Positions 1-64,000 of a stretch of DNA of 64,000 nucleotides are shown piece after piece. The first letter of the stretch is position 1, and each line of letters starts with the position of its first letter. Origin of the DNA: Owenia fusiformis (lineage: Eukaryota > Annelida > Polychaeta > Sabellida > Oweniidae); assembly GCA_903813345.2 (NCBI GenBank), contig CAIIXF020000005.1:6413375-6477374 (forward strand), read 5' to 3'. The translations under genes and the position numbers were made by a program. Below the pieces are notes generated by a model, which saw nothing but the letters and a program-made list of their open reading frames with translations, did no database searches and was not told the origin of the DNA.

Positions 1-129
1 ACAGTCAATATTCGTCCATGTCAGTTGGAAGTTCCACTTCCAGTAGTCATGAATCAACTGTGTGATCTTTTAGATCTCTTAGATCCCGTTGATCTAACGG
101 ATGATCAAATCACGCTTTGTTCAGTGTAG
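1..129 (+). CDS. Possible 3'-terminal coding exon of an upstream gene (partial)
   Basis: The first 129 bases are richer in GC than what follows and stay open from the window edge in frame 1 to a TAG at 127-129 (42 codons, ending in DDQITLCSV). Frame 3 is also open from the edge to a TGA at 63-65, with a Ser-rich tail ending in HESTV, which would fit a class I PDZ ligand (S/T-x-V). Only one can be real and neither is proven. Downstream sequence is AT-rich with frequent stops, as expected of a 3' UTR. I do not recognise the protein; this could equally be chance. Confidence 0.22.
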   Translation, partial: TVNIRPCQLEVPLPVVMNQLCDLLDLLDPVDLTDDQITLCSV

Positions 130-1880
130 ACAAAGTGTCACCAAATCATGTGTGAATTGCACAGAAAATAATGTGTTCAGGAAGGAAGAACATGATTTCA
201 GTTTTATTATCACTTTTTATTATCACATCCATTTTGTTATAAAGATGTAACGTCTTTATAATACGTGGTGGGGACAAGTGATTATATTTATCATTTATCA
301 TCTAGTGCCTTAAACAATGGGAGGGTCCCTTGAGGAGGGTCTCCTAGTGAGATATGTGTTCATATGACAGAGATGTTGGATTACCACAACAGCGTGCAAT
401 ACAGACACTGTGGTTGTTCTAGGAAGCATTACTGAAGATATGTCAGCGTAAATAGTTCCTTAAATGGGCCATCTTTATGTTGATGACTGACTGACTGACT
501 TTTTTTGGTCCAAAGATCTCGTCTCTGAACTTGATTTGTTCAATTAATTATTTGAAAGTTTAATAGCCAGTAAGAGTTGATCTAATGTAGTATGTGTTTC
601 CTCAAGCTGACAGATTGTAAATATTGTACATATGTAGATGAAACAATGTACATGAATTGTCCATATACCAGTGAAGCTACTCAATTGTACATAAATGCTT
701 ATGTAAATTGCTTCCATGTAGACCTGCCAGCTACGTTCAGATCACATGTGCCAATATTTTGAATTAATGACTGAAAAATGAAAGCAATATTTTTACGCAT
801 ACATTCTATATGAAGTCTAGCATTGATGAATTTCGATGAAACTGTGGTAATCTGTATGAAATAGTGATAATTTTGAAATTCCTGGTATATGGCATAATAT
901 TATAAAGAAGTGCAACAGAAAATGCCAAAGATGTTTTCCAACTTAATTTTGTGTCATAGTATCAATGAATAAGTAAAATTTACTTGATGAAAGTTTATTG
1001 TAAAAGCATCATAAGTATAATTTTTTTTTTGTTATTTGAATTTAGCTGTCCAAGGTCTTGATGCGATATGTACTCTGTAAATATCACGCATATAATCAAT
1101 AATTTAATTTCATAACCAGTGGGCCAAGTCATTTCTTGGTAGTTCTCAAAATCATATTTGAGATAATCGTATCCATCGTTTGGACAATGGAACCATTATT
1201 TGAGTCCATTTATATATGTATGAGACATATACTTGTTTGTGAAAAGTTACAGATACCAATCACTACAGTATGTACATACCGGAGTTTCATTAGAATATGT
1301 AATACGAATGGACACACTTATTTGACATCTTGATTTTAACATGGAAACATTAACAAAATTTCTCAAAAACATTCTATTTTTTGGGAAGATACAATCTGTT
1401 GCTAATGAAACTCTTTGTATTAATGTGTTAAATATGATATATACATGTGATATATTTATATATGTGCATGCCATGTATACAAAGCATTTTTGCAGCTGAT
1501 AGTTTGAACAAATGATCCTGTAGTGTTTACTTTATCTTACTTCCAGTCCTATTTAAAACATCACAAAGGTCATATTCATAATGTTATCGTGTATGAACTC
1601 TATGACTAGTTTCTGGGCAATAACCATTATCATTTTCTGCCATTATTCAAGTGCCTTATTTGAGATTTGCTAATTTTTACATTATCTAAATAACCAAAGT
1701 AAGACTTTCATCACATACATTTATGAAGGAAAACATGTTCAGCGTAAAATGGAGTATGCATTTAAAAATTCAGTTTATAAAAATATGAATTTTTTCATTT
1801 GTTTGTTATTATTCAAAAATTCAGACCTCTAGAACATGTAGTACTGGACATAAGTATAAATGTAGTGCCATTAGTATCAT
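130..1880. other. AT-rich sequence without recognisable genes
   Basis: I see no convincing coding sequence or repeat here. The short open frames near 1136-1474 overlap on both strands and have no recognisable content. The first part may be the 3' UTR of a gene ending at the window edge. Confidence 0.4.
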
Positions 1881-1884
1881 TCAA

Positions 1885-2635
1885 GAGTGTGATATCAACA
1901 TACATGAGTGTGATATCAACATATAAGTGTGTGATACCAACATACATGAGTGTGATACCAACATATAAGTATGTGATATCAACGTACTAGAGTGATATTA
2001 ACAAACAAGTTTGTGATACCAACATACAAGAGTTTGATATGGACATACAAGTATGTGATATTAACAAACAAGTTTGTGATACCAACATACAAGAGTTTGA
2101 TATGAACATACAAGTATGTGATATTAACAAACAAGGGTGTGATACCAACATACAAGAGTTTGATATGGACATACAAGTATGTGATATTAACAAACAAGTG
2201 TGTGATACCAACATACAAGAGTTTGATATGAACATACAAGTATGTGATATTAACAAACAAGGGTGTGATACCAACATACAAGAGTTTGATATGGACATAC
2301 AAGTATGTGATATTAACAAACAAGTTTGTGATACCAACATACAAGAGTTTGATATGGACATACAAGTATGTGATATTAACAAACAAGTTTGTGATACCAA
2401 CATACAAGAGTTTGATATGAACATACAAGTATGTGATATTAACAAACAAGTGTGTGATACCAACATACAAGAGTTTGAGATGGACATACAAGTATGTGAT
2501 ATTAACAAACAAGTTTGTGATACCAACATACAAGAGTTTGATATGAACCTACAAGTATGTGATATTAACAAACAAGTGTGTGATACCAACATACAAGAGT
2601 TTGATATGAACATACAAGTGTGTGACATCAAACCT
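1885..2635. repeat. 63-bp minisatellite built from three 21-bp subunits
   Basis: About ten copies of a 63-bp unit run from about 2000 to 2630; the motif GAGTTTGATATG recurs at 63-base steps. Each unit is three diverged 21-mers (starting GTGTGATACCAAC, GTTTGATATG, ATGTGATATTAAC). A more degenerate 21-22-bp version at 1885-1985 may be the ancestral part. Because 63 and 21 are multiples of 3, several frames on both strands remain open (204, 224 and 184 codons). This open-frame pattern follows from the period and does not show a gene. Confidence 0.9.
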
Positions 2636-2639
2636 AACA

Positions 2640-3790
2640 TAACTGCTGACTGATACAACATTTAGTTTAATTATTAGTTTATGTCATATCATAAATCATT
2701 ATAGAATTATGTATGTGTCAAAAATTGAGCACTTTTTAAAGTGGTTTACTTTATTCAAAGACAATCCATCCCTGTAATGGTACAAAATTGTAAACACTTA
2801 GATATATTTCATTGTAATTAAATTTATCATTTTTGTTAAATTCACCTTCACAATTCATCTATTTTTTCTCAATATATTTTTAGTTTATGCATCTCAATTT
2901 TTACCTTCCTCCCATTGAAGCCAACAATTTTAGAAAGTGCTCATCATTTGACATAGCCCATTTAGTTTAAACCATGACTAAAACAGCAAAACTGAATGAA
3001 TATGATATTATTTCTTTTGATATGGATAGTTAAAATAGTATCCTAAACATTAAATGACTAACAGTATAATGTTTTTGTAAAAAACTATGTGAAAATATTG
3101 CAAACAGTTCTTGCTATGATCTTACCCATTTCTCTCTCACTTTTGTAAATAGATTTCCATAATTTCGACTGGTGCTTAAAATATGTAAAACAGAGGTTGC
3201 CATAGCATCTAAATGGGAGAAAATAGTTGTCATGGCAATTAAAGTCATATCATAACTTCTTTTTCTGGATAGTATTTTGCAAATAATTCAATCTTGAACA
3301 CAATTAGCCAAAATACTTTTCCAAAGGTAAGTTAGAAAGCCATGTTGCCATGGCAACTGATTTCATCATGTTGCTTTAGCAACAAAAGGCAACAGGTTGC
3401 CATGCAATATACTGTCGACAAATGTGTAGGCAGAATGTACATAAGATCAAGTGTGGAGCTTCTCAAGGCTTCATAGAAGAAATATTTTGTAAGTCACTAA
3501 AATTATCGATTGGTATAATTCTCAAAGTCTATTCTTGAGCTCCAGCTATGGATTCTTCTTGATGACTTGGTATCCAAATAATATGAGGTATTGAAACAGG
3601 AAAATGTACCGAATCTATTGGCTTATCGAGAATGAAAATATACAGTCAAAAGTTTCTTAAAAATTGTGCAAAACAGTAACAAGTATTATTTTAATGAACA
3701 AAATCTAGAACTTTCGAACAAATCATTGTCTTAAACGCCAACTCAGCAAAAAATTAATTTCAACATTTTCACTTTTATTTTATTTTACTC
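2640..3790. other. AT-rich intergenic sequence
   Basis: No gene is visible. The only notable content is the cluster of palindromic GTTGCC...GGCAAC-like motifs listed separately. Confidence 0.4.
3196..3408. promoter_or_regulatory. Cluster of five X-box (RFX)-like palindromes
   Basis: Five copies of a GTTGCC-N-GGCAAC-type motif lie within 213 bp: GTTGCCATAGCATC at 3196, GTTGTCATGGCAAT at 3226, GTTGCCATGGCAAC at 3344 (a perfect palindrome), GTTGCTTTAGCAAC at 3370 and GTTGCCATGCAAT at 3396. Another, GTTGTCATAGCAAC, lies near 4231. The 3344 site matches the known RFX-family X-box consensus (GTNRCC, short spacer, RGYAAC). Density this high is unusual, but the motif may also spread with a repeat. 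No promoter or gene is seen next to it. Confidence 0.3.
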
Positions 3791-3795
3791 ATTAA

Positions 3796-3935
3796 TGCCT
3801 GGGTCACATATGCTCCGATCCATCGGCCGGCGCCTGGCCGATTGAGTGTTTTGTTCAATATTGTATTCAATTTTGAACAAAATACTCAATCGGCCGGGCG
3901 CCGTAGTGAAAATCGGAGCAAATGTGACCAAGGCA
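3796..3935. mobile_element. 140-bp palindromic MITE with TTAA target site
   Basis: The two halves are inverted copies: it starts TGCCTGGGTCACATATGCTC and ends with the complementary GAGCAAATGTGACCAAGGCA, with a GC-rich middle containing CGGCCGGGCGCC. TTAA flanks both ends (3792-3795 and 3936-3939), as in piggyBac- or Kolobok-type insertions. A half copy of the same element is at 45760-45838. No coding capacity. Confidence 0.75.
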
Positions 3936-5281
3936 TTAAAGTGACACTGGTTTCAGTTGCTATTAAATTAATAGTGCATGATCATTGTACAGTTGTGCTA
4001 TACAATCAGCAAGACAATATACAAAACTCATTTATTGTACATGTACATAACATAAGCAGAATTTTAAAAGTTATTTAGCTGTTTATGATTTCTCTTTTGT
4101 TTGACACAATATTTGTTTAATACAAAAATGAACAATTTAGAAGACATCATTACAACCGTTTGTTGTTTTATGTTTACAGATTCACGAACAGTTTTATGAT
4201 TTTTGAATATTTTATTTTTATATAATTTGTTGTCATAGCAACAATTGCCAAGTGGAGCGAGCAATGGATACAAAGTACAGTAATCACAGTATACTTATTA
4301 TAAGCTAATAAATGTTCACATTTTAATGAATTTATACAACTATATTGTATGTTTGAAACATGGTGTATATTTATGTAAAAAACAATACAAGAATGAGGTA
4401 GCAAAGGGTGAGGGTAGGCATATTACCATGGTGACTAAAATCGATCTCTTTCCATCTATGTCTGTCTGTTAATCCAGTAGACCCATAGGTAAAGTGGATC
4501 AAATTCAATGATTTAAGGAAAGAGTTCAAAATGTCCATGGATATAGTTTTACCCAAAGAAACACCCTGATATTTATTTAAAAGAAGGTATAATTTCATTG
4601 GATAGTAAGAATGTTAACTTATTTTTGTGATGTTATTGTTAGAGTAAGGTATATCTGGTGATAAGTAAACAGTACAGTGGCAAACATTACTGTTGTAAAC
4701 AATACAGTAGTAAACAGTACTGTAGAGGCAGCAATGCAGGCAAGCAACTCTTAATAACAGTTCTTATGTTCAAACCTCCAATAAAATGTGTGGTGAAATG
4801 TATTTCCAATTCAATCTGAGATCTTGCCTGAATTTTTAGTCATAAATCCTGTGTTCATGCAGCCCCATGTAATTGTAACATAATGTTACTTTCTGTTGTC
4901 TGGAAACCACACACAGAATGTTATGTAGAGTTATACGCTACTGTATTATATTATATAGTAGTCATAAATACCAAATAAAAGTATAAAATTTAATTAATTG
5001 TATGTTTATTTACTTTTACATAGCCTAATATGATAAAGCCTTAGCAATTCATTTTATTCCCATAATGCTTTGCCATGGTAATATAAATTGAAATTATTCT
5101 GTTGATATAGTCGATACTTAACATTTAATAATTGCTAATTGTTACAAAGACCAAGTAACCTATGCTAAATGCCGGACTGTCGACAGTAAGACAATAATTG
5201 CAGATTGTTACAAAAGTGTAACAGCTGTTACATATGCTGAATCTCTTATGCTATATGTTTAACGTTGGAGGCTGTAACAAT

Positions 5282-5307
5282 ATGTCACCATTTCTTGGTG
5301 ATGACAT
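5282..5307. promoter_or_regulatory. Conserved hairpin downstream of gene copy 1
   Basis: ATGTCACCA pairs with TGGTGATGACAT around a short loop, about 90-110 bases past the stop codon of copy 1. The equivalent position is paired or nearly paired in the other units (17156-17181, 19314-19339, 27567-27592, 27785-27811, 37075-37100). Upstream lie a second inverted repeat (TGTTAC...GTAACA) and the palindrome ACTGTCGACAGT. Role unknown. Confidence 0.4.
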
Positions 5308-5354
5308 AAAACAGCCACTTAACAATGCATTATACTTATAGTGCTCATGATTTT

Positions 5355-5360
5355 TTTATT
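5355..5360 (-). terminator. Poly(A) signal of gene copy 1
   Basis: AATAAA on the minus strand, 33 bases past the TAA stop at 5394-5396. The same signal is kept in copies 3, 4 and 5, which supports a functional 3' end. Confidence 0.55.
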
Positions 5361-5393
5361 CACTTTGGATAGAATACATTGTATATCATGTGT

Positions 5394-7960
5394 TTAAGAT
5401 GTGCAGACCACACACGTCAACTCTGCCCCATCTTTGTAGTTTGGACAAGGTAAGGACCCACAAGATGCTTCCACAGCATAAAATAATGCACCATTCTTAT
5501 TAGCCCCACTACCCGGCACTCCCTCTGGCGCTGCATCCATGCATTCAAATGTCCTTCTACCGCCGTGTTTTGCATACTCTGATACAAGGTAACCAGTGTA
5601 TTCGAAATGCCATGCATCTGGACATGTCTTCCAAGCTGGGATCATGATAGACGTTGAACGAGGTACTGAACACACAGCACATGGTACATCACTTTCGTAA
5701 AGTGATTCTCTGTCACCAGGGGTAGGTGCATTGTCACCATCAAAAGGGTTTGGATGTCCACTGGCTGTTTCAAACTGATATTCAGCTCCATACATTAAAG
5801 CAGAATATTTACTTTTTGCACTGGTGTACCTTCCCCACTGTGGGTTTGTAGGAAGGCATTGATAGTTAGAACCACCTCCTGTCTCTACATGACTTGAACC
5901 ACCGGCTATACCTAAAATGAAGTGTTGAACAGCTTGGTTGATAAACGGTTAGCAGAAGCTAGCACAGAGGCGTAGCCAGGATCCAAAACTTGGCGAGAAT
6001 CTCAATATGTTGAGGTAAAATGAGCTTATAATAATAATAATAGATAATATCATACTTCAATAAGACATATATGTCAAAAAAGGGTTTAGTGACTTCCCAA
6101 AAATGCATGTAACATCAGCAAAACCGCCCAAAATACAAAGATTCAAATGTCGATGATAAGGATTTTCATGCATGTGTACCCGTTTTTCAATACTTTTCCA
6201 GATCCCTTTTGAAAGATTAAGGTACAGCTGGAAAATAACATTTTGGAATAAAATAACCTGTACGTGTTATTTTCTGGCATAAAGTAAAGTATGAAAGTAT
6301 GTGTTAATTTACTTGCTTTTCTCAGGAAAGTATCGTTACATTGTCTAGTTTTAGTAAATCTGGTAAGAGATCAATGGGAACTTCAAGAAATTCTGATATT
6401 TCACGCTTTCTATTTTTCCAAATATTCTTTTGAAGTTTCCAGACAACACATGAGCTACCATTGACCTGTTTCCAGGTTTACTAAAAGTAATGATACTTTC
6501 CTGAAAAAGGAGGGAAATACACACATGCCTTCATACTTAAACAGGCAATGCGCCTATTTTTGAAGGAAAAAGGACAAAATATTATTTGAGACATGTCACT
6601 CACACAGTCAATCAAATATGATAAAAACTTTAATTTGGGATAATACTGAAGTGAAAAAAAAATTATTCACATAGAAAATGGCATTTGAAGTTCAGAGATT
6701 GAAAAAAGTGAATTACTACTTTTCACAAAATGTATGTTTTAAATAACTCTTGGATTAAAAGATGGCGTATGCTTGAAAATCCAATCAAAAATGAATGGAT
6801 AATCAATGCAAACAACAATGCCATCTTTCTATGGCATTGCTAAAAACTTGACACATATAAATTGATAGATCAAAAATATTTTTTCATGATCTAGTGTCAA
6901 TTAAGTCTGATGTGGTCTGTTTGAGCTATTTTTGGTGTCAAATGAAAGATCAGGTACTTATTCATCTATTGGAAATACTTTGAAGATCAAAAGTGAGACT
7001 TCATTTAAGCACTTTGTCCCTTTAATTTTGTACCAGAAAATAACATGTGCAGATAAAGGAATTTTTTCCAAAAATGTTATTTTCCAGGTGTACCTTAAGT
7101 GCCCAGTCCATGTTTTTTCAACAAATCCCACGGTCAAGTGTAGTTTGATTACGGCAAGTCAAAATCATTTTCGTGATTCATATTTTGTTTATACAAGCTG
7201 TTTTGGGCTTGCTCAAATTAAACTGCAACTGACTGTGACAAACAGGCCAACAACCATAAAAAGAAATTTCTGTAAAATTCTGGCGAGGTAGTTTTTAATT
7301 TAGGAGGCACTGTTGGTTAAATTGAACAGCTTTTGATCTTGATATTTTTACATTAGAAGTATGATTCATGTATTGTTTATTCATTTATATGCCAAAATGC
7401 CGGATTCGAAAGCTGAAGTGTTGATTTTATAGCATAATTAATGGGTCAGAATGATTGGTTTTCTTTCAGTACATAATGGACACGTGGACCAAGAGAAAAC
7501 TTTTATTTGAAATCAAATGCAACGTGAATGAACCTAAATTGGTTTGTTTCTTGAGTTCAAGCTAACCTGTATAGACAATAGCTGCTCCATCTGGACATGA
7601 CGTTCTCCCCCATCTTATGTATGTAGTTTTTACATGGGATTTCTCTGCATTTGAATTACAACTGGCCTGAAATATATATCAACATGAGAGGGACCAGGCT
7701 GACCTTCAAAATCCTTATATAACCTAAAGGAAATCTTTCATCCTTTAGTCAACTAATACAAAAAAGTTAGTTCTCCGAATTTACAAAACTCAGTCATGTA
7801 CTGCCAAGTGTAGAGTAATTCGAAGTGTTGTATGTTTAATTGAAAGTCTACCTACCTGACACTGATTGCAGCACCTACAACAGCACGCCTCACCAATGGA
7901 GTACGTAGCAAAGCAACATAAAGCCAAAATAACCAAACTGCAAGTGATGCTAACCCTCAT
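5394..7960 (-). CDS. Secreted short-chain collagen C4-like protein, array copy 1
   Basis: Three exons on the minus strand: exon 1 7960-7856, exon 2 7666-7567, exon 3 5911-5394, joined by GT-AG introns of 189 and 1655 bp (phases 0 and 1), giving 240 residues. Residues 1-23 are a hydrophobic signal peptide (MRVSITCSLVILALCC...), followed by a Cys cluster (EACCCRCCNQCQ). Exon 2 carries the family hallmark YIRWGRTSCPDG. Exon 3 gives GIAGGSSH, NYQCLP, MYGAEYQ, DVPCAVC, KTCPDAWHFEYTGYL and the C-terminal CGSLPCPNYKDGAELTCVVC. Paired Cys imply a disulfide-bonded extracellular domain. Despite the database name I see no Gly-X-Y collagen repeat. Function is not established. The start is the only Met before the signal peptide and is conserved in all copies. 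Intron 2 holds a TTAA element. Confidence 0.85.
5965..5982. mobile_element. hAT-like terminus relic in intron 2 of copy 1
   Basis: CAGAGGCGTAGCCAGGAT resembles termini widely seen in hAT-type elements (CAGRGGCGTAGCCAGG). The same stretch is in copy 3 at 19995-20012, so it predates that duplication. The other end was not found. Confidence 0.3.
6221..7094. mobile_element. TTAA-flanked inverted-repeat element in intron 2 of copy 1
   Basis: The ends GGTACAGCTGGAAAATAAC and the inverted GTTATTTTCCAGGTGTACC form inverted repeats of about 65 bp, each flanked by TTAA (6217-6220 and 7095-7098). Inner segments around 6255-6330 and 6480-6530 are also inverted. No transposase frame is visible. Unit 2 keeps the right end (17341-17427); unit 3 lacks the element, but its site does not preserve a clean TTAA, so it is not a proven empty site. 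Confidence 0.6.
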
Positions 7961-8083
7961 CTTCTAACTGCTCCTTGTGTTGAATCTGATGTAATTCTTT
8001 ACTGGCGACTGAGTTTGAGGTTTGGTTAGTCTTGATCAATTGTCGACAACAATATAATACGAAGTATAAGCTATGTTGTACCA

Positions 8084-8099
8084 GGTTTTTATTAAAACA
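8084..8099 (-). promoter_or_regulatory. Possible TATA-like core promoter of gene copy 1
   Basis: TTTTAATAAAAACCTGG on the minus strand lies about 130 bases upstream of the ATG at 7960. The AATAAAAACCTGG core recurs at the same place in copies 2, 4 and 5 and is degenerate in copy 3. It could place transcription start near 8060. Inference only; no start-site data. Confidence 0.25.
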
Positions 8100-8159
8100 A
8101 TAACATGCAGTTGATATTTCACGACAATGATATTTACTAAAGGGCAATGTCGTGAATCG

Positions 8160-9470
8160 TGATAGGTGACTACTTTGTCACCATGAGCTGGCATGTTGAT
8201 TTAGTAAAGTTCATTGTTTCTACTCTGGGTTACTCTACCCTTACATTTGCTGGGTATACATTGATAGAGTATGGATTGTATTGTATTCCACATAGTGTTG
8301 CAGCTCTGAATTTATCTGAAACAAAATATGAATTGAATTTGCTCTTGGATTCAAAACATTAAGAACTTAATTACCACTTGTTCAACGTTGATGAATCTGT
8401 TAAATCGATTTTAAGGCACATACATATTTCATATATACATTTTTGAAAAAGTTATCCCTAATGCGAACAATGTATTTTTCATAACATGGTTGACCCTACC
8501 ACTAGCGTGTTTTGAGTTTTGATTTTCAAGCAATTTTTGAAATGATTAACAACATTCCCACCATCCTAACTCCAGCCACTTGCCCCTAATCACCCCATTT
8601 TTGCACCAGAAGTGGTATTTTGTCAGTAGCTACTCCGATTACAGAAAAATATCATTTCACGGCAGAAAACTCCAGGAAATTCTGATATTTCACTAAAAAG
8701 TGTAACAAACCTGGGTTTTATATTTCATGCCCAGTTTAATTATTTCATATATCTGTTAATGTTAATTCTATTATTTCAATTTATTGTAAGGTTTAAAGGT
8801 CATTTAAACTTTTTATAACTTTTGAATTTGGTGCCAAAAACTTCAGCCCAGTTTAGATTAGCCAATCAGAGTACGTCTTAGAAAAGCGGAGAATTTAGGA
8901 GATTGACATTTTTATATTGTGCGAATTATAATCGTCTTAAATGTAGGACTTAAGGTCCTAAGATAGGAAAGGATATGATTATGTTAACAGTAAATGGCCT
9001 AGGATAAGATAAATCAAGTTAAATAGGGTAAGGAAGTTAGTTTTGAACAGAAATAGACCGCTAAGTAAAGTGACCTAATTTTGCAAACATTGAGAATCTA
9101 CATCATTTCTTAGTTGCTATCGTTGATTCCAATCAGATATATTCAGAATTATGTCTCCTTTCGTTCTGTGAATATTACCAGTTTAGGGTAGCATACTAAA
9201 CCTGCAAGGTTTTAGTTGAAGATATATATTCATAGCCATGTGTGTACTTTTATCAGTTTGAATATTTGCCAAAAGGTGGCACTAGTGTTGTTGAGCATCT
9301 ACATGAAGTAGTTGTGTGTATTAGTCTATATAAGGTCAGATTGGTAATAAGATTGAAAACTGTTTTGTTATTTACAGTATCTTGTTTGATATACCATCTG
9401 AAAGACCTTAGTTTCATTGTAAAAACTCATTGTACATATTCTTCATACTTATGGTTGATTACGTAATATA
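8160..9470. other. Upstream flank of copy 1 and unassigned intergenic DNA
   Basis: 8160-8720 is homologous to the upstream flanks of copies 3 and 5, so it belongs to the repeated unit. From 8720 to 9470 I see no gene or recognisable repeat. Confidence 0.4.
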
Positions 9471-10149
9471 CACGCCCGGTGATCGTAGAATTGGGACGGA
9501 GGGGGGAGCAGGCAATTTCTGCTAGAAATTTCAACAAATCTGGAAGATTTATTTTTTAAAGAAGAAGTTTACTATTGAATTGCTAAATAAATAGGCTCAC
9601 GGTATTGTAAAATTTTTTTTCAACCGATACTCTTTTAGAGTATAAGATCTATTAAAAAAGGCGCAACGCACCAACGTGCAAAAGTCAATCTTGTTGCTAT
9701 AAATGAAGCAACAATGGTGTACATGACCTGTAATAAATACTTGTAAGTGACATTATCGTCACAAAATTAATGTTATTGCTGACTTTGTAAAATAAGTTTC
9801 CATAGGAGAAATAGAAAATAATCGAAAATAATTTTGGGACGGAGGGGGGGAGCAATATGTATTAAGACATGATACATATTGCTCCCCCTCCGTCCCATAA
9901 TTATTTTCGATTATTTTTTATTTTACGTATTGAAACTTATTTTATAAATCTCATCTCATATCTTAGATGCCTATCGTTTCAGAAAAAAACCCAGAAGACC
10001 TAACATATTTTACCATACCTTGCGCCTATCAATTCAGCAATTTAATAGTAAACTTTTTCTTGAAAAAATAAATCTCTCAGATTTGTTGAATTTTCTTGCA
10101 GAAATTGCCTGCTCCCCCCTCCGTCCCATTTTCATGATCACCGGGTGTG
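9471..10149. mobile_element. 679-bp inverted-repeat element with a GGGACGGAGGGGGG motif
   Basis: The termini CACGCCCGGTGATC and CACACCCGGTGATC (right end read inverted) begin inverted repeats of about 180 bp. A second internal palindrome at about 9815-9925 repeats GGGACGGAGGGGGG in inverted form around a short hairpin. Flanks are AT-rich (TAATATA and ATATATA), so a short TSD such as ATATA is possible but ambiguous. A diverged relative lies at 40440-41215. No protein is encoded. Confidence 0.75.
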
Positions 10150-10498
10150 ATATATATATTTTTTAATTCAAATCATAGTTTATGTTATTATTGAGATCAG
10201 TGTGACAATTAGCTGTCAGTAGAGCAGATTAAAATTCATAACAACCAACACACTCCCTAGTCAAGGCCATATATACGCTACCACAGAAATTTCAAGTATA
10301 TTTGTAACATCTCATAATTTTATGTAACGTCACGGCTAGGCGAGTGTGACCCCCGGTTGTTACAAAAGCATTTGAACATGACTGTATTCACGCCTTCTAT
10401 AAACTGTGAACAAAGTCAAAATTCCACCCAGGGAATATTCGGCAACACTACCCATGGTAATACGAGAAATGTGTGACGTCATAACGGCGGGCCGTAGT
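10150..10498. other. Intergenic sequence without recognisable features
   Basis: Nothing recognisable as a gene or repeat. It leads into the inverted repeat at 10500. Confidence 0.35.
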
Positions 10499-11563
10499 AC
10501 ACCCATTCTCAATAAGAATGCAAAATAGGTGACCCAGGGCTCAATCTCAGCATTTACATTACCAACATCACTTTTTGTTGTATATATAAATAGTATATAT
10601 GACCCTCTACCTAGTACGTTTGTAATATATGATTTCTCAGTTACACATATTTTATTATATGTACTAGAATAGGGCTATTCATCAGTCACGTGACTGTCGC
10701 CATATCAAAAATCAGGATTGTATGGTGCCATTAGAGCATTTTTCATGCATAACATCCCATATAAAGTGGTGTATTATACACAAGACGATCCCAGCTTCTG
10801 GTTAAATGACAGAAACTATCATTTTGACATTTTTACCATGTTGAAACTGTTCCTTGACCAATGTCGCCAGACTTTTTTATATCAACCCCCCTGTGCTATA
10901 AATCATATAAAAACTGGTGAAAAATTAATGTTTCATATGTGCCATATACGTATCTGGATTCCAATTTGAATACTTAATAGAAAGTCGTAAAAGTTGATAT
11001 TTGAAACGTTGAGATTTTGGGGCCAGAACATTATAATTCCCGTTTTTCATGAAGTTATAGATAAGAAAATCATTTACGTGATCATCGTTTTCACAGGCAA
11101 TAAGTGTCTGAGCAAATTAATGTTATATCACCTTATTGTATGGTATGAGTGATCCTTGTTGATCAGTATTTTTAACTAAATTGACATTGTTTGAATATAA
11201 TACAGCCAGCAAAAGGGTATTTGTATCATTTACGACACCATCATTTACGATACCTAGTAGTACGAAAATAACGGTTACCATACTCCTAGCTCTGAATAAA
11301 GTTTATAAAGCGGGAAATTTGAGTATTCATATTCATTTGAATCTGAATAAAGAAACACTACCACCTTTGTAGAGTAAATCCACACAATTTAAGGTATATA
11401 TCACACCTAATATAGTATCTCTCTTGTAAAACGAAGATGTAGTGTTAATTTGATGTTATCTATGGCATAAAGACAGTCAGTATAAATGTGAAAATGAATA
11501 TAAAAACACTTTTCTATCATTCAATTTGAATTGAAGCTATAGTCTTGCGTTTTCTATGTCATA

Positions 11564-11590
11564 AATTACGTTACCATAGGTAACGTAATT
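11564..11590. repeat. Perfect 12-bp-arm palindrome with ACGTTAC core
   Basis: AATTACGTTACC and its exact complement GGTAACGTAATT are separated by ATA. The TTACGTTAC word recurs elsewhere in the same decayed element (about 14964, 15149, 15304), so it may be a transposase or host-factor site. Inference. Confidence 0.5.
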
Positions 11591-13509
11591 GATAAATTCT
11601 ATTGCACACATTTTCTGTCGTCAAATCTTTACAGGTATGTTCATTTATCAACTTGTATACTTTTCGTAGATGGGAAAGCATCCTGCTGAAATTGAAAAAG
11701 ACTATAGTGATAGGAAAAAGCACCAAAAAGAGCGTGTGTGGCGAAGTTGAGTCTCTCTATCTTTTACAAAACATGAAAACAAATAAAGTTTAAAATATTA
11801 ATTTATTACAGAAAAGTTAAAGTCCAAAAATATCATTTCAATCGGCTACTTACAGTTTTTGGTTAGTCCCGAGTTCACGCAACGAGGTTCCGAGGATTTC
11901 AGACAAAATTGCCCCTTTTATACCCAATTTTTTTTATGTGGGCCCCGCCAAAATAAGGGGTCTTATCCAATGAAATTCCCTAAAAACCCATTAACAAGAA
12001 TTGGCCGGAAAGAAGTGTGAAAAATTATATGAAGATTAATTATCAACATGCCAGATTTCTGCCCACATTATTTTCTAAAAAGTTGAAAAGTTCCCATTTA
12101 TTTCAGTTTTTGTTGAAACTTTTGAGACAGGTATGATTAATAACTTAATCCCAGAACCTCGGTTCAGACAATTCTCATGAACTTTTTGTTCTTATCACCC
12201 ATCAATTTATCATATCCTATTGTTTTATAAAAATGACATCATATACCAATATGTTTATGAATCTATGGAAGCTAGACAAAACATCATTAATTGAATATGA
12301 TAGCTCCTTGGCCCCATTCAAAGTTATACTGTCACTCAATAGACTAGACTTCCCCCTTTCTTGGAACCACTTCTTGCCATTGGCTATGTGATTTACCTGT
12401 CAAATCTACCACCAGTCCTTACTATAAAACATGTTCAATTGAATGCAAGATATCTTTATCTAAGTTTAACTTTGGCACTCTGCAACATCCATAGAAGTTT
12501 AAGATTGTGTCATTGAGTTCAAGGTAATATTGATAAATTACTAAATTAATAACATTTTCCATCTTAGAAGCCTCAGTTAATTTTACAAAAATTAAATGGA
12601 AGTGAACAATTTCTTCTTGTTTTACATTATGATGTCTTATTCGAAAGTTGTTTATATCCACATGCCAAGAAATGATGCATCTTCAATGTCTACAGTAAAC
12701 AAAGCTACCAGTTCCCAAAACATTCTGCTGTTATGATGATATCAGCACAACGGAAGTATTTATCCTAAGATTTCTGTATTTGTAAGCAACATGTAGAGTA
12801 TTCGAGATTATCATGACCTAAGTTTCAAAAATCTATGAACGAAAAATCAAACTTTGTCACACGTGCTCGGGTTCATAAATGCATTGTCTCAATAGCTGAG
12901 TGCACTATCTGAAAAAGATAAAGACCATAAAAGAAAAAATTATGTCATTGCGCCCGAGACATGTTATGTTAGTCTCAGATAGCGTAATAATACAGGAGAC
13001 AATTCAAAAAGAAGAGAGACTGTTAGCAATGACCCAAGTAATGCCGATAACAATGATTGTGACCGTGTTTATGGCAGTGGTACAAGTAACACACAATTAA
13101 TAGTTCATATAAATTTTGCCTGGAATTTTGCAAGAGGACATGCATGGCTCTTTAGAAAACGGATAAGTAGAACTTGGGGACGTACGTACCCATAAGAAAA
13201 CAAAGCTCCCTGAACATAGATAAACATGGAAAAAACAATCACAAATCATTCCAAAGGATCTTACAGAGGCAGAGAAAAATAGAACCAAGGATCCAAGCAC
13301 GCCAAAAACACCAAAGAGTGCAGGGGAAAAGTGATGCGATGCAAACTTTAACATAGTGATATCCCTAGAGTTGAGGAGAAGATTAGTACGAGGAAAACAC
13401 GTAGTTGAAGAGTTGAAGCAGACGCAACATGACTGGCGGGTAAATGCCTGAAAGAGTGTTCAAGTTGATATAATATGACTAAAGGCGATGGAAGGTGATA
13501 CAAGCTTAA

Positions 13510-14341
13510 AGGCCCCATGTAAAGTTTAAACCACTTTGGCTTATATTGTAGTCTTACCCAATGTTATCAAAGTGTGATATGTGAAACTTTTTTTTTTAAT
13601 TTCAAAAAGTGGTTTTTGATAGACTTTTTGTTCCAAAATTTGTGAATTTATTTAAAACCAACTTTTAGAGGTCACTCATATCTTCTAATTAGCCACAATT
13701 CATACCAATGCATAGCATACATCCTCCCATGTTTTTTGCCGAAAAAATTAAGAAAATCGGTTGATAAACAAGCGAGAAATGAACTTATCAGTGCATGAAA
13801 ATGGTTCTGAGAAAAATGCATTTCAAAATTTTAGTTCTCATAGAAACCAATAGTACAATGATATCTAAAACATAATTTATTCTTCCTTTAACCTGGTTAG
13901 ACAATCAACATTGGTTTTTTATGAAAGTCTAGCATATTTAGAAAAGATTGACATCGAAAAAAAAAATTCAATTTTTTTCAAAAAGTTTTTGTTACCTTAG
14001 TGACATCACTAATGTTTCAAAATATTTTTGATAAGCTAAAACATTGAAGTGGCCCATTAAATATGACATTTTATTATTGAAATAGTGTGTCTTTTGTTCA
14101 ATCTTTGCATTGGTGTTAAAAATATAATCTTTTTTGAAATGTATTATGAAATATTTGATGATTAAGAAATTTCAACTTTTTTTGAAAAATGGCGGGAAAT
14201 TTGAATATGTGAGAAATGAAATGCTCACAACTTTTTTTTCAAAAAAGATTTTTTGTTCAAAAATCTCTAAAATCACTTTTTAAGTCCTAACAAATAGTAA
14301 ATGAATGATAAAAAAATATTTTCAAACTTTAGACGGGGACT
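13510..14341. mobile_element. TTAA-flanked MITE inside the decayed element
   Basis: It starts AGGCCCCATGTAAAGTTTAA and ends with the related inverted sequence TTTAGACGGGGACT. TTAA lies directly outside both ends (13506-13509 and 14342-14345). The interior is very AT-rich with poly-A and poly-T stretches and no coding potential. It splits the surrounding older element, so it is younger. Confidence 0.65.
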
Positions 14342-14522
14342 TTAAGGGCCTTGCTTGGCAAAAATGAAATGAGTACTCGACGTTTACCACAAGCAAAGGA
14401 ATATAAATTTGTTGAAGCAAATAAACAGTGTTAAAAGCGCCCCGCACAAAAGTGAAACAAACCAGGAATGACATACAAGAAGAGACAACATAGCTATCCA
14501 AGAGTATTCTGACAGGGCCATC

Positions 14523-14714
14523 ATGCAGACTGAGAGTGGAGATAAAGAGCTACATCTTGGCGATTTTTTCACTGCAGTTAACAATTACTGTTGGTATGTC
14601 GAAAAGGCACTGCATGTAGATACTGATGATAATAAATACTATTTTTTAAGAAAAGAAGAATCTCCAATGGTCTCTAGAATGTTACGTTATTTGGCTGAGA
14701 GTCTCAGATTTTGA
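14523..14714 (+). pseudogene. Protein remnant, possibly transposon-derived
   Basis: A 63-codon frame contains LHLGDFFTAVNNYCWYVEKA followed by HVDTDDNKYYF. The pattern (hydrophobic-GDF, aromatic-YV-K, Asp-rich turn) resembles small beta-barrel domains at the C-terminus of uncharacterised transposable-element proteins of invertebrates, from memory of the pattern only. Upstream frames (12900-13100, 14370-14440) look like further pieces but are broken by stops. Function not assignable. Confidence 0.25.
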
Positions 14715-15960
14715 GTGTGTAGTAGAGGAGTCAATTCCAACAGGGAAGTTTAAAGGGCTATTTAAACCCTAGATCTGTGTCCTGAGATTCAAACTCGTGT
14801 TCTATGGGATTTATATGTCCAAGCTAGGATTAAGTAACGTTTTCAGGAGTTCATATGTACCTATGATATTAGAGGAGACACTGAATGTTGGTACTTTTTG
14901 ACGATAATCACAAATTATATAGTATAGTTTTGATCTTGCGATTGTAAGTTTTGTAATCACTTACGTTACAAAGGATTTAGCATTACAAATGTGTGAAGAA
15001 AGACTGAGTCCCTTTAATCCTGTATATATTCATTCCAACATATAGCGTATGTGACAATATATTAATTCATTACGTGTTTTGTGCATAAATAATGTTTGTG
15101 TTAGCTTTAATGTTTCTATTGCAAAAGTTAGTTAATTTCTCCATCATTTACGTTACTTGATGGTCCACTGAACTATGTTTGTTTTAAATGTTACTATTGG
15201 TTAAAATACAGTGTAAACATGATAAAAGAAGCACCAGTTGATGGTTTAACCATGATCACATATGATATGACTCATTCTACGATGTTACTATTTTTGGATC
15301 ATATACGTTACCAAGGGTGTATCGATATACAAATTTCAAATAAATTTTGTATGGCATATCAAACACCAAGATATGGCTATCAATTGATTCTGAACACTAT
15401 TTCTAATCAGAAAAGAAAGATAAATTTAATGTTAACAGACTGTCGTGATTTTCTATAAAATTGGAATGACATGTAGCACTTAGGTTTTGTTTCTGAAAAG
15501 GAATAATAAGTCACATGCAATTGTTGACTTCAATGTGAATTCTTTCCACTTATGTCTCTTCAAAATGCCTGATGTATGATTTAGTATTTTGACAAAATAT
15601 ATCCTTATTGTTAGGAACAAAAACAGACATGAGAATAATATGTTGAATGAAAATATAGGTCTCTTGCTACGACAACCCTCTATAACGTAAATGACAGAGA
15701 CTTACTTTTTTAAATAAACACTAGATAAGCTTCAACATGTGACTTTTCCATTAAGGGGTATGAGATTGATGAAGATATTTTGACTTTAGATACTTAACAT
15801 ATATTCAAATAAAAATACATCAACTTTAAACCATTCAAAGCTACTTTTATTTTCGTCAGATTCATACCTGGAATTTGCATTCTTATTGAGAATGGGTGAG
15901 TAATGGCGGACCATTAAAAAATATTTGAAAAATGTTGGTGAGTTTTCATCTTTGAATCAT

Positions 15961-16098
15961 AATATAGACCTCAGAGCAGGTGTAATATCGACGAATACAC
16001 CCCTTAGGGCTAGGCACAAAAGCTTTCGAACGGAAAACGTTTGTGCCTAGTCCTGCGGGGTGTATTCGTCGATATAACACCTGCTCGTAGGTCTATAT
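15961..16098. mobile_element. 138-bp palindromic MITE
   Basis: The left arm starts AATATAGACCTCAGAGCAGG and the right arm ends with the inverted CCTGCTCGTAGGTCTATATT. Both contain a CGACGAATACACCCC-type stretch and GCACAAA/TTTGTGC, so nearly the whole element folds back. No coding potential. Confidence 0.75.
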
Positions 16099-16273
16099 TT
16101 CTTAACTCAAAATGCCCACCGTTTTAACGTTCATAGTTATACGGGGAAAGTTAAGTTGATTTAAAGAAATAACTAGAAAATAAATACACACCCCACCCAA
16201 AAATGAATGAAATTAAACTCAGCTTTTCATTCATTTTAGATACTTCTTTTAATTAAATCAACAGAAATTTCCT

Positions 16274-16905
16274 TGTATAACTACAATATCGAGAGAACTA
16301 AGTATATTGTGCACGGATGATAGCATCGTCATGATTTGAGGTATGTTAGTCTCACTGATAAGATCACAATGACACTGTCTTTAAAACTAAGGAAACGCAC
16401 CCATGTCTTTCTAACTCACTCGAGAATTCAATGCCCGGCTGACGTTTAACCTAATATTTTATGTCCTACTACTACAAGTACTGCCACTATACATTTTGTT
16501 ATCATTGTTAGATGTCAGTACCTACCTGGGCCTATATACAGTAAGAAATAGATGGCAGCATATGTTTAAGTATGCAATGTATGATATAAATGTTATCACC
16601 AGCTCTAGCTAAAATACAATAAATGGCAGCATATTTGTATACATGTAAGTATGAGTATTTGGCATAAATGTGATTATACGACCGTGATATATATAATTGA
16701 ATAATATCTTGTAGAGTCAGAGCTATTCTTCATATCATCAAATATCTAATTTCTACCAATCTCAAAATTGGAATTGTAAGGTGAAACAGAATTACAAAAT
16801 GTTATAGAAAACCATCTTCATATTTTATTGACATTTTAGTGAAAACAATAATATACATCATAGGTATACCTGTATCTACATATAAACCAAAACAATTGCC
16901 CTTAC
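16274..16905. repeat. Dispersed direct repeat, copy A (partner at 59762-61855)
   Basis: From TTCCTTGTATAACTACAATA to CAAAACAATTGCCCTTAC, this segment matches 59762-60437 plus 61798-61855 in the same orientation with small differences. The far copy is split by a 1.36-kb insertion. The two copies bracket gene copies 2-5. I see no gene in it. It could be an old repeat family or a segmental duplication. Confidence 0.7.
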
Positions 16906-16963
16906 TCTGTGCAATATGCTCAAGTTACCATGGTTACCTGATTCAATTTGGCTGCCATGAAAA

Positions 16964-16995
16964 TGTACTAATAGCTACAGGTAGCTATTAGTACA
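16964..16995. repeat. Perfect 15-bp-arm palindrome
   Basis: TGTACTAATAGCTAC and its exact complement are separated by AG. It lies just before the 3' flank of the copy 2 relic. No flanking element is recognised. Confidence 0.5.
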
Positions 16996-17269
16996 GGTAA
17001 ATATGGTAAGTACAGTGCAGAATAAGGCAATACCTATACCGAATGCCGGACTGTCGGCAGTAAAACAATAATTGCAGATTGTTACAAAAGTGTAACAACT
17101 GTTACAGATGCTGAATCTCTTATGCTATATGTTAAACGTTGGAGGCTGTAACAATATGTCACCATTTCTTGGTGATGACATACAACAGCCACTTAACAAT
17201 GCATCATATTTATAGTGCTAATGATTTTTTTTATTCACTTTCAATAGAATACATTGTATATCATATGTT

Positions 17270-18213
17270 TAAGATTCATTCTCATAAAATAGTATCTAAA
17301 ACTAAATAGATCATTGATAGTGCTGACTGTGCATGCCTTCATACTTAATTTTGTACCAGAAAATAACATGTGCAGGCCTAGCAATTTTTCTCAAAATGTT
17401 ATTTTCCAGCTGTACCTTAGTGCCCAGTCCATGCTTTTTCAACAAATCCCACAGTCAAGTGTAGTTTGATTTAGGCAAGTCAAAATCATTTTTGTTATTC
17501 ATATTGTGTTTATAAAAGCTGTTTTGGGTATGCTCAAATTAAACTGCAATTGACTGTGACAAACAGGCCATGTAGTTTTTGATTTAGGAGCCATTATTGG
17601 TTAAATTGAACAGCTTTTGATCTTGATATTTTTACATTGGAAGTATGATTCATGTATTGTTTATTCATTTATATACCAAAATGTCAGATTAAAAGGTGTT
17701 GATTTTATAATATAATTAATATTCATTTGAATGTTTCAGGAAGGAGATTGTTGGGTCAGAATGATCTTTCAGTACATAATGGACACGTGGACAAAGAGAA
17801 AACTTTTATTTGAAATCAAATGCAACATGACTGGACCTAAATTGGTTTGTTTCTTGAGTTCAAGCTAACCTGCATAGACAATAGCTGCTCCATCTGGGCA
17901 GGATGTTCTCCCCCATCTTATGTACGTAGTCTTCACAGGAGATTTCTCTGCCTTTGAATTACAACCAGCCTGAAATACACATGATCATAATAGGGATTAA
18001 CTAATATAAAAATGACAAATGTGTTCTCTGAATTCACAAAACACAGTCAAGTACTGCCAAGTGTAGAGTAATTCGAAGTTTTGTATGTTTTATTGAAAGT
18101 CTACCTACGTGACACTGATTGCAGCATCTAGAACAGCATTCCTCACCAATGGAGTACGTAGCAACGCAACATACAGCCAAAATAACCAAACTGCAAGTGA
18201 TGCTAACCCCCAT
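17270..18213 (-). pseudogene. C4-like gene relic, array copy 2 (exon 3 deleted)
   Basis: Exon 1 (18213-18109) and exon 2 (17969-17870) are open and spliceable; exon 1 encodes MGVSITCSLVILAVCCV... and exon 2 contains YIRWGRTSCPDGAAIVY. Exon 3, coding for about 70 percent of the protein, is missing. The conserved 3' flank (17040-17270) joins almost directly to intron-2 sequence at about 17335, so one deletion removed exon 3 and most of intron 2. The last base of exon 1 is also changed (CAC instead of CAG before the donor). Any product would be a secreted peptide of about 70 residues, but no poly(A) site in frame is evident. Confidence 0.85.
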
Positions 18214-18579
18214 CTTCTAGCGGCTATTCGTGTTGATGCAGAAGTTTGAGTTTTAAGTATGTTAGTCTCAGTTGGCGATAACAGTAGAACTATTCTAATC
18301 TATGTTTTCCAGGTTTTATTAAAAACACCAATGTATAGAATTTAATATTTTATGACATTTATTAAATTGAATAATAAAATGCATTGTTGTGAATCATGAT
18401 TCCAATTGCTGCGTCACCATGAGATAGCAAGGTGAGTTAGTTAAGTTCATCGTTAATCTGTTACTATACTCTGGGTTACTCTACTATTATATTTTGTGAT
18501 GTTTTTGTTAGGATAACGTATATCTGGTAATAAGTAAACAGTACATTGGTCAACATTACTGTAGTTAACAGTGCAGTAG

Positions 18580-19380
18580 AGGCAACAATGCAGGCAAGCA
18601 ACTCTTAATAATTCCTATGTTCAAACCTCCAATAAATTGTGTGGTGAAATTTATTTCCAATTCTATCTTTTAAATATTGTCCTCGAGATCTTCTTGCCCT
18701 GTGAATTTCACCAGGATTGAATAAGAATAAAGCATCTTATTTTTAGGTTGACAGAATATGTCACGCAAATCGCATTTAACCTGATAATAAAATGAACGTC
18801 GATTCATCAAAAAACGAACGCCAGAAAAACTAACGCATTCCATTCGGAAATTTCACAGGAATTCATATGTCACGCATTTGCTTCGAAATTTGTGCATATG
18901 TCACACATTTGTTTTGAAGTTTGTTGTACCTACCCTACCCCCCCCCCCCCATTGTTGACGGAGTTTTTAAATGCGAGCGTTAGAGAATGGGAAAAATTGA
19001 GATGTCCGATATAAATAAATACAAAATAAAAGTATAAAATGTAACTGATAAATCCTAAGCGATTCATTTGATTCTCCTCAGTCCTCATGCATTACGATGG
19101 TAACATACATTGAACTTATTCTGTCAATATAGTTGATACTAAACAGTCAATAATTGCTGATTGTTACAAAGGCCAAGTTATCTTTGCTAATTGACTGACT
19201 GTCGACACTAATTAAGACAAAGACAACAATTTCAAATTGTTATCAAAGTGTAACAACTGTTACAGATGCTGGATCTATAACGCTATATGCCAAATGTTGG
19301 AGACTGTAACAATATGTCACTTCTTATTGGTGATGACATATAAACATCCACTTAACAATTCTCCATATTTATAGTGCTAA
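18580..19380. other. 3' flank of array unit 3, no gene
   Basis: Diverged unit flank with a C-rich run near 18942-18951. It carries the conserved hairpin (19314-19339) and a diverged form of the 12-bp palindrome near 19198. No coding sequence seen. Confidence 0.4.
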
Positions 19381-19384
19381 TGAT

Positions 19385-19390
19385 TTTATT
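19385..19390 (-). terminator. Poly(A) signal of gene copy 3
   Basis: AATAAA on the minus strand, about 34 bases past the stop codon, matching the position in copies 1, 4 and 5. Confidence 0.5.
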
Positions 19391-19423
19391 CACTTTGGGC
19401 AGAATACATTGTATATCATGTGT

Positions 19424-22400
19424 TTAAGATGTGCAGACCACACACGTCAACTCTGCCCCATCTTTGTAGTTTGGACAAGGTAAGGACCCACAAGATGCTT
19501 CCACAGCATAAAATAATGCACCATTCTTATTAGCCCCACTACCCGGCACTCCCTCTGGTGCTGCATCCATACATTCAAATGTCCTTCTACCGCTGTGTTT
19601 TGCATACTCTGATACAAGGTAACCAGTGTATTCGAAATGCCATGCATCTGGACATGTCTTCCAAGCTGGGATCATGATAGACGTTGAACGAGGTACTGAA
19701 CACACAGCACATGGTACATCTCTTTCGTAAAGTGATTCTCTGTCACCAGGGGTGGGTGCATTGTCACCATCAAAAGGGTTCGAATGTCCACTGGCTGTTC
19801 CAACCTGATATTCAGCTCCATACATTAAAGCAGAATGTGTACTTTTTGCTGTGTACCTTCCCCACTGTGGGTTTGTAGGAAGGCATTGGTAGTTAGAACC
19901 ACCTCCTGACTCTGCATGACTGGAACCTCCGGCTATACCTAAAATGAAGTATTGAACACAATATTGCTTGATATACGGTAAGCAGAAACTAGCACAGAGG
20001 CGTAGCCAGGATCCAAAACTTGGCGAGAATCTCAATATATTGTGGTAAAAATGAACTAAAGATAATATCATACTTCTATAAGACATTTGTCAAAAAGGGT
20101 TTGTAATGACCTCCCAAAAAATGCACGTAACATCAGCCAAACCGCCATAAAGGACTAACATTTAAATGTCGATAATAAGGATTTTTATACATACATATAT
20201 AATTATGTATATACCCGTTTTTCAATACTTTTCCAGATCCCTGTTGCCCAGTCCATGCTTTTTCAACAAATCCCACGGTCAGGTGTAGTTTGATTTAGGC
20301 AAGTCAAAATCATTTTTTTATTCATATTTTGTTTATACGAGGGGGGATTCATAAGTAGTGGGACAAATGCTATAACTTCACTTATATCAACCAGATGTTA
20401 TTCAAACTTGGAACACAGAACCACAAACATGTGATAATCATTGTGTGAAAACAAAAAATTACACCCAACTTCAGTTAAGTGAGAGTTCCAATCATGACGT
20501 CACAACAGGGTCCACGGAGCACTCGTAAGTTAAATATACAAGTCTCAACTGATATTCAGGACCTGATCTAATCCGTGACTTCTAGCAAGTCCTTTTGTGG
20601 AGCAAATCAATTCTGTGCAAGACTATTGATTCCTTAGCCTTTTGGTGCAATCTCACTCTTTCTCAAAGTATTCGCCAGGACAATTAATGCGTTTTTGGCA
20701 TCTCCTCAACCATTCTAGGTATGCACCCTCAAAAACCATATTTTCCAAGATTGGTCATCTCGGCTCTCACAGCATATTCAGAATACATATACAGAATACC
20801 ACTTATATACTGTAGATTTTTTTTACTTTTTCTTTCCCATAGACTTCCAACAAACCTCTATAGGTCTCTTATACGGAAAACTTCTTCAAAGCATTAAATT
20901 TAATCACAGCACGGATGTTTATACGTGATTCTTGCTTTTTCCTTGCTATTTTATTCAAATTTTGCTCCATCCAAGAAGGACTGAAAATGGCAGTGTCCTG
21001 GTGCCACTGCTTTGTATGACATCACAATAGCATGATAATGTAATATATGTTACAGTTGTCATGACTACAAGGTTTGAGACAATATGAAACCAAGTATTTG
21101 AAAATAACTGTCATTTTGAGATATTTATGAGCATATTTATGTTGATCAAGCCCTTCATTTTTTAACTGCTCCGTTAACCCCTACTTTTGGTTACCATAGC
21201 AACCGTTGTTGCCAAGGAACAAAATGAATTAAATTGAAATTTCACCAAACAATGCCTTATATCCTAGTCCGTTCATGTGCCAAATTTGGTTGAGGTATGT
21301 ACACAGGAACTTGTTGCCACAGAAAAGTCCCACTACTTATGAATCCCCCCTCGTACAAGCTGTTTTGGGCTTGCTCAAATTAAACTGCAACTGACTGTGA
21401 CAAACAGGCCAACAGCTATCAAAAGAAATTTCTGTAAAATTCAGGTGAGTTAGTTTTTAATTAAGGAGGCACTGTTGGTTATATTGAACAGCTTTTGATC
21501 TTGATATTTTTACATTAGAAGTATGATTCATGTATTGTTTATTCATTTATATGCCAAAATGCCAGATTCGAAAGCTGAAGTGTTGATTTTTTAACATAAT
21601 ATCCATTTGAATGTTTCAGTAAGGAAAGTTTTGGGTCAGAATGATTGGCTTTCTTTCAGTACATAATGGGTCGGACACATGGACCAAGAGAAAACTTTTA
21701 TTTGACATCAAATGCAACGTAAATGAACCTAAATTCGTAAATTGTTTTGTTTCCTGAGTTCAAGCTAACCTGTATAGACAATAGCTGCTCCATCTGGACA
21801 TGACGTTCTCCCCCATCTTATATATGTAGTTTTTACATGGGATTTCTCTGCATTTGAATGACAACTGGCCTGAAATATATATCAACATGAGAGGGACCAG
21901 GCTGACCTTCAAAAATCCTTATAACCTAAAGGAAATCTTTCATCCTTTAGTCAACTAATACAAAAGAGTTAGTTCTCCGAATTTACAAAACTCAGTCATG
22001 TACTGCCAAATGTGGAGTAATTCGAAGTTTTGTATGTTTAATTGAAAGTCTACCTCCCTGACACTGATTACACCCGGTACCTTACTGCCAAGTGTGGAAT
22101 AATTCGAAGTTTTATATGTTTAATTGAAAGTCTACCTACCTTTCACTGGTTAGTGCCAAATGTGGAGTAATTCAATGTTTTATATGTTTAATTGACAGTC
22201 TACCTACCTGACACTGATTACTACCAAATGTGGAGTAATTCGAAGTTTTGCATGTTTAATTGAGAGTCTACCTACCTGACACTGATTACTGCCAAATGTG
22301 GAGTAATTAGAAGTTTTGTATGTTTAATTGAAAGTCTTCCTACCTGACACTGATTGCAGCACCTAGAACAGCATTCCTCACCAATGGAGTACGTAGCAAA

Positions 22401-22448
22401 GCAACATACAGCCATAATAACCAAACTGCAAGTGATGCTAACCCTCAT
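19424..22448 (-). CDS. Secreted short-chain collagen C4-like protein, array copy 3
   Basis: Exon 1 22448-22344, exon 2 21869-21770, exon 3 19938-19424 give 239 residues with intact GT-AG junctions. Layout matches copy 1: signal peptide, Cys cluster, YIRWGRTSCPDGAAIVYTG, then GIAGGSSHAESGGG, MYGAEYQ, DVPCAVC and the terminal LPCPNYKDGAELTCVVC. It lacks one codon of copy 1 (RYTAKS against RYTSAKS) and differs at a few sites, for example SHAESG for SHVETG. Intron 2 contains a mariner deletion derivative (20338-21353). Intron 1 contains five 68-bp units carrying copies of the exon-1 splice donor. The frame is intact, so probably functional. Confidence 0.85.
20338..21353 (-). mobile_element. Mariner-type transposon, internally deleted (TA target site)
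   Basis: The termini CGAGGGGGGATTCATAAGTA and its inverted partner are flanked by TA (20336-20337, 21354-21355). The uninterrupted paralog at about 7190 (TTTATACAAGCTG) is the empty site, so the TA TSD is seen directly. On the minus strand, 20990-20840 encodes RINIRAVIKFNALKK...RGLLEVYGK, the N-terminal helix-turn-helix region of mariner transposases, and 20760-20655 encodes EWLRRCQKRINCPGEYFEKE, the typical C-terminal end. The catalytic core between them is gone and stops interrupt the first part, so it is non-autonomous. Confidence 0.85.
22055..22345 (-). repeat. 68-bp tandem repeat that copies the exon-1 splice donor (copy 3)
   Basis: Five units at 68-bp spacing (82 for the last) each end with the last bases of exon 1 and the donor, minus strand ATCAGTGTCAG|GTAGGTAG. 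Junctions fall at 22344 (the true one), 22276, 22208, 22140 (altered to GAAAG|GTAGG) and 22058 (GT lost). Copies 4 and 5 carry two units each (33777/33709 and 50656/50588); copies 1 and 2 carry one. Confidence 0.85.
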
Positions 22449-22844
22449 CTTCTAACTGCTACTTGTGTTGAATCTGATGTAATTCTTTACTGGCAACTGA
22501 GTTTGAGGTTTGGATAGTCTTGGATCAATTGTCGACAACAATATAATACGAAGTATAAGCTATGTTGTACCAGGTTTGATGAGAAACAATAACGTGCAGT
22601 GATATTTCACGACAATAGAAAACTAAAGGGCAATGTCGTGAATCGTGATAGATAACTCTAACCTGGCATGCTGATCTAATAATTTAAAAGTTTATTGTCA
22701 CGACTCTTGGTTATTCTACTCTCACATTTGTTGGGTATACTTTGAAAGAGTATGGATTATTTTGTATGATACATAGTGTTGCATCTGTTAATTTATTTGA
22801 AACAGAATTGAAATTGCCCTTGGATTCAAAACGTTAAGAACTTA

Positions 22845-23490
22845 ATTAATCATATTTTCCTTTTGTCTTAACCATACCTTGTTTTTTTAATTTGTGACGT
22901 TTCGTCCAGCATGGTCGCTTGACTTTTTCGAACTGCTTGAAGTTGATACTTGATCTTGAGAGTTAATTAGCACTTTATTCCACAAACTTGATAATTCGTG
23001 ATTGCCTGAGTCTCTATTCATACACTGTTTTTCTTTCTTTATGTAAATTGCCTCTTTTATCCACCGTTTATTTCTCTGACCTTCATTGTCTATAACCTTG
23101 ACGTTATCCCAATCAACTACATGGTTCATCTGACGCACATGATCAGTGACTGCTGATTTCCCATATGATGACTGGGCTTCTTTCCTAACACTTCTTGTAT
23201 ACCTAGTCAGTCCACAATCAGAGACATCTTTCTTATGTTCTGATAGTCTTATATCTAATTTCCTGCCTGTCTCTCCAATATATACTTCTTTACACGAGCT
23301 ACATGGTATTTCATAAACTACATTTGACTTATCTAGCAACTTGCGCTTGTCTTTAGGGTGAACTAATATCTGCCTTAATGTTTTAACTGGTTTAACGGTT
23401 GAAGATATCTTGTGTTTCTTTAAAATTCTTTTAACCTTCTCTGTTACACCTTGGACATATGGTAAAGTAGTAAACCCAATCCTATCTTCC
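22845..23490 (-). pseudogene. Penelope-like element fragment, GIY-YIG domain (left copy)
   Basis: A 5'-truncated minus-strand frame of 209 codons ends near 22887. It runs from the RT-endonuclease linker (TTLPYVQGVTEKVKRILKKH, LRQILVHPKDKRK) into a GIY-YIG nuclease domain: VVYEIPCSSCKEVYIGETGR, RLSEHKKDV, DHV, and the C-terminal WIKEAIYIKK. These features are characteristic of canonical Penelope-like retroelements. The RT itself is missing. With the next entry it forms an almost perfect inverted pair of about 590-bp arms joined by a 57-bp spacer. Confidence 0.85.
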
Positions 23491-23491
23491 T

Positions 23492-24115
23492 TTAAAAGAA
23501 TTTTAAAGAAACACAAGATATCTTCAACCGTTAAACCAGTTAAAACATTAAGGCAGATATTAGTTCACCCTAAAGACAAGCGCAAGTTGCTAGATAAGTC
23601 AAATGTAGTTTATGAAATACCATGTAGCTCGTGTAAAGAAGTATATATTGGAGAGACAGGCAGGAAATTAGATATAAGACTATCAGAACATAAGAAAGAT
23701 GTCTCTGATTGTGGACTGACTAGGTATACAAGAAGTGTTAGGAAAGAAGCCCAGTCATCATATGGGAAATCAGCAGTCACTGATCATGTGCGTCAGATGA
23801 ACCATGTAGTTGATTGGGATAACGTCAAGGTTATAGACAATGAAGGTCAGAGAAATAAACGGTGGATAAAAGAGGCAATTTACATAAAGAAAGAAAAACA
23901 GTGTATGAATAGAGACTCAGGCAATCACGAACTATCAAGTTTGTGGAATAAAGTGCTAATTAACTCTCAAGATCAAGTATCAACTTCAAGCAGTTCGAAA
24001 AAGTCAAGCGACCATGCTGGACGAAACGTCACAAATTAAAAAACAAGGTATGGTTAAGACAAAAGGAAAATATGATTAATTTAGAAAGACTAACCAGATG
24101 AATTTATTTAGAACT
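23492..24115 (+). pseudogene. Penelope-like element fragment, GIY-YIG domain (right copy)
   Basis: The plus-strand partner of the left copy, ending its frame at 24039. Its coding part is identical from KRILKKHKISS to the last residue, in opposite orientation and truncated slightly further at the 5' end. TTAAGAACTTA is present on both sides of the pair (22834-22844 and 24116-24126). The uninterrupted site in copy 1 (AAGAACTTAATTACCAC at about 8360) shows one such stretch, so both arms arrived as one insertion with an 11-bp TSD. Head-to-head 5'-truncated arrangements are known for Penelope-like elements. Confidence 0.85.
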
Positions 24116-25066
24116 TTAAGAACTTATAATGTAATTACCACTTGTTCAAAGTTGATGAAACTTTTAACTCTATTTTAAGGCACATATATATTTACATTTT
24201 TGAATAATTGTAATATCAGTCCATGTGATTTTCTAGTTCAAAGTAAAGTACGAAGACATATGTATATCTTTACTTTGTATGAAAGTATCCTCGCATTGTA
24301 TTTTTAGTAAATCTGGAGGTAAAACCTAGGTCGATGCCAACTCCAGAAAATTTTGATATTTCAATAAAAATCATTCGGAATGCCCACCGTTTTAACTAAC
24401 TACAGTATGTCTTTCTGTTAATCCAGTCGACCCATATATTAAAGTCCAGTGGAGCAAATTCAATGATCTTTTTAGGAAAGAGTTCATGGTTATAATATTT
24501 AATATTTAAAAGACGGTATGATATCATTGGATAGTAAGAATGTTAACTTATGGGTGTCTACAAAACAAAGACCTAAGACCTAAGACCTACAAAACTAAGA
24601 CCCCCCACGTTATAAAACTAAGACCCTGTTATAAAACTAAGACCTCCCACGTTATAAAACTAAGACCCTGCTATAAGAATCAGTCACCGTGCCTTGCTCT
24701 GCTCGCCACAAGGTAGTCTTGCCTCTGGGCCTTGTGTTCCCCAGTAAGATAGTATCTTAGGTCTGTATACAGATTCTACAAAAGATAGTCTTGCTTCTGG
24801 TCCTTTTATAACAGGGTCTTAGACCTGTATGTTACTGGGGAACTCGAGGGATAGAGCCGAGACTACCTTAAAATTATGTATATGTGTATGTTACTAGGGA
24901 AAACAAGGGTCAGTGGCAAGACTACCATATGTGTATGTTACTAGGGTAAACAAGGGCCAGAGGCAAGACTACCATGTGTAGATTCTGTATGTGAGAAGGG
25001 AACACAAGGACCAGAAGCAAGACTACCTTTTGTAGAATCTTTATGTTAGTGGGGAGAATCTGTATA

Positions 25067-25966
25067 CTGTAAAACGGGTAATTTTGACACCGGGAAATTT
25101 TTAGCGATTTTTCAATTTTAGGGGGTTTTAGCGCGGGAAATTTTAGCGAAATGAAGATTAATCTTTAGAAATCAAATTAGCGAAATGCATTGAAATTTTA
25201 TCATTTATGGCAGAAGAATGAATAACGGACATGACAGAGGAATTATCAAAATGTAAGACTTCTAAGGGGAGGCATCAAAAGATCAATGTCTGATAGAAAA
25301 CTAAATAAATCTAGTTTGTGGGAGGGGGTCAAAGCTATTTCAGTTTGCTATCCGACAAATTTCAACATTTAATTTTTTTGCAATTTCGACACGAAATGCC
25401 TTGGAATGGTTTAAAAATAAAGACTTTACCAGATGCTTTCTTCACCAAGATGCATGCAACATGGAATATTATGCCTATTGTTGGCACATGTTTTAAGAAT
25501 TATAAATAAGTTATAGTACTGCCCCCATGAATGTCCAAATTGAGTCGCCAAATCATGTGAAAAGTCTGCGATCAACTTTCATTGTATTTAGTTTCAGGGG
25601 GATGGGGGGGGGTCCAACTCAAAACTAGATTTATTTAGTTTCCTATCAGACATTGAACTTTTGATGCCTCCCCTAACGCACATAGTATTGGTCCAAACTA
25701 CTGTAATCTCATCTGACTAATCACATAATCACGGTAGCATTTAAAATCATTGATTTTTCGGTCCAAACTAATCTCAAATTACAAACCGGAAGTCGAGCAC
25801 TGAATGAAAAGCTCCTTAAATACTAGTATTCATGTAGTTTCCCGGGAATTTGTAAATTTTAGCGCCCGGTTTATTTTAACCTCGGTTTATTTTAGCGAAT
25901 TGAATTTTTAGCGAAACTATAGCAATCGCTAACAATTACCCCTCGCTAACAATACCCGTTTTACAG
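25067..25966. mobile_element. 900-bp nested inverted-repeat element (TA target site)
   Basis: It starts CTGTAAAACGGGTAATTTT and ends CCCGTTTTACAG, with TA on each side (25065-25066, 25967-25968). The internal repeat at about 26040 (AATCTGTATATTAGAAGG) supplies the empty site. Subterminal sequence repeats TTTTAGCG-type words. A further inverted repeat lies inside (25262-25340 against 25600-25675). Tc1/mariner-type MITE by TSD and termini; no transposase. Confidence 0.8.
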
Positions 25967-26159
25967 TATTAGAAGGGAACACAAGGACCAGAAGCAAGAC
26001 TACCTTTTGTAGAATCTTTATGTAAGTGGGGAGAATCTGTATATTAGAAGGGAACACAAGGACCAGAAGCAAGACTATCTTTTGTAGAATCTGTATGTTA
26101 CTGGGGAACACAAGGCCCAGAGGCAAGACTACCTTGTGGCGAGCAGAGCAAGGCACGGT

Positions 26160-26895
26160 GACTGATTCTTATAACAGGGTCTTAGTTTTATAACGTGGGG
26201 GGTCTTAGTTTTATAACAGGGTCTTAGTTTTATAACGTGGGGGGTCTTAGTTTTATAACGTGGGGGGGGGTCTTAGTTTTATAACAGGGTCTTAGTTTTA
26301 TAACGTGGGGGGTCTTAGTTTTATAACAGGGTCTTAGTTTTATAACGTGGGGGGTCTTAGTTTTATAACAGGGTCTTAGTTTTATAACGTGGGGGTCTTA
26401 GTTTTATAACAGGGTCTTAGTTTTATAACGTGGGGGGTCTTAGTTTTATAACAGGGTCTTAGTTTTATAACGTGGGGGGTCTTAGTTTTATAACAGGGTC
26501 TTAGTTTTATAACGTGGGGGGGTCTAAGTTTTATAACAGGGTCTTAGTTTTATAACGTGGGGGTCTTAGTTTTATAACGTGGGGGGTCTTAGTTTTATAA
26601 CAGGGTCTTAGTTTTATAACGTGGGGGGTCTTAGTTTTATAACAGGGTCTTAGTTTTATAACGTGGGGGGTCTTAGTTTTATAACAGGGTCTTAGTTTTA
26701 TAACGTGGGGGGTCTTAGTTTTATAACAGGGTCTTAGTTTTATAACGTGGGGGGTCTTAGTTTTATAACAGGGTCTTAGTTTTATAACGTGGGGGGTCTT
26801 AGTTTTATAACAGGGTCTTAGTTTTATAACGTGGGGGGTCTTAGTTTTATAACAGGGTCTTAGTTTTATAACGTGGGGGGTCTTAGTTTTGTAGG
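26160..26895. repeat. 42-bp satellite inside the 8-bp-TSD element
   Basis: About 17 copies of a 42-bp unit made of two related parts, GGGTCTTAGTTTTATAACA (19) and GGGGGTCTTAGTTTTATAACGTG (about 23). The same units occur a few times inverted at 24595-24670 in the left arm. The long open frame here is a by-product of a period divisible by three. Confidence 0.9.
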
Positions 26896-27414
26896 TCTTA
26901 GGTCTTTGTTTTGTAGACACCCGTTAACTTATTGTTGTGATGTTATTGTTAGAGTAAGGTATATCTGGTGATAAGTAAACAGTACAGTGGTAAACAGTAC
27001 TGTAGTAAACAATACAGTAGTAAACAGTACTGTAGAGGCAGCAATGCAGGCAATCAACACTTAATAACAATTCTTATGTTCAAACCTCCAATAAATTGTG
27101 TGGTGAAATTTATTTCCAATTCCATCTGAGATCTTGCCGGAATTTTTAGTCATAAATACTGTGTTCATGCAGCCCCATGTAAATGTAACATAATGTTACA
27201 CTTTCTGTTGTCTGGAAACCACACACAGAATGCTATGTAGAGTTATACGCTACCGTATTATATTATAAAGTAGTCATAAATACAAAATAAAAGTATAAAA
27301 TTTATATAATTGTCTGTTTATTTAATTCATTTTATTCTCCGAATGCTTTGTCATTGTAATAATATAAATTGAAATGATTCTGTCGATGTAGTCGATACTA
27401 AACATTCAATAATT

Positions 27415-27895
27415 GCTGATTGTTAGAAATCCAAGTTACCTATGCTAAATGCCTGACTGTCGACAGTAAGACAAAGTCAATAATTGCAAATTGTCTTCAA
27501 AGTGTAACAAATGTTTCAGATTCTGGATCTATAACGTAAATGCCAAATGTTGGAGGCTGTAACAATATGTCATCACTTTTTAGTGATGACATAAAAACAG
27601 CCACTTAAGATTGCTCCATTGTGCTAATGATTTTTATTATTCGCTGAATACATTATATATCATATATACTAAATGCCGGACTGTCGACAGTAAGGCAATA
27701 ATTGCAGATTGTTACAAAAGTGTAACAACTGTTACAGATGCTGAATCTCTTATGCTATATGTTAAACGTTGGAGGCTGTAACACTGTGTCACAACTTCTT
27801 GGTGATGACATAAAAACGGACACTTAACAATGCTCCATATTTATAGTGCTAATGATTTTATTCAGTTTGGATTGCATACATTGTATATCATGTGA
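27415..27895. repeat. Tandemly duplicated 3' flank of gene copy 4
   Basis: The conserved block (12-bp palindrome ACTGTCGACAGT, TGTTAC/GTAACA inverted repeat, hairpin) occurs twice, at about 27450-27640 and 27665-27895. The first copy has a perfect 11-bp stem ATGTCATCACT/AGTGATGACAT. Confidence 0.6.
27857..27862 (-). terminator. Poly(A) signal of gene copy 4
   Basis: AATAAA on the minus strand, about 34 bases past the stop at 27896-27898. Confidence 0.45.
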
Positions 27896-28611
27896 TTAAG
27901 ATGTGCAGACCACACACGTCAGCTCTGCTCCATCTTTGTAGTTTGGACAAGGTAAGGACCCACAAGATGCTTCCACAGTATAAAACAAGGCACCATCTTT
28001 ATCAGCCCCACTACCCGGTACTGCCTCTGGTGCTGCATCCATACATTCAAATGTATGTCTACCACTGTGTTTCGCATACGCTGATACAAGGTAACCAGTG
28101 TATTCGAAATGCCATGCATCTGGACATGTCTTCCAAGCTGGGATCATGATAGATGTTGAACGAATTACTGAACACACAGCACATGGTACATCTCTTTCGT
28201 AAAGTGATTCTCTGTCACCAGGGATGGTGCATTGTCACCATCAAAAGGGTTCGAGTCTCCATTGGCTGTTGCAACCTGATATTCAGCTCCATACATTAAA
28301 GCAGAATATGTACTTTTTGCTGTGTACCTCCCCCACTGTGGGTTTGTAGGTAGACATTGATAGTTAGAACCACCTCCTGTTTCTGTGTAATGGGAACCCC
28401 CAGCTATACCTAAAATGGATTGATTAACAACTTGTTTAACATGTTTTATATAGGCAGAAACTGGCACAGACCACAGAGACATTGGTCGTTATGGACCAGT
28501 TACATTAGACTGTGTTGGCTCACCTTTCGCCACCGTGTGAATACTTTTGTGCAGACTGCGGGGCACGGCATGGGCATACGATGGGCAAAACAAATAGTTT
28601 TATAGCAAGAT

Positions 28612-30285
28612 AGATTCAAGATTTTATTGTGTTTCAAAAACAATTGACTTCCTCACAAAACCAATTACAAGACATACACTAGTTATACAGTAAAATGCAT
28701 TGTTTAGCAAATATTTATAACTGTCTTACAAACTAATTTATTCCTTTTTCAAATAGCTCCCGACGTTGACTGAAAAGTTTATTTAAAAATTGTTTAAATT
28801 TGTTTTCAATTTTATAATCATCTGAAATTTCATCCGACATATTTTCAAATGAATCAATAAAACCTAGATTGTTAAAAAATCATATCTGCAATCTTTATAA
28901 CAATCGCATAAAAGAAGAAAATGCTTTTCATTTTCCACTACCCCTCATAGCAAATTTTAACCAGTTTTCATATAATTTCCTAGTTTTCTATTTTATCTTA
29001 TGACTCTACCATTATATTCTTCTATATATTTTCTTTGAATTTCAAGTTCAATTGCTTTAAAAGATTTTTCTTGCAAACGTACTTTTCAAAAATATGTCCT
29101 AAATTAAAATACTTTAATATGCATTCCATGTTTGACAAATATGTTATTCTTATGCCGAAATGATGTATTTACTAAACTATCTGCTTTTGTTTGATGCACA
29201 CACTTTAACCAATAATTAATGGAATATATAAGTGAATCTATAGCTAAAGGACATGATTGGTATCGATATGGAGAACTGAATTCAACAATGTTTTTCTCTT
29301 AAACCAATCATTGAAAACATTCTGTAAAAAACAGTATTTTATGTAATGTTGACTGATTGACAACAATTTAATGCGAAAATTATTTTAAAATATTTCATAT
29401 AACTCTTTTTGTTAACATTTTTTTTTAGTGCAATTGTTTTTGCTCCTTTCTACCAATTCTTGAGAATGAAATAAAATGTCTTTCCGAACCTTGTTGGAAC
29501 AAATAGCATAAACAACATGTTTTTAGACCTCTCAATATCATAGTTCTAAAAAGGAATTTTTGGTTGATTTTAAAAAATAATTTCAAAAAATTAAAACAAA
29601 ATCCCCCCAAAATAGATAAAAATCAAGATAAACCTTTTATTTCATTAACAAGATACTTTTTTAAAATCAACCAAAATTTCTAGTACAATTACAATATTGA
29701 GAGACCTAAACATTTCAAATTATATTGTTACCATTCAAAAGATGACCATTAACTTGACGATGTGTTAAATTTTTAGATTTTTTATGACTGGTTTAAGAGA
29801 AACGTGAGTTCAAAAAGTTCTCCATATATCGATACCACTCCTTTTCCTAAATTGTTTTTACCGCATAACTTGAAGTATATTTATTAATCCCTAAAATGAA
29901 TTTGCAAAATTTATTATGTATTTTTTCAGGAATAAAGTCTTCATAACAGCTCTCTAATTTGAGGTCTCATTGACTAATCTTTCTGTCAACCTTCAAGTGA
30001 AACATAGACCTAAATTCACTTCCGTATTATAATACAGGTTTAACATTCATGTCAAAAACTTGTGCATGTAAATCTACATTGATAGTTGAAATTTTGTCTC
30101 ATCATAAAAATAACTTTCAATGCCTTCTTGTTTAATTCCGATATTCAATATTTCAAACTCCCAGAGCTTTTTAAAATAAAAACCAAATATTTATATTCAT
30201 TTACTTTTTCTATGTTTATAATTCAAAATCTAAAATAACTGCGCTTGAGTATTTTTCCTGATTTATTAAAAATTTTCGTTTATCT
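28612..30285 (-). pseudogene. Non-LTR retrotransposon 3' fragment (reverse transcriptase remnant)
   Basis: Minus-strand pieces include IPEKIHNKFCKFILGINKY (about 29945-29870), a P-V-L-x-YGSE region at about 30035 and, in the unit 5 copy, KTKVVIFNKSGKILKRS followed by VNEYKYLGF. These match the end of non-LTR reverse transcriptases (the YKYLG and FCKxxLG regions). Stops and shifts are frequent. The 3' end is at about 28612. The unit 5 copy is 37897-38612 plus 49046-49620, split by the 10.4-kb element. Confidence 0.7.
29250..29860. mobile_element. Palindromic element within the non-LTR fragment
   Basis: The arms carry GGTATCGATATGGAGAAC and the inverted GTTCTCCATATATCGATACC. The middle contains TTGGTTGATTTTAAAAAA in both orientations. 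The unit 5 copy of the surrounding element lacks it. A relative is at 59150-59760. Edges are approximate. Confidence 0.55.
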
Positions 30286-30673
30286 CATTTGGTTCACATT
30301 TTATATGCTAATGCCTAGAGATAAAGGAACAAGAATAAATTTTCAAGATGAAAACTTAATTTCAAAATGACTGCCATTTTCATAAAAAAACGTCATCTCT
30401 CGTAACTCAAATACCAGTTGACAGTTTTTGGTTCAAATTTTATAAACTAATGGGATAAGGGAGCTCTGCTTGAAAAGAAATTTTCAAGATGACAACTAAA
30501 TTTAAAAAGTGCCACCATCTTTGATAACTCAAATACCAGTGGGTTGATTTGGTTCAAATTGTATATATTGATGCATAGGGATAAAGGAACTGTGCTCAAG
30601 AATGAATTTTCAGGATGAAAGCTAAATTTCAAAAAGTGTTTCAAAAACCAGTGAATGGATTTTGTTCAAATTT
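30285..30673. repeat. Tandem repeat of about 115 bp (continues at 32896-33060)
   Basis: Three and a half diverged units share GGTTCAAATTTTATA, a TAGGGATAA word, AATTTTCAAGATG and CTCAAATACCAGT. The same array is at 49620-50150 in unit 5. The fourth unit is interrupted by the element at 30674-32895. Confidence 0.7.
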
Positions 30674-32895
30674 AGTGAAGGAAGCCAAGAAGGGGAACAA
30701 CGCCCTGTCAATAGTTTGGTTGGACCTCGCTAAGGCCTACCCAAGTGTCCCTCACCAACTGGTATTGGAGGCTTAATCTCACTACCATGTACCAAATGAT
30801 GTAATCAACCTGACAATGGGTCACATGAACTCCTTGATGATGCGCTTCACAGTTGGCAAGTTCACCACCAACTGGCAGAGGCTGGAAAAAGGCATAGTGG
30901 CCGGATGCACTGTATCAGTAGTTCTCTTCATTACAGCAATGAACCTACTGCTCAAGGCAGGCACGGGGCAGTGTAAGGGTCCAAAAGCAAAGAATGGCAC
31001 AAAACACCCACCACGCAGAGCTTTCATGGATGACATCACAGTTATGACAGTCTCAGCAGTAAGTGCCAGATGGATTTTGTCCGCTCTAGAAAGAATGGCA
31101 AACTGGGCCCGAATGCAGTTTAAACCCACCAAGTCAAGAAGCATGGTACACTACTGGTAGATGGGAAGCTTTCTCCCATACAGTTTAAAATCCAGGGGGA
31201 GCTAATACCTACAGTACAAGACCGAAGAATCAGATGCCTCGGGAAGAACTATGACAGGACCTTACGAGATGTGAACAATACAGCTGAAGTCGCAAGGGAT
31301 TTAGACAAGTGGCTAAGAGCCATTGATTCCAGTCACCTGTTATAGGGCGTTTCAAGGTATGGTGCTTTCAGTACGGCATTATTCGTCGGCTGCAATGACC
31401 TTTCCAGATGTATGATATACCCTTATCATCTGTCCAGGCCATGGAGAAAACATGCAGCAAGCATCTTCGGAAATGGCTAGGCTTGCCCCCTTCCTTCAGC
31501 TCTGTCAATCTGTACAGTACTACTTCCAAACTCTCCTTACCAGTGACATCAGTTGTGGAGGAGTTCAAGGCCACCAAAGTTAGAACTGTCACGACTCTAG
31601 AGCAATCAAAAGACCCCAAAGCCCGGAAGACTGGTGAAAGCATTACTTGCGGAAGAGTGTGGAAACCACAGGATGCTGCAGCAGAAGCCAGTGACTGACT
31701 AAGTCACCGACAGATTGTTGGAACTGTTTGCAAGGGAAGACTTGGGCTAGGGCACTATGGTCCACATCAGCTGACCACTAAGAGTAGGAGAGCCCAGATT
31801 ACGAAACAGATACGAGACAAGGCAGAGGAAGACAGATTGGTAAAGGCTGTAAGCCTTGCTAAGCAGGGAAGTTGGACCAACTGGGAACCTGCTCTGAAGC
31901 GTTCCCTGAAATGGAAAGACATCTGGCCCATGGACCAAGGAAGACTCAGCTTCTTATTAAGAGCCTTCTCTGACCTGCTACCATCTCCATCAAACCTCCG
32001 ATGTTGCGGCAAGGAAGAGACAGCTAACTGTCCTCAGTGTATGGCTGCTGATTGTACACTTAGCCATATTCTCAGCAGCTGTCCTAAAGCCCTAGGTGAC
32101 GGAAGATATAGATGGCGACACGACAGGCTCCTCCAAGAGGTAGCCAAGTGGATAGACCAGCAAAGACTTTCCCACAACACTAGTAGGGGCAATGCAAGAC
32201 CAAGACTCATCAAGTTTGTCAAAGAAGGCAGCAAGGCCCATCAGAAGCCACCTCTGCCTGTACTCCAGCCCAACATTCTTACCAAGGCAACAGACTGGAC
32301 TTTAAGAACTGACCTCTTCCAAAAACTTGTCTTCCCACAGGATATAGTAGTCACCAAGCTCCGTCCCGACATGCTGCTGATATCACACCTCAGCAGGACC
32401 ATCGTCATCATCGAGCTCACAGTACACTGGGAAGACCGACTGGAAATATCCCATCAGCTTCAGAAAGCCAAATACCAAGATCTGGTAGACGAGGCCATAA
32501 CAAGGGGGTGGCATGCAGTGCAGAACCCAATAGAAGTGGGATGCAGGGGGTTCCCAGCCTCCTCGCTGCGCTACCTTCTATCTCAGCTAGGACTAACACC
32601 ATCCAAGCTGAAGTCGGCAGTTAAGGCAGTAGGTGCCGTGGCAGAGTCCAGCTCACGGTGGCTCTGGCTCAAGAGGAATAACAAGTGGTGTCCTACAGCG
32701 AGCGATGTTTAAGACCTTACCATCGCTGCCCCACTCAGATTATGCATACAGGCTAAGGGGCGAAATGTGACGACCTGAGACGCCTGCTGATGACGCAGTA
32801 AAGGACACTCACTTAATTTTCCTACGAAGCCATCCACCAGTAGTAGTTCCTTTCTCCGTTTGTAGCGATGCATCGTTGATGTTTATTTGAAAAAA
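30674..32895 (+). pseudogene. R2/R4-type non-LTR retrotransposon with restriction-like endonuclease, degenerate
   Basis: Conceptual pieces in order: RT motif A (WLDLAKAYPSVPHQLVLEA, about 30700-30775), RT active-site region (RAFMDDITVMT, about 31015-31050), a region with HLRKWLGLP (about 31465), a CCHC zinc knuckle (CCGKEETANCPQC...CTLSHILSSC) followed by GRYRWRHD (about 32000-32130), and a PD-(D/E)XK-like nuclease (KLRPDMLL...IELTVHWED, about 32355-32435) ending near 32712 with SSRWLWLKRN. CCHC plus restriction-like endonuclease after the RT is diagnostic of R2/R4/NeSL-like elements. Several stops and frameshifts break the RT half; 31837-32712 is one 291-codon frame. Unit 5 (about 49995-50020) is the empty site. 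Confidence 0.85.
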
Positions 32896-34422
32896 TTATA
32901 TGCTAATACCTAGGGATAAGGGAGTTTTGTTCAAGATCAAGAGCAAATTTTCAAGATGGCCACTATTTATCAAAACATGTTTTGGTCATTGGGATTTGCT
33001 AATCCATTGAGTTGCTGTTTTCAAGTTACTTTTAATATTTAAAAATAAAAAAAATGGTGGCCGAAAGTATTCACACGATGGCGAACGGTGAGCCCATAAG
33101 GCCTAGTGTGATAGCTACTTTAGATTTAGAGATGTTGGTACGTTTTAATATTTTTTAAATTAGGAGGCCTAGGTATGATTCATGTTGATTCATTTATAAA
33201 CCACATTCAAAATCTGAGGTTGATTTGTTGATTTTTTAACATAATTAATATTCATTTAGCGTAGAATTTTGGATTGGAAAATTTTTTTAGAGAAAATATT
33301 CTAAGAAAGAAAGATTTCGGGTCTGGATGATTGGCTTTTTGTCAGTACAGAATGGGAATGTCGATCAAATGTTTTATTTGAAACCAAATGCAATATGAAT
33401 GAAGCTGAACTGGAGTCCAGCGAAGAGCTAACCTGTATAGACAATAGCTGCTCCATCTGGGCATGATGTTCTTCCCCATCTGATATACGTAGTCTTCACA
33501 GGGGATTTCTCTGCCATTTAGTTACAACCAGCCTGAAATATATATGAACATAACAGGAGCCATGATGATACAAAAAAAACGTTCAAAGAATATTTCCCCA
33601 AGTCAATTTTAACATGAGGTGTGTTTTCTGGACTTACAAAATGAGTCAATGTAATGATTTGAGCATTTTAATTCAAAAGGTCTGTTTAGTTGATGAAAGT
33701 CTACCTACCTGACACTGATTACTGCCAAGTTTGTAGTAATTCGAAGTTTTGTATGTTTAATTGACAGTCTACCTACCTGACACTGATTGCAGCACTTGGA
33801 ACAACATTCCTCCCCAATGGAGTACGTAACAAAGCAACATACAGCCAAAATAACCAAACTGCAAGTGATGCTAACCCTCATCTTCTAATTGCTTCTTGTG
33901 TTGGTGCAGAAGTTTGAATTTTAGGTATGTTAGTCTCAGTTGGCGATAACTACTATTCTAATTTATTTTTCCAGGTTTTTATTAAAAACACCAATGTATG
34001 GAATTTAATATTTTATGACATTAATTAAATTGAATAATAAAAGGCATTGTTGTGAATTATGATTCCAACTGCTGCGTCATCATGAGATGGCAAGGTGAGT
34101 TCGTCCATCCTTAATCTGTTGTTGCTTTGGGTTACTCTACTCTTGCAAATAATTTTGAGGTGTTATTGCTAGAGTATGGTATATCTGGTAATAAGTAAAC
34201 AGTACAGTGGTAAACATTACTGTAGTAAACAATACAGTAGTAACAGTACTGTAGAGGCAGCAATGCAGGCAATCAACACTTAATAACAATTCTTATGTTC
34301 AAACCTCCAATAAATTGTGTGGTGAGATTTATTTCCAATTCCATCTGAGATCTTGCCTGAATTTTTAGTCATAAATCCTGTGTTCATGCAGCCCCATGTA
34401 AATGTAACATAATGTTACACTT

Positions 34423-35085
34423 TTTTTATTTTTTTTATGGATTTTTATTTCAGTTCAAGCAGTACATTCAATACATATTTAAGTTTACTCATTTTACAAT
34501 AGTGTCTGTGGGTAAGAGGGTATCACACATACATCTGCTTCTAAAAATTGAACTCTTTGCAAGCAAAGCCTAAAACAGACGTGTTTGACGTTTCCCTAAA
34601 CATTAAGCATATTACAATAGTATGAAAAGTACACAACATGGAAAGCATGAAGCATTATAAACTTGTAGTACATGTAATTACAATAAATCTTTAATATCCT
34701 CCCATTTATCTCCCCTTCCTACTTTTACATCTATTAAATAATATTCTTCTATGTTTCTCTTCAGTCCCAGAAAGGTTGGACGCACCTTTAGACATTTACA
34801 TAAATATATATATCTCCTGTATATGGATAAAATTGTATTTATCAATATTGTTTCACTATTTATAATTACAGGTCCTAAAGTGATTGCAGTTTTGTCACAT
34901 AAATCAGAAAGCTTTTTAGGAAGCCACTTTTTGATATCTTGAATTACCATTTCAACAACTTCGCACGTTAAAAACAGGTGCACCAGGGTCTCTATGTGTC
35001 TACTGCAAAAACAGCATTTATCGGATTCCTTAATACCACACATCTTTAAGTATTTATTTGTCGGTAGAAATCTGTGTATTACTTT
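34423..35085 (-). pseudogene. 5'-truncated non-LTR fragment with an unusually long TSD
   Basis: The minus-strand frame ending at 34678 encodes the 3' end of a non-LTR ORF2: FHHTIYKVIHRFLPTNKYL, then a CCHC knuckle (CCFCSRHIETLVHLFLTC) and about 80 C-terminal residues. The 3' end is an A-rich stretch (34421-34445 on the plus strand is T-rich). The target segment, 34310-34422, is repeated at 35086-35198 with two differences; copies 1 and 4 have it once. The apparent start Met lies in the duplicated target DNA, not in the element. Confidence 0.75.
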
Positions 35086-35265
35086 ATAAATTGTGTGGTG
35101 AAATTTATTTCCAATTCCATCTGAGATCTTGCCTGAATATTTAGTCATAAATCCTGTGTTCATGCAGCCCCATGTAAATGTAACATAATGTTACACTTTC
35201 TGTTGTCTGGAAACCGCACACAGAATGCTATGTAGAGGCATACGCTACTGTTGTATTATATTATA

Positions 35266-36250
35266 CAGTGCGTATCAAAAAAACGCAACAGATTGTTATC
35301 TCGAAAAAGCACAAAACCAGTGATAACAGCATTGAATTCATTCAATGCACCATAACGCCATATATCTCCGCTTTACAATGATATATCATTCATTGATATT
35401 TGGTCATGGTTGGGCGAGTAATCATTCCATTTGCAAAGTGGGCCAAAATTAGCTTGGGGCCAAGTTATAAACATCGCAAAAGTCAGTGTACGGAGGCTGA
35501 TGCAATATTGGAAGAAAACATAGAACCAATGCTGACTGCATCCTTTTCATTCAATGTACCAAAAAGCCAAATTACTCCTCTTTGCAATGGAATATCATTC
35601 ATTCACAGGGAGTCATCTCTGGCCGAATAATCATTAATTTTGCAAAGTGGGGCAAAATTCAGCTCGGACCCAAGTTTTAAACATTGCAAAAAGTCAGTAC
35701 AAGGGGCATAGGGGCTATTGGAAAAAGGTGTGGCATAGACAGTAAAGTGTTCATACTCATACTCTTGCAAGAATACATCCTATACCCCTCCAAATTGCCA
35801 TCACTTCCTTGCACATAAAGATGCGCTCATCTGTCCACGTCATGCATGGTTTAGCCCTGAGTCATCTGTGGGTTAAAGCAGAGAAAAGCAGCCCAGGGCA
35901 ATTCTTTCTCGAGGTTTTTTCAATATCTGGTGGAGAAATTGTGAGCACAGATGCTCCTGAGATAGCTCCAAAGGAAAAAGTCACAACAATTCAAGTAAGA
36001 GGAACTTCCATTGGCACTTAGCCCTTGCACTGATTTTTTCAATATCTAAAACTTGGCGCAGAACCGATTTTGACCCACTGTGCAAATGGAAGGATTTCTC
36101 ACCCAACCATTATCACATGTAAATGAATGACATACCATTGCAAAGAGGAGAGCTGTGACTTTATGGTACATTGAATGAAATTGATGTAGTCATCACTAAT
36201 TTTGTGATTTAACGAGATAACTACTTGTTGCGTTTTTTTGATACGCCCTG
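35266..36250. mobile_element. 985-bp inverted-repeat element (TA target site)
   Basis: It starts CAGTGCGTATCAAAAAAACG and ends TTTTTTTGATACGCCCTG, flanked by TA (35264-35265, 36251-36252). The empty site is in copy 1 at about 4957 (ATATTATATAGTAGTC). The interior contains two related direct segments (GCAAAGTGGGGCAAAATT type, about 35430 and 35640). I could not identify a transposase. Tc1/mariner-like by TSD and end sequence. Confidence 0.8.
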
Positions 36251-36458
36251 TATAGTAGTCATAAATACAAAATGAAATTATAAAATTTAAATAATTGTCT
36301 GTTTATTTACTTATACGTAGCCTAATCCTTAGCAATTCGACTTATTCCCATAATGCCTTGCCATAGTAACATAATTTGAAATTATTCTGTTGATATACTC
36401 GATACTTACATGTAACTTTCAATAATTGCTAATTGTTAAAAAGGCCAAGTTACCTATA

Positions 36459-36945
36459 CTATTTATTTATTTATTCATTCATTTATTTAAGTGTCACCTA
36501 TTTAAGATAGCCAGCCCTACCTGAGCTTATGAGACACATTTTACATAAGTTACATATAACAATACAAATATATAATAAAATTAGTGCAGTTCAGTTCAAC
36601 ATTATTATTGATTTTTATTTTTAAATAAAACTTTTTTCCTTATATAGAATATTTTTTGCAAATACTTTCCAAAGCATTTAATATATTTTTTATTTTCAAA
36701 GATATCTTTAAAGGAATTGTTTTTGATTTCTTGAAGAAAAGACTTTCTAGCTTCTGAATAATATGAACACTCAAATACAAAATGGCTTTCATTTTCAATT
36801 TCATTTGAGTTACAAATTTGGCACTGTCTTTGGTTTACTGGAGTTTTCGGTTGAGTAAATCTCCCCGTTTCTATTGCTAAAGGAAGAATACCAGTTCTTA
36901 ACTGAGCTATTAAAGAGCGTTCACCCCTTGTCAATGATGATGTAA
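36459..36945 (-). pseudogene. Second non-LTR fragment (CCHC end) in the 3' flank of copy 5
   Basis: The minus-strand frame 36934-36605 contains QLRTGILPLAIETGR, a CCHC knuckle (CQICNSNEIENESHFVFEC) and a basic tail, matching the C-terminus of non-LTR ORF2 proteins. Its 3' tail is a TAAA-type microsatellite (plus strand TTTATTTATTTATTC, 36460-36490). TAAATGCCGGAC of the target occurs twice in a row on the right. It differs in sequence from the fragment at 34423-35085. Confidence 0.7.
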
Positions 36946-37145
36946 GTAAATGCCGGACTAAATGCCGGACTGTCGACAGTAAGACAATAATTGCAGATTG
37001 TTACAAAAGTGTAACAACTGTTACAGATGCTGAATCTCTTATGCTATTTGTTAAACGTTGGAGGCTGTAATACTATGTCACAACTTATTGGTGATGACAT
37101 AAAAACGGCCACTTAACAATGCACCATATTTATAGTGATAATTAT

Positions 37146-37151
37146 TTTATT
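37146..37151 (-). terminator. Poly(A) signal of gene copy 5
   Basis: AATAAA on the minus strand, about 34 bases past the stop, as in copies 1, 3 and 4. Confidence 0.5.
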
Positions 37152-37184
37152 CACTTTGGATTGCATACATTGTATATCATATGT

Positions 37185-40100
37185 TTAAGATGTGCAGACC
37201 ACACACGTCAACTCTGCCCCATCTTTGTAGTTTGGACAAGGTAAGGACCCACAAGATGCTTCCACAGCATAAAACAAGGCACCATTCTTATTAGCCCCAC
37301 TACCTGGTACTGCCTCTGGTGCTGCATCCATGCATTCAAATGTCCTTCTGCTGTGTTTTGGATGCTCTGATACAAGGTAACCAGTGTATTCGAAATGCCA
37401 TGCATCTGGACATGTCTTCCAAGCTGGGATCATGATAGATGTTGAGCGAGGCACTGAACAAACAGCACATGGTACATCTCTTTCGGAAAGTGATTCTCTG
37501 TCTCCAGGGGTGGGTGCATTGTCACCATCAAAAGGGTTCGAATGTCCACTGGCTGTTCCAACCTGATATTCAGCTCCATACATTAAAGCAGAATGTGTAC
37601 TTTTTGCTGTGTACCTTCCCCACTGTGGGGTTGTAGGGAGGCATTGGTAGTTGGAACCACCTCCTGTTTCTGTGTAATAGGAGCCCCCAGCTATACCTAA
37701 AATGGATTGATTTACGACTTGTTTAACATGTTTTATATAAGCAGAAACGGGCACAGACCACAGAGACATTGGTGGCTATGGACCAGTTACATTAGACTGT
37801 GTTGGCTCACCTTTCGCCACCGTGTGAATACTTTGGTGCAGACTGCGGGGCACGGCATGGGCACGCGATGGGCAAAACAAATAGTTTTATAGCAAGATAG
37901 ATTCAAGATTCAAGATTTTATTGTGTTTCAAAAACAATTGACTTCCTCACAAAACCAATTACAAGACATACAGTTATACAGTAAAATGCATTGTTTAGCA
38001 AATATTTATAACTATCTTACAAACTAATTTATTCCTTTTCCAAATAGCTCCCGATGTTGATTGAAAAGTTTATTTAAAAATTGTTTAAATTCGTTTTCAA
38101 TTTTATAATCATCTGAAATTTCATCCGACATATTGTTAAATGAATCAATAAAACTTAGATTGTTAAAAAATCATATCTGCAATCTTTATAACAATCGCAT
38201 AAAAGAAGAAAATGCTTTTCATCTTCCACTTCCCCCTCATAGCAAATTTTAACCAGTTTTCATATAATTTCCTAGTTTTCTATTTTCTCTTATTAAAATA
38301 CACGAAGACCTAGTCCATGTAGCGGCCTAGCGGGCCATGTTGTCGTCGATCAGTGATTGAATCTCAGCCTACATGGCGTTCATTTGAATTCAGCGATCGT
38401 TTCAACGTTTTTTGTTGGAATCTTCTTACCTCCGGTTATCCGATCGATGCTCCGGCATCCACTAAACTCTGATTGATATTTATCTGATAAAATATTTGTA
38501 TTTACCATTATATTCTATATATTTTCTTTGAATTTCAAGTTCAATTGCTTTAAAAGATTTTTATTCCAAACGTACTTTTCAAAAATATGTCCAAAATTAA
38601 AATACTTTAATAACAGGATCTTAAGAGGTTCTGGACAAATCATTTGATTCTGGACTTGTCATATTTTTTTTTCAACGAAATCACATCCAAGGGTTGAATT
38701 TTTATTAGCTATTTAGAGAGTGAGTCCTGCCTAGTATTAATTTCAATAAAAAAGTTAAAATAGAACCCTATTTGAGAGTCAATCTAATACTAACATTACA
38801 TTGATAAATTAAGGCAAATCCTGAAATATTTTTAAAGTGCATTTTTTTATGAAATATTATCCAGCAAGTATTTAGATGAAACGGTCTTATTTAAATACAA
38901 ATCATAACATGATGATATTTTTCATTAAACATTTTTCAATGAAATTCAATTGAAGGGTCAAGATAAAACGAGCTAATTTAGGTGAAAACCCTTACATGAT
39001 GATGTGTTTTCATAACTTCTTTCATAAAATTCCATCAAGGGGTGAAGATAAAATTATCGAATTTAAGTGATTAAGGATCACGAGGATATGTTTTCTTTGA
39101 TATTTTCTATGAAATCCCATCCAATGGTCAAGGTAAAATTTTGATTTTGATTTGGTATTAGGTCACGTCTTCGAAAGATCCATATAAGGCCCATAGAACC
39201 ATATAGGAACGTCATTTTGAATGTCACGTGATAGATCCATATAAGGCTTTTAGAACCATGTATGGAAAGATGAGGGGAAGCCCCTGACACCTGTTTCACG
39301 ATTTTATCCGAACGTTGTTCGGATCATTTCGGTTTTTATGCACTTCATTATTGTACCGAAGTTTGCCGATTCGATTCGTCGTATTTCGGAATCCTGGTGA
39401 CAATTTTATACTCCATTGGAGTATTTTTGACCTACTTCTTATGACGGAAATTCCCGAACCTTGTTCGGATTAATCCGGATTTTCTGACCTACTTTATCTA
39501 CCGAGATTTCACGAGTTAACATTCGTCTCATTCCGGAATCCTGGTGACAATTTTATACTCCATTGGAGTATTTTTGATCTACTTTTTCTGGATTTTGCCC
39601 TACTTATTATATCTTGACAACAAGCAAATCAAAATGTTCGACATGAACGGGTCTCGATCAACTAACCTAGACAATGGAAGCCAGGCACGCTAACCATGAG
39701 ACCAACGAGCTACCGATATGAAAGAACAAAAGTATTATATATTCATACTGAGCGTCAATTCAAAATGATCCTCACTTAAATACGACTCGTCAGTTGTATC
39801 CAGAATAGTAGAACGCCTATGGCGCTAGTGAATAACCAAGTCCCAGGTGAGTGGTTCGTATCCCTCCGTTATATACTATTTTTGTTTTATTAAATACGAC
39901 AGAAAGGAGCAAGGTGTAGGTTGAAAACAAGACGTTCGTTTGTTTCAAAACAGTTTGGAAACATTAATCTCTGATAATTTAAGGTTTTCCACTCCTGAAG
40001 GGCCTCTAGATCTATGAAATTCAATAATCAAGACTGTGTAAAATTTTTAGATATATGTAATACGTTTTCATACTTTAGCCTGTGGAATCAACTAAATATT

Positions 40101-43100
40101 ACATTTTGGATTTCATTGATATCCTGTCATAGTCCTAATTTTTTTTTGAGACATTATTTTTTCAACACTGATACAAATTTCCCTGACATTTCCCTGACAT
40201 ATCTACCGTTTCAAAATTCCCGGTCATCTTTGGCCCTTTTGACCTAATTTTAAAATTACCTGACATTTCCAGCACTTGGAAAATCAAGTAAGTCAATTTC
40301 CCTGACATTTCCAGGTGTGTACGAACCCTGGAAATATCCCAATGGCTCGCCCTATGAATCGCTAGCACAGATTGGATTGATTAGTGTTTCAAAATGGTGG
40401 ACGAAGTGTTTGATTAGATAATTTACATATTAAGCTTCTGAAAGGGGCAACAAGGCCTGTACATAGAAAATTCGAAATTTTTTACATTTTCTGAATTTTT
40501 AGGGCAACATTTGGCTTAACATCTTTTTTTATACATTTTTTCTTAAAATGTATGGATAAACAATAAAATTTCAGCATTAAGCAGTGCAAATTCAGTTCAA
40601 AGCTTCTATAAAGGGAGTCCAACTTATAGATTTTGAAAATCCGACTCGTTTAAAGAAGAATATCAGCAGCTTAAATCATACAAAATGGATGGAGGGGCGA
40701 TTTAGGCGATTTCTGCAAGAAAACTCAACAAATTTGGAAGATTTATTTTTTTCAAGATATTTACAACTGAATTGCCAAATGAATAGGCGCAGTGCATGGC
40801 AAAATATGTAAGGTCTTCTAGTATTTTTTGAACTGATACGCTTCTAAGATATGAGATCTACAGTTGGGGACAAAAATAAATGACAGGTCGATTTTCGATC
40901 GCCATTTCCTAATTATGGTGGTCTGAAAGCCCATGATTTCCAATATTGTCTAGATACATATCCCTTAAAATTTGTATATTTTACATTTTGTATAATCTCA
41001 TCCACTGATTTATGGCCTCTTGTAAATTCTCTTATTTTTAACATGGGAAATCCTCACTTCAGCAAATCCACCTGTCATTTATTTATGTCCCCAACTGTAT
41101 TATAAAAGGTGCATCATCATCATCATCATCAACGTGCAAAAGTCAATGTTTTGCTATAAATCAGGCAACAATGGTCTTCACGACCTGTAATAAATAGGTA
41201 TGAGGGGCGTTATCAGAGAATTTTCGTTATAAGTTTTTAAAAACTGATACGTATACTTATACTTATAAACCCAATAAACAAGGTGTTTCATAATTTCCTA
41301 ATTCGTCGGGAAATATCTCCTAGGACGGTAATAAAAGGGCCAATGGCATACCATCCATACCCCCTTGATGTAAAGCATGTTTAGTTGTGTCATATGTGTT
41401 TTCTAGAATCAAATAGGCTGATATAGCACACGGGTTTTACAGATTTATCTACTCTCAAATATATTTTTTGTAGATGATCGTTTTGAATCACCTTGTAGAA
41501 ATAACGAAGGGAGAATTAGTTCAGCTAATGAATAAGTCGAGCTGTTTGATTGGATACTATGCCTATTCAGCCGATTAATTTTAATAAGCCATTCTGGTCA
41601 GTAGGTCCACACATATACTATGCGGAGATCCAACTCTGTAAGTTTATAATCTGCGTTTAAAGGCCCTTTATACGTAAAAACTTAATAATTGACCTTATAA
41701 TTTCATGAGAACTTTGAAATGATCGACTCGTTCGTGTAGTGATTCACTTTAAAGGGTCTTGTTTATCGTACACTACAAGGACCCGTCAACTAGCGTTTAG
41801 TTTATCGTGTTCATAATTGACACTAGCAAAGGACATTGTATTCGCAGTCCCTAGTTGATGATGGAGCTTGACTATATCGGGAATAGTTATGCCCCACTTG
41901 GTACAGATTATGAAAATCAATTTGAATTGATTTTAGTTCGACAAGACCCTTTAAACTATAAGTATACGTATAAGATTTTGAAACAACTTATAACGAAAAT
42001 TCTCTATTATCACAACACTGACATTGCTCACTTTTTAAAGTTGTTTCAATGCGTTATATGTAAATGGGCGTGTGGAAGGCCCGTGGGTGGCAATAAAATA
42101 ACTCGAACTTCAAATTAAAATATATATAAAATAGTATATTTCAAACTTCAATGTTCAAAATACAATGCTCTGTAATGTACAACATGAACTCTTACAACAC
42201 CTACTGACAAGCCAACACCCAATGCAAACTCAGCTACATGTGAGTTAGAAAGACCATATAAGGGAACAATAGATATATAAAACTGACACAGTTTGCATAG
42301 TTGAATAACTGCTTTCAATAAAAGGTGAAAAGTGAACATGGTATTAAAAGAGTAAAACTGCAAACAACCTACTTATGGACCTGTTATATTGAGATGAATA
42401 GGGATTAATATGAACAGTAATAATATAAAATGTGAAAATGACCATGTTACATATACAAAAAATAACCCCATGTGAAATATCTATTCTTGTATTGCATTTT
42501 CGTTCACTGGATATATTTTAATTTGCATTGCTATTAGATACATATTAAGGGTGATATGAAAATTGAACCACGAAAACAGATGTACTTTAAGTTAAAGGGA
42601 ACTTTCTACCATACCCGCCATGCTATCTGACCCGAACGAGCCACCTTGTGGTGAGATTGGTAACTACCTGCTCGCATCTGCGTTATTACGCAGAAACATA
42701 AACGTATACACAAGGAAACTATAGGAGCTAACCTATTTTATCTCTGTATACATTTTAACTGTAATACATCGTTACAAAAAAATACAAAATACCTGTATAT
42801 TGATTTTTTGACCTTGACCGATTCTTGAATTGAATCGAATTTGTCCAAATGTCTTGAAACGTAAAATACCTAAATATTTATCTTTGACCTTGGGATGACC
42901 TTGTACAAGAAACATTAATGTTGACCTCGGTTCATCTAATCATAATTCGCCAAGGGCCATAGTATCATCAAACGCCAAATACCTAGACATTGATCGTTTA
43001 CCTTTGAATGAACTTAACTCTGACCTTCGGAGACCAACTTACTAAGGTTAAATGGTGTAGAAGGAGATGTCCCGACAGACAGACAAAATGACAGACAGAC

Positions 43101-46100
43101 CAAACATGCTTTTATAGTAGGTCTCGACATCTCCTTTTGCCCTCATACTTGATGGGCCAGTGAGCGTTCTACTAAGGTCAGATGTCAAAGTCATTCTAGA
43201 TTAAAGGCAGAATCAGATATATGTAGGTGACAAAATTACAAGCAACATGTACAATTGACGTACTTATCTATTCCTTACAATCTCAAATACAATATCTCAC
43301 AAAATATTTACGATATGTTAGAAATTGATGAAGTTATAATAGATTAAAAGTGCAAAATTGTAAATAATAAGTAACCATTCTTATAGAAGAAATATACAAA
43401 GTCATTGTTGTAAACTCTTTAGTTTTCCTGAAATAAAGTGTGCAGTTTTGGGATTTGATGAAGTTATAATAGATTAAAAGTGCAAAATTGTAAATAATAA
43501 GTAACCATTCTTATAGAAGAAATATACAAAGTCATTGTTGTAAACTCTTTAGTTTTCCTGAAATAAAGTGTGCAGTTTTGGGATTTTTAGATAATAGACA
43601 TGAAAAGGAATGACGTAAGCCAGAAATATTCTAAAATTGAAACAATTTTTTTGTTAGACTACTTGCTAGATCCGATTCTCTCTTTAAATGTCAATATCTA
43701 GGTTTACGCGTTCTTTACCCTTGGTCTGAGATTCGACCCTTGATGAGGCATGATTAGGTGACCTGAAGTCAAGGTCATTCCTATGTAAAATATCAATATC
43801 TATGTATTTGGTGATTTAAAGTCATTTCGGCTGCTGTGACCCTTGGCAACCAACGATTAGGTGAACTGAGTTCAAGGCCAATGTAACTGGGTCAAGTTTG
43901 TTTCAAGATCAAAAATTAATATCTAAGTATTTGGCGTTGAAAGGACCTTGAGGGCTACAATGACCCTTGACGACACATGATTAGGTGACCTAAGGTCAAA
44001 GTCAATGTGTATTGGCCAACGTTATTTCAAGGTCACATCTAGGTACTAGTATCTGGCGTTTCACGAGGTTTCAACAAGTTCATCTCAATTCAAAAATCAG
44101 TCAAAGTCAAGTTATCAATACAGGTATTTTGCATTTTATGGAGGCTGCTGCTATATGGGGACCCTTCGTGATCCACTCGAACATGTAGATTTCTAGTATT
44201 TGTAAAGATGTATAAAAGTTAAAATGTATACTTTCCATGAGCTCCTATCGTTGGATTTAAATAAGGAGTATGATTTTAAAATTGGCTAGGTCGTGGTTAA
44301 AGGTACGTTCACACCAACGGCGAATGCCACGCTTTAAATCGGCGAGCAAAGCGCCGTCATTTTTGTCATTTTTCTTCATACCAACGGCGCTTTGATGGCG
44401 CTTTAAAGCGGCTTGTAAAGCGGCACCAAAGCGTAACAAAGCTTGATTAAATCGTCGGGGTCATAATAGGTCGTAGAAAAGCTCAGAGTAAAGCGGGATA
44501 TTCGGCAAGAGCGCCAAAAAATGTTAAACTTTTTAAAAAATTTGGGCGCTCTGTTACGAATCGATTAAGCGCCGAGAGCGTATCAAAGCTTAACAAACCG
44601 TAACAAAGCTCAGAAAAGCTTGATCCAAAGCGTAGGAAAGCTTAAAATAGCTCTGATAGGTTCCTCACGTTTTGACCAGGCTTTGTTACGCTTGAAATCA
44701 CGCTTTGATAAGCATTATTACGCTTTGATGCGATTATGACGCTTTAAATCGGGCTCTGATACGATTGCCAAGCTCTGTTGTGCATTGTTACGCTCTGTAA
44801 AGCTCTGTCACGCATTGGAAAATGTTGAGATCGCCGATTTCATGCCGCTTTTGATCCAATGACTATATAAAGATGCAGTAGATCCATAAAACCATTGCAT
44901 CTTTGACTCGAGAACACGATGGCAGAACAACAAGATCCAGAAATTCCAGATGGACCAGAGCATGACCTATCTGAATAAGACATGATGTTTGACGCACGGC
45001 GTGAAAGAGCGTGAGAGAGCATGAGGAAGCTTGTCAAGCGTAACAAAGCCTAACAAAGCGTTTCAATTCTTGATGTAAGCGTCTCAATTTGTTGGAAAGC
45101 TTGAGAGTCCTTCATGAAAGCGTAACAAAGAGTGTCAGATATTGATGAAAGCGTCTGCCCTCGTGTCAGATCTTCATGCCAGATCGTAACAAATCTTGAG
45201 ACATCTTAACGAAGCGTGTAAAGTGGTAACAGACCGTGAAGAGACTGGGGTCCCCGCTTTGAACCAAGCTCTGTTAAGCTTTCCTACGCTTTGGGTCAAG
45301 CTTTGCTGAGCTTTGTTACGGTTTTTTAAGCTTTGATACGCTCTCGGCGCTTTAATCAATTCGTAACAGAACGCCCAAAATTTTTAAACAGTTTAACATT
45401 TTTTGGCGCTCTTGCCGAATATCCCGCATTACTCCGAACTTTTCTACGACCTATTACGACCCCGACGCTTTAATCAAGCTTTGTTACGCTTTGGTGCCGC
45501 TTTAAAAGCCGCTTTAAAGCGCCATCAAAGCGCCGTTGGTGCGAACGCTTAAACAGTTTAAATTTTTTAGCGCTCTTACCGAATATCCCGCTTTACTCCC
45601 GAGCTTTTCTACGACTTATTACGACCCCGACGCTTTAATCAAGCTTTGCTACGCTTTGGTGCCGCTTTACAAGCCGCTTTAAAGCGCCATCAAAGCGCCG
45701 TTGGTGTGAACGTAGCTTAAGCAACAATAGTATGTTCGAAATACCGCTGTGTAATGCCCGAATACATTTCTGAACACAATACTCAATCGGCCGGGCGCCG
45801 TAGTGAAAATCGGAGCAAATGTGACCAAGACATAAAACAATCGAATAATACTGTATCAGTTTCACATTTACAGCGGTCAAAAGCATTCACAAAAAAACGC
45901 CAGAGTTGGCAATCATATAAAATAAAACCAATCCCACTGTGATTCAAAGAAATAACCAATTTACTGCATTGAGTTCAATGTTATAACCATGTCGATTTAC
46001 ATGAGTGTCCGATTCATTGTACCAAATTTAAACATTGACTGTTCTCCAGAAAGCAATAAGCTGACATATATCATATTTTACATTTTAATACAACTGAAAA

Positions 46101-49100
46101 GATAATAAATGTTTTAATATAAAGTTGACGTAGTTGTAAATGTTTTCAGCGTAAAATCAAAGCACAACCATATAATTAAAAAAAATTACGCTGGGATTCC
46201 AACTGGATACAACTGACGAGTTGTATTTAAGGTGGCCTAAAGTGCTGCTTATTTTTTCGTGAAGCCACTCAGTAAAATTACGATTTCTCTGCACCCTGAT
46301 GTTCAATCAACATCATTCGAGTATCTATATGTTCCTGACACGTTCGGGCATCCGGTTATGACAACGTCTACCCAATGTTTGCACGAGAAATTGACGTAAT
46401 TCATGACTGACATCGGGAAGACAAAAATATGTGATATTCTTTCAGAATTGTTTATAATAACTATTTACAAAAACGTTCCCGATACACAATCCATTTAGGT
46501 AGGGTTTGTTTTAAAGTCGAAAAGCCCCAATAAGACAATACAAACCCAGATTAAACCCAGAAGAATGCAGATTTCATGTAATGATTTACGTTCATGTAAA
46601 CAAGTAAAGTACATATACACACTACTATACCTAACACCTAGAAATGCATATGATACTTTGTTTGTCTAATTGAATTGTTTAATATATTTTTGAAAGTGCC
46701 TTACTAGCATCTAATTTTCAACCGATAAACCATTCATAAGGAACAGACAAATAAAAACAAATACATAATCATTACTAATAAGCCAAATGAGTTGCTCATG
46801 AACACCAAATGCAAGGTATAGTAGAGTGATATAATCCCCATATAAAACACTGGCCTACGTGACATGTAAACACAGGTTCAAATAGAAATATAGAAAATTT
46901 TCAACATAGCATTTGCTTCCGTGTTCTGTATGCCCCTCTACCTGCTTAATAAGGCAATGTATCTTCAAATAAAACCTTAGCCAAGTAGATAAGGGTCTCT
47001 GGAACACTTTTGTATATAGTTTTCACGGCTTTGCATAAAAAACCTCCTACCTCATACCCACCTACGTGGAACATGATACAGTCATTGAAGGGTTCAATTT
47101 TAATGATTATTAAATCTCAAAATAGCTCAAAGTATTAACATTTCTACAATTCCGGCTTTGTTTTATGACTAGACAGATGACAGATCCATGAATAAAGGCA
47201 TGTGGATGCATTTTAATGTGTAATGATCAGAGGGCGCCCCGGGGGAATAAATAACTAACGACCGCGACCATAGGTCCAACAAGCCAGAAAAAGAAATTGA
47301 AAGAAAGTGTGCTAAATTCGATGCTCCGAGTGGGAATCGAACCCAGCTGGGATGTAGTAGCAACTTGCTATCAAGGATCGTTACAAATGCTTCTATAATT
47401 CATCATAAATTTAGATTTAATAGACTAAGATCTTTAAAATTGAACCCTTCAAAGACTGTATTATGTCCCACGTACGTGGGTAGGTGGGTATGAGGTAGGA
47501 GGTTTTTTATACAAAGCCAGTTTTCACAAGCAATTTTATTCCCGGACGCCCAAACGTGTCAGGAACACATATATATTTGAATGATCTTGATTGGACATCA
47601 GGTTGCAGAGAAATCGTATTTTTACTGAGTGGATTATTGAATTTCATAGATCTAGAGGCCCTTCAGGAGTGGAAAACCTTAAATTATCAGAGATTAATGT
47701 TTCCAAACTGTTTTGAAACAAACTAACGTCTTGTTTTCAACCTACACCTTGCTCCTTTCTGTCGTATTTAATAAAACAAAAATAGTATATCACGGAGGGA
47801 TACGAACCACTCACCTGGGACTTGGTTATTCACTAGCGCCATAGGCGTTCTACTATTCTGGATACAACTGACGAGTCGTATTTAAGTGAGGATCATTTTG
47901 AATTGACGCTCGGTATAAATATATAATACTTTTGTTCTTTCATATCGGTAGCTCGTTGGTCTCATGGTTAGCGTGCCTGGCTTCCATTGTCTAGGTTAGT
48001 TGATCGAGACCCGTTCATGTCGAACTTTTTGATTTGCTTGTTGTCAAGATATAATAAGTAGGGCAAAATCCAGAAAAAGTAGATCAAAAATACTCCAATG
48101 GAGTATAAAATTGTCACCAGGATTCCGGAATGAGACGAATGTTAACTCGTGAAATCTCGGTAGATAAAGTAGGTCAGAAAATCCGGATTAATCCGAACAA
48201 GGTTCGGGAATTTCCGTCATAAGAAGTAGGTCAAAAATACTCCAATGGAGTATAAAATTGTCACCAGGATTCCGAAATACGACGAATCGAATCGGCAAAC
48301 TTCGGTACAATAATGAAGTGCATAAAAACCGAAATGATCCGAACAACGTTCGGATAAAATCGTGAAACAGGTGTCAGGGGCTTCCCCTCATCTTTCCATA
48401 CATGGTTCTAAAAGCCTTATATGGATCTATCACGTGACATTCAAAATGACGTTCCTATATGGTTCTATGGGCCTTATATGGATCTTTCGAAGACGTGACC
48501 TAATACCAAATCAAAATCAAAATTTTACCTTGACCATTGGATGGGATTTCATAGAAAATATCAAAGAAAACATATCCTCGTGATCCTTAATCACTTAAAT
48601 TCGATAATTTTATCTTCACCCCTTGATGGAATTTTATGAAAGAACACATCATCATGTAAGGGTTTTCACCTAAATTAGCTCGTTTTATCTTGACCCTTCA
48701 ATTGAATTTCATTGAAAAATGTTTAATGAAAAATATCATCGTGTTATGATTTGTATTTAAATAAGACCGTTTCATCTAAATACTTGCTGGATAATATTTC
48801 ATAAAAAAATGCACTTTAAAAATATTTCAGGATTTGCCTTAATTTATCAATGTAATGTAAGTATTAGATTGACTCTCAAATAGGGTTCTATTTTAACTTT
48901 TTTTATTGAAATTAATACTAGGCAGGACTCACTCTCTAAATAGCTAATAAAAATTCAACCCTTGGATGTGATTTCGTTGAAAAAAAAATATGACAAGTCC
49001 AGAATCAAATGATTTGTCCAGAACCTCTTAAGATCCTGTTTAATATGCATTCCATATGTTTGACAAATATGTTATTCTTATGCCGAAATGATATATTTAT

Positions 49101-50760
49101 TAAACTATCTGCTGCGTTTGTTTGATGCACACACTTCAACCAATAATTTATGGAATATATATATTAAGTGAATCTATAGCTTAATGAAATTTGACGTATA
49201 TATTTATTAGTCCCTAAAAGGAATTTGCAAAATGTATTATGTATTTTTTAAGGAATAAAGTCTTCATAACCGCTCTCTAATTTGAGGTCTCCTTGACTAA
49301 TCTTTCTAGTGAAACATAGACCAAAATCCACTTCCGTATTATAATACAGGTTTAGCACACATGTCAACATTTTTTTATGTAAATCTACATTGATAGTTGA
49401 AAACTCAAATATTTTGTCTCATCATAAAAATAACTTTGAATGCCTTCTTGTTTAATTCCGAGTTTCCATATTTCAAACTCCCAGAGCTTTTTGAAATAAA
49501 ACCCAAATATTTATATTCATTTACTTTTTCTATGTTTATAATTCCAAATCTAAAATAACTGCGCTTGAGTATTTTTCCTGATTTATTAAAAATCACAACT
49601 TTCGTTTTTCTCATTTGGTTCACATTTTATATGCTAATGCCTAGAGATAAATGAGCAAGAATAAATTTTCAAGATGAAAACGTTATTTCAAAATGGCTGC
49701 CATTTTCATAAAAAAACGTCATCTCTCGTAACTTAAATACGAGTTGACAGTTTTTGGTTCAAATTTTATAAACTAATGGCTAGGGATAAGGGAGCTCTGC
49801 TTGAAAATAAATTTTAAAGATGACAACTGAATTTAAAAGTGCCACCATCTTTGATAACTCAAATACCAGTGGGTGGATTTGGTTCAAATTCTATATACTG
49901 TAACTGATGCATAGGGATAAAGGAACTGTGCTTAAGAATAAATTTTCAGGATGAAAGCTAAATTTCAAAAAAGTATTTCAAAAACCAGTGAATGGATTTT
50001 GTTCAAATTTTATATACTAATACCTAGGGACAAGGGAGCACTGTTCAAGAGCAAATTTTCAAGATGGCCACTATTTATCAAAACATGTTCTGTTCGTTGG
50101 GATTTGCTAATCCGTGGAGTTGCTGTTTTCAAGTTAAAAAATGGTGGCCGAAATTAATCACACGATGGCGAACGGTGAGCCCATAAAGCCTAGTGTGATA
50201 GCTACTTTAGATTGAAGAGATGTTGGGACAGAATGGGAATGTCGATCAAATGTTTTATTTGAAACCAAATGCAATATGAATGAACCTGAACTGGAGTCAA
50301 GCGAAGAGCTAACCTGTATAAACAAAGGCTGCTCCATCTGGGCATGATGTTCTTCCCCATCTTATATATGTAGTCTTCACAGGGGATTTATCTGCCATTG
50401 AGTTACAACCGGCCTGAAATATACATGAACATGACAGGAGCCATGATGATACAAAAACCGTTCAAAGAATATTTCCCTATGTCAATGTTAACATGAGGTG
50501 TGTTTTCTGGATTTACAAAACGAGTCAATGTAATGATTTGAGCAATTTAATTCAAAAGGTCTGTTTAGTTGATGAACGTCTACCTACCTGACACTGATTA
50601 CTGCCAAGTTTGGAGTAATTCGAAGTTTTGTATGTTTAATTGACAGTCTACCTACCTGACACTGATTGCAGCATCTAGAACAGCACTCCTCACCAATGGA
50701 GTACGTAGCAAAGTAACATACAGCCAAAATAACCAAACTGCAAGTGATGCTAACCCTCAT
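37185..50760 (-). CDS. Secreted short-chain collagen C4-like protein, array copy 5, with a 12.6-kb intron
   Basis: Exon 1 50760-50656, exon 2 50413-50314, exon 3 37696-37185, giving 238 residues with intact frame and GT-AG junctions. The signal peptide (MRVSITCSLVILAVCYFATY) and Cys cluster precede YIRWGRTSCPDGAAFVYTG; exon 3 keeps MYGAEYQVGTASGHS, DVPCAVC, KTCPDAWHFEYTGYL and LTCVVCTS. One codon is missing near EHPKHSRRTFE relative to copy 3. Intron 2 runs 50313-37697 and contains a non-LTR remnant, a 115-bp repeat array and the 10.4-kb inverted-repeat element. The protein could still be made if this intron splices. Intron 1 has two 68-bp donor units. Confidence 0.8.
37897..38612 (-). pseudogene. 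Non-LTR fragment in unit 5, left part (right part 49046-49620)
   Basis: Paralogous to 28612-30285 of unit 4 and closely similar base for base. The right part encodes KTKVVIFNKSGKILKRS and VNEYKYLGF (49623-49405, minus), the domain after the RT active site. A 215-bp sequence at about 38290-38505 is absent from unit 4; I do not recognise it. Confidence 0.65.
38613..40029 (+). repeat. Left 1.4-kb terminal inverted repeat
   Basis: Pairs with 47632-49039. It carries a tRNA-like segment (39643-39714) and a second B-box-like GTGGTTCGTATCCC near 39851. A 73-codon frame is identical in both arms, which reflects arm identity and not a gene. Confidence 0.85.
39643..39714 (-). ncRNA. tRNA-Gly-like (pol III promoter-like) segment in the left inverted repeat
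   Basis: On the minus strand: GGTCTCATGGTTAGCGTG resembles a D-arm/A box, CCTGGCTTCCAT a TCC anticodon arm and GTTGATCGAGACCC a B box. It resembles tRNA-Gly(UCC), but the acceptor ends do not pair and the anticodon stem is imperfect. More likely a tRNA-derived promoter than a tRNA gene. The mirror copy is 47946-48018. Confidence 0.4.
40440..41215. mobile_element. Diverged relative of the 9471-10149 element, split by a TA MITE
   Basis: The stretches AACAAATTTGGAAGATTTAT and CAACGTGCAAAAGTCAAT and the spacing match the left part of 9471-10149. It is interrupted at 40859-41099 by the element listed next. A CATCATCATC run (41109-41130) replaces the short CGCACCAACG region. Confidence 0.55.
40861..41097. 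mobile_element. 237-bp Tc1/mariner-type MITE
   Basis: It starts CAGTTGGGGACAAAAATAAA and ends ATTTATGTCCCCAACTG, flanked by TA (40859-40860, 41098-41099). The uninterrupted relative at about 9650 (AGATCTATTAAAAAAGG) gives the empty site with one TA. Non-coding. Confidence 0.8.
41216..42010. repeat. Foldback sequence with 75-bp arms
   Basis: AGAGAATTTTCGTTATAAGT and ACTTATAACGAAAATTCTCT stand at about 41217 and 41987, followed inward by TACGTATA-rich complements. The interior shows further local complementarity around CCCTTTAAA/TTTAAAGGG. No gene. Confidence 0.5.
42780..44080. repeat. Degenerate repeat of about 130 bp rich in TGACCTTG/AAGGTCA
   Basis: Units share a TGACCCTTG word, GATTAGGTGACCT, AAGTCAAGGTCA and ATATCTAGGTATTTGGCG. 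A GACAGACAGACAAAATGACA stretch lies at 43075-43095. Such arrays are familiar from molluscan genomes. The half sites resemble nuclear-receptor elements, but spread with the repeat is the simpler reading. Confidence 0.55.
43325..43586. repeat. Exact tandem duplication, 130-bp period, two copies
   Basis: Starts GATGAAGTTATAATAG at 43327 and again at 43457; the two copies appear identical, so the duplication is recent or an assembly artefact. Confidence 0.85.
44299..45717 (+). mobile_element. 1.4-kb GCTTTG-rich foldback element, copy A
   Basis: The ends AGGTACGTTCACACCAACGG and the inverted CCGTTGGTGTGAACGTAGC enclose arms made of repeated GCGTAACAAAGCTT-like words. The centre (about 44820-44990) is single-copy and carries CCAAT, TATATAA and an ATG. 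Terminal sequence and a TTA-like flank resemble PIF/Harbinger elements, but the TSD is ambiguous. A second copy, inverted, lies at 61917-63335. No transposase. Confidence 0.75.
44856..44978 (+). promoter_or_regulatory. Promoter-like segment and start codon in foldback copy A
   Basis: CCAAT at 44856-44860, TATATAA at 44864-44870 and an ATG at 44919 are spaced like a pol II core promoter with a short 5' UTR. The frame MAEQQDPEIPDGPEHDLSE stops after 19 codons (TAA, 44976-44978). In copy B the same start opens an 83-codon frame. Confidence 0.5.
45760..45838. mobile_element. Half copy of the 3796-3935 MITE
   Basis: Contains AATACTCAATCGGCCGGGCG and GGAGCAAATGTGACCAAG as in the right half of the intact element. 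The left half is missing and no TTAA is seen on the left. Confidence 0.65.
46190..47635. repeat. Complex foldback next to the right inverted repeat
   Basis: Two inverted pairs are nested: 46265-46360 with 47535-47631 (shared CAGTAAAATTACGATTTCTC-type and TTCCTGACACGTT words), and 47017-47100 with 47437-47530 (shared CTCCTACCTCATACCCACCT). At 46200, GGATACAACTGACGAG repeats part of the terminal inverted repeat. Confidence 0.55.
47320..47385 (-). ncRNA. tRNA-derived (SINE-head-like) segment
   Basis: On the minus strand, GGGTTCGATTCCCACTCGG is a strong B box/T arm, preceded by GATAGCAAGTTGCTACTAC. No complete cloverleaf is apparent. It sits in the loop of a foldback, as for a captured SINE or tRNA fragment. 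Confidence 0.35.
47632..49039 (-). repeat. Right 1.4-kb terminal inverted repeat
   Basis: Inverted partner of 38613-40029, with the mirror tRNA-like segment at 47946-48018. Differences from the left arm are few, such as CATACTGAGCG against the inverted CGCTCGGTATA. Confidence 0.85.
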
Positions 50761-51219
50761 CTTCTAACTGCTACTTGTGTTGAATCTGATGTAATTCTTT
50801 ACTGGCGACTGAGTTTGAGGTTTGGTTAGTCTTGATCAATTGTCGACAACAATATAATACGAAGTAAAAGCTATGTTGTACCAGGTTTTTATTAGAAACA
50901 ATAACATGCAGTTGATATTTCACGACAATGATATTTACTAAAGGGCAATGTCGTGAATCGTGATAGGCGACTTCTTTGTCACCATGAGCTGGCATGTTGA
51001 TTAAGTAAAGTTCATTGTTTCTACTCTGGGTTACTCTCTTACATTTCCTGGGTATACATTGATAGAGTATGGATTGTTTGTTTTCCACATAGTGTTGCAG
51101 CTCTGAATTTATCTGAAACAAAATATGAATTGAAATTGCACTTGGATTCAAAACAATAAGAACTTAATTACCACTTGTTCAACGTTGATGAATCTGTTAA
51201 ATCGATTTTAAGACACATA

Positions 51220-51550
51220 CATATTACATATTAAAGGAAAAGGTGCAATGTCTTTTACCCATTGTAATGATCTGATAGATCAGTAGATATTGATTGGTTA
51301 TTGGTTATTGATGTGAGTCTATAGAATATGATAATGACAAGCACAAGATGTAGTGTGTTCACTCATGGTGTATATTCGTATAACTGATGAACCAGGATGT
51401 CTCCTGGTAAGATGATACATATGGGTACATGTGGTCAGTGGTCAGTTAGTACAACATATGGTATTATATAAATGAGGTCATTACATCCCTCCTTTTGTTT
51501 AGATTAGAAAATACACATACACGTTTTGAACTTATGATATAGAGATAATA
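51220..51550. other. Unassigned sequence at the end of the gene array
   Basis: Homology to the other upstream flanks ends near 51220. No gene or repeat recognised up to the next element. Confidence 0.35.
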
Positions 51551-51835
51551 TAGTACCCCACACATAATTTTGTCGCCTACTTTTATGAATTGTAGAAAAA
51601 TATCCAAAAAGAGGCATACTTAAACTTGAAACATTTTGTGACACTCAAATTTTTTTATTTGGAAATTTAAGTAATATTGACGAAAAACAAGCAATTTTAA
51701 AATATTCATGTTTTAACAAAATTCGACGAAAATTTCCAGTTTTGCAGTTTTAAAGAGAGTTTAAATCATTTTAATTACATTTTGATTACAAACTTATTGC
51801 ATTACATACGGTTTATCTGTTCTCTTAAGATAATA

Positions 51836-53412
51836 GAGAGGTTAAGCTACACGTATTTAACAAAACTTGAACGTGAACTTCAATGCGCGCGCAGATAAAT
51901 GAAGTCAGATTTGTTTATTTCCTGTGGGCCAGCGTGAAGTTTACAGGTTTTTACATGAGATTATCATATTCGTGCAATTTACAGACGCGTATTCAACAAA
52001 GCATGAACGTGTACTTCTATGCGCGCGCAGGAAAATGACGTCAGATTAGTCTACCTTCTACAGGTAAGCGTGAAAGTTACAGGTTTTTACGTGTAGATGA
52101 GTTATTACACGTCGCTCATTACGTGATTGATTTAAGCTATGTTCTAGTATGGCCCGGGAGCCCATATTTGATACAGACAATCTTGCTTGTTATATTGGTA
52201 AACCCCAATCCTTAATTGGAAATAAGAATATATTTTAATGGGTAAATGACAACTTCAAATGTGATCGTTTGTTCATTCCGTACAATATAAATAGGCATGG
52301 CCAATTTGATACCCGGGCTTAGTACAATTTGTATACTAAACGAAATGAAATGACAACCAGGGCAAGAAAGGATCTAGTGCGCTCTCCATTATGATCTCCC
52401 CATGAACAAAAATAAATTCATCTAATTTTTCAAAATAAATATACTGCTTTTAGTATTACAATTATATGTACACTAGTATCTTGTTGACCTATATTCAGCA
52501 CTGTATTGATGAATGGGCTCTTATTTGGGCCAATATTCTATCATAAAGTGTACAGGGGTAGTGATGCCAAACCCAGAAGTCTTTTTGTGTCTGTCAAAAT
52601 CCATTTGCATCCTACACATCCCTTCATCTTATCCAAATATGTTATTAATTAATGAAACATAACAGTATAATCTTTGAATTTACAAAGTTGTAAGGGATTT
52701 CATAAGTGTAAAAGTTGCTTTTGAAGCATTTTTCTATAGCCTTTTTGTAGGAAAATATGTTGAATTTCATATTGATGAAAATATGTATAATCTTTTAATT
52801 TGAAGTATAATCTGAATCGATTGCAAACTTTATATTTTCACATCTGATGTGATATACCATTTGTGTCATATTGTGAAATCATTTATTTAATTTGCAATCG
52901 ATTCAGGTCATAGTGTATTTTAGGTATATTTGTGAAAATCAATAGAAACCAATGACTTGGTGTTTGAACCTGTTGGTATCCACGTGTAAGTCGATAGAAC
53001 ACATCCAATGTCAAGTCAATATACCCTTGCTGAACTTCAACCTCAGCCCATGTGGGTCCAAATGCTTAAATATTTTCCAAAGTATTATGTGACATTGTAT
53101 TCCTTATGTTACCCCTAAAATGATTCATTTTTTCATGGGGAAATCATAATGGAAATGTGCACTAATGTAAAAAAAAATGTTTAAGTGCAACTAGATTCGA
53201 ACCCAGGCCTAACGGATACGAGTCCGAAGTGCTATCCATTACACCATAGAGACATGACCTTTAGACACAGTCACCACATAAATATAGCACAACGTCTACT
53301 GACATGGTTTCAGACGTGTAGCTTAACTGAAAATTTTCTTAAACGTGTACTTGAGCGTGGACTTACACGTTCAGGTTCACGGTTTGCATTTATACGTCTA
53401 GCTTAACCTCTC
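51836..53412. mobile_element. 1.58-kb nested element with GAGAGGTTAAGCTA ends (TA target site)
   Basis: Both ends read GAGAGGTTAAGCTA (right one inverted), with TA outside (51834-51835, 53413-53414). The left 245 bp recur inverted and almost unchanged at 58424-58664. The first arm holds two diverged copies of a GAACGTGNACTTC...GCGCGCGCAG segment. CTGAATCGATTGCAAA and its inverse lie at about 52813 and 52900. No coding frame; a tRNA-like segment is near the right end. Confidence 0.65.
53186..53259 (-). ncRNA. tRNA-like segment followed by a T9 run
   Basis: On the minus strand, TATGGTGTAATGGATAGCAC is a good D arm/A box, CGGACTCGTATCCG an anticodon-like stem (TCG in a 6-base loop) and CTGGGTTCGAATCTAG a T arm/B box. 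A run of nine T follows at about 53170, as for a pol III terminator. Acceptor ends do not pair, so a tRNA pseudogene or SINE head is likelier than a working tRNA. Confidence 0.45.
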
Positions 53413-54506
53413 TATTGTTACTATGTGTTGGAGATGTTTAACTCCTAAACAGGAATATTGTAAGTGTGGTTTTAATATTTTTTGAAGAGTGAAGACCCCT
53501 TTTAATACTTTCAATACATGGACAGGTGCATGTATCATATGATTTGTTGGCTTTAAGTCTAAAAAGGTTTATCAGGGCACTGAAACACATCCCTGCTTGG
53601 ATTTCTATCACATCCTACCACTACAGCATTTCGTTCTATCTCACTCGATTAAAAAAATCTTTTCAAGTAGCTCGCATCTCATAAAATCTGAAGAAAATAG
53701 TTGTATTTTGTCAATTAAGGCATTATTAACAGTGAGCTTGCACTCAATTTTTCGTTGGCCCACGATCGGGAGGCCATATTCGCCCAATACCTCACAGGTG
53801 ACCACCGACGGCTTACCTTTTGTTGGAAATGATTCACATGGATCTAACATGTGAACTTTCAGGGATAACATCATAACATTGTAACATCATAACAGTCACT
53901 CCTGCTTGGTTCAGTTTTTCTTTTACCAATGGATTATAATGGTGTTTAATAGGATAGGATTGACCAGAATATTCAATTTTTTTTGTAATCAATTTGTTAC
54001 AAATTGTTTCAAAATTTAGCTTAATTTAGATCAAATCTGTAAATGCGTAGCAATTTAGAAACCGAAGTCAAATTGTGGTGAAGTCATATTACCCTAAACA
54101 AAAAAATTTGAGTGTCACAAATTGTTTCAATTTAATGTATGCCAAATTTCATGAGAAAACTCTTATTGGATATTTTTCTACAACACATCAAAGTAGGCGA
54201 CAAAATTGTGTGTGGGGTACTAAGTTATGATATAGCAGTAACATAAACAGTATTGTACATAAAGATTATGGTAATTCACTTTACTGATTTGCACTATAAC
54301 CATGATAACAATTGATAGTTTCTGGTAGATCAGCTGATGTGATAATAATCTCAAGAGTTCATGACTTATGATAATGAGGGTTACTCTGTGGTCAAGTGTC
54401 TGTTTATAAACATTCCATAGTAAAAGTCAATGTTTGTAAACATTCCATAGTATTTCAGATTTCATTCATGGAACTGGGTCAAACTAAAGTTCATTGTGTT
54501 TCAGCT

Positions 54507-57500
54507 TCAGAGCCTATGAGGGGGTACACCGTGGTTGTGCCTTACGGGATATCTTTGATGTTGTTCAGGTATTTCATCCTCCTCATTTCTTAATGGGATA
54601 TTGGGGTGGTATTCCTGATAACGCTGAGGCTGGGGTGGTCTGGGGGGTGCTGGTGTTGGGTCAGGATTCTGCAGGGGTTTGAAGAATGACGAATTCCTTG
54701 TTCGTGTGATGTCGTCATTTCTAGCCGTGATGGTGCTTCCTCTGACTTTGGTAACAGTCATAGGTTTAGGGATGAATTTCGATATCAGTTTGCCTTTCTT
54801 GGTGTCCTTGCAAAGTACCTTGTCGCCAACTTTGATGGTATGTTTTCTTATTGACCGGTGATTCTCTGCATTTGTTTTCATTGCAGCTTTTTGTTTTTGA
54901 TCTGCAGTGCGGAGAGGGTGGTCAATCTCTGGGTTTGGGGTAGGTCCAAGGTCAGGGATGCCTATGTACATTTAGCGATTGAACATAGCTTCATAGGGGG
55001 ATATGCCGGTGGTAGAATGGGGTGTTGCATTATGGTTGCGTAGCCATCTAAATATTTGCTATTTCCAGTTTTGGCCTTCTATGATTACTGCCTGGGCTAC
55101 TTTGTTGATGTTTTTCATGATTGATTCTACGCTGCCATTACTTTCAGGCCAGAGTGGTGTAACTCTGTGGTGGTTGATTCCATTGTGAGTCATAAATTTG
55201 GCGAATTCATGACTGTCGAAGGGTGGGCCATTGTCGCTTTTCAGATTGCGGGGTGTTCCAAAAGAGCTGAACATTCTGTCCATTTTCGGTATAACTGCTC
55301 TTGATGACGTTCTTGTGGTTAAAGCAATGTCCAGATATCTCGAGTAGTCATCTTTTACAACAAGGACATACTCATTGGATGGGTAGGGTCCAGAGAAATC
55401 GGATAGGTTTGTCCATGGGGCGGGTGGTAGCTCACTCATCTTGATGGGGTCACGGGGAGGGTTTGTTGTGGTTGCCTGGCAGGGAATACACGTTTTAACT
55501 TTGTGTTCTACCTGTTCATTAAGGTACGGAAACCAGACTTTGGTACGCAACAACGATTTTGTCTTTGTAGCTCCTTGAAGACCTGCGTGTGCTAACTCAA
55601 TAGCCTTCGATTGAAGATTCTCTGGTAGGACGAGCAGGTTTCTTCTTATGAGGATGTCGTCCTGTGTAACAGATAGTTCATATTTCACCTTGGCATATAT
55701 TGCCATGTGACGTAAGTTCACAGCTTGATCAGGGGGTTGTTGTGAGATATGCCACTGGTTTGATGTTATTATCTGACGCAGCCACTTAAGGGTAGGGTCA
55801 GTGGAACTGGCTGATTTGACCTCAGCTAAGGTCATGGCCTTCGGTATATCATACTCAGAGACTAGGTTCAGATAGCTCTCTGCGATTTGTGATAATTGCT
55901 CATTACCAGATGTGGGTAGGGGGTGTCTGGATAGGTAATCAGCAGGGTTGTTGTTTCCAGGTTTGTATACAACAGTAAATGTATAGTCCTGTAGTCTCAG
56001 CATCCATCTTTGTATTCGTGGAGGGGGGTTAGCTCCGGGGTTACTGAACATGGGGACTAATGGCTTGTGGTCTGTGGTTATGGTGAACGGCTTTCCAAGC
56101 AGATATAGACGGTTAGATTCTATACCCCAGCATGCACCAAGGGCCTCACGCTCGGTCTGTGAGTATCTGGCTTCAACGGGGGTCAGGGATCTGCTTCCGT
56201 AGTGGATGATTTTACCATTTTGAGATAATATGGCTGATAGTCCAACTGGGGATGCATCAACATGCACTATGGTATCCAACTGGGGGTCAAAGTAAGCCAT
56301 ACAGGTTTCAGATTTGAGGGCGGCTTTGGTTGCATCAAAAGCCTGTTGGTGGGTGGGGGTCCATGTCCATTTGACATGCTTCAGGGTGAGGTCACGAAGG
56401 GGTTTGGTTATGGTTGCTAGATCCTTCATGAATCGTGCGCAGTAGTTGATCATTCCAAGATATGATCTAACTTCGCCAGCATTGGTAGGTTTGGCCATGT
56501 TTAGGATAGATGCCACTTTTACGGGGTCAGGTTTGACGCCATCTTTGGTGAATAGGTGTCCAAAGAATGATATTTCACTTTTGCTGAACTCACATTTTTG
56601 GTAGTTTATTGTGAGATTGTTCTCATCCAAGCGTTGTAGTACAGCCTTCAGTGCACGATTGTGGTCATCAGTGTTTTTTCCGAATATGAATATGTCGTCA
56701 CTGATGTTGATTTGATTAGGTATGCCTTGTAGGACTTGACGCACTAGATCCTGGAAAACCTCACTGGCGCTACATATTCCAAAGTTCAGCCTTTTATAGC
56801 GGTATAGGCCACAGTGCGTCTGGAATGTGGTAATGTACCGTGACTCAGGATTTAGCTCTATTCGGTGATATCCTTTGTTGAGGTCAATTTTGGAGAACGT
56901 GGTCGCGCCATTGACCTGGCGTATGATGTCATCCATGGTGGGTGTGAAATGATGTGTTCTCATGATGGCGGTATTCGCGGACCTCAAATCAGTACAGATT
57001 CTGATTTGATCCGACTGTTTCTTGTTAACGATAACAATGGGTGATACCCATGGGGTAGGGCCGTCAACTGGTTCGATGATATCATGTGATAGAAGACTTT
57101 CGATTTCAGCCTCTACTTTTTCACGAAGATGAAAGGGAGTTCGGTTGTGTGTTTGGGCAACAGGGGGTACGGTTTTATCAATGTGTAGTTTCACTTGTTT
57201 GTCCTTTAGTTCCCCTATTCCCGTTAAGATGGAGCTGTGGTTGTTTAACATATCCTGAATAACTGAGGGTGTCCCAGCATGGTTGAGGTTGTAGGTTATG
57301 TTGGTGAGCTCCAGTTGTCTTGCAGCTTCATAAGATAGGGTGGGTGTTATAGAGGGGTCATCTATAACATGGATGGTGGTAGTAATGGTTATGCTTCCAA
57401 AGCTAAGGGAGGTCTTGAAGCTTCCCATAAAACTCAGGGGACCCTTTCCTGCAAAGGCATACACAGGGGATCTGATTGGTGCCAGTTGTGGTTCTGGGTG

Positions 57501-57632
57501 TAGATTTTGTAGTGTCAGGTAATTGATCACATTAACAGAGGATCCTGTATCCAGCAGGAAATTGATATCCAGGTTATCCAATTTCAGGGTGATATGTGGG
57601 CATCTGGGTGAGGATTTGAGAGGAAATGCTTT
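54507..57632 (-). pseudogene. Ty3/gypsy-like retrotransposon pol, 5'-truncated, two nonsense codons
   Basis: One continuous minus-strand frame of about 1,040 codons with stops at 55059-55061 (TAG) and 54972-54974 (TAA). Order: aspartic protease (FLLDTGSSVNVI), reverse transcriptase (FSKIDLNKGYHRIEL, active-site box NISDDIFIFG), RNase H (HVDASPVGLSAILSQ, TDHKPL), integrase zinc finger (HAGLQGATKTK...CIPC), integrase core (DDYSRY, SDNGPPFDS) and, between the stops, HSTTGISPYEAMF, then a basic C-terminal region. The ISDD form of the box is seen in mag-like lineages. No gag, primer-binding site or LTR pair is seen. The 5' edge abuts a non-LTR fragment. Confidence 0.9.
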
Positions 57633-58107
57633 CCTTTAACCTTTATCCAACAATATTTCGACCAACTCGAGTAACTCCTACAACAGCTACTCTAATTGAT
57701 AATATTTTCACTAATTCTCCAAATGTTGATAAATCTGGAATAGTTCTAACTGACATATCAGACCATTTTCCCATATATGCTATTGCTAATATTACTTATA
57801 CTAAGCAGGTCACAGACAAAATAAATTTTCGATTAATGAAACAACAGAATCATATTGATTTCAAAAAATCATAGAATTAGTGAAAATATTATCAATTAGT
57901 GTAGCTGTTGTAGGAGTTACTCGAGTTGGTCGAAATATTGTTGGATAAAGGTTAAAGGAAAGCATTTCCTCTCAAATCCTCACCCAGATGCCCACATATC
58001 ACCCTGAAATTGGATAACCTGGATATCAATTTCCTGCTGGATACAGGATCCTCTGTTAATGTGATCAATTACCTGACACTACAAAATCTACACACAGAAC
58101 CACAACT
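57482..58107. repeat. Inverted duplication joining pol and a non-LTR fragment
   Basis: 57482-57717 and 57871-58107 are inverted copies, about 237 bp each, separated by 153 bp. Each arm contains the same junction between the protease start of pol (GGATACAGGATCC region) and the non-LTR sequence (GAGTAACTCCTACAACAGCT), so the inversion happened after that junction formed. Confidence 0.8.
57645..57874 (+). pseudogene. Non-LTR endonuclease fragment
   Basis: LYPTIFRPTRVTPTTATLID, IFTNS and VLTDISDHFPIYAI match the last part of the apurinic-like endonuclease of non-LTR elements, where the SDH residues are catalytic. Only this end is present. It lies in the centre of the inverted duplication. Confidence 0.8.
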
Positions 58108-58423
58108 GGCACCACTCCTGTCCATTGTATTGTCACCATAAACCATTTTATATCTTTTAATAGAGATACAAAATTACTTTGAAAATAATAACGTATCTTA
58201 ATATCATTATCAAAACATTTTAACTCGATCAATATCATTTACTTATTTGTTTAGAAGAATATAAACTCGTGATATGACCAACTACAAACAATAACAACTT
58301 CTTAAACAACAAAACAACAAAACATAAAATGCTTCATAGCAGAGGCAAATGAAAGAGAACGTCGCTTAAATCTAAGACATTTCGTTCCTTTACAAATGTC
58401 AAATGTTTACTTCACTGGAATAA

Positions 58424-58664
58424 CTTTCACGCTTACCTGTAGAAGGTAGACTAATCTGACGTCATTTTCCTGCGCGCGCATAGAAGTACACGTTCATGCT
58501 TTGTTGAATACGCGTCTGTAAATTGCACGAATATGATAATCTCATGTAAAAACCTGTAAACTTCACGCTGGCCCACAGGAAATAAACAAATCTGACTTCA
58601 TTTATCTGCGCGCGCATTGAAGTTCACGTTCAAGTTTTGTTAAATACGTGTAGCTTAACCTCTC
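58424..58664. mobile_element. Solo end of the GAGAGGTTAAGC element
   Basis: An inverted, nearly identical copy of 51836-52079, with TA just outside at 58665-58666. It may be a truncated copy, or the true right end of a larger element starting at 51836 that now encloses the pol pseudogene. Confidence 0.6.
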
Positions 58665-58849
58665 TAATGTCTTTTTACTTCCTCGTTATTTTTTCTTCTT
58701 ATTTCAACCAATTGTTTTTCATTTAGCTCAGCACGGGGCACATAGTATCGTCTTCTTCTGATACGTTCCTTTTCAAGGTATTTTTCTCCCTCGATTCTTT
58801 TCTTTCTTTCTCTATAATTCTTTTGAATTTCTGCTTTAGTCTTGGCCAT
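58664..58849 (-). pseudogene. N-terminal fragment of a basic, probably transposon-encoded protein
   Basis: MAKTKAEIQKNYRERKKRI followed by RIRRRRYYVPRAEL is Lys/Arg-rich and helical. The AEIQKxYRERKK motif recalls N-termini of uncharacterised transposon-associated proteins in invertebrates (recollection only). The frame is cut by the element ending at 58664. Confidence 0.35.
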
Positions 58850-59149
58850 ATTCTGCAACAAATTGTGAATTCCCGGTGTAAAAGAAATTATGGTCCCCTG
58901 GGGATTATGGTCCCCTTTCTTAACGGCCCTTACTGGCCCCGATTGTGTATAAATAATAAAGAAAATATTTGTAATTAGGTCACCATATAAATCAATAGAG
59001 ACTAGGACCATAATTTGAGAGGACCACCTACCCTTTTACACCTGGTTAGTTACCACTATTAAGACAGAAATAAAACAAGTATTAAGCGACGTTATCAAAA
59101 GCAACGTACCTTAATTGATATTAAACTCAAGTCGTATGTGATTTGGGAA

Positions 59150-59760
59150 AAAAGTTGACATCATGTTTTACTTTTCTGTATAATGTTTTAGAAAACACAT
59201 ATAACACTTCTTTTGTTCTCAGTATCATATGTTCGGAATGAAATGAAACATCTATCTGAACCTCATTGGAACAAAGCGACATAAACACAACGTGTTTAGG
59301 TCCCTCAATATTGTAATTGTACAAAGGAAAGTTTGGTTGATTTTAAAAAAGTATCTTGTTAATGAAATAAAAGGTTTATCCTAATTTTCATCTATTTTGC
59401 GGGGTTTTGTTTAAGTTTTTGCATACTTTTTGTAAGATCAACCAAAATTTCCTTTGTATAACTGTAATATTGAGAGGTCTAAGAAAATGTTGTATATGCT
59501 ATTTTGTTCCAACAAGGTTCGGAAAGACATTTTATTTCATTCTTAAGAATTGGTAGAAAGGAACAAAAAACAATTGCACTAAAAGAAACAAAAAAATGTT
59601 AACAAAAACAGTTACATAAAATATTAATAAATAATTTTTGCATTAAATTGTTGCCAATCGGTCAACATTACATAAAGGACCGTGTTTTTTACAGAATGTT
59701 TTCAATGATTGGTTTAAGAGAAAAACATTGTTGATTTCAGTTCACCATATCAATACCTAT
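59150..59760. mobile_element. Palindromic element related to 29250-29860
   Basis: TTGGTTGATTTTAAAAAAGT (59332) and the inverse part TAAGATCAACCAAAATTTCC (about 59431) flank the centre. AATGAAATAAAAGGTTTATC is shared, inverted, with 29625-29645. Outer arms share TTTGTTCC/GGAACAAA-type and ATATTGAGAG words. Confidence 0.55.
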
Positions 59761-60544
59761 CCTTTCCTTGTATAACTACAATATCAAGAGAACTAAGTAT
59801 ATTGTGGATGACAGCATCGTCATGATTTGAGGTATGTTAATAGTCTCACTGATTATATAACAATGACACTGTCTTGAAAACTAAGGAAATGCATCCATGT
59901 CTTTCTACCTCACTCGAGTCTTCAATGCCCGGCTGATGGTTTAACCTAATATTTTATGTCCTACTCATTTAAATACAAGTACATGTACTACCACTATACC
60001 TTTTGTTATCATTGTAAGATGTCAGTACCTACCTGGGCCAATATTCAGTAAGAAATAGATGGCAGCATAATGTTTAAGTATGCAATGTATGATATAAATG
60101 TTGTCACCAGCTCTAGCTAAAATACAATAGATGGCAGCATGTTTGTATACATGTAAGTATGAGTATTTGGCATACATGTGATTATACTGTAGAGCCCTCA
60201 GGTCCTGTAGAACGTGTGTAAAAATCAAAAACGATCAAATATGGGTTCTACATTATCAAGGACCGTGATATAATGGAATAAAATCTTGTAGAGTCAAAGC
60301 TATTCTTTGTATCATCAAATATTTAATTTCTACTGTATATGTAGTTCACATCTCCATTGGAATTGTAAGTTGAAACAGAATACAAAATGTTATAGAAAAC
60401 CATCTTCATATTTTATTGACATTTTAGTGAAAACAATAATAACTAGACTTTGGAAATTGAACAAGTTCAATTTCAGACTCCAGATTAAGACCTTTTTTAG
60501 CCGAGTCATCCAGAATAAGCTGAGTCATCCAAAAAAAGATGGAT

Positions 60545-61200
60545 GAATAAAATAGGAAGGTAGGATAGGATAGGAAAGAAGGATAGGATTGGATAGGATA
60601 GGTGGGATGGATATTATGGTCGAGTCATCCAAAATAGCCAAGTCATCCAGAATAGGCTGAGTCATCCAGAATAAGCCGAGTCATCCAGAATAAGCCAATG
60701 GATGGATGGATTGATGGATGAATGGATGAATTCATAGGATAGGAAGGATAGGACAGAATAGGAAGAAAGGATAGGATAGTATAGGATAGGATAGGAAGGA
60801 TAGAATAGGATATGATAGAATCCGAAGAAAGAATAAGATAGGACAGAATAGGAAGGATGGGATAGGAAGGAAGGATAGGATAGGAAGGATAGGAAAGAAG
60901 GATAGGATTGAATAGGATAGGTGGGATGGATATAGCCGAGTCGTCCAGAATAAGCCAAGTCGTCCAGTCCTATCCCTCTTTCCTATCCTTCCTTCCTATC
61001 CTATCCTATCCTTCCTTCCAGAATAGGAAGGAAGGATAGGATAGAATAGGAAGAAACGATAGGATAGTATAGGATGGGAAGGAAGGATAGGATAGGAAGG
61101 ATAGGAAAAAAGGATAGGATTGGATAGGATATACGATAGGATATAGGATAGATATAGGATAGGATATAGGATAGGATAGATAGGATGGATGGAAGGATTT
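60545..61200. repeat. AGGAT-type simple and low-complexity repeat
   Basis: Degenerate pentamers (AGGAT, AGGAA, AGAAT) on the plus strand, with a switch to the complementary CCTATCCTTCC at about 60966-61020. Open frames over it are purely compositional. Confidence 0.85.
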
Positions 61201-61711
61201 TTCAATATTTTCTTCACTACTCTTGACTTTCTATCAGGATACCATCATATTGATTTTTCGATCTTGCGCGTGGTTATTGGCAGGTTAAAAAAAGGTTTAA
61301 ATTGTCATAACTTTTTAACTGGAAGTCGGATCGAAATTTGGTTTGCAGATTCGGATTCCTGAGAAAATTCTACCCTTAATTCATAACTCATATGTTAAAT
61401 TTGGAGAACTTTTTATTGTGACCTACTTTCTGGACGCCATATTTCAAAATCGGTAAGCGTAATCAAAAATCTAATGTCATATCTTTGCTTTTTATAAGCT
61501 ACATGATGAGAAAAAGATTTAGGAGTTACAATAAACAACGACGAAGATAAATGACAGAATGTTGAAAATGTAAGATTTGACCTAGTTCTTGACCTTTGAC
61601 CTAGAAAAAAATTTGAGCCAATTTCCGAGAAACTAGATCTAGGACCTAAATGGACCATATATAAGACTTGACTCAATATCTTCTAGTTAACAAGAAAACT
61701 GGGAAAGAATA

Positions 61712-61747
61712 ATAAAGAAGAAGAAGAAGAAGAAGAAGAAGAAGAAT
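61712..61747. repeat. AAG microsatellite
   Basis: About eleven AAG triplets in a row. Confidence 0.9.
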
Positions 61748-61916
61748 ACTGACAAAAACAGTAGACTCCAGATTGACAGATTGACATCTGGAGTCTAATA
61801 ATACATCATAGGTATACCTGTATCTACATATAAACCAAAACAATTACCCTTACACAACGGGAAACACTATTTTGTAAGTACTACTAAGAAAGAATACTTT
61901 ATGTGCTATCCATAAT

Positions 61917-63335
61917 GGTACGTTCACACCAGCGGCGCTTTGATGGCGCTTTAAAGCGGCTTGTAAAGCGGCACCAAAGCGTAACAAAGCTTAATTAAAG
62001 CGTCGGGGTCGTAATAGGTCGTAGAAAAGCTCGGGAGTAAAGCGGGATATTCGGCAAGAGCGCTAAAAAATTTAAACTGTTTAAGCGTTCGCACCAACGG
62101 CGCTTTGATGGCGCTTTAAAGCGGATTGTACAGCGGCACCAAAGCGTAACAAAGCTTGATTAAAGCGTCGGGATCGTAATAGGTCGAAGAAAAGTTCGGA
62201 TTAAAGCGGGATATTCGGCAAGAGCGCCAAAAAATGTTAAACTGTTTAAAAATTTTGGGCGCTCTGTTACGAATTGATTGAAGCGCCGAGAGCGTATCAA
62301 AGCTTAACAAACCGTAACAAAGCTCAACAAAGCTTGACTCAAAGCGTAGGAAAGCTTAACACAGCTTGGTTCAAAGCGGGGACCCCAGTCTATTCACGGT
62401 CTGTTACCACTTGACACGCTTCGTTAAGATGTCTCAAGATTTGCTACGATCTGGCATGAAGATCTGACACGAGGTCAGACGCTTTCATCAATATCTGACA
62501 CTCTTTGTTACACTTTCCTGAGGGACTCTCAAGCTTTCCAACGAATTGAGACGCTTTAAGCAAGGATTGAAACACTTTGCTGTACGCTTGAAAGTTTTCA
62601 CACGCTATATCACGCCGTGCGACAAACGTCATGTCTTCTTCAGATAGGTCATGCTCTGGTCCATCTGGAATTTCTGGATCTCGTTGTTCTGCCATCGTGT
62701 TCTCGAGTCAAAGATGCAATGGTTTTATGGATCTACTGCATCTTTATATAGTCATTGGATCAAAAGCGGCATGGAATCGGCGATCTCGACATTTTCCAAT
62801 GCGTGACAGAGCTTAACAGAGCGTAACAATGCACAACAGAGTTTTGCAATCGTATCAGAGCCTGATTTAAAGCGTCATAATCGCATCAAAGCGTAATAAT
62901 GCTTATCAAAGCTTTTCAAAGCGTGATTTCAAGCGTAACAAAGCCTGATCAAAGCGGGATCAAAGCGTGAGGAACCTTTTAGAGCTATGTTAAGCTTTCC
63001 TACGCTTTGGATCAAGTTTTTCTGAGCTTTGTTACGGTTTGTTAAGCTTTGATACGCTCTCGGCGCTTAATCGATTCGTAACAGAGCGCCCAAAATTTTT
63101 TAAGAGTTTAAAATTTTTTGGCGCTCTTGCCGAATATCCCGCTTTACTCTGAGCTTTTCTACGACCTATTACGACCCCGACGCTTTAATCAAACTTTGTT
63201 ACGCTTTGGTGCCGCTTTACAAGCCGCTTTAAAGCGCCATCAAAGCGCCGTTGGTATGAAGAAAAATGACAAAAATGACGGCGCTTTGCTCGCCGATTTA
63301 AAGCGTGGCATTCGCCGTTGGTGTGAACGTACCTT
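61917..63335 (-). mobile_element. 1.4-kb GCTTTG-rich foldback element, copy B
   Basis: Inverted relative to copy A at 44299-45717 and very similar over its length, including the subterminal GCGAATGCCACGC segment and the central promoter-like part. Flanks are TAA on the left and TTTAG on the right. Non-coding apart from the central frame listed next. Confidence 0.75.
62444..62695 (-). CDS. Small ORF in foldback copy B, with its own TATA box
   Basis: 83 codons start at 62695, 49 bases after TATATAA (62744-62750, minus) and just beyond CCAAT. The first part, MAEQRDPEIPDGPEHDLSEE, is acidic and conserved in copy A; the rest (LLKASQFVGKLES and following) crosses the repeat arm and differs from copy A, where a stop follows codon 19. 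I do not recognise it. It could be the 5' end of a captured gene or of the autonomous element's protein. Confidence 0.35.
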   Translation of the reverse strand: MAEQRDPEIPDGPEHDLSEEDMTFVARRDIACENFQAYSKVFQSLLKASQFVGKLESPSGKCNKECQILMKASDLVSDLHARS

Positions 63336-63339
63336 TAGT

Positions 63340-63790
63340 AATAACCACGACTAACTACTAATTCTCAGGAATAAAAAGTTCACTCTATTGAGAGATAGAT
63401 AGAGCTTATCCTCGGACCAGTTACGTCTTATCCGTGTGTCATATGACTACTGTGTTAATTAACTAAGTAAAGTATTCCAATTAAAAAGTGTTGTATGTTT
63501 GCATGCAGCAAGCGTTTAATAATTCTTCGCATATGATACGACGTCAGATACTGTACATCACGGCGTAACAGTGTAATTGTTCATTTTACCGACAAAATGC
63601 AAAGATTTACGCGATAAATATGCGCAATGCTCCTCCAAGTAATTGCAAACGTTTTAATATTCGTGGAATCTTCTTAAAAACTTCAAGTTTTGTTCAGATT
63701 AATGTGCGCTTCAATACAATTCTATATTCAAAAAGGTTGTGTCACGATATACAGAATTAGAATCACCAGAAAGTAGACATTTCAAACCCT
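63340..63790. other. Unassigned AT-rich sequence
   Basis: No gene or repeat recognised apart from the possible exon to its right. Confidence 0.35.
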
Positions 63791-63792
63791 AC

Positions 63793-63878
63793 CCGTTTTC
63801 TTCTTTGTCGCGCTTTTCGGCCCTGCGCTCTCGTTGTCGCACCGTCTTTCTAGACTCTTTCACAATGCCCCTTGTCAT
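63793..63878 (-). CDS. Possible first coding exon of a gene running leftward
   Basis: ATG at 63878 opens 28 codons rich in Arg, Lys and Glu (MTRGIVKESRKTVRQRERRA), then ENG with a possible donor CGG|GTAGGG at 63793/63792. It is more GC-rich than its surroundings. No downstream exon was found before the foldback element, so this is weak. Confidence 0.18.
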
Positions 63879-64000
63879 ATTCAACTGATAAACACAGACG
63901 GGAAGATATTAAGGATTGTTAAATGCATTATTTGTAATTTATTTTAACTCGAATATTTAGTTTTATTTATTTAAAGCAATGAATAATAAAGGAGAACATA

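Follow-up and report, generated by a model that had tools for sequence, protein, structure and literature searches.

A dispersed foldback element in Owenia fusiformis, probably a non-autonomous PIF/Harbinger-type transposon that retains the 5' end of its parent

The stretch analysed here, called the window below, covers 64,000 nucleotides of the annelid Owenia fusiformis (G000:C5:6413375-6477374), and genome searches were run over the 498 Mb of the assembly. The window contains two copies of a foldback element: copy 1 (1417 bp, plus strand) extends from A44301 to T45717, has both termini and is flanked by a TAA target-site duplication (44298..44300 on the left, 45718..45720 on the right), and copy 2 (1419 bp, minus strand), read from 63334 down to 61916, is flanked by TAA and TTA and stands close to a group of 99%-identical copies. 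As originally predicted, the two copies are inverted: 16.2 kb separate their closest matched arms, the matched pieces are 95–96% complementary and identity is 95.6% at ungapped positions. Copy 1 begins with the left terminal inverted repeat AGGTACGTTCACACCAACGGCG (44301..44322, plus strand), the last 21 bases of which were matched genome-wide, and ends with the right one, which reads AGCTACGTTCACACCAACGGCG inwards (45696..45717, minus strand); in both window copies, the terminal repeats read AGGTACGTTCACACC..., with AGCT or TGGT also found at the right end. Further inwards, the left arm (44380..44652, plus strand) forms an inverted repeat with the right arm (45267..45540, minus strand), at 94% over 274 bp. 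The right-end unit is a 165-bp direct repeat, its second copy (45517..45710) being offset by 165 bp from 45352-45545, and the number of such units varies, one locus (L002) having six right-type termini 165 bp apart. The arms are built of repeated words, another point on which the prediction was right: 21 words like GCGTAACAAAGC occur in copy 1 (counted on a stretch with its ends shifted by 1–2 bases) and 23 in copy 2 (up to two mismatches, both strands), versus a mean of 0.3 and a maximum of 2 after dinucleotide shuffling (200 shuffles per copy). RNA folding energies are -714.5 and -724.7 kcal/mol for the two copies, versus -362 to -393 in 12 shuffles, and the long, internally repetitive inverted arms are those of a foldback architecture. 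The prediction made no mention of a target duplication, of the 165-bp repeat at the right end or of the copy number given below.

Elsewhere in the window, another inverted repeat flanks copy 1 (38612-40042 and 47619-49040; three pieces, about 1.4 kb in total, 98–99% complementary), and an 858-aa frame (55059-57635, minus strand) resembles, by eye, a gypsy-type retrotransposon polyprotein. Three related frames (5394-5948, 19424-20089 and 37185-37775 (-); ILGIAGGS...CVVCTS) presumably resemble short-chain collagen C4-like proteins; for the one at 19424-20089, Pfam gave no match at E 0.001. Finally, tandem repeats with a period of 21 bp, open in several reading frames, occupy 1866-2795.

Between its word-rich arms, the element holds a word-poor segment that starts with an ATG. 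In copy 1, a TATA box (TATATAAA; 44864..44871, plus strand), around which a 38-base core was matched genome-wide, includes TATATAA at 44864-44870, and the ATG follows at 44919-44921, i.e., 55 bp from the first T, in agreement with the distance of about 50 bp noted originally. The CCAAT also reported there is present at 44856-44860 but ends only 3 bp ahead of TATATAA, a spacing unusual for a CCAAT box, so that it may be a chance occurrence. From the ATG, copy 1 has a short ORF of 19 codons, MAEQQDPEIPDGPEHDLSE, followed by a stop (44919..44978, plus strand; TAA at 44976-44978), and copy 2 reads MAEQRDPEIPDGPEHDLSEEDMTFVARRDIACENFQ... over 83 codons in an open frame starting MAEQRDPEIPDGPEHDLSEEDMTFVARR (62444..62695 including the stop, minus strand). 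The shared start MAEQ(Q/R) was thus correctly recognised; across copies, it typically reads MAEQ(Q/R)DPE(I/F)PDGP(E/D)HDLSE, and these N-terminal codons are common to divergent copies. A stop comes right after SE in 5 of the 42 aligned rows, copy 1 included, while many other copies continue with EEDM(M/T)FVARR...; of the 22 rows displayed from this alignment, 16 have an intact TATATAA and 19 an intact ATG. The segment from the TATA box to codon 19 is present in every aligned form of 1.0–1.6 kb, as well as in relatives of roughly 1.1 kb (L059, L060 and L065), and shorter derivatives (L062, L063) are devoid of the TATA/ATG part. Beyond codon 19, the codons are not conserved, with stops or frameshifts directly following in some copies. 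The distance from the ATG to the junction with the arm amounts to 103–109 codons, over which frame 0 was scored in nine copies (L002 was not scorable and L076 is absent from the alignment): six have 2–3 stops, versus shuffle means of 5.4–6.5, and L014, win1 and L059 have 6, 8 and 9, respectively. For the six open copies, equally open frames arose in 19–90 of 500 shuffles. The centre is therefore likely to be decayed coding sequence, a reading that is weakly supported. Within codons 1–19, the variant states by codon position (3, 3 and 6) are too few to show coding constraint, and the central reading of copy 2 matched no Pfam family above the cut-off and no solved structure in Pfam and PDB searches.

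The element is present at a few hundred dispersed places in the genome. Copy counting, proposed along with the original prediction, bears out a repeated element: the 21-base terminus has 478 matches (240 + 238) with at most one mismatch (none in the reversed control), the 38-base core of TATA box and leader has 281 (137 + 144) with three mismatches or fewer (none in the control), and the pattern spanning the junction of centre and arm has 93 + 109 (control: 0). The arm is present in all 100 junction matches listed, a pattern itself biased toward the arm, and the 19-residue start has at least 150 matches, of which at least 34 are identical over all 19 residues (best 150 of 302 candidates). To characterise the target duplication, the window and 32 fetched loci were passed through a script requiring both termini near the start codon (ends within 700 bp on the left and 950 bp on the right), which yielded 27 elements of 1252–1571 bp (a range set within these end limits), loci with one terminus missing or rearranged ends being excluded. 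The flanking 3 bp are identical in 21 of the 27 copies (9 TAA, 8 TTA, 3 TGA and 1 TAT), whereas shuffling the right flanks gave a mean of 9.4 identical pairs of 27 and a maximum of 18 (10,000 shuffles); the six copies with non-identical flanks include copy 2 of the window (TAA/TTA).

As for the age of the family, 22 copies form a group with a mean identity of 99.1% (98.4–99.9%), a figure that shows a young group and not the family average, because 19 of them were chosen from rows with similar scores. Five other full copies are 93–96% identical to copy 2, and a relic (L075) is 81–84% alike over its two longest pieces; since the sequence of the latter already extends into the right arm (up to c2 position 1109), the foldback architecture is itself old. 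Rearranged and miniature forms were also encountered, i.e., a 1531-bp inverted duplication (99.7%) with two truncated copies whose left termini stand face to face (L001, G000:C3:13182500-13188500) and mini-elements of about 100–115 bp (L064, L066, L069, L070), bounded by the related termini AGCTAAGTTCACACC or AGCTACGTTCACACC and often clustered.

A transposase-bearing parent or a donor gene was sought by several routes, and none was found among the matches listed. The transposase profile PF13359 has at least 150 matches (best 150 of 269 candidates), two of which (C2:148427 and C6:36190003) lie, by eye, less than 3 kb from listed copies. Both belong to another Harbinger, with termini GCCCCCCTCACATATG, inserted in the element. 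This separate Harbinger (termini GCCCCCCTCACATATGAACGAA), with its DDE transposase frames split, lies within two foldback copies at different positions (L033, G000:C2:146000-150000, with L002; L034, G000:C6:36188000-36194000), beside TTA/TAA-containing sequence; its GCCCCCC... ends abut foldback sequence, and at C2 the foldback sequence continues beyond the insert. At 20 further PF13359 loci (windows of about 4 kb), neither a convincing matching terminus (the one hit, in L053, has three mismatches) nor anything convincing from the finder of terminal inverted repeats (TIRs) was obtained, a weak negative because this finder, which recovered the known pair in L038, missed it in L036. A long pair of termini at C4:13559354/13565702 belongs to a copy split by an insert; the frames of this insert (804, 581 and 300 aa) resemble, by eye, those of a non-LTR retrotransposon (L035, G000:C4:13558500-13566500). 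Sixteen sites with odd termini, chosen from three listings (5, 6 and 5), are related, shortened or truncated elements, mini-elements of about 100 bp or a lone terminus, and have no frame above 121 aa. Two places with an open codon at the common stop are the old relic L075, with right-arm sequence, and an element beside a glutaminase-matching frame (L076). Ten places that were new to the earlier searches were picked by eye among the 100 exact matches listed, of 281, to the promoter core: eight continue as the element (one of them carrying an insert, read in L088, and another a short insert), and two near-identical ones (L081, L082) depart from it before the ATG, one of which, read on over 6.1 kb (L087), has a truncated element with its left terminus upstream and no frame above 89 aa. 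Finally, among nine junction places at which GGGGTCCC is not followed by C, five are point or one-base arm variants, with no parent among those five. We found no publication describing this element by title or abstract opening, which does not mean that it is unpublished.

The original prediction had also suggested comparing the centre with the arms, and the outcome depends on the copies considered. In a first analysis of 21 stretches (what remained of 48 once those sharing at least 97.5% identity with a retained stretch had been dropped), codons 1–19 showed 0.063 differences per non-CpG site, ranking 858th of 1363 windows (median 0.057). A lack of extra conservation in the centre is not the conclusion that we retain from this: the result was carried by the relic L075, which supplies 16 of the 57 mismatches, and by other partial rows, while three other sets of copies are less variable there. 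When L075, L076, L033 and L062 are left out, codons 1–19 drop to 0.031 (rank 205/1363), and in seven distinct near-full-length copies to 0.010 (rank 40/1363), versus 0.043 in the left arm and 0.052 in the rest of the right part. Variable non-CpG sites from the TATA box to codon 19, compared with the rest, number 4/104 vs. 168/1098 in these seven copies (Fisher p 0.0006), 14/104 vs. 257/1082 in 16 stretches (p 0.02) and 10/104 vs. 221/1088 in 27 near-full-length copies, not thinned (p 0.006), p values that are only a guide, since the copies share ancestry and the sites are non-independent, so that independence is overstated. Taken separately, codons 1–19 give p 0.32 (16 stretches) and TATA to ATG p 0.46 (27 copies). 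The most variable part is codons 20–33 (0.12–0.13, partly indels), and in an identity table of the 27 copies, mostly of one group, c2 601–720 stands at 98.6–98.9%, at the top of a range of 94.4–98.9%; the chimeric row L008-2447, which had inflated the variant counts upstream of the ATG, was left out of the rechecks of the centre. Altogether, the module that runs from the TATA box to around codon 19 probably evolves more slowly than the arms, even though this difference shrinks once older copies are considered and disappears if a single relic is added.

What, then, is the element? On sequence evidence, it is probably a non-autonomous PIF/Harbinger-type DNA transposon with foldback architecture, internally deleted but keeping the 5' end of its parent, a superfamily call made from the target duplication and the termini, as no autonomous parent was found. 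Its duplications agree with the 3 bp, typically TWA, of PIF/Harbinger (17 TWA, 3 TGA and 1 TAT among the 21 identical pairs). A foldback element of another superfamily, i.e., P/Galileo-like, piggyBac or Kolobok, would account for the long repetitive arms and the variable tandem units, which resemble those described in passages on Galileo (PMC3573991, PMC3688188); we nevertheless consider it very unlikely, as its duplications have 3 bp, instead of the 7–8 bp of the P superfamily and Galileo, and comprise TGA or TAT in four identical pairs (L018, L019, L024, L028), instead of the TTAA of piggyBac and Kolobok. For the last two, the TTAA target is obligatory. Different in kind is the reading, in line with the capture of a gene 5' end put forward in the original prediction, that the element acquired its promoter and first exon from a cellular gene before amplifying them. 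The word-poor ATG segment flanked by word-rich arms could be viewed in this way, and the central translation, with neither a Pfam nor a structure match, does not reveal a transposon protein either. Yet, the segment is found in full-length copies and in the 1.1-kb relatives alike, no open frame extends beyond 87 aa at the 19-residue start in the best 150 of 302 candidates nor beyond 102 aa in the best 150 of 452 of another search, and the matches that diverge from the element ahead of the ATG (L081, L082) lead, in L087, to a truncated element upstream. Since no intact donor gene outside elements appeared among the matches listed either (best 40 of 337, 150 of 302 and 150 of 452; 100 of 281), the capture of a host-gene 5' end gained no positive support, and we hold it to be quite unlikely; the putative promoter more likely descends from the parent of the element than from a captured host promoter.

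A related question is whether the segment from the TATA box to codon 19 is maintained, either by a cis need for mobility or by favourable transcription, in which case it could initiate transcription at its insertion sites. The lower variation in the three copy sets, the rank of codons 1–19 in the seven distinct copies and the number of displayed rows with intact TATATAA and ATG argue for it, as does a copy (L076, G000:C10:13159500-13161000) whose end lies about 165 bp ahead of a glutaminase-matching stretch (PF04960, E 5.4e-22) that has the same orientation as the element ATG. On the other side stand the poorer ranks of codons 1–19 in the larger sets (those with the relic and partial rows, but also the one freed of these four loci), their lack of distinction when taken separately, the shared ancestry of the copies, the stops and frameshifts straight after codon 19 and the possibility that misaligned words, or exchange among them, inflate the apparent variability of the word arrays. 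In our opinion, such maintenance is unlikely, although a purely passive passenger would not predict the lower variation; should the slower change hold with more copies, it would suggest either a function in cis or transcription of some consequence. An extension of the same idea, which we regard as highly doubtful, is that the family serves as a dispersed promoter kit, in which a few hundred hairpins, with their slower-changing module of TATA box, leader and 19 codons, would in some cases be transcribed, giving a start site and an N-terminal peptide to downstream exons, the copy ahead of the glutaminase stretch being a candidate example, or in which transcription would promote mobility.

Under the preferred reading, i.e., an internally deleted PIF/Harbinger-type element, an autonomous parent would have lost everything past about 105–110 codons of its 5'-proximal gene, and the right arm would have formed by inverted duplication of the left end, comparable structural changes being known in Galileo according to passages of PMC3573991. 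A Harbinger-type transposase acting in trans would recognise the termini and perhaps the word array, the GCGTAACAAAGC words being possible extra binding sites by analogy with Galileo, for which multiple transposase-binding sites are reported in part of PMC3688188. The TATA/ATG segment would be a remnant of the parent gene, consisting of its promoter and first codons, possibly with a cis role slowing its change. Hence the promoter remnant of an autonomous parent, the other suggestion of the original prediction, is plausible, even though no such parent was found among the matches listed, and the element probably still carries a putative promoter and the first codons of a gene of its parent element.

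Among known systems, the element is close to Tourist-like MITEs, i.e., non-autonomous PIF/Harbinger elements, with which it shares a 3-bp TWA-type duplication (tabulated as TWA for Harbinger in a section of PMC9033116), short conserved termini, many copies and no transposase. It differs from them by its 1.4 kb (1252–1571 bp in the 27 copies, vs. up to about 600–800 bp in the strict sense), its long word-rich arms, its TATA/ATG centre, the variable tandem unit at its right end and the lack of an autonomous partner among the matches listed; the MITE-like character originally predicted thus stands for termini, duplication and copy number, but not for length. With autonomous Harbingers, which generally produce 3-bp target duplications (in the relevant part of PMC9179366), the duplication is shared, whereas neither window copy encodes the DDE transposase or the Myb-like protein of such elements, the centre being without Pfam match. 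With Galileo and the Foldback-type elements of Drosophila, the likeness is architectural only: passages of PMC3573991 describe long, internally repetitive arms, inverted internal segments that lengthen the TIR and tandem units varying in number, along with a target duplication of 7 bp, vs. 3 bp here. For the most part, this is an ordinary mobile element. It is also a clear case of a non-autonomous element that appears to retain the promoter and first codons of its parent alongside long repetitive arms, and its combination of a Harbinger-type target site with a Galileo-like architecture lets one ask whether word arrays bind transposase.
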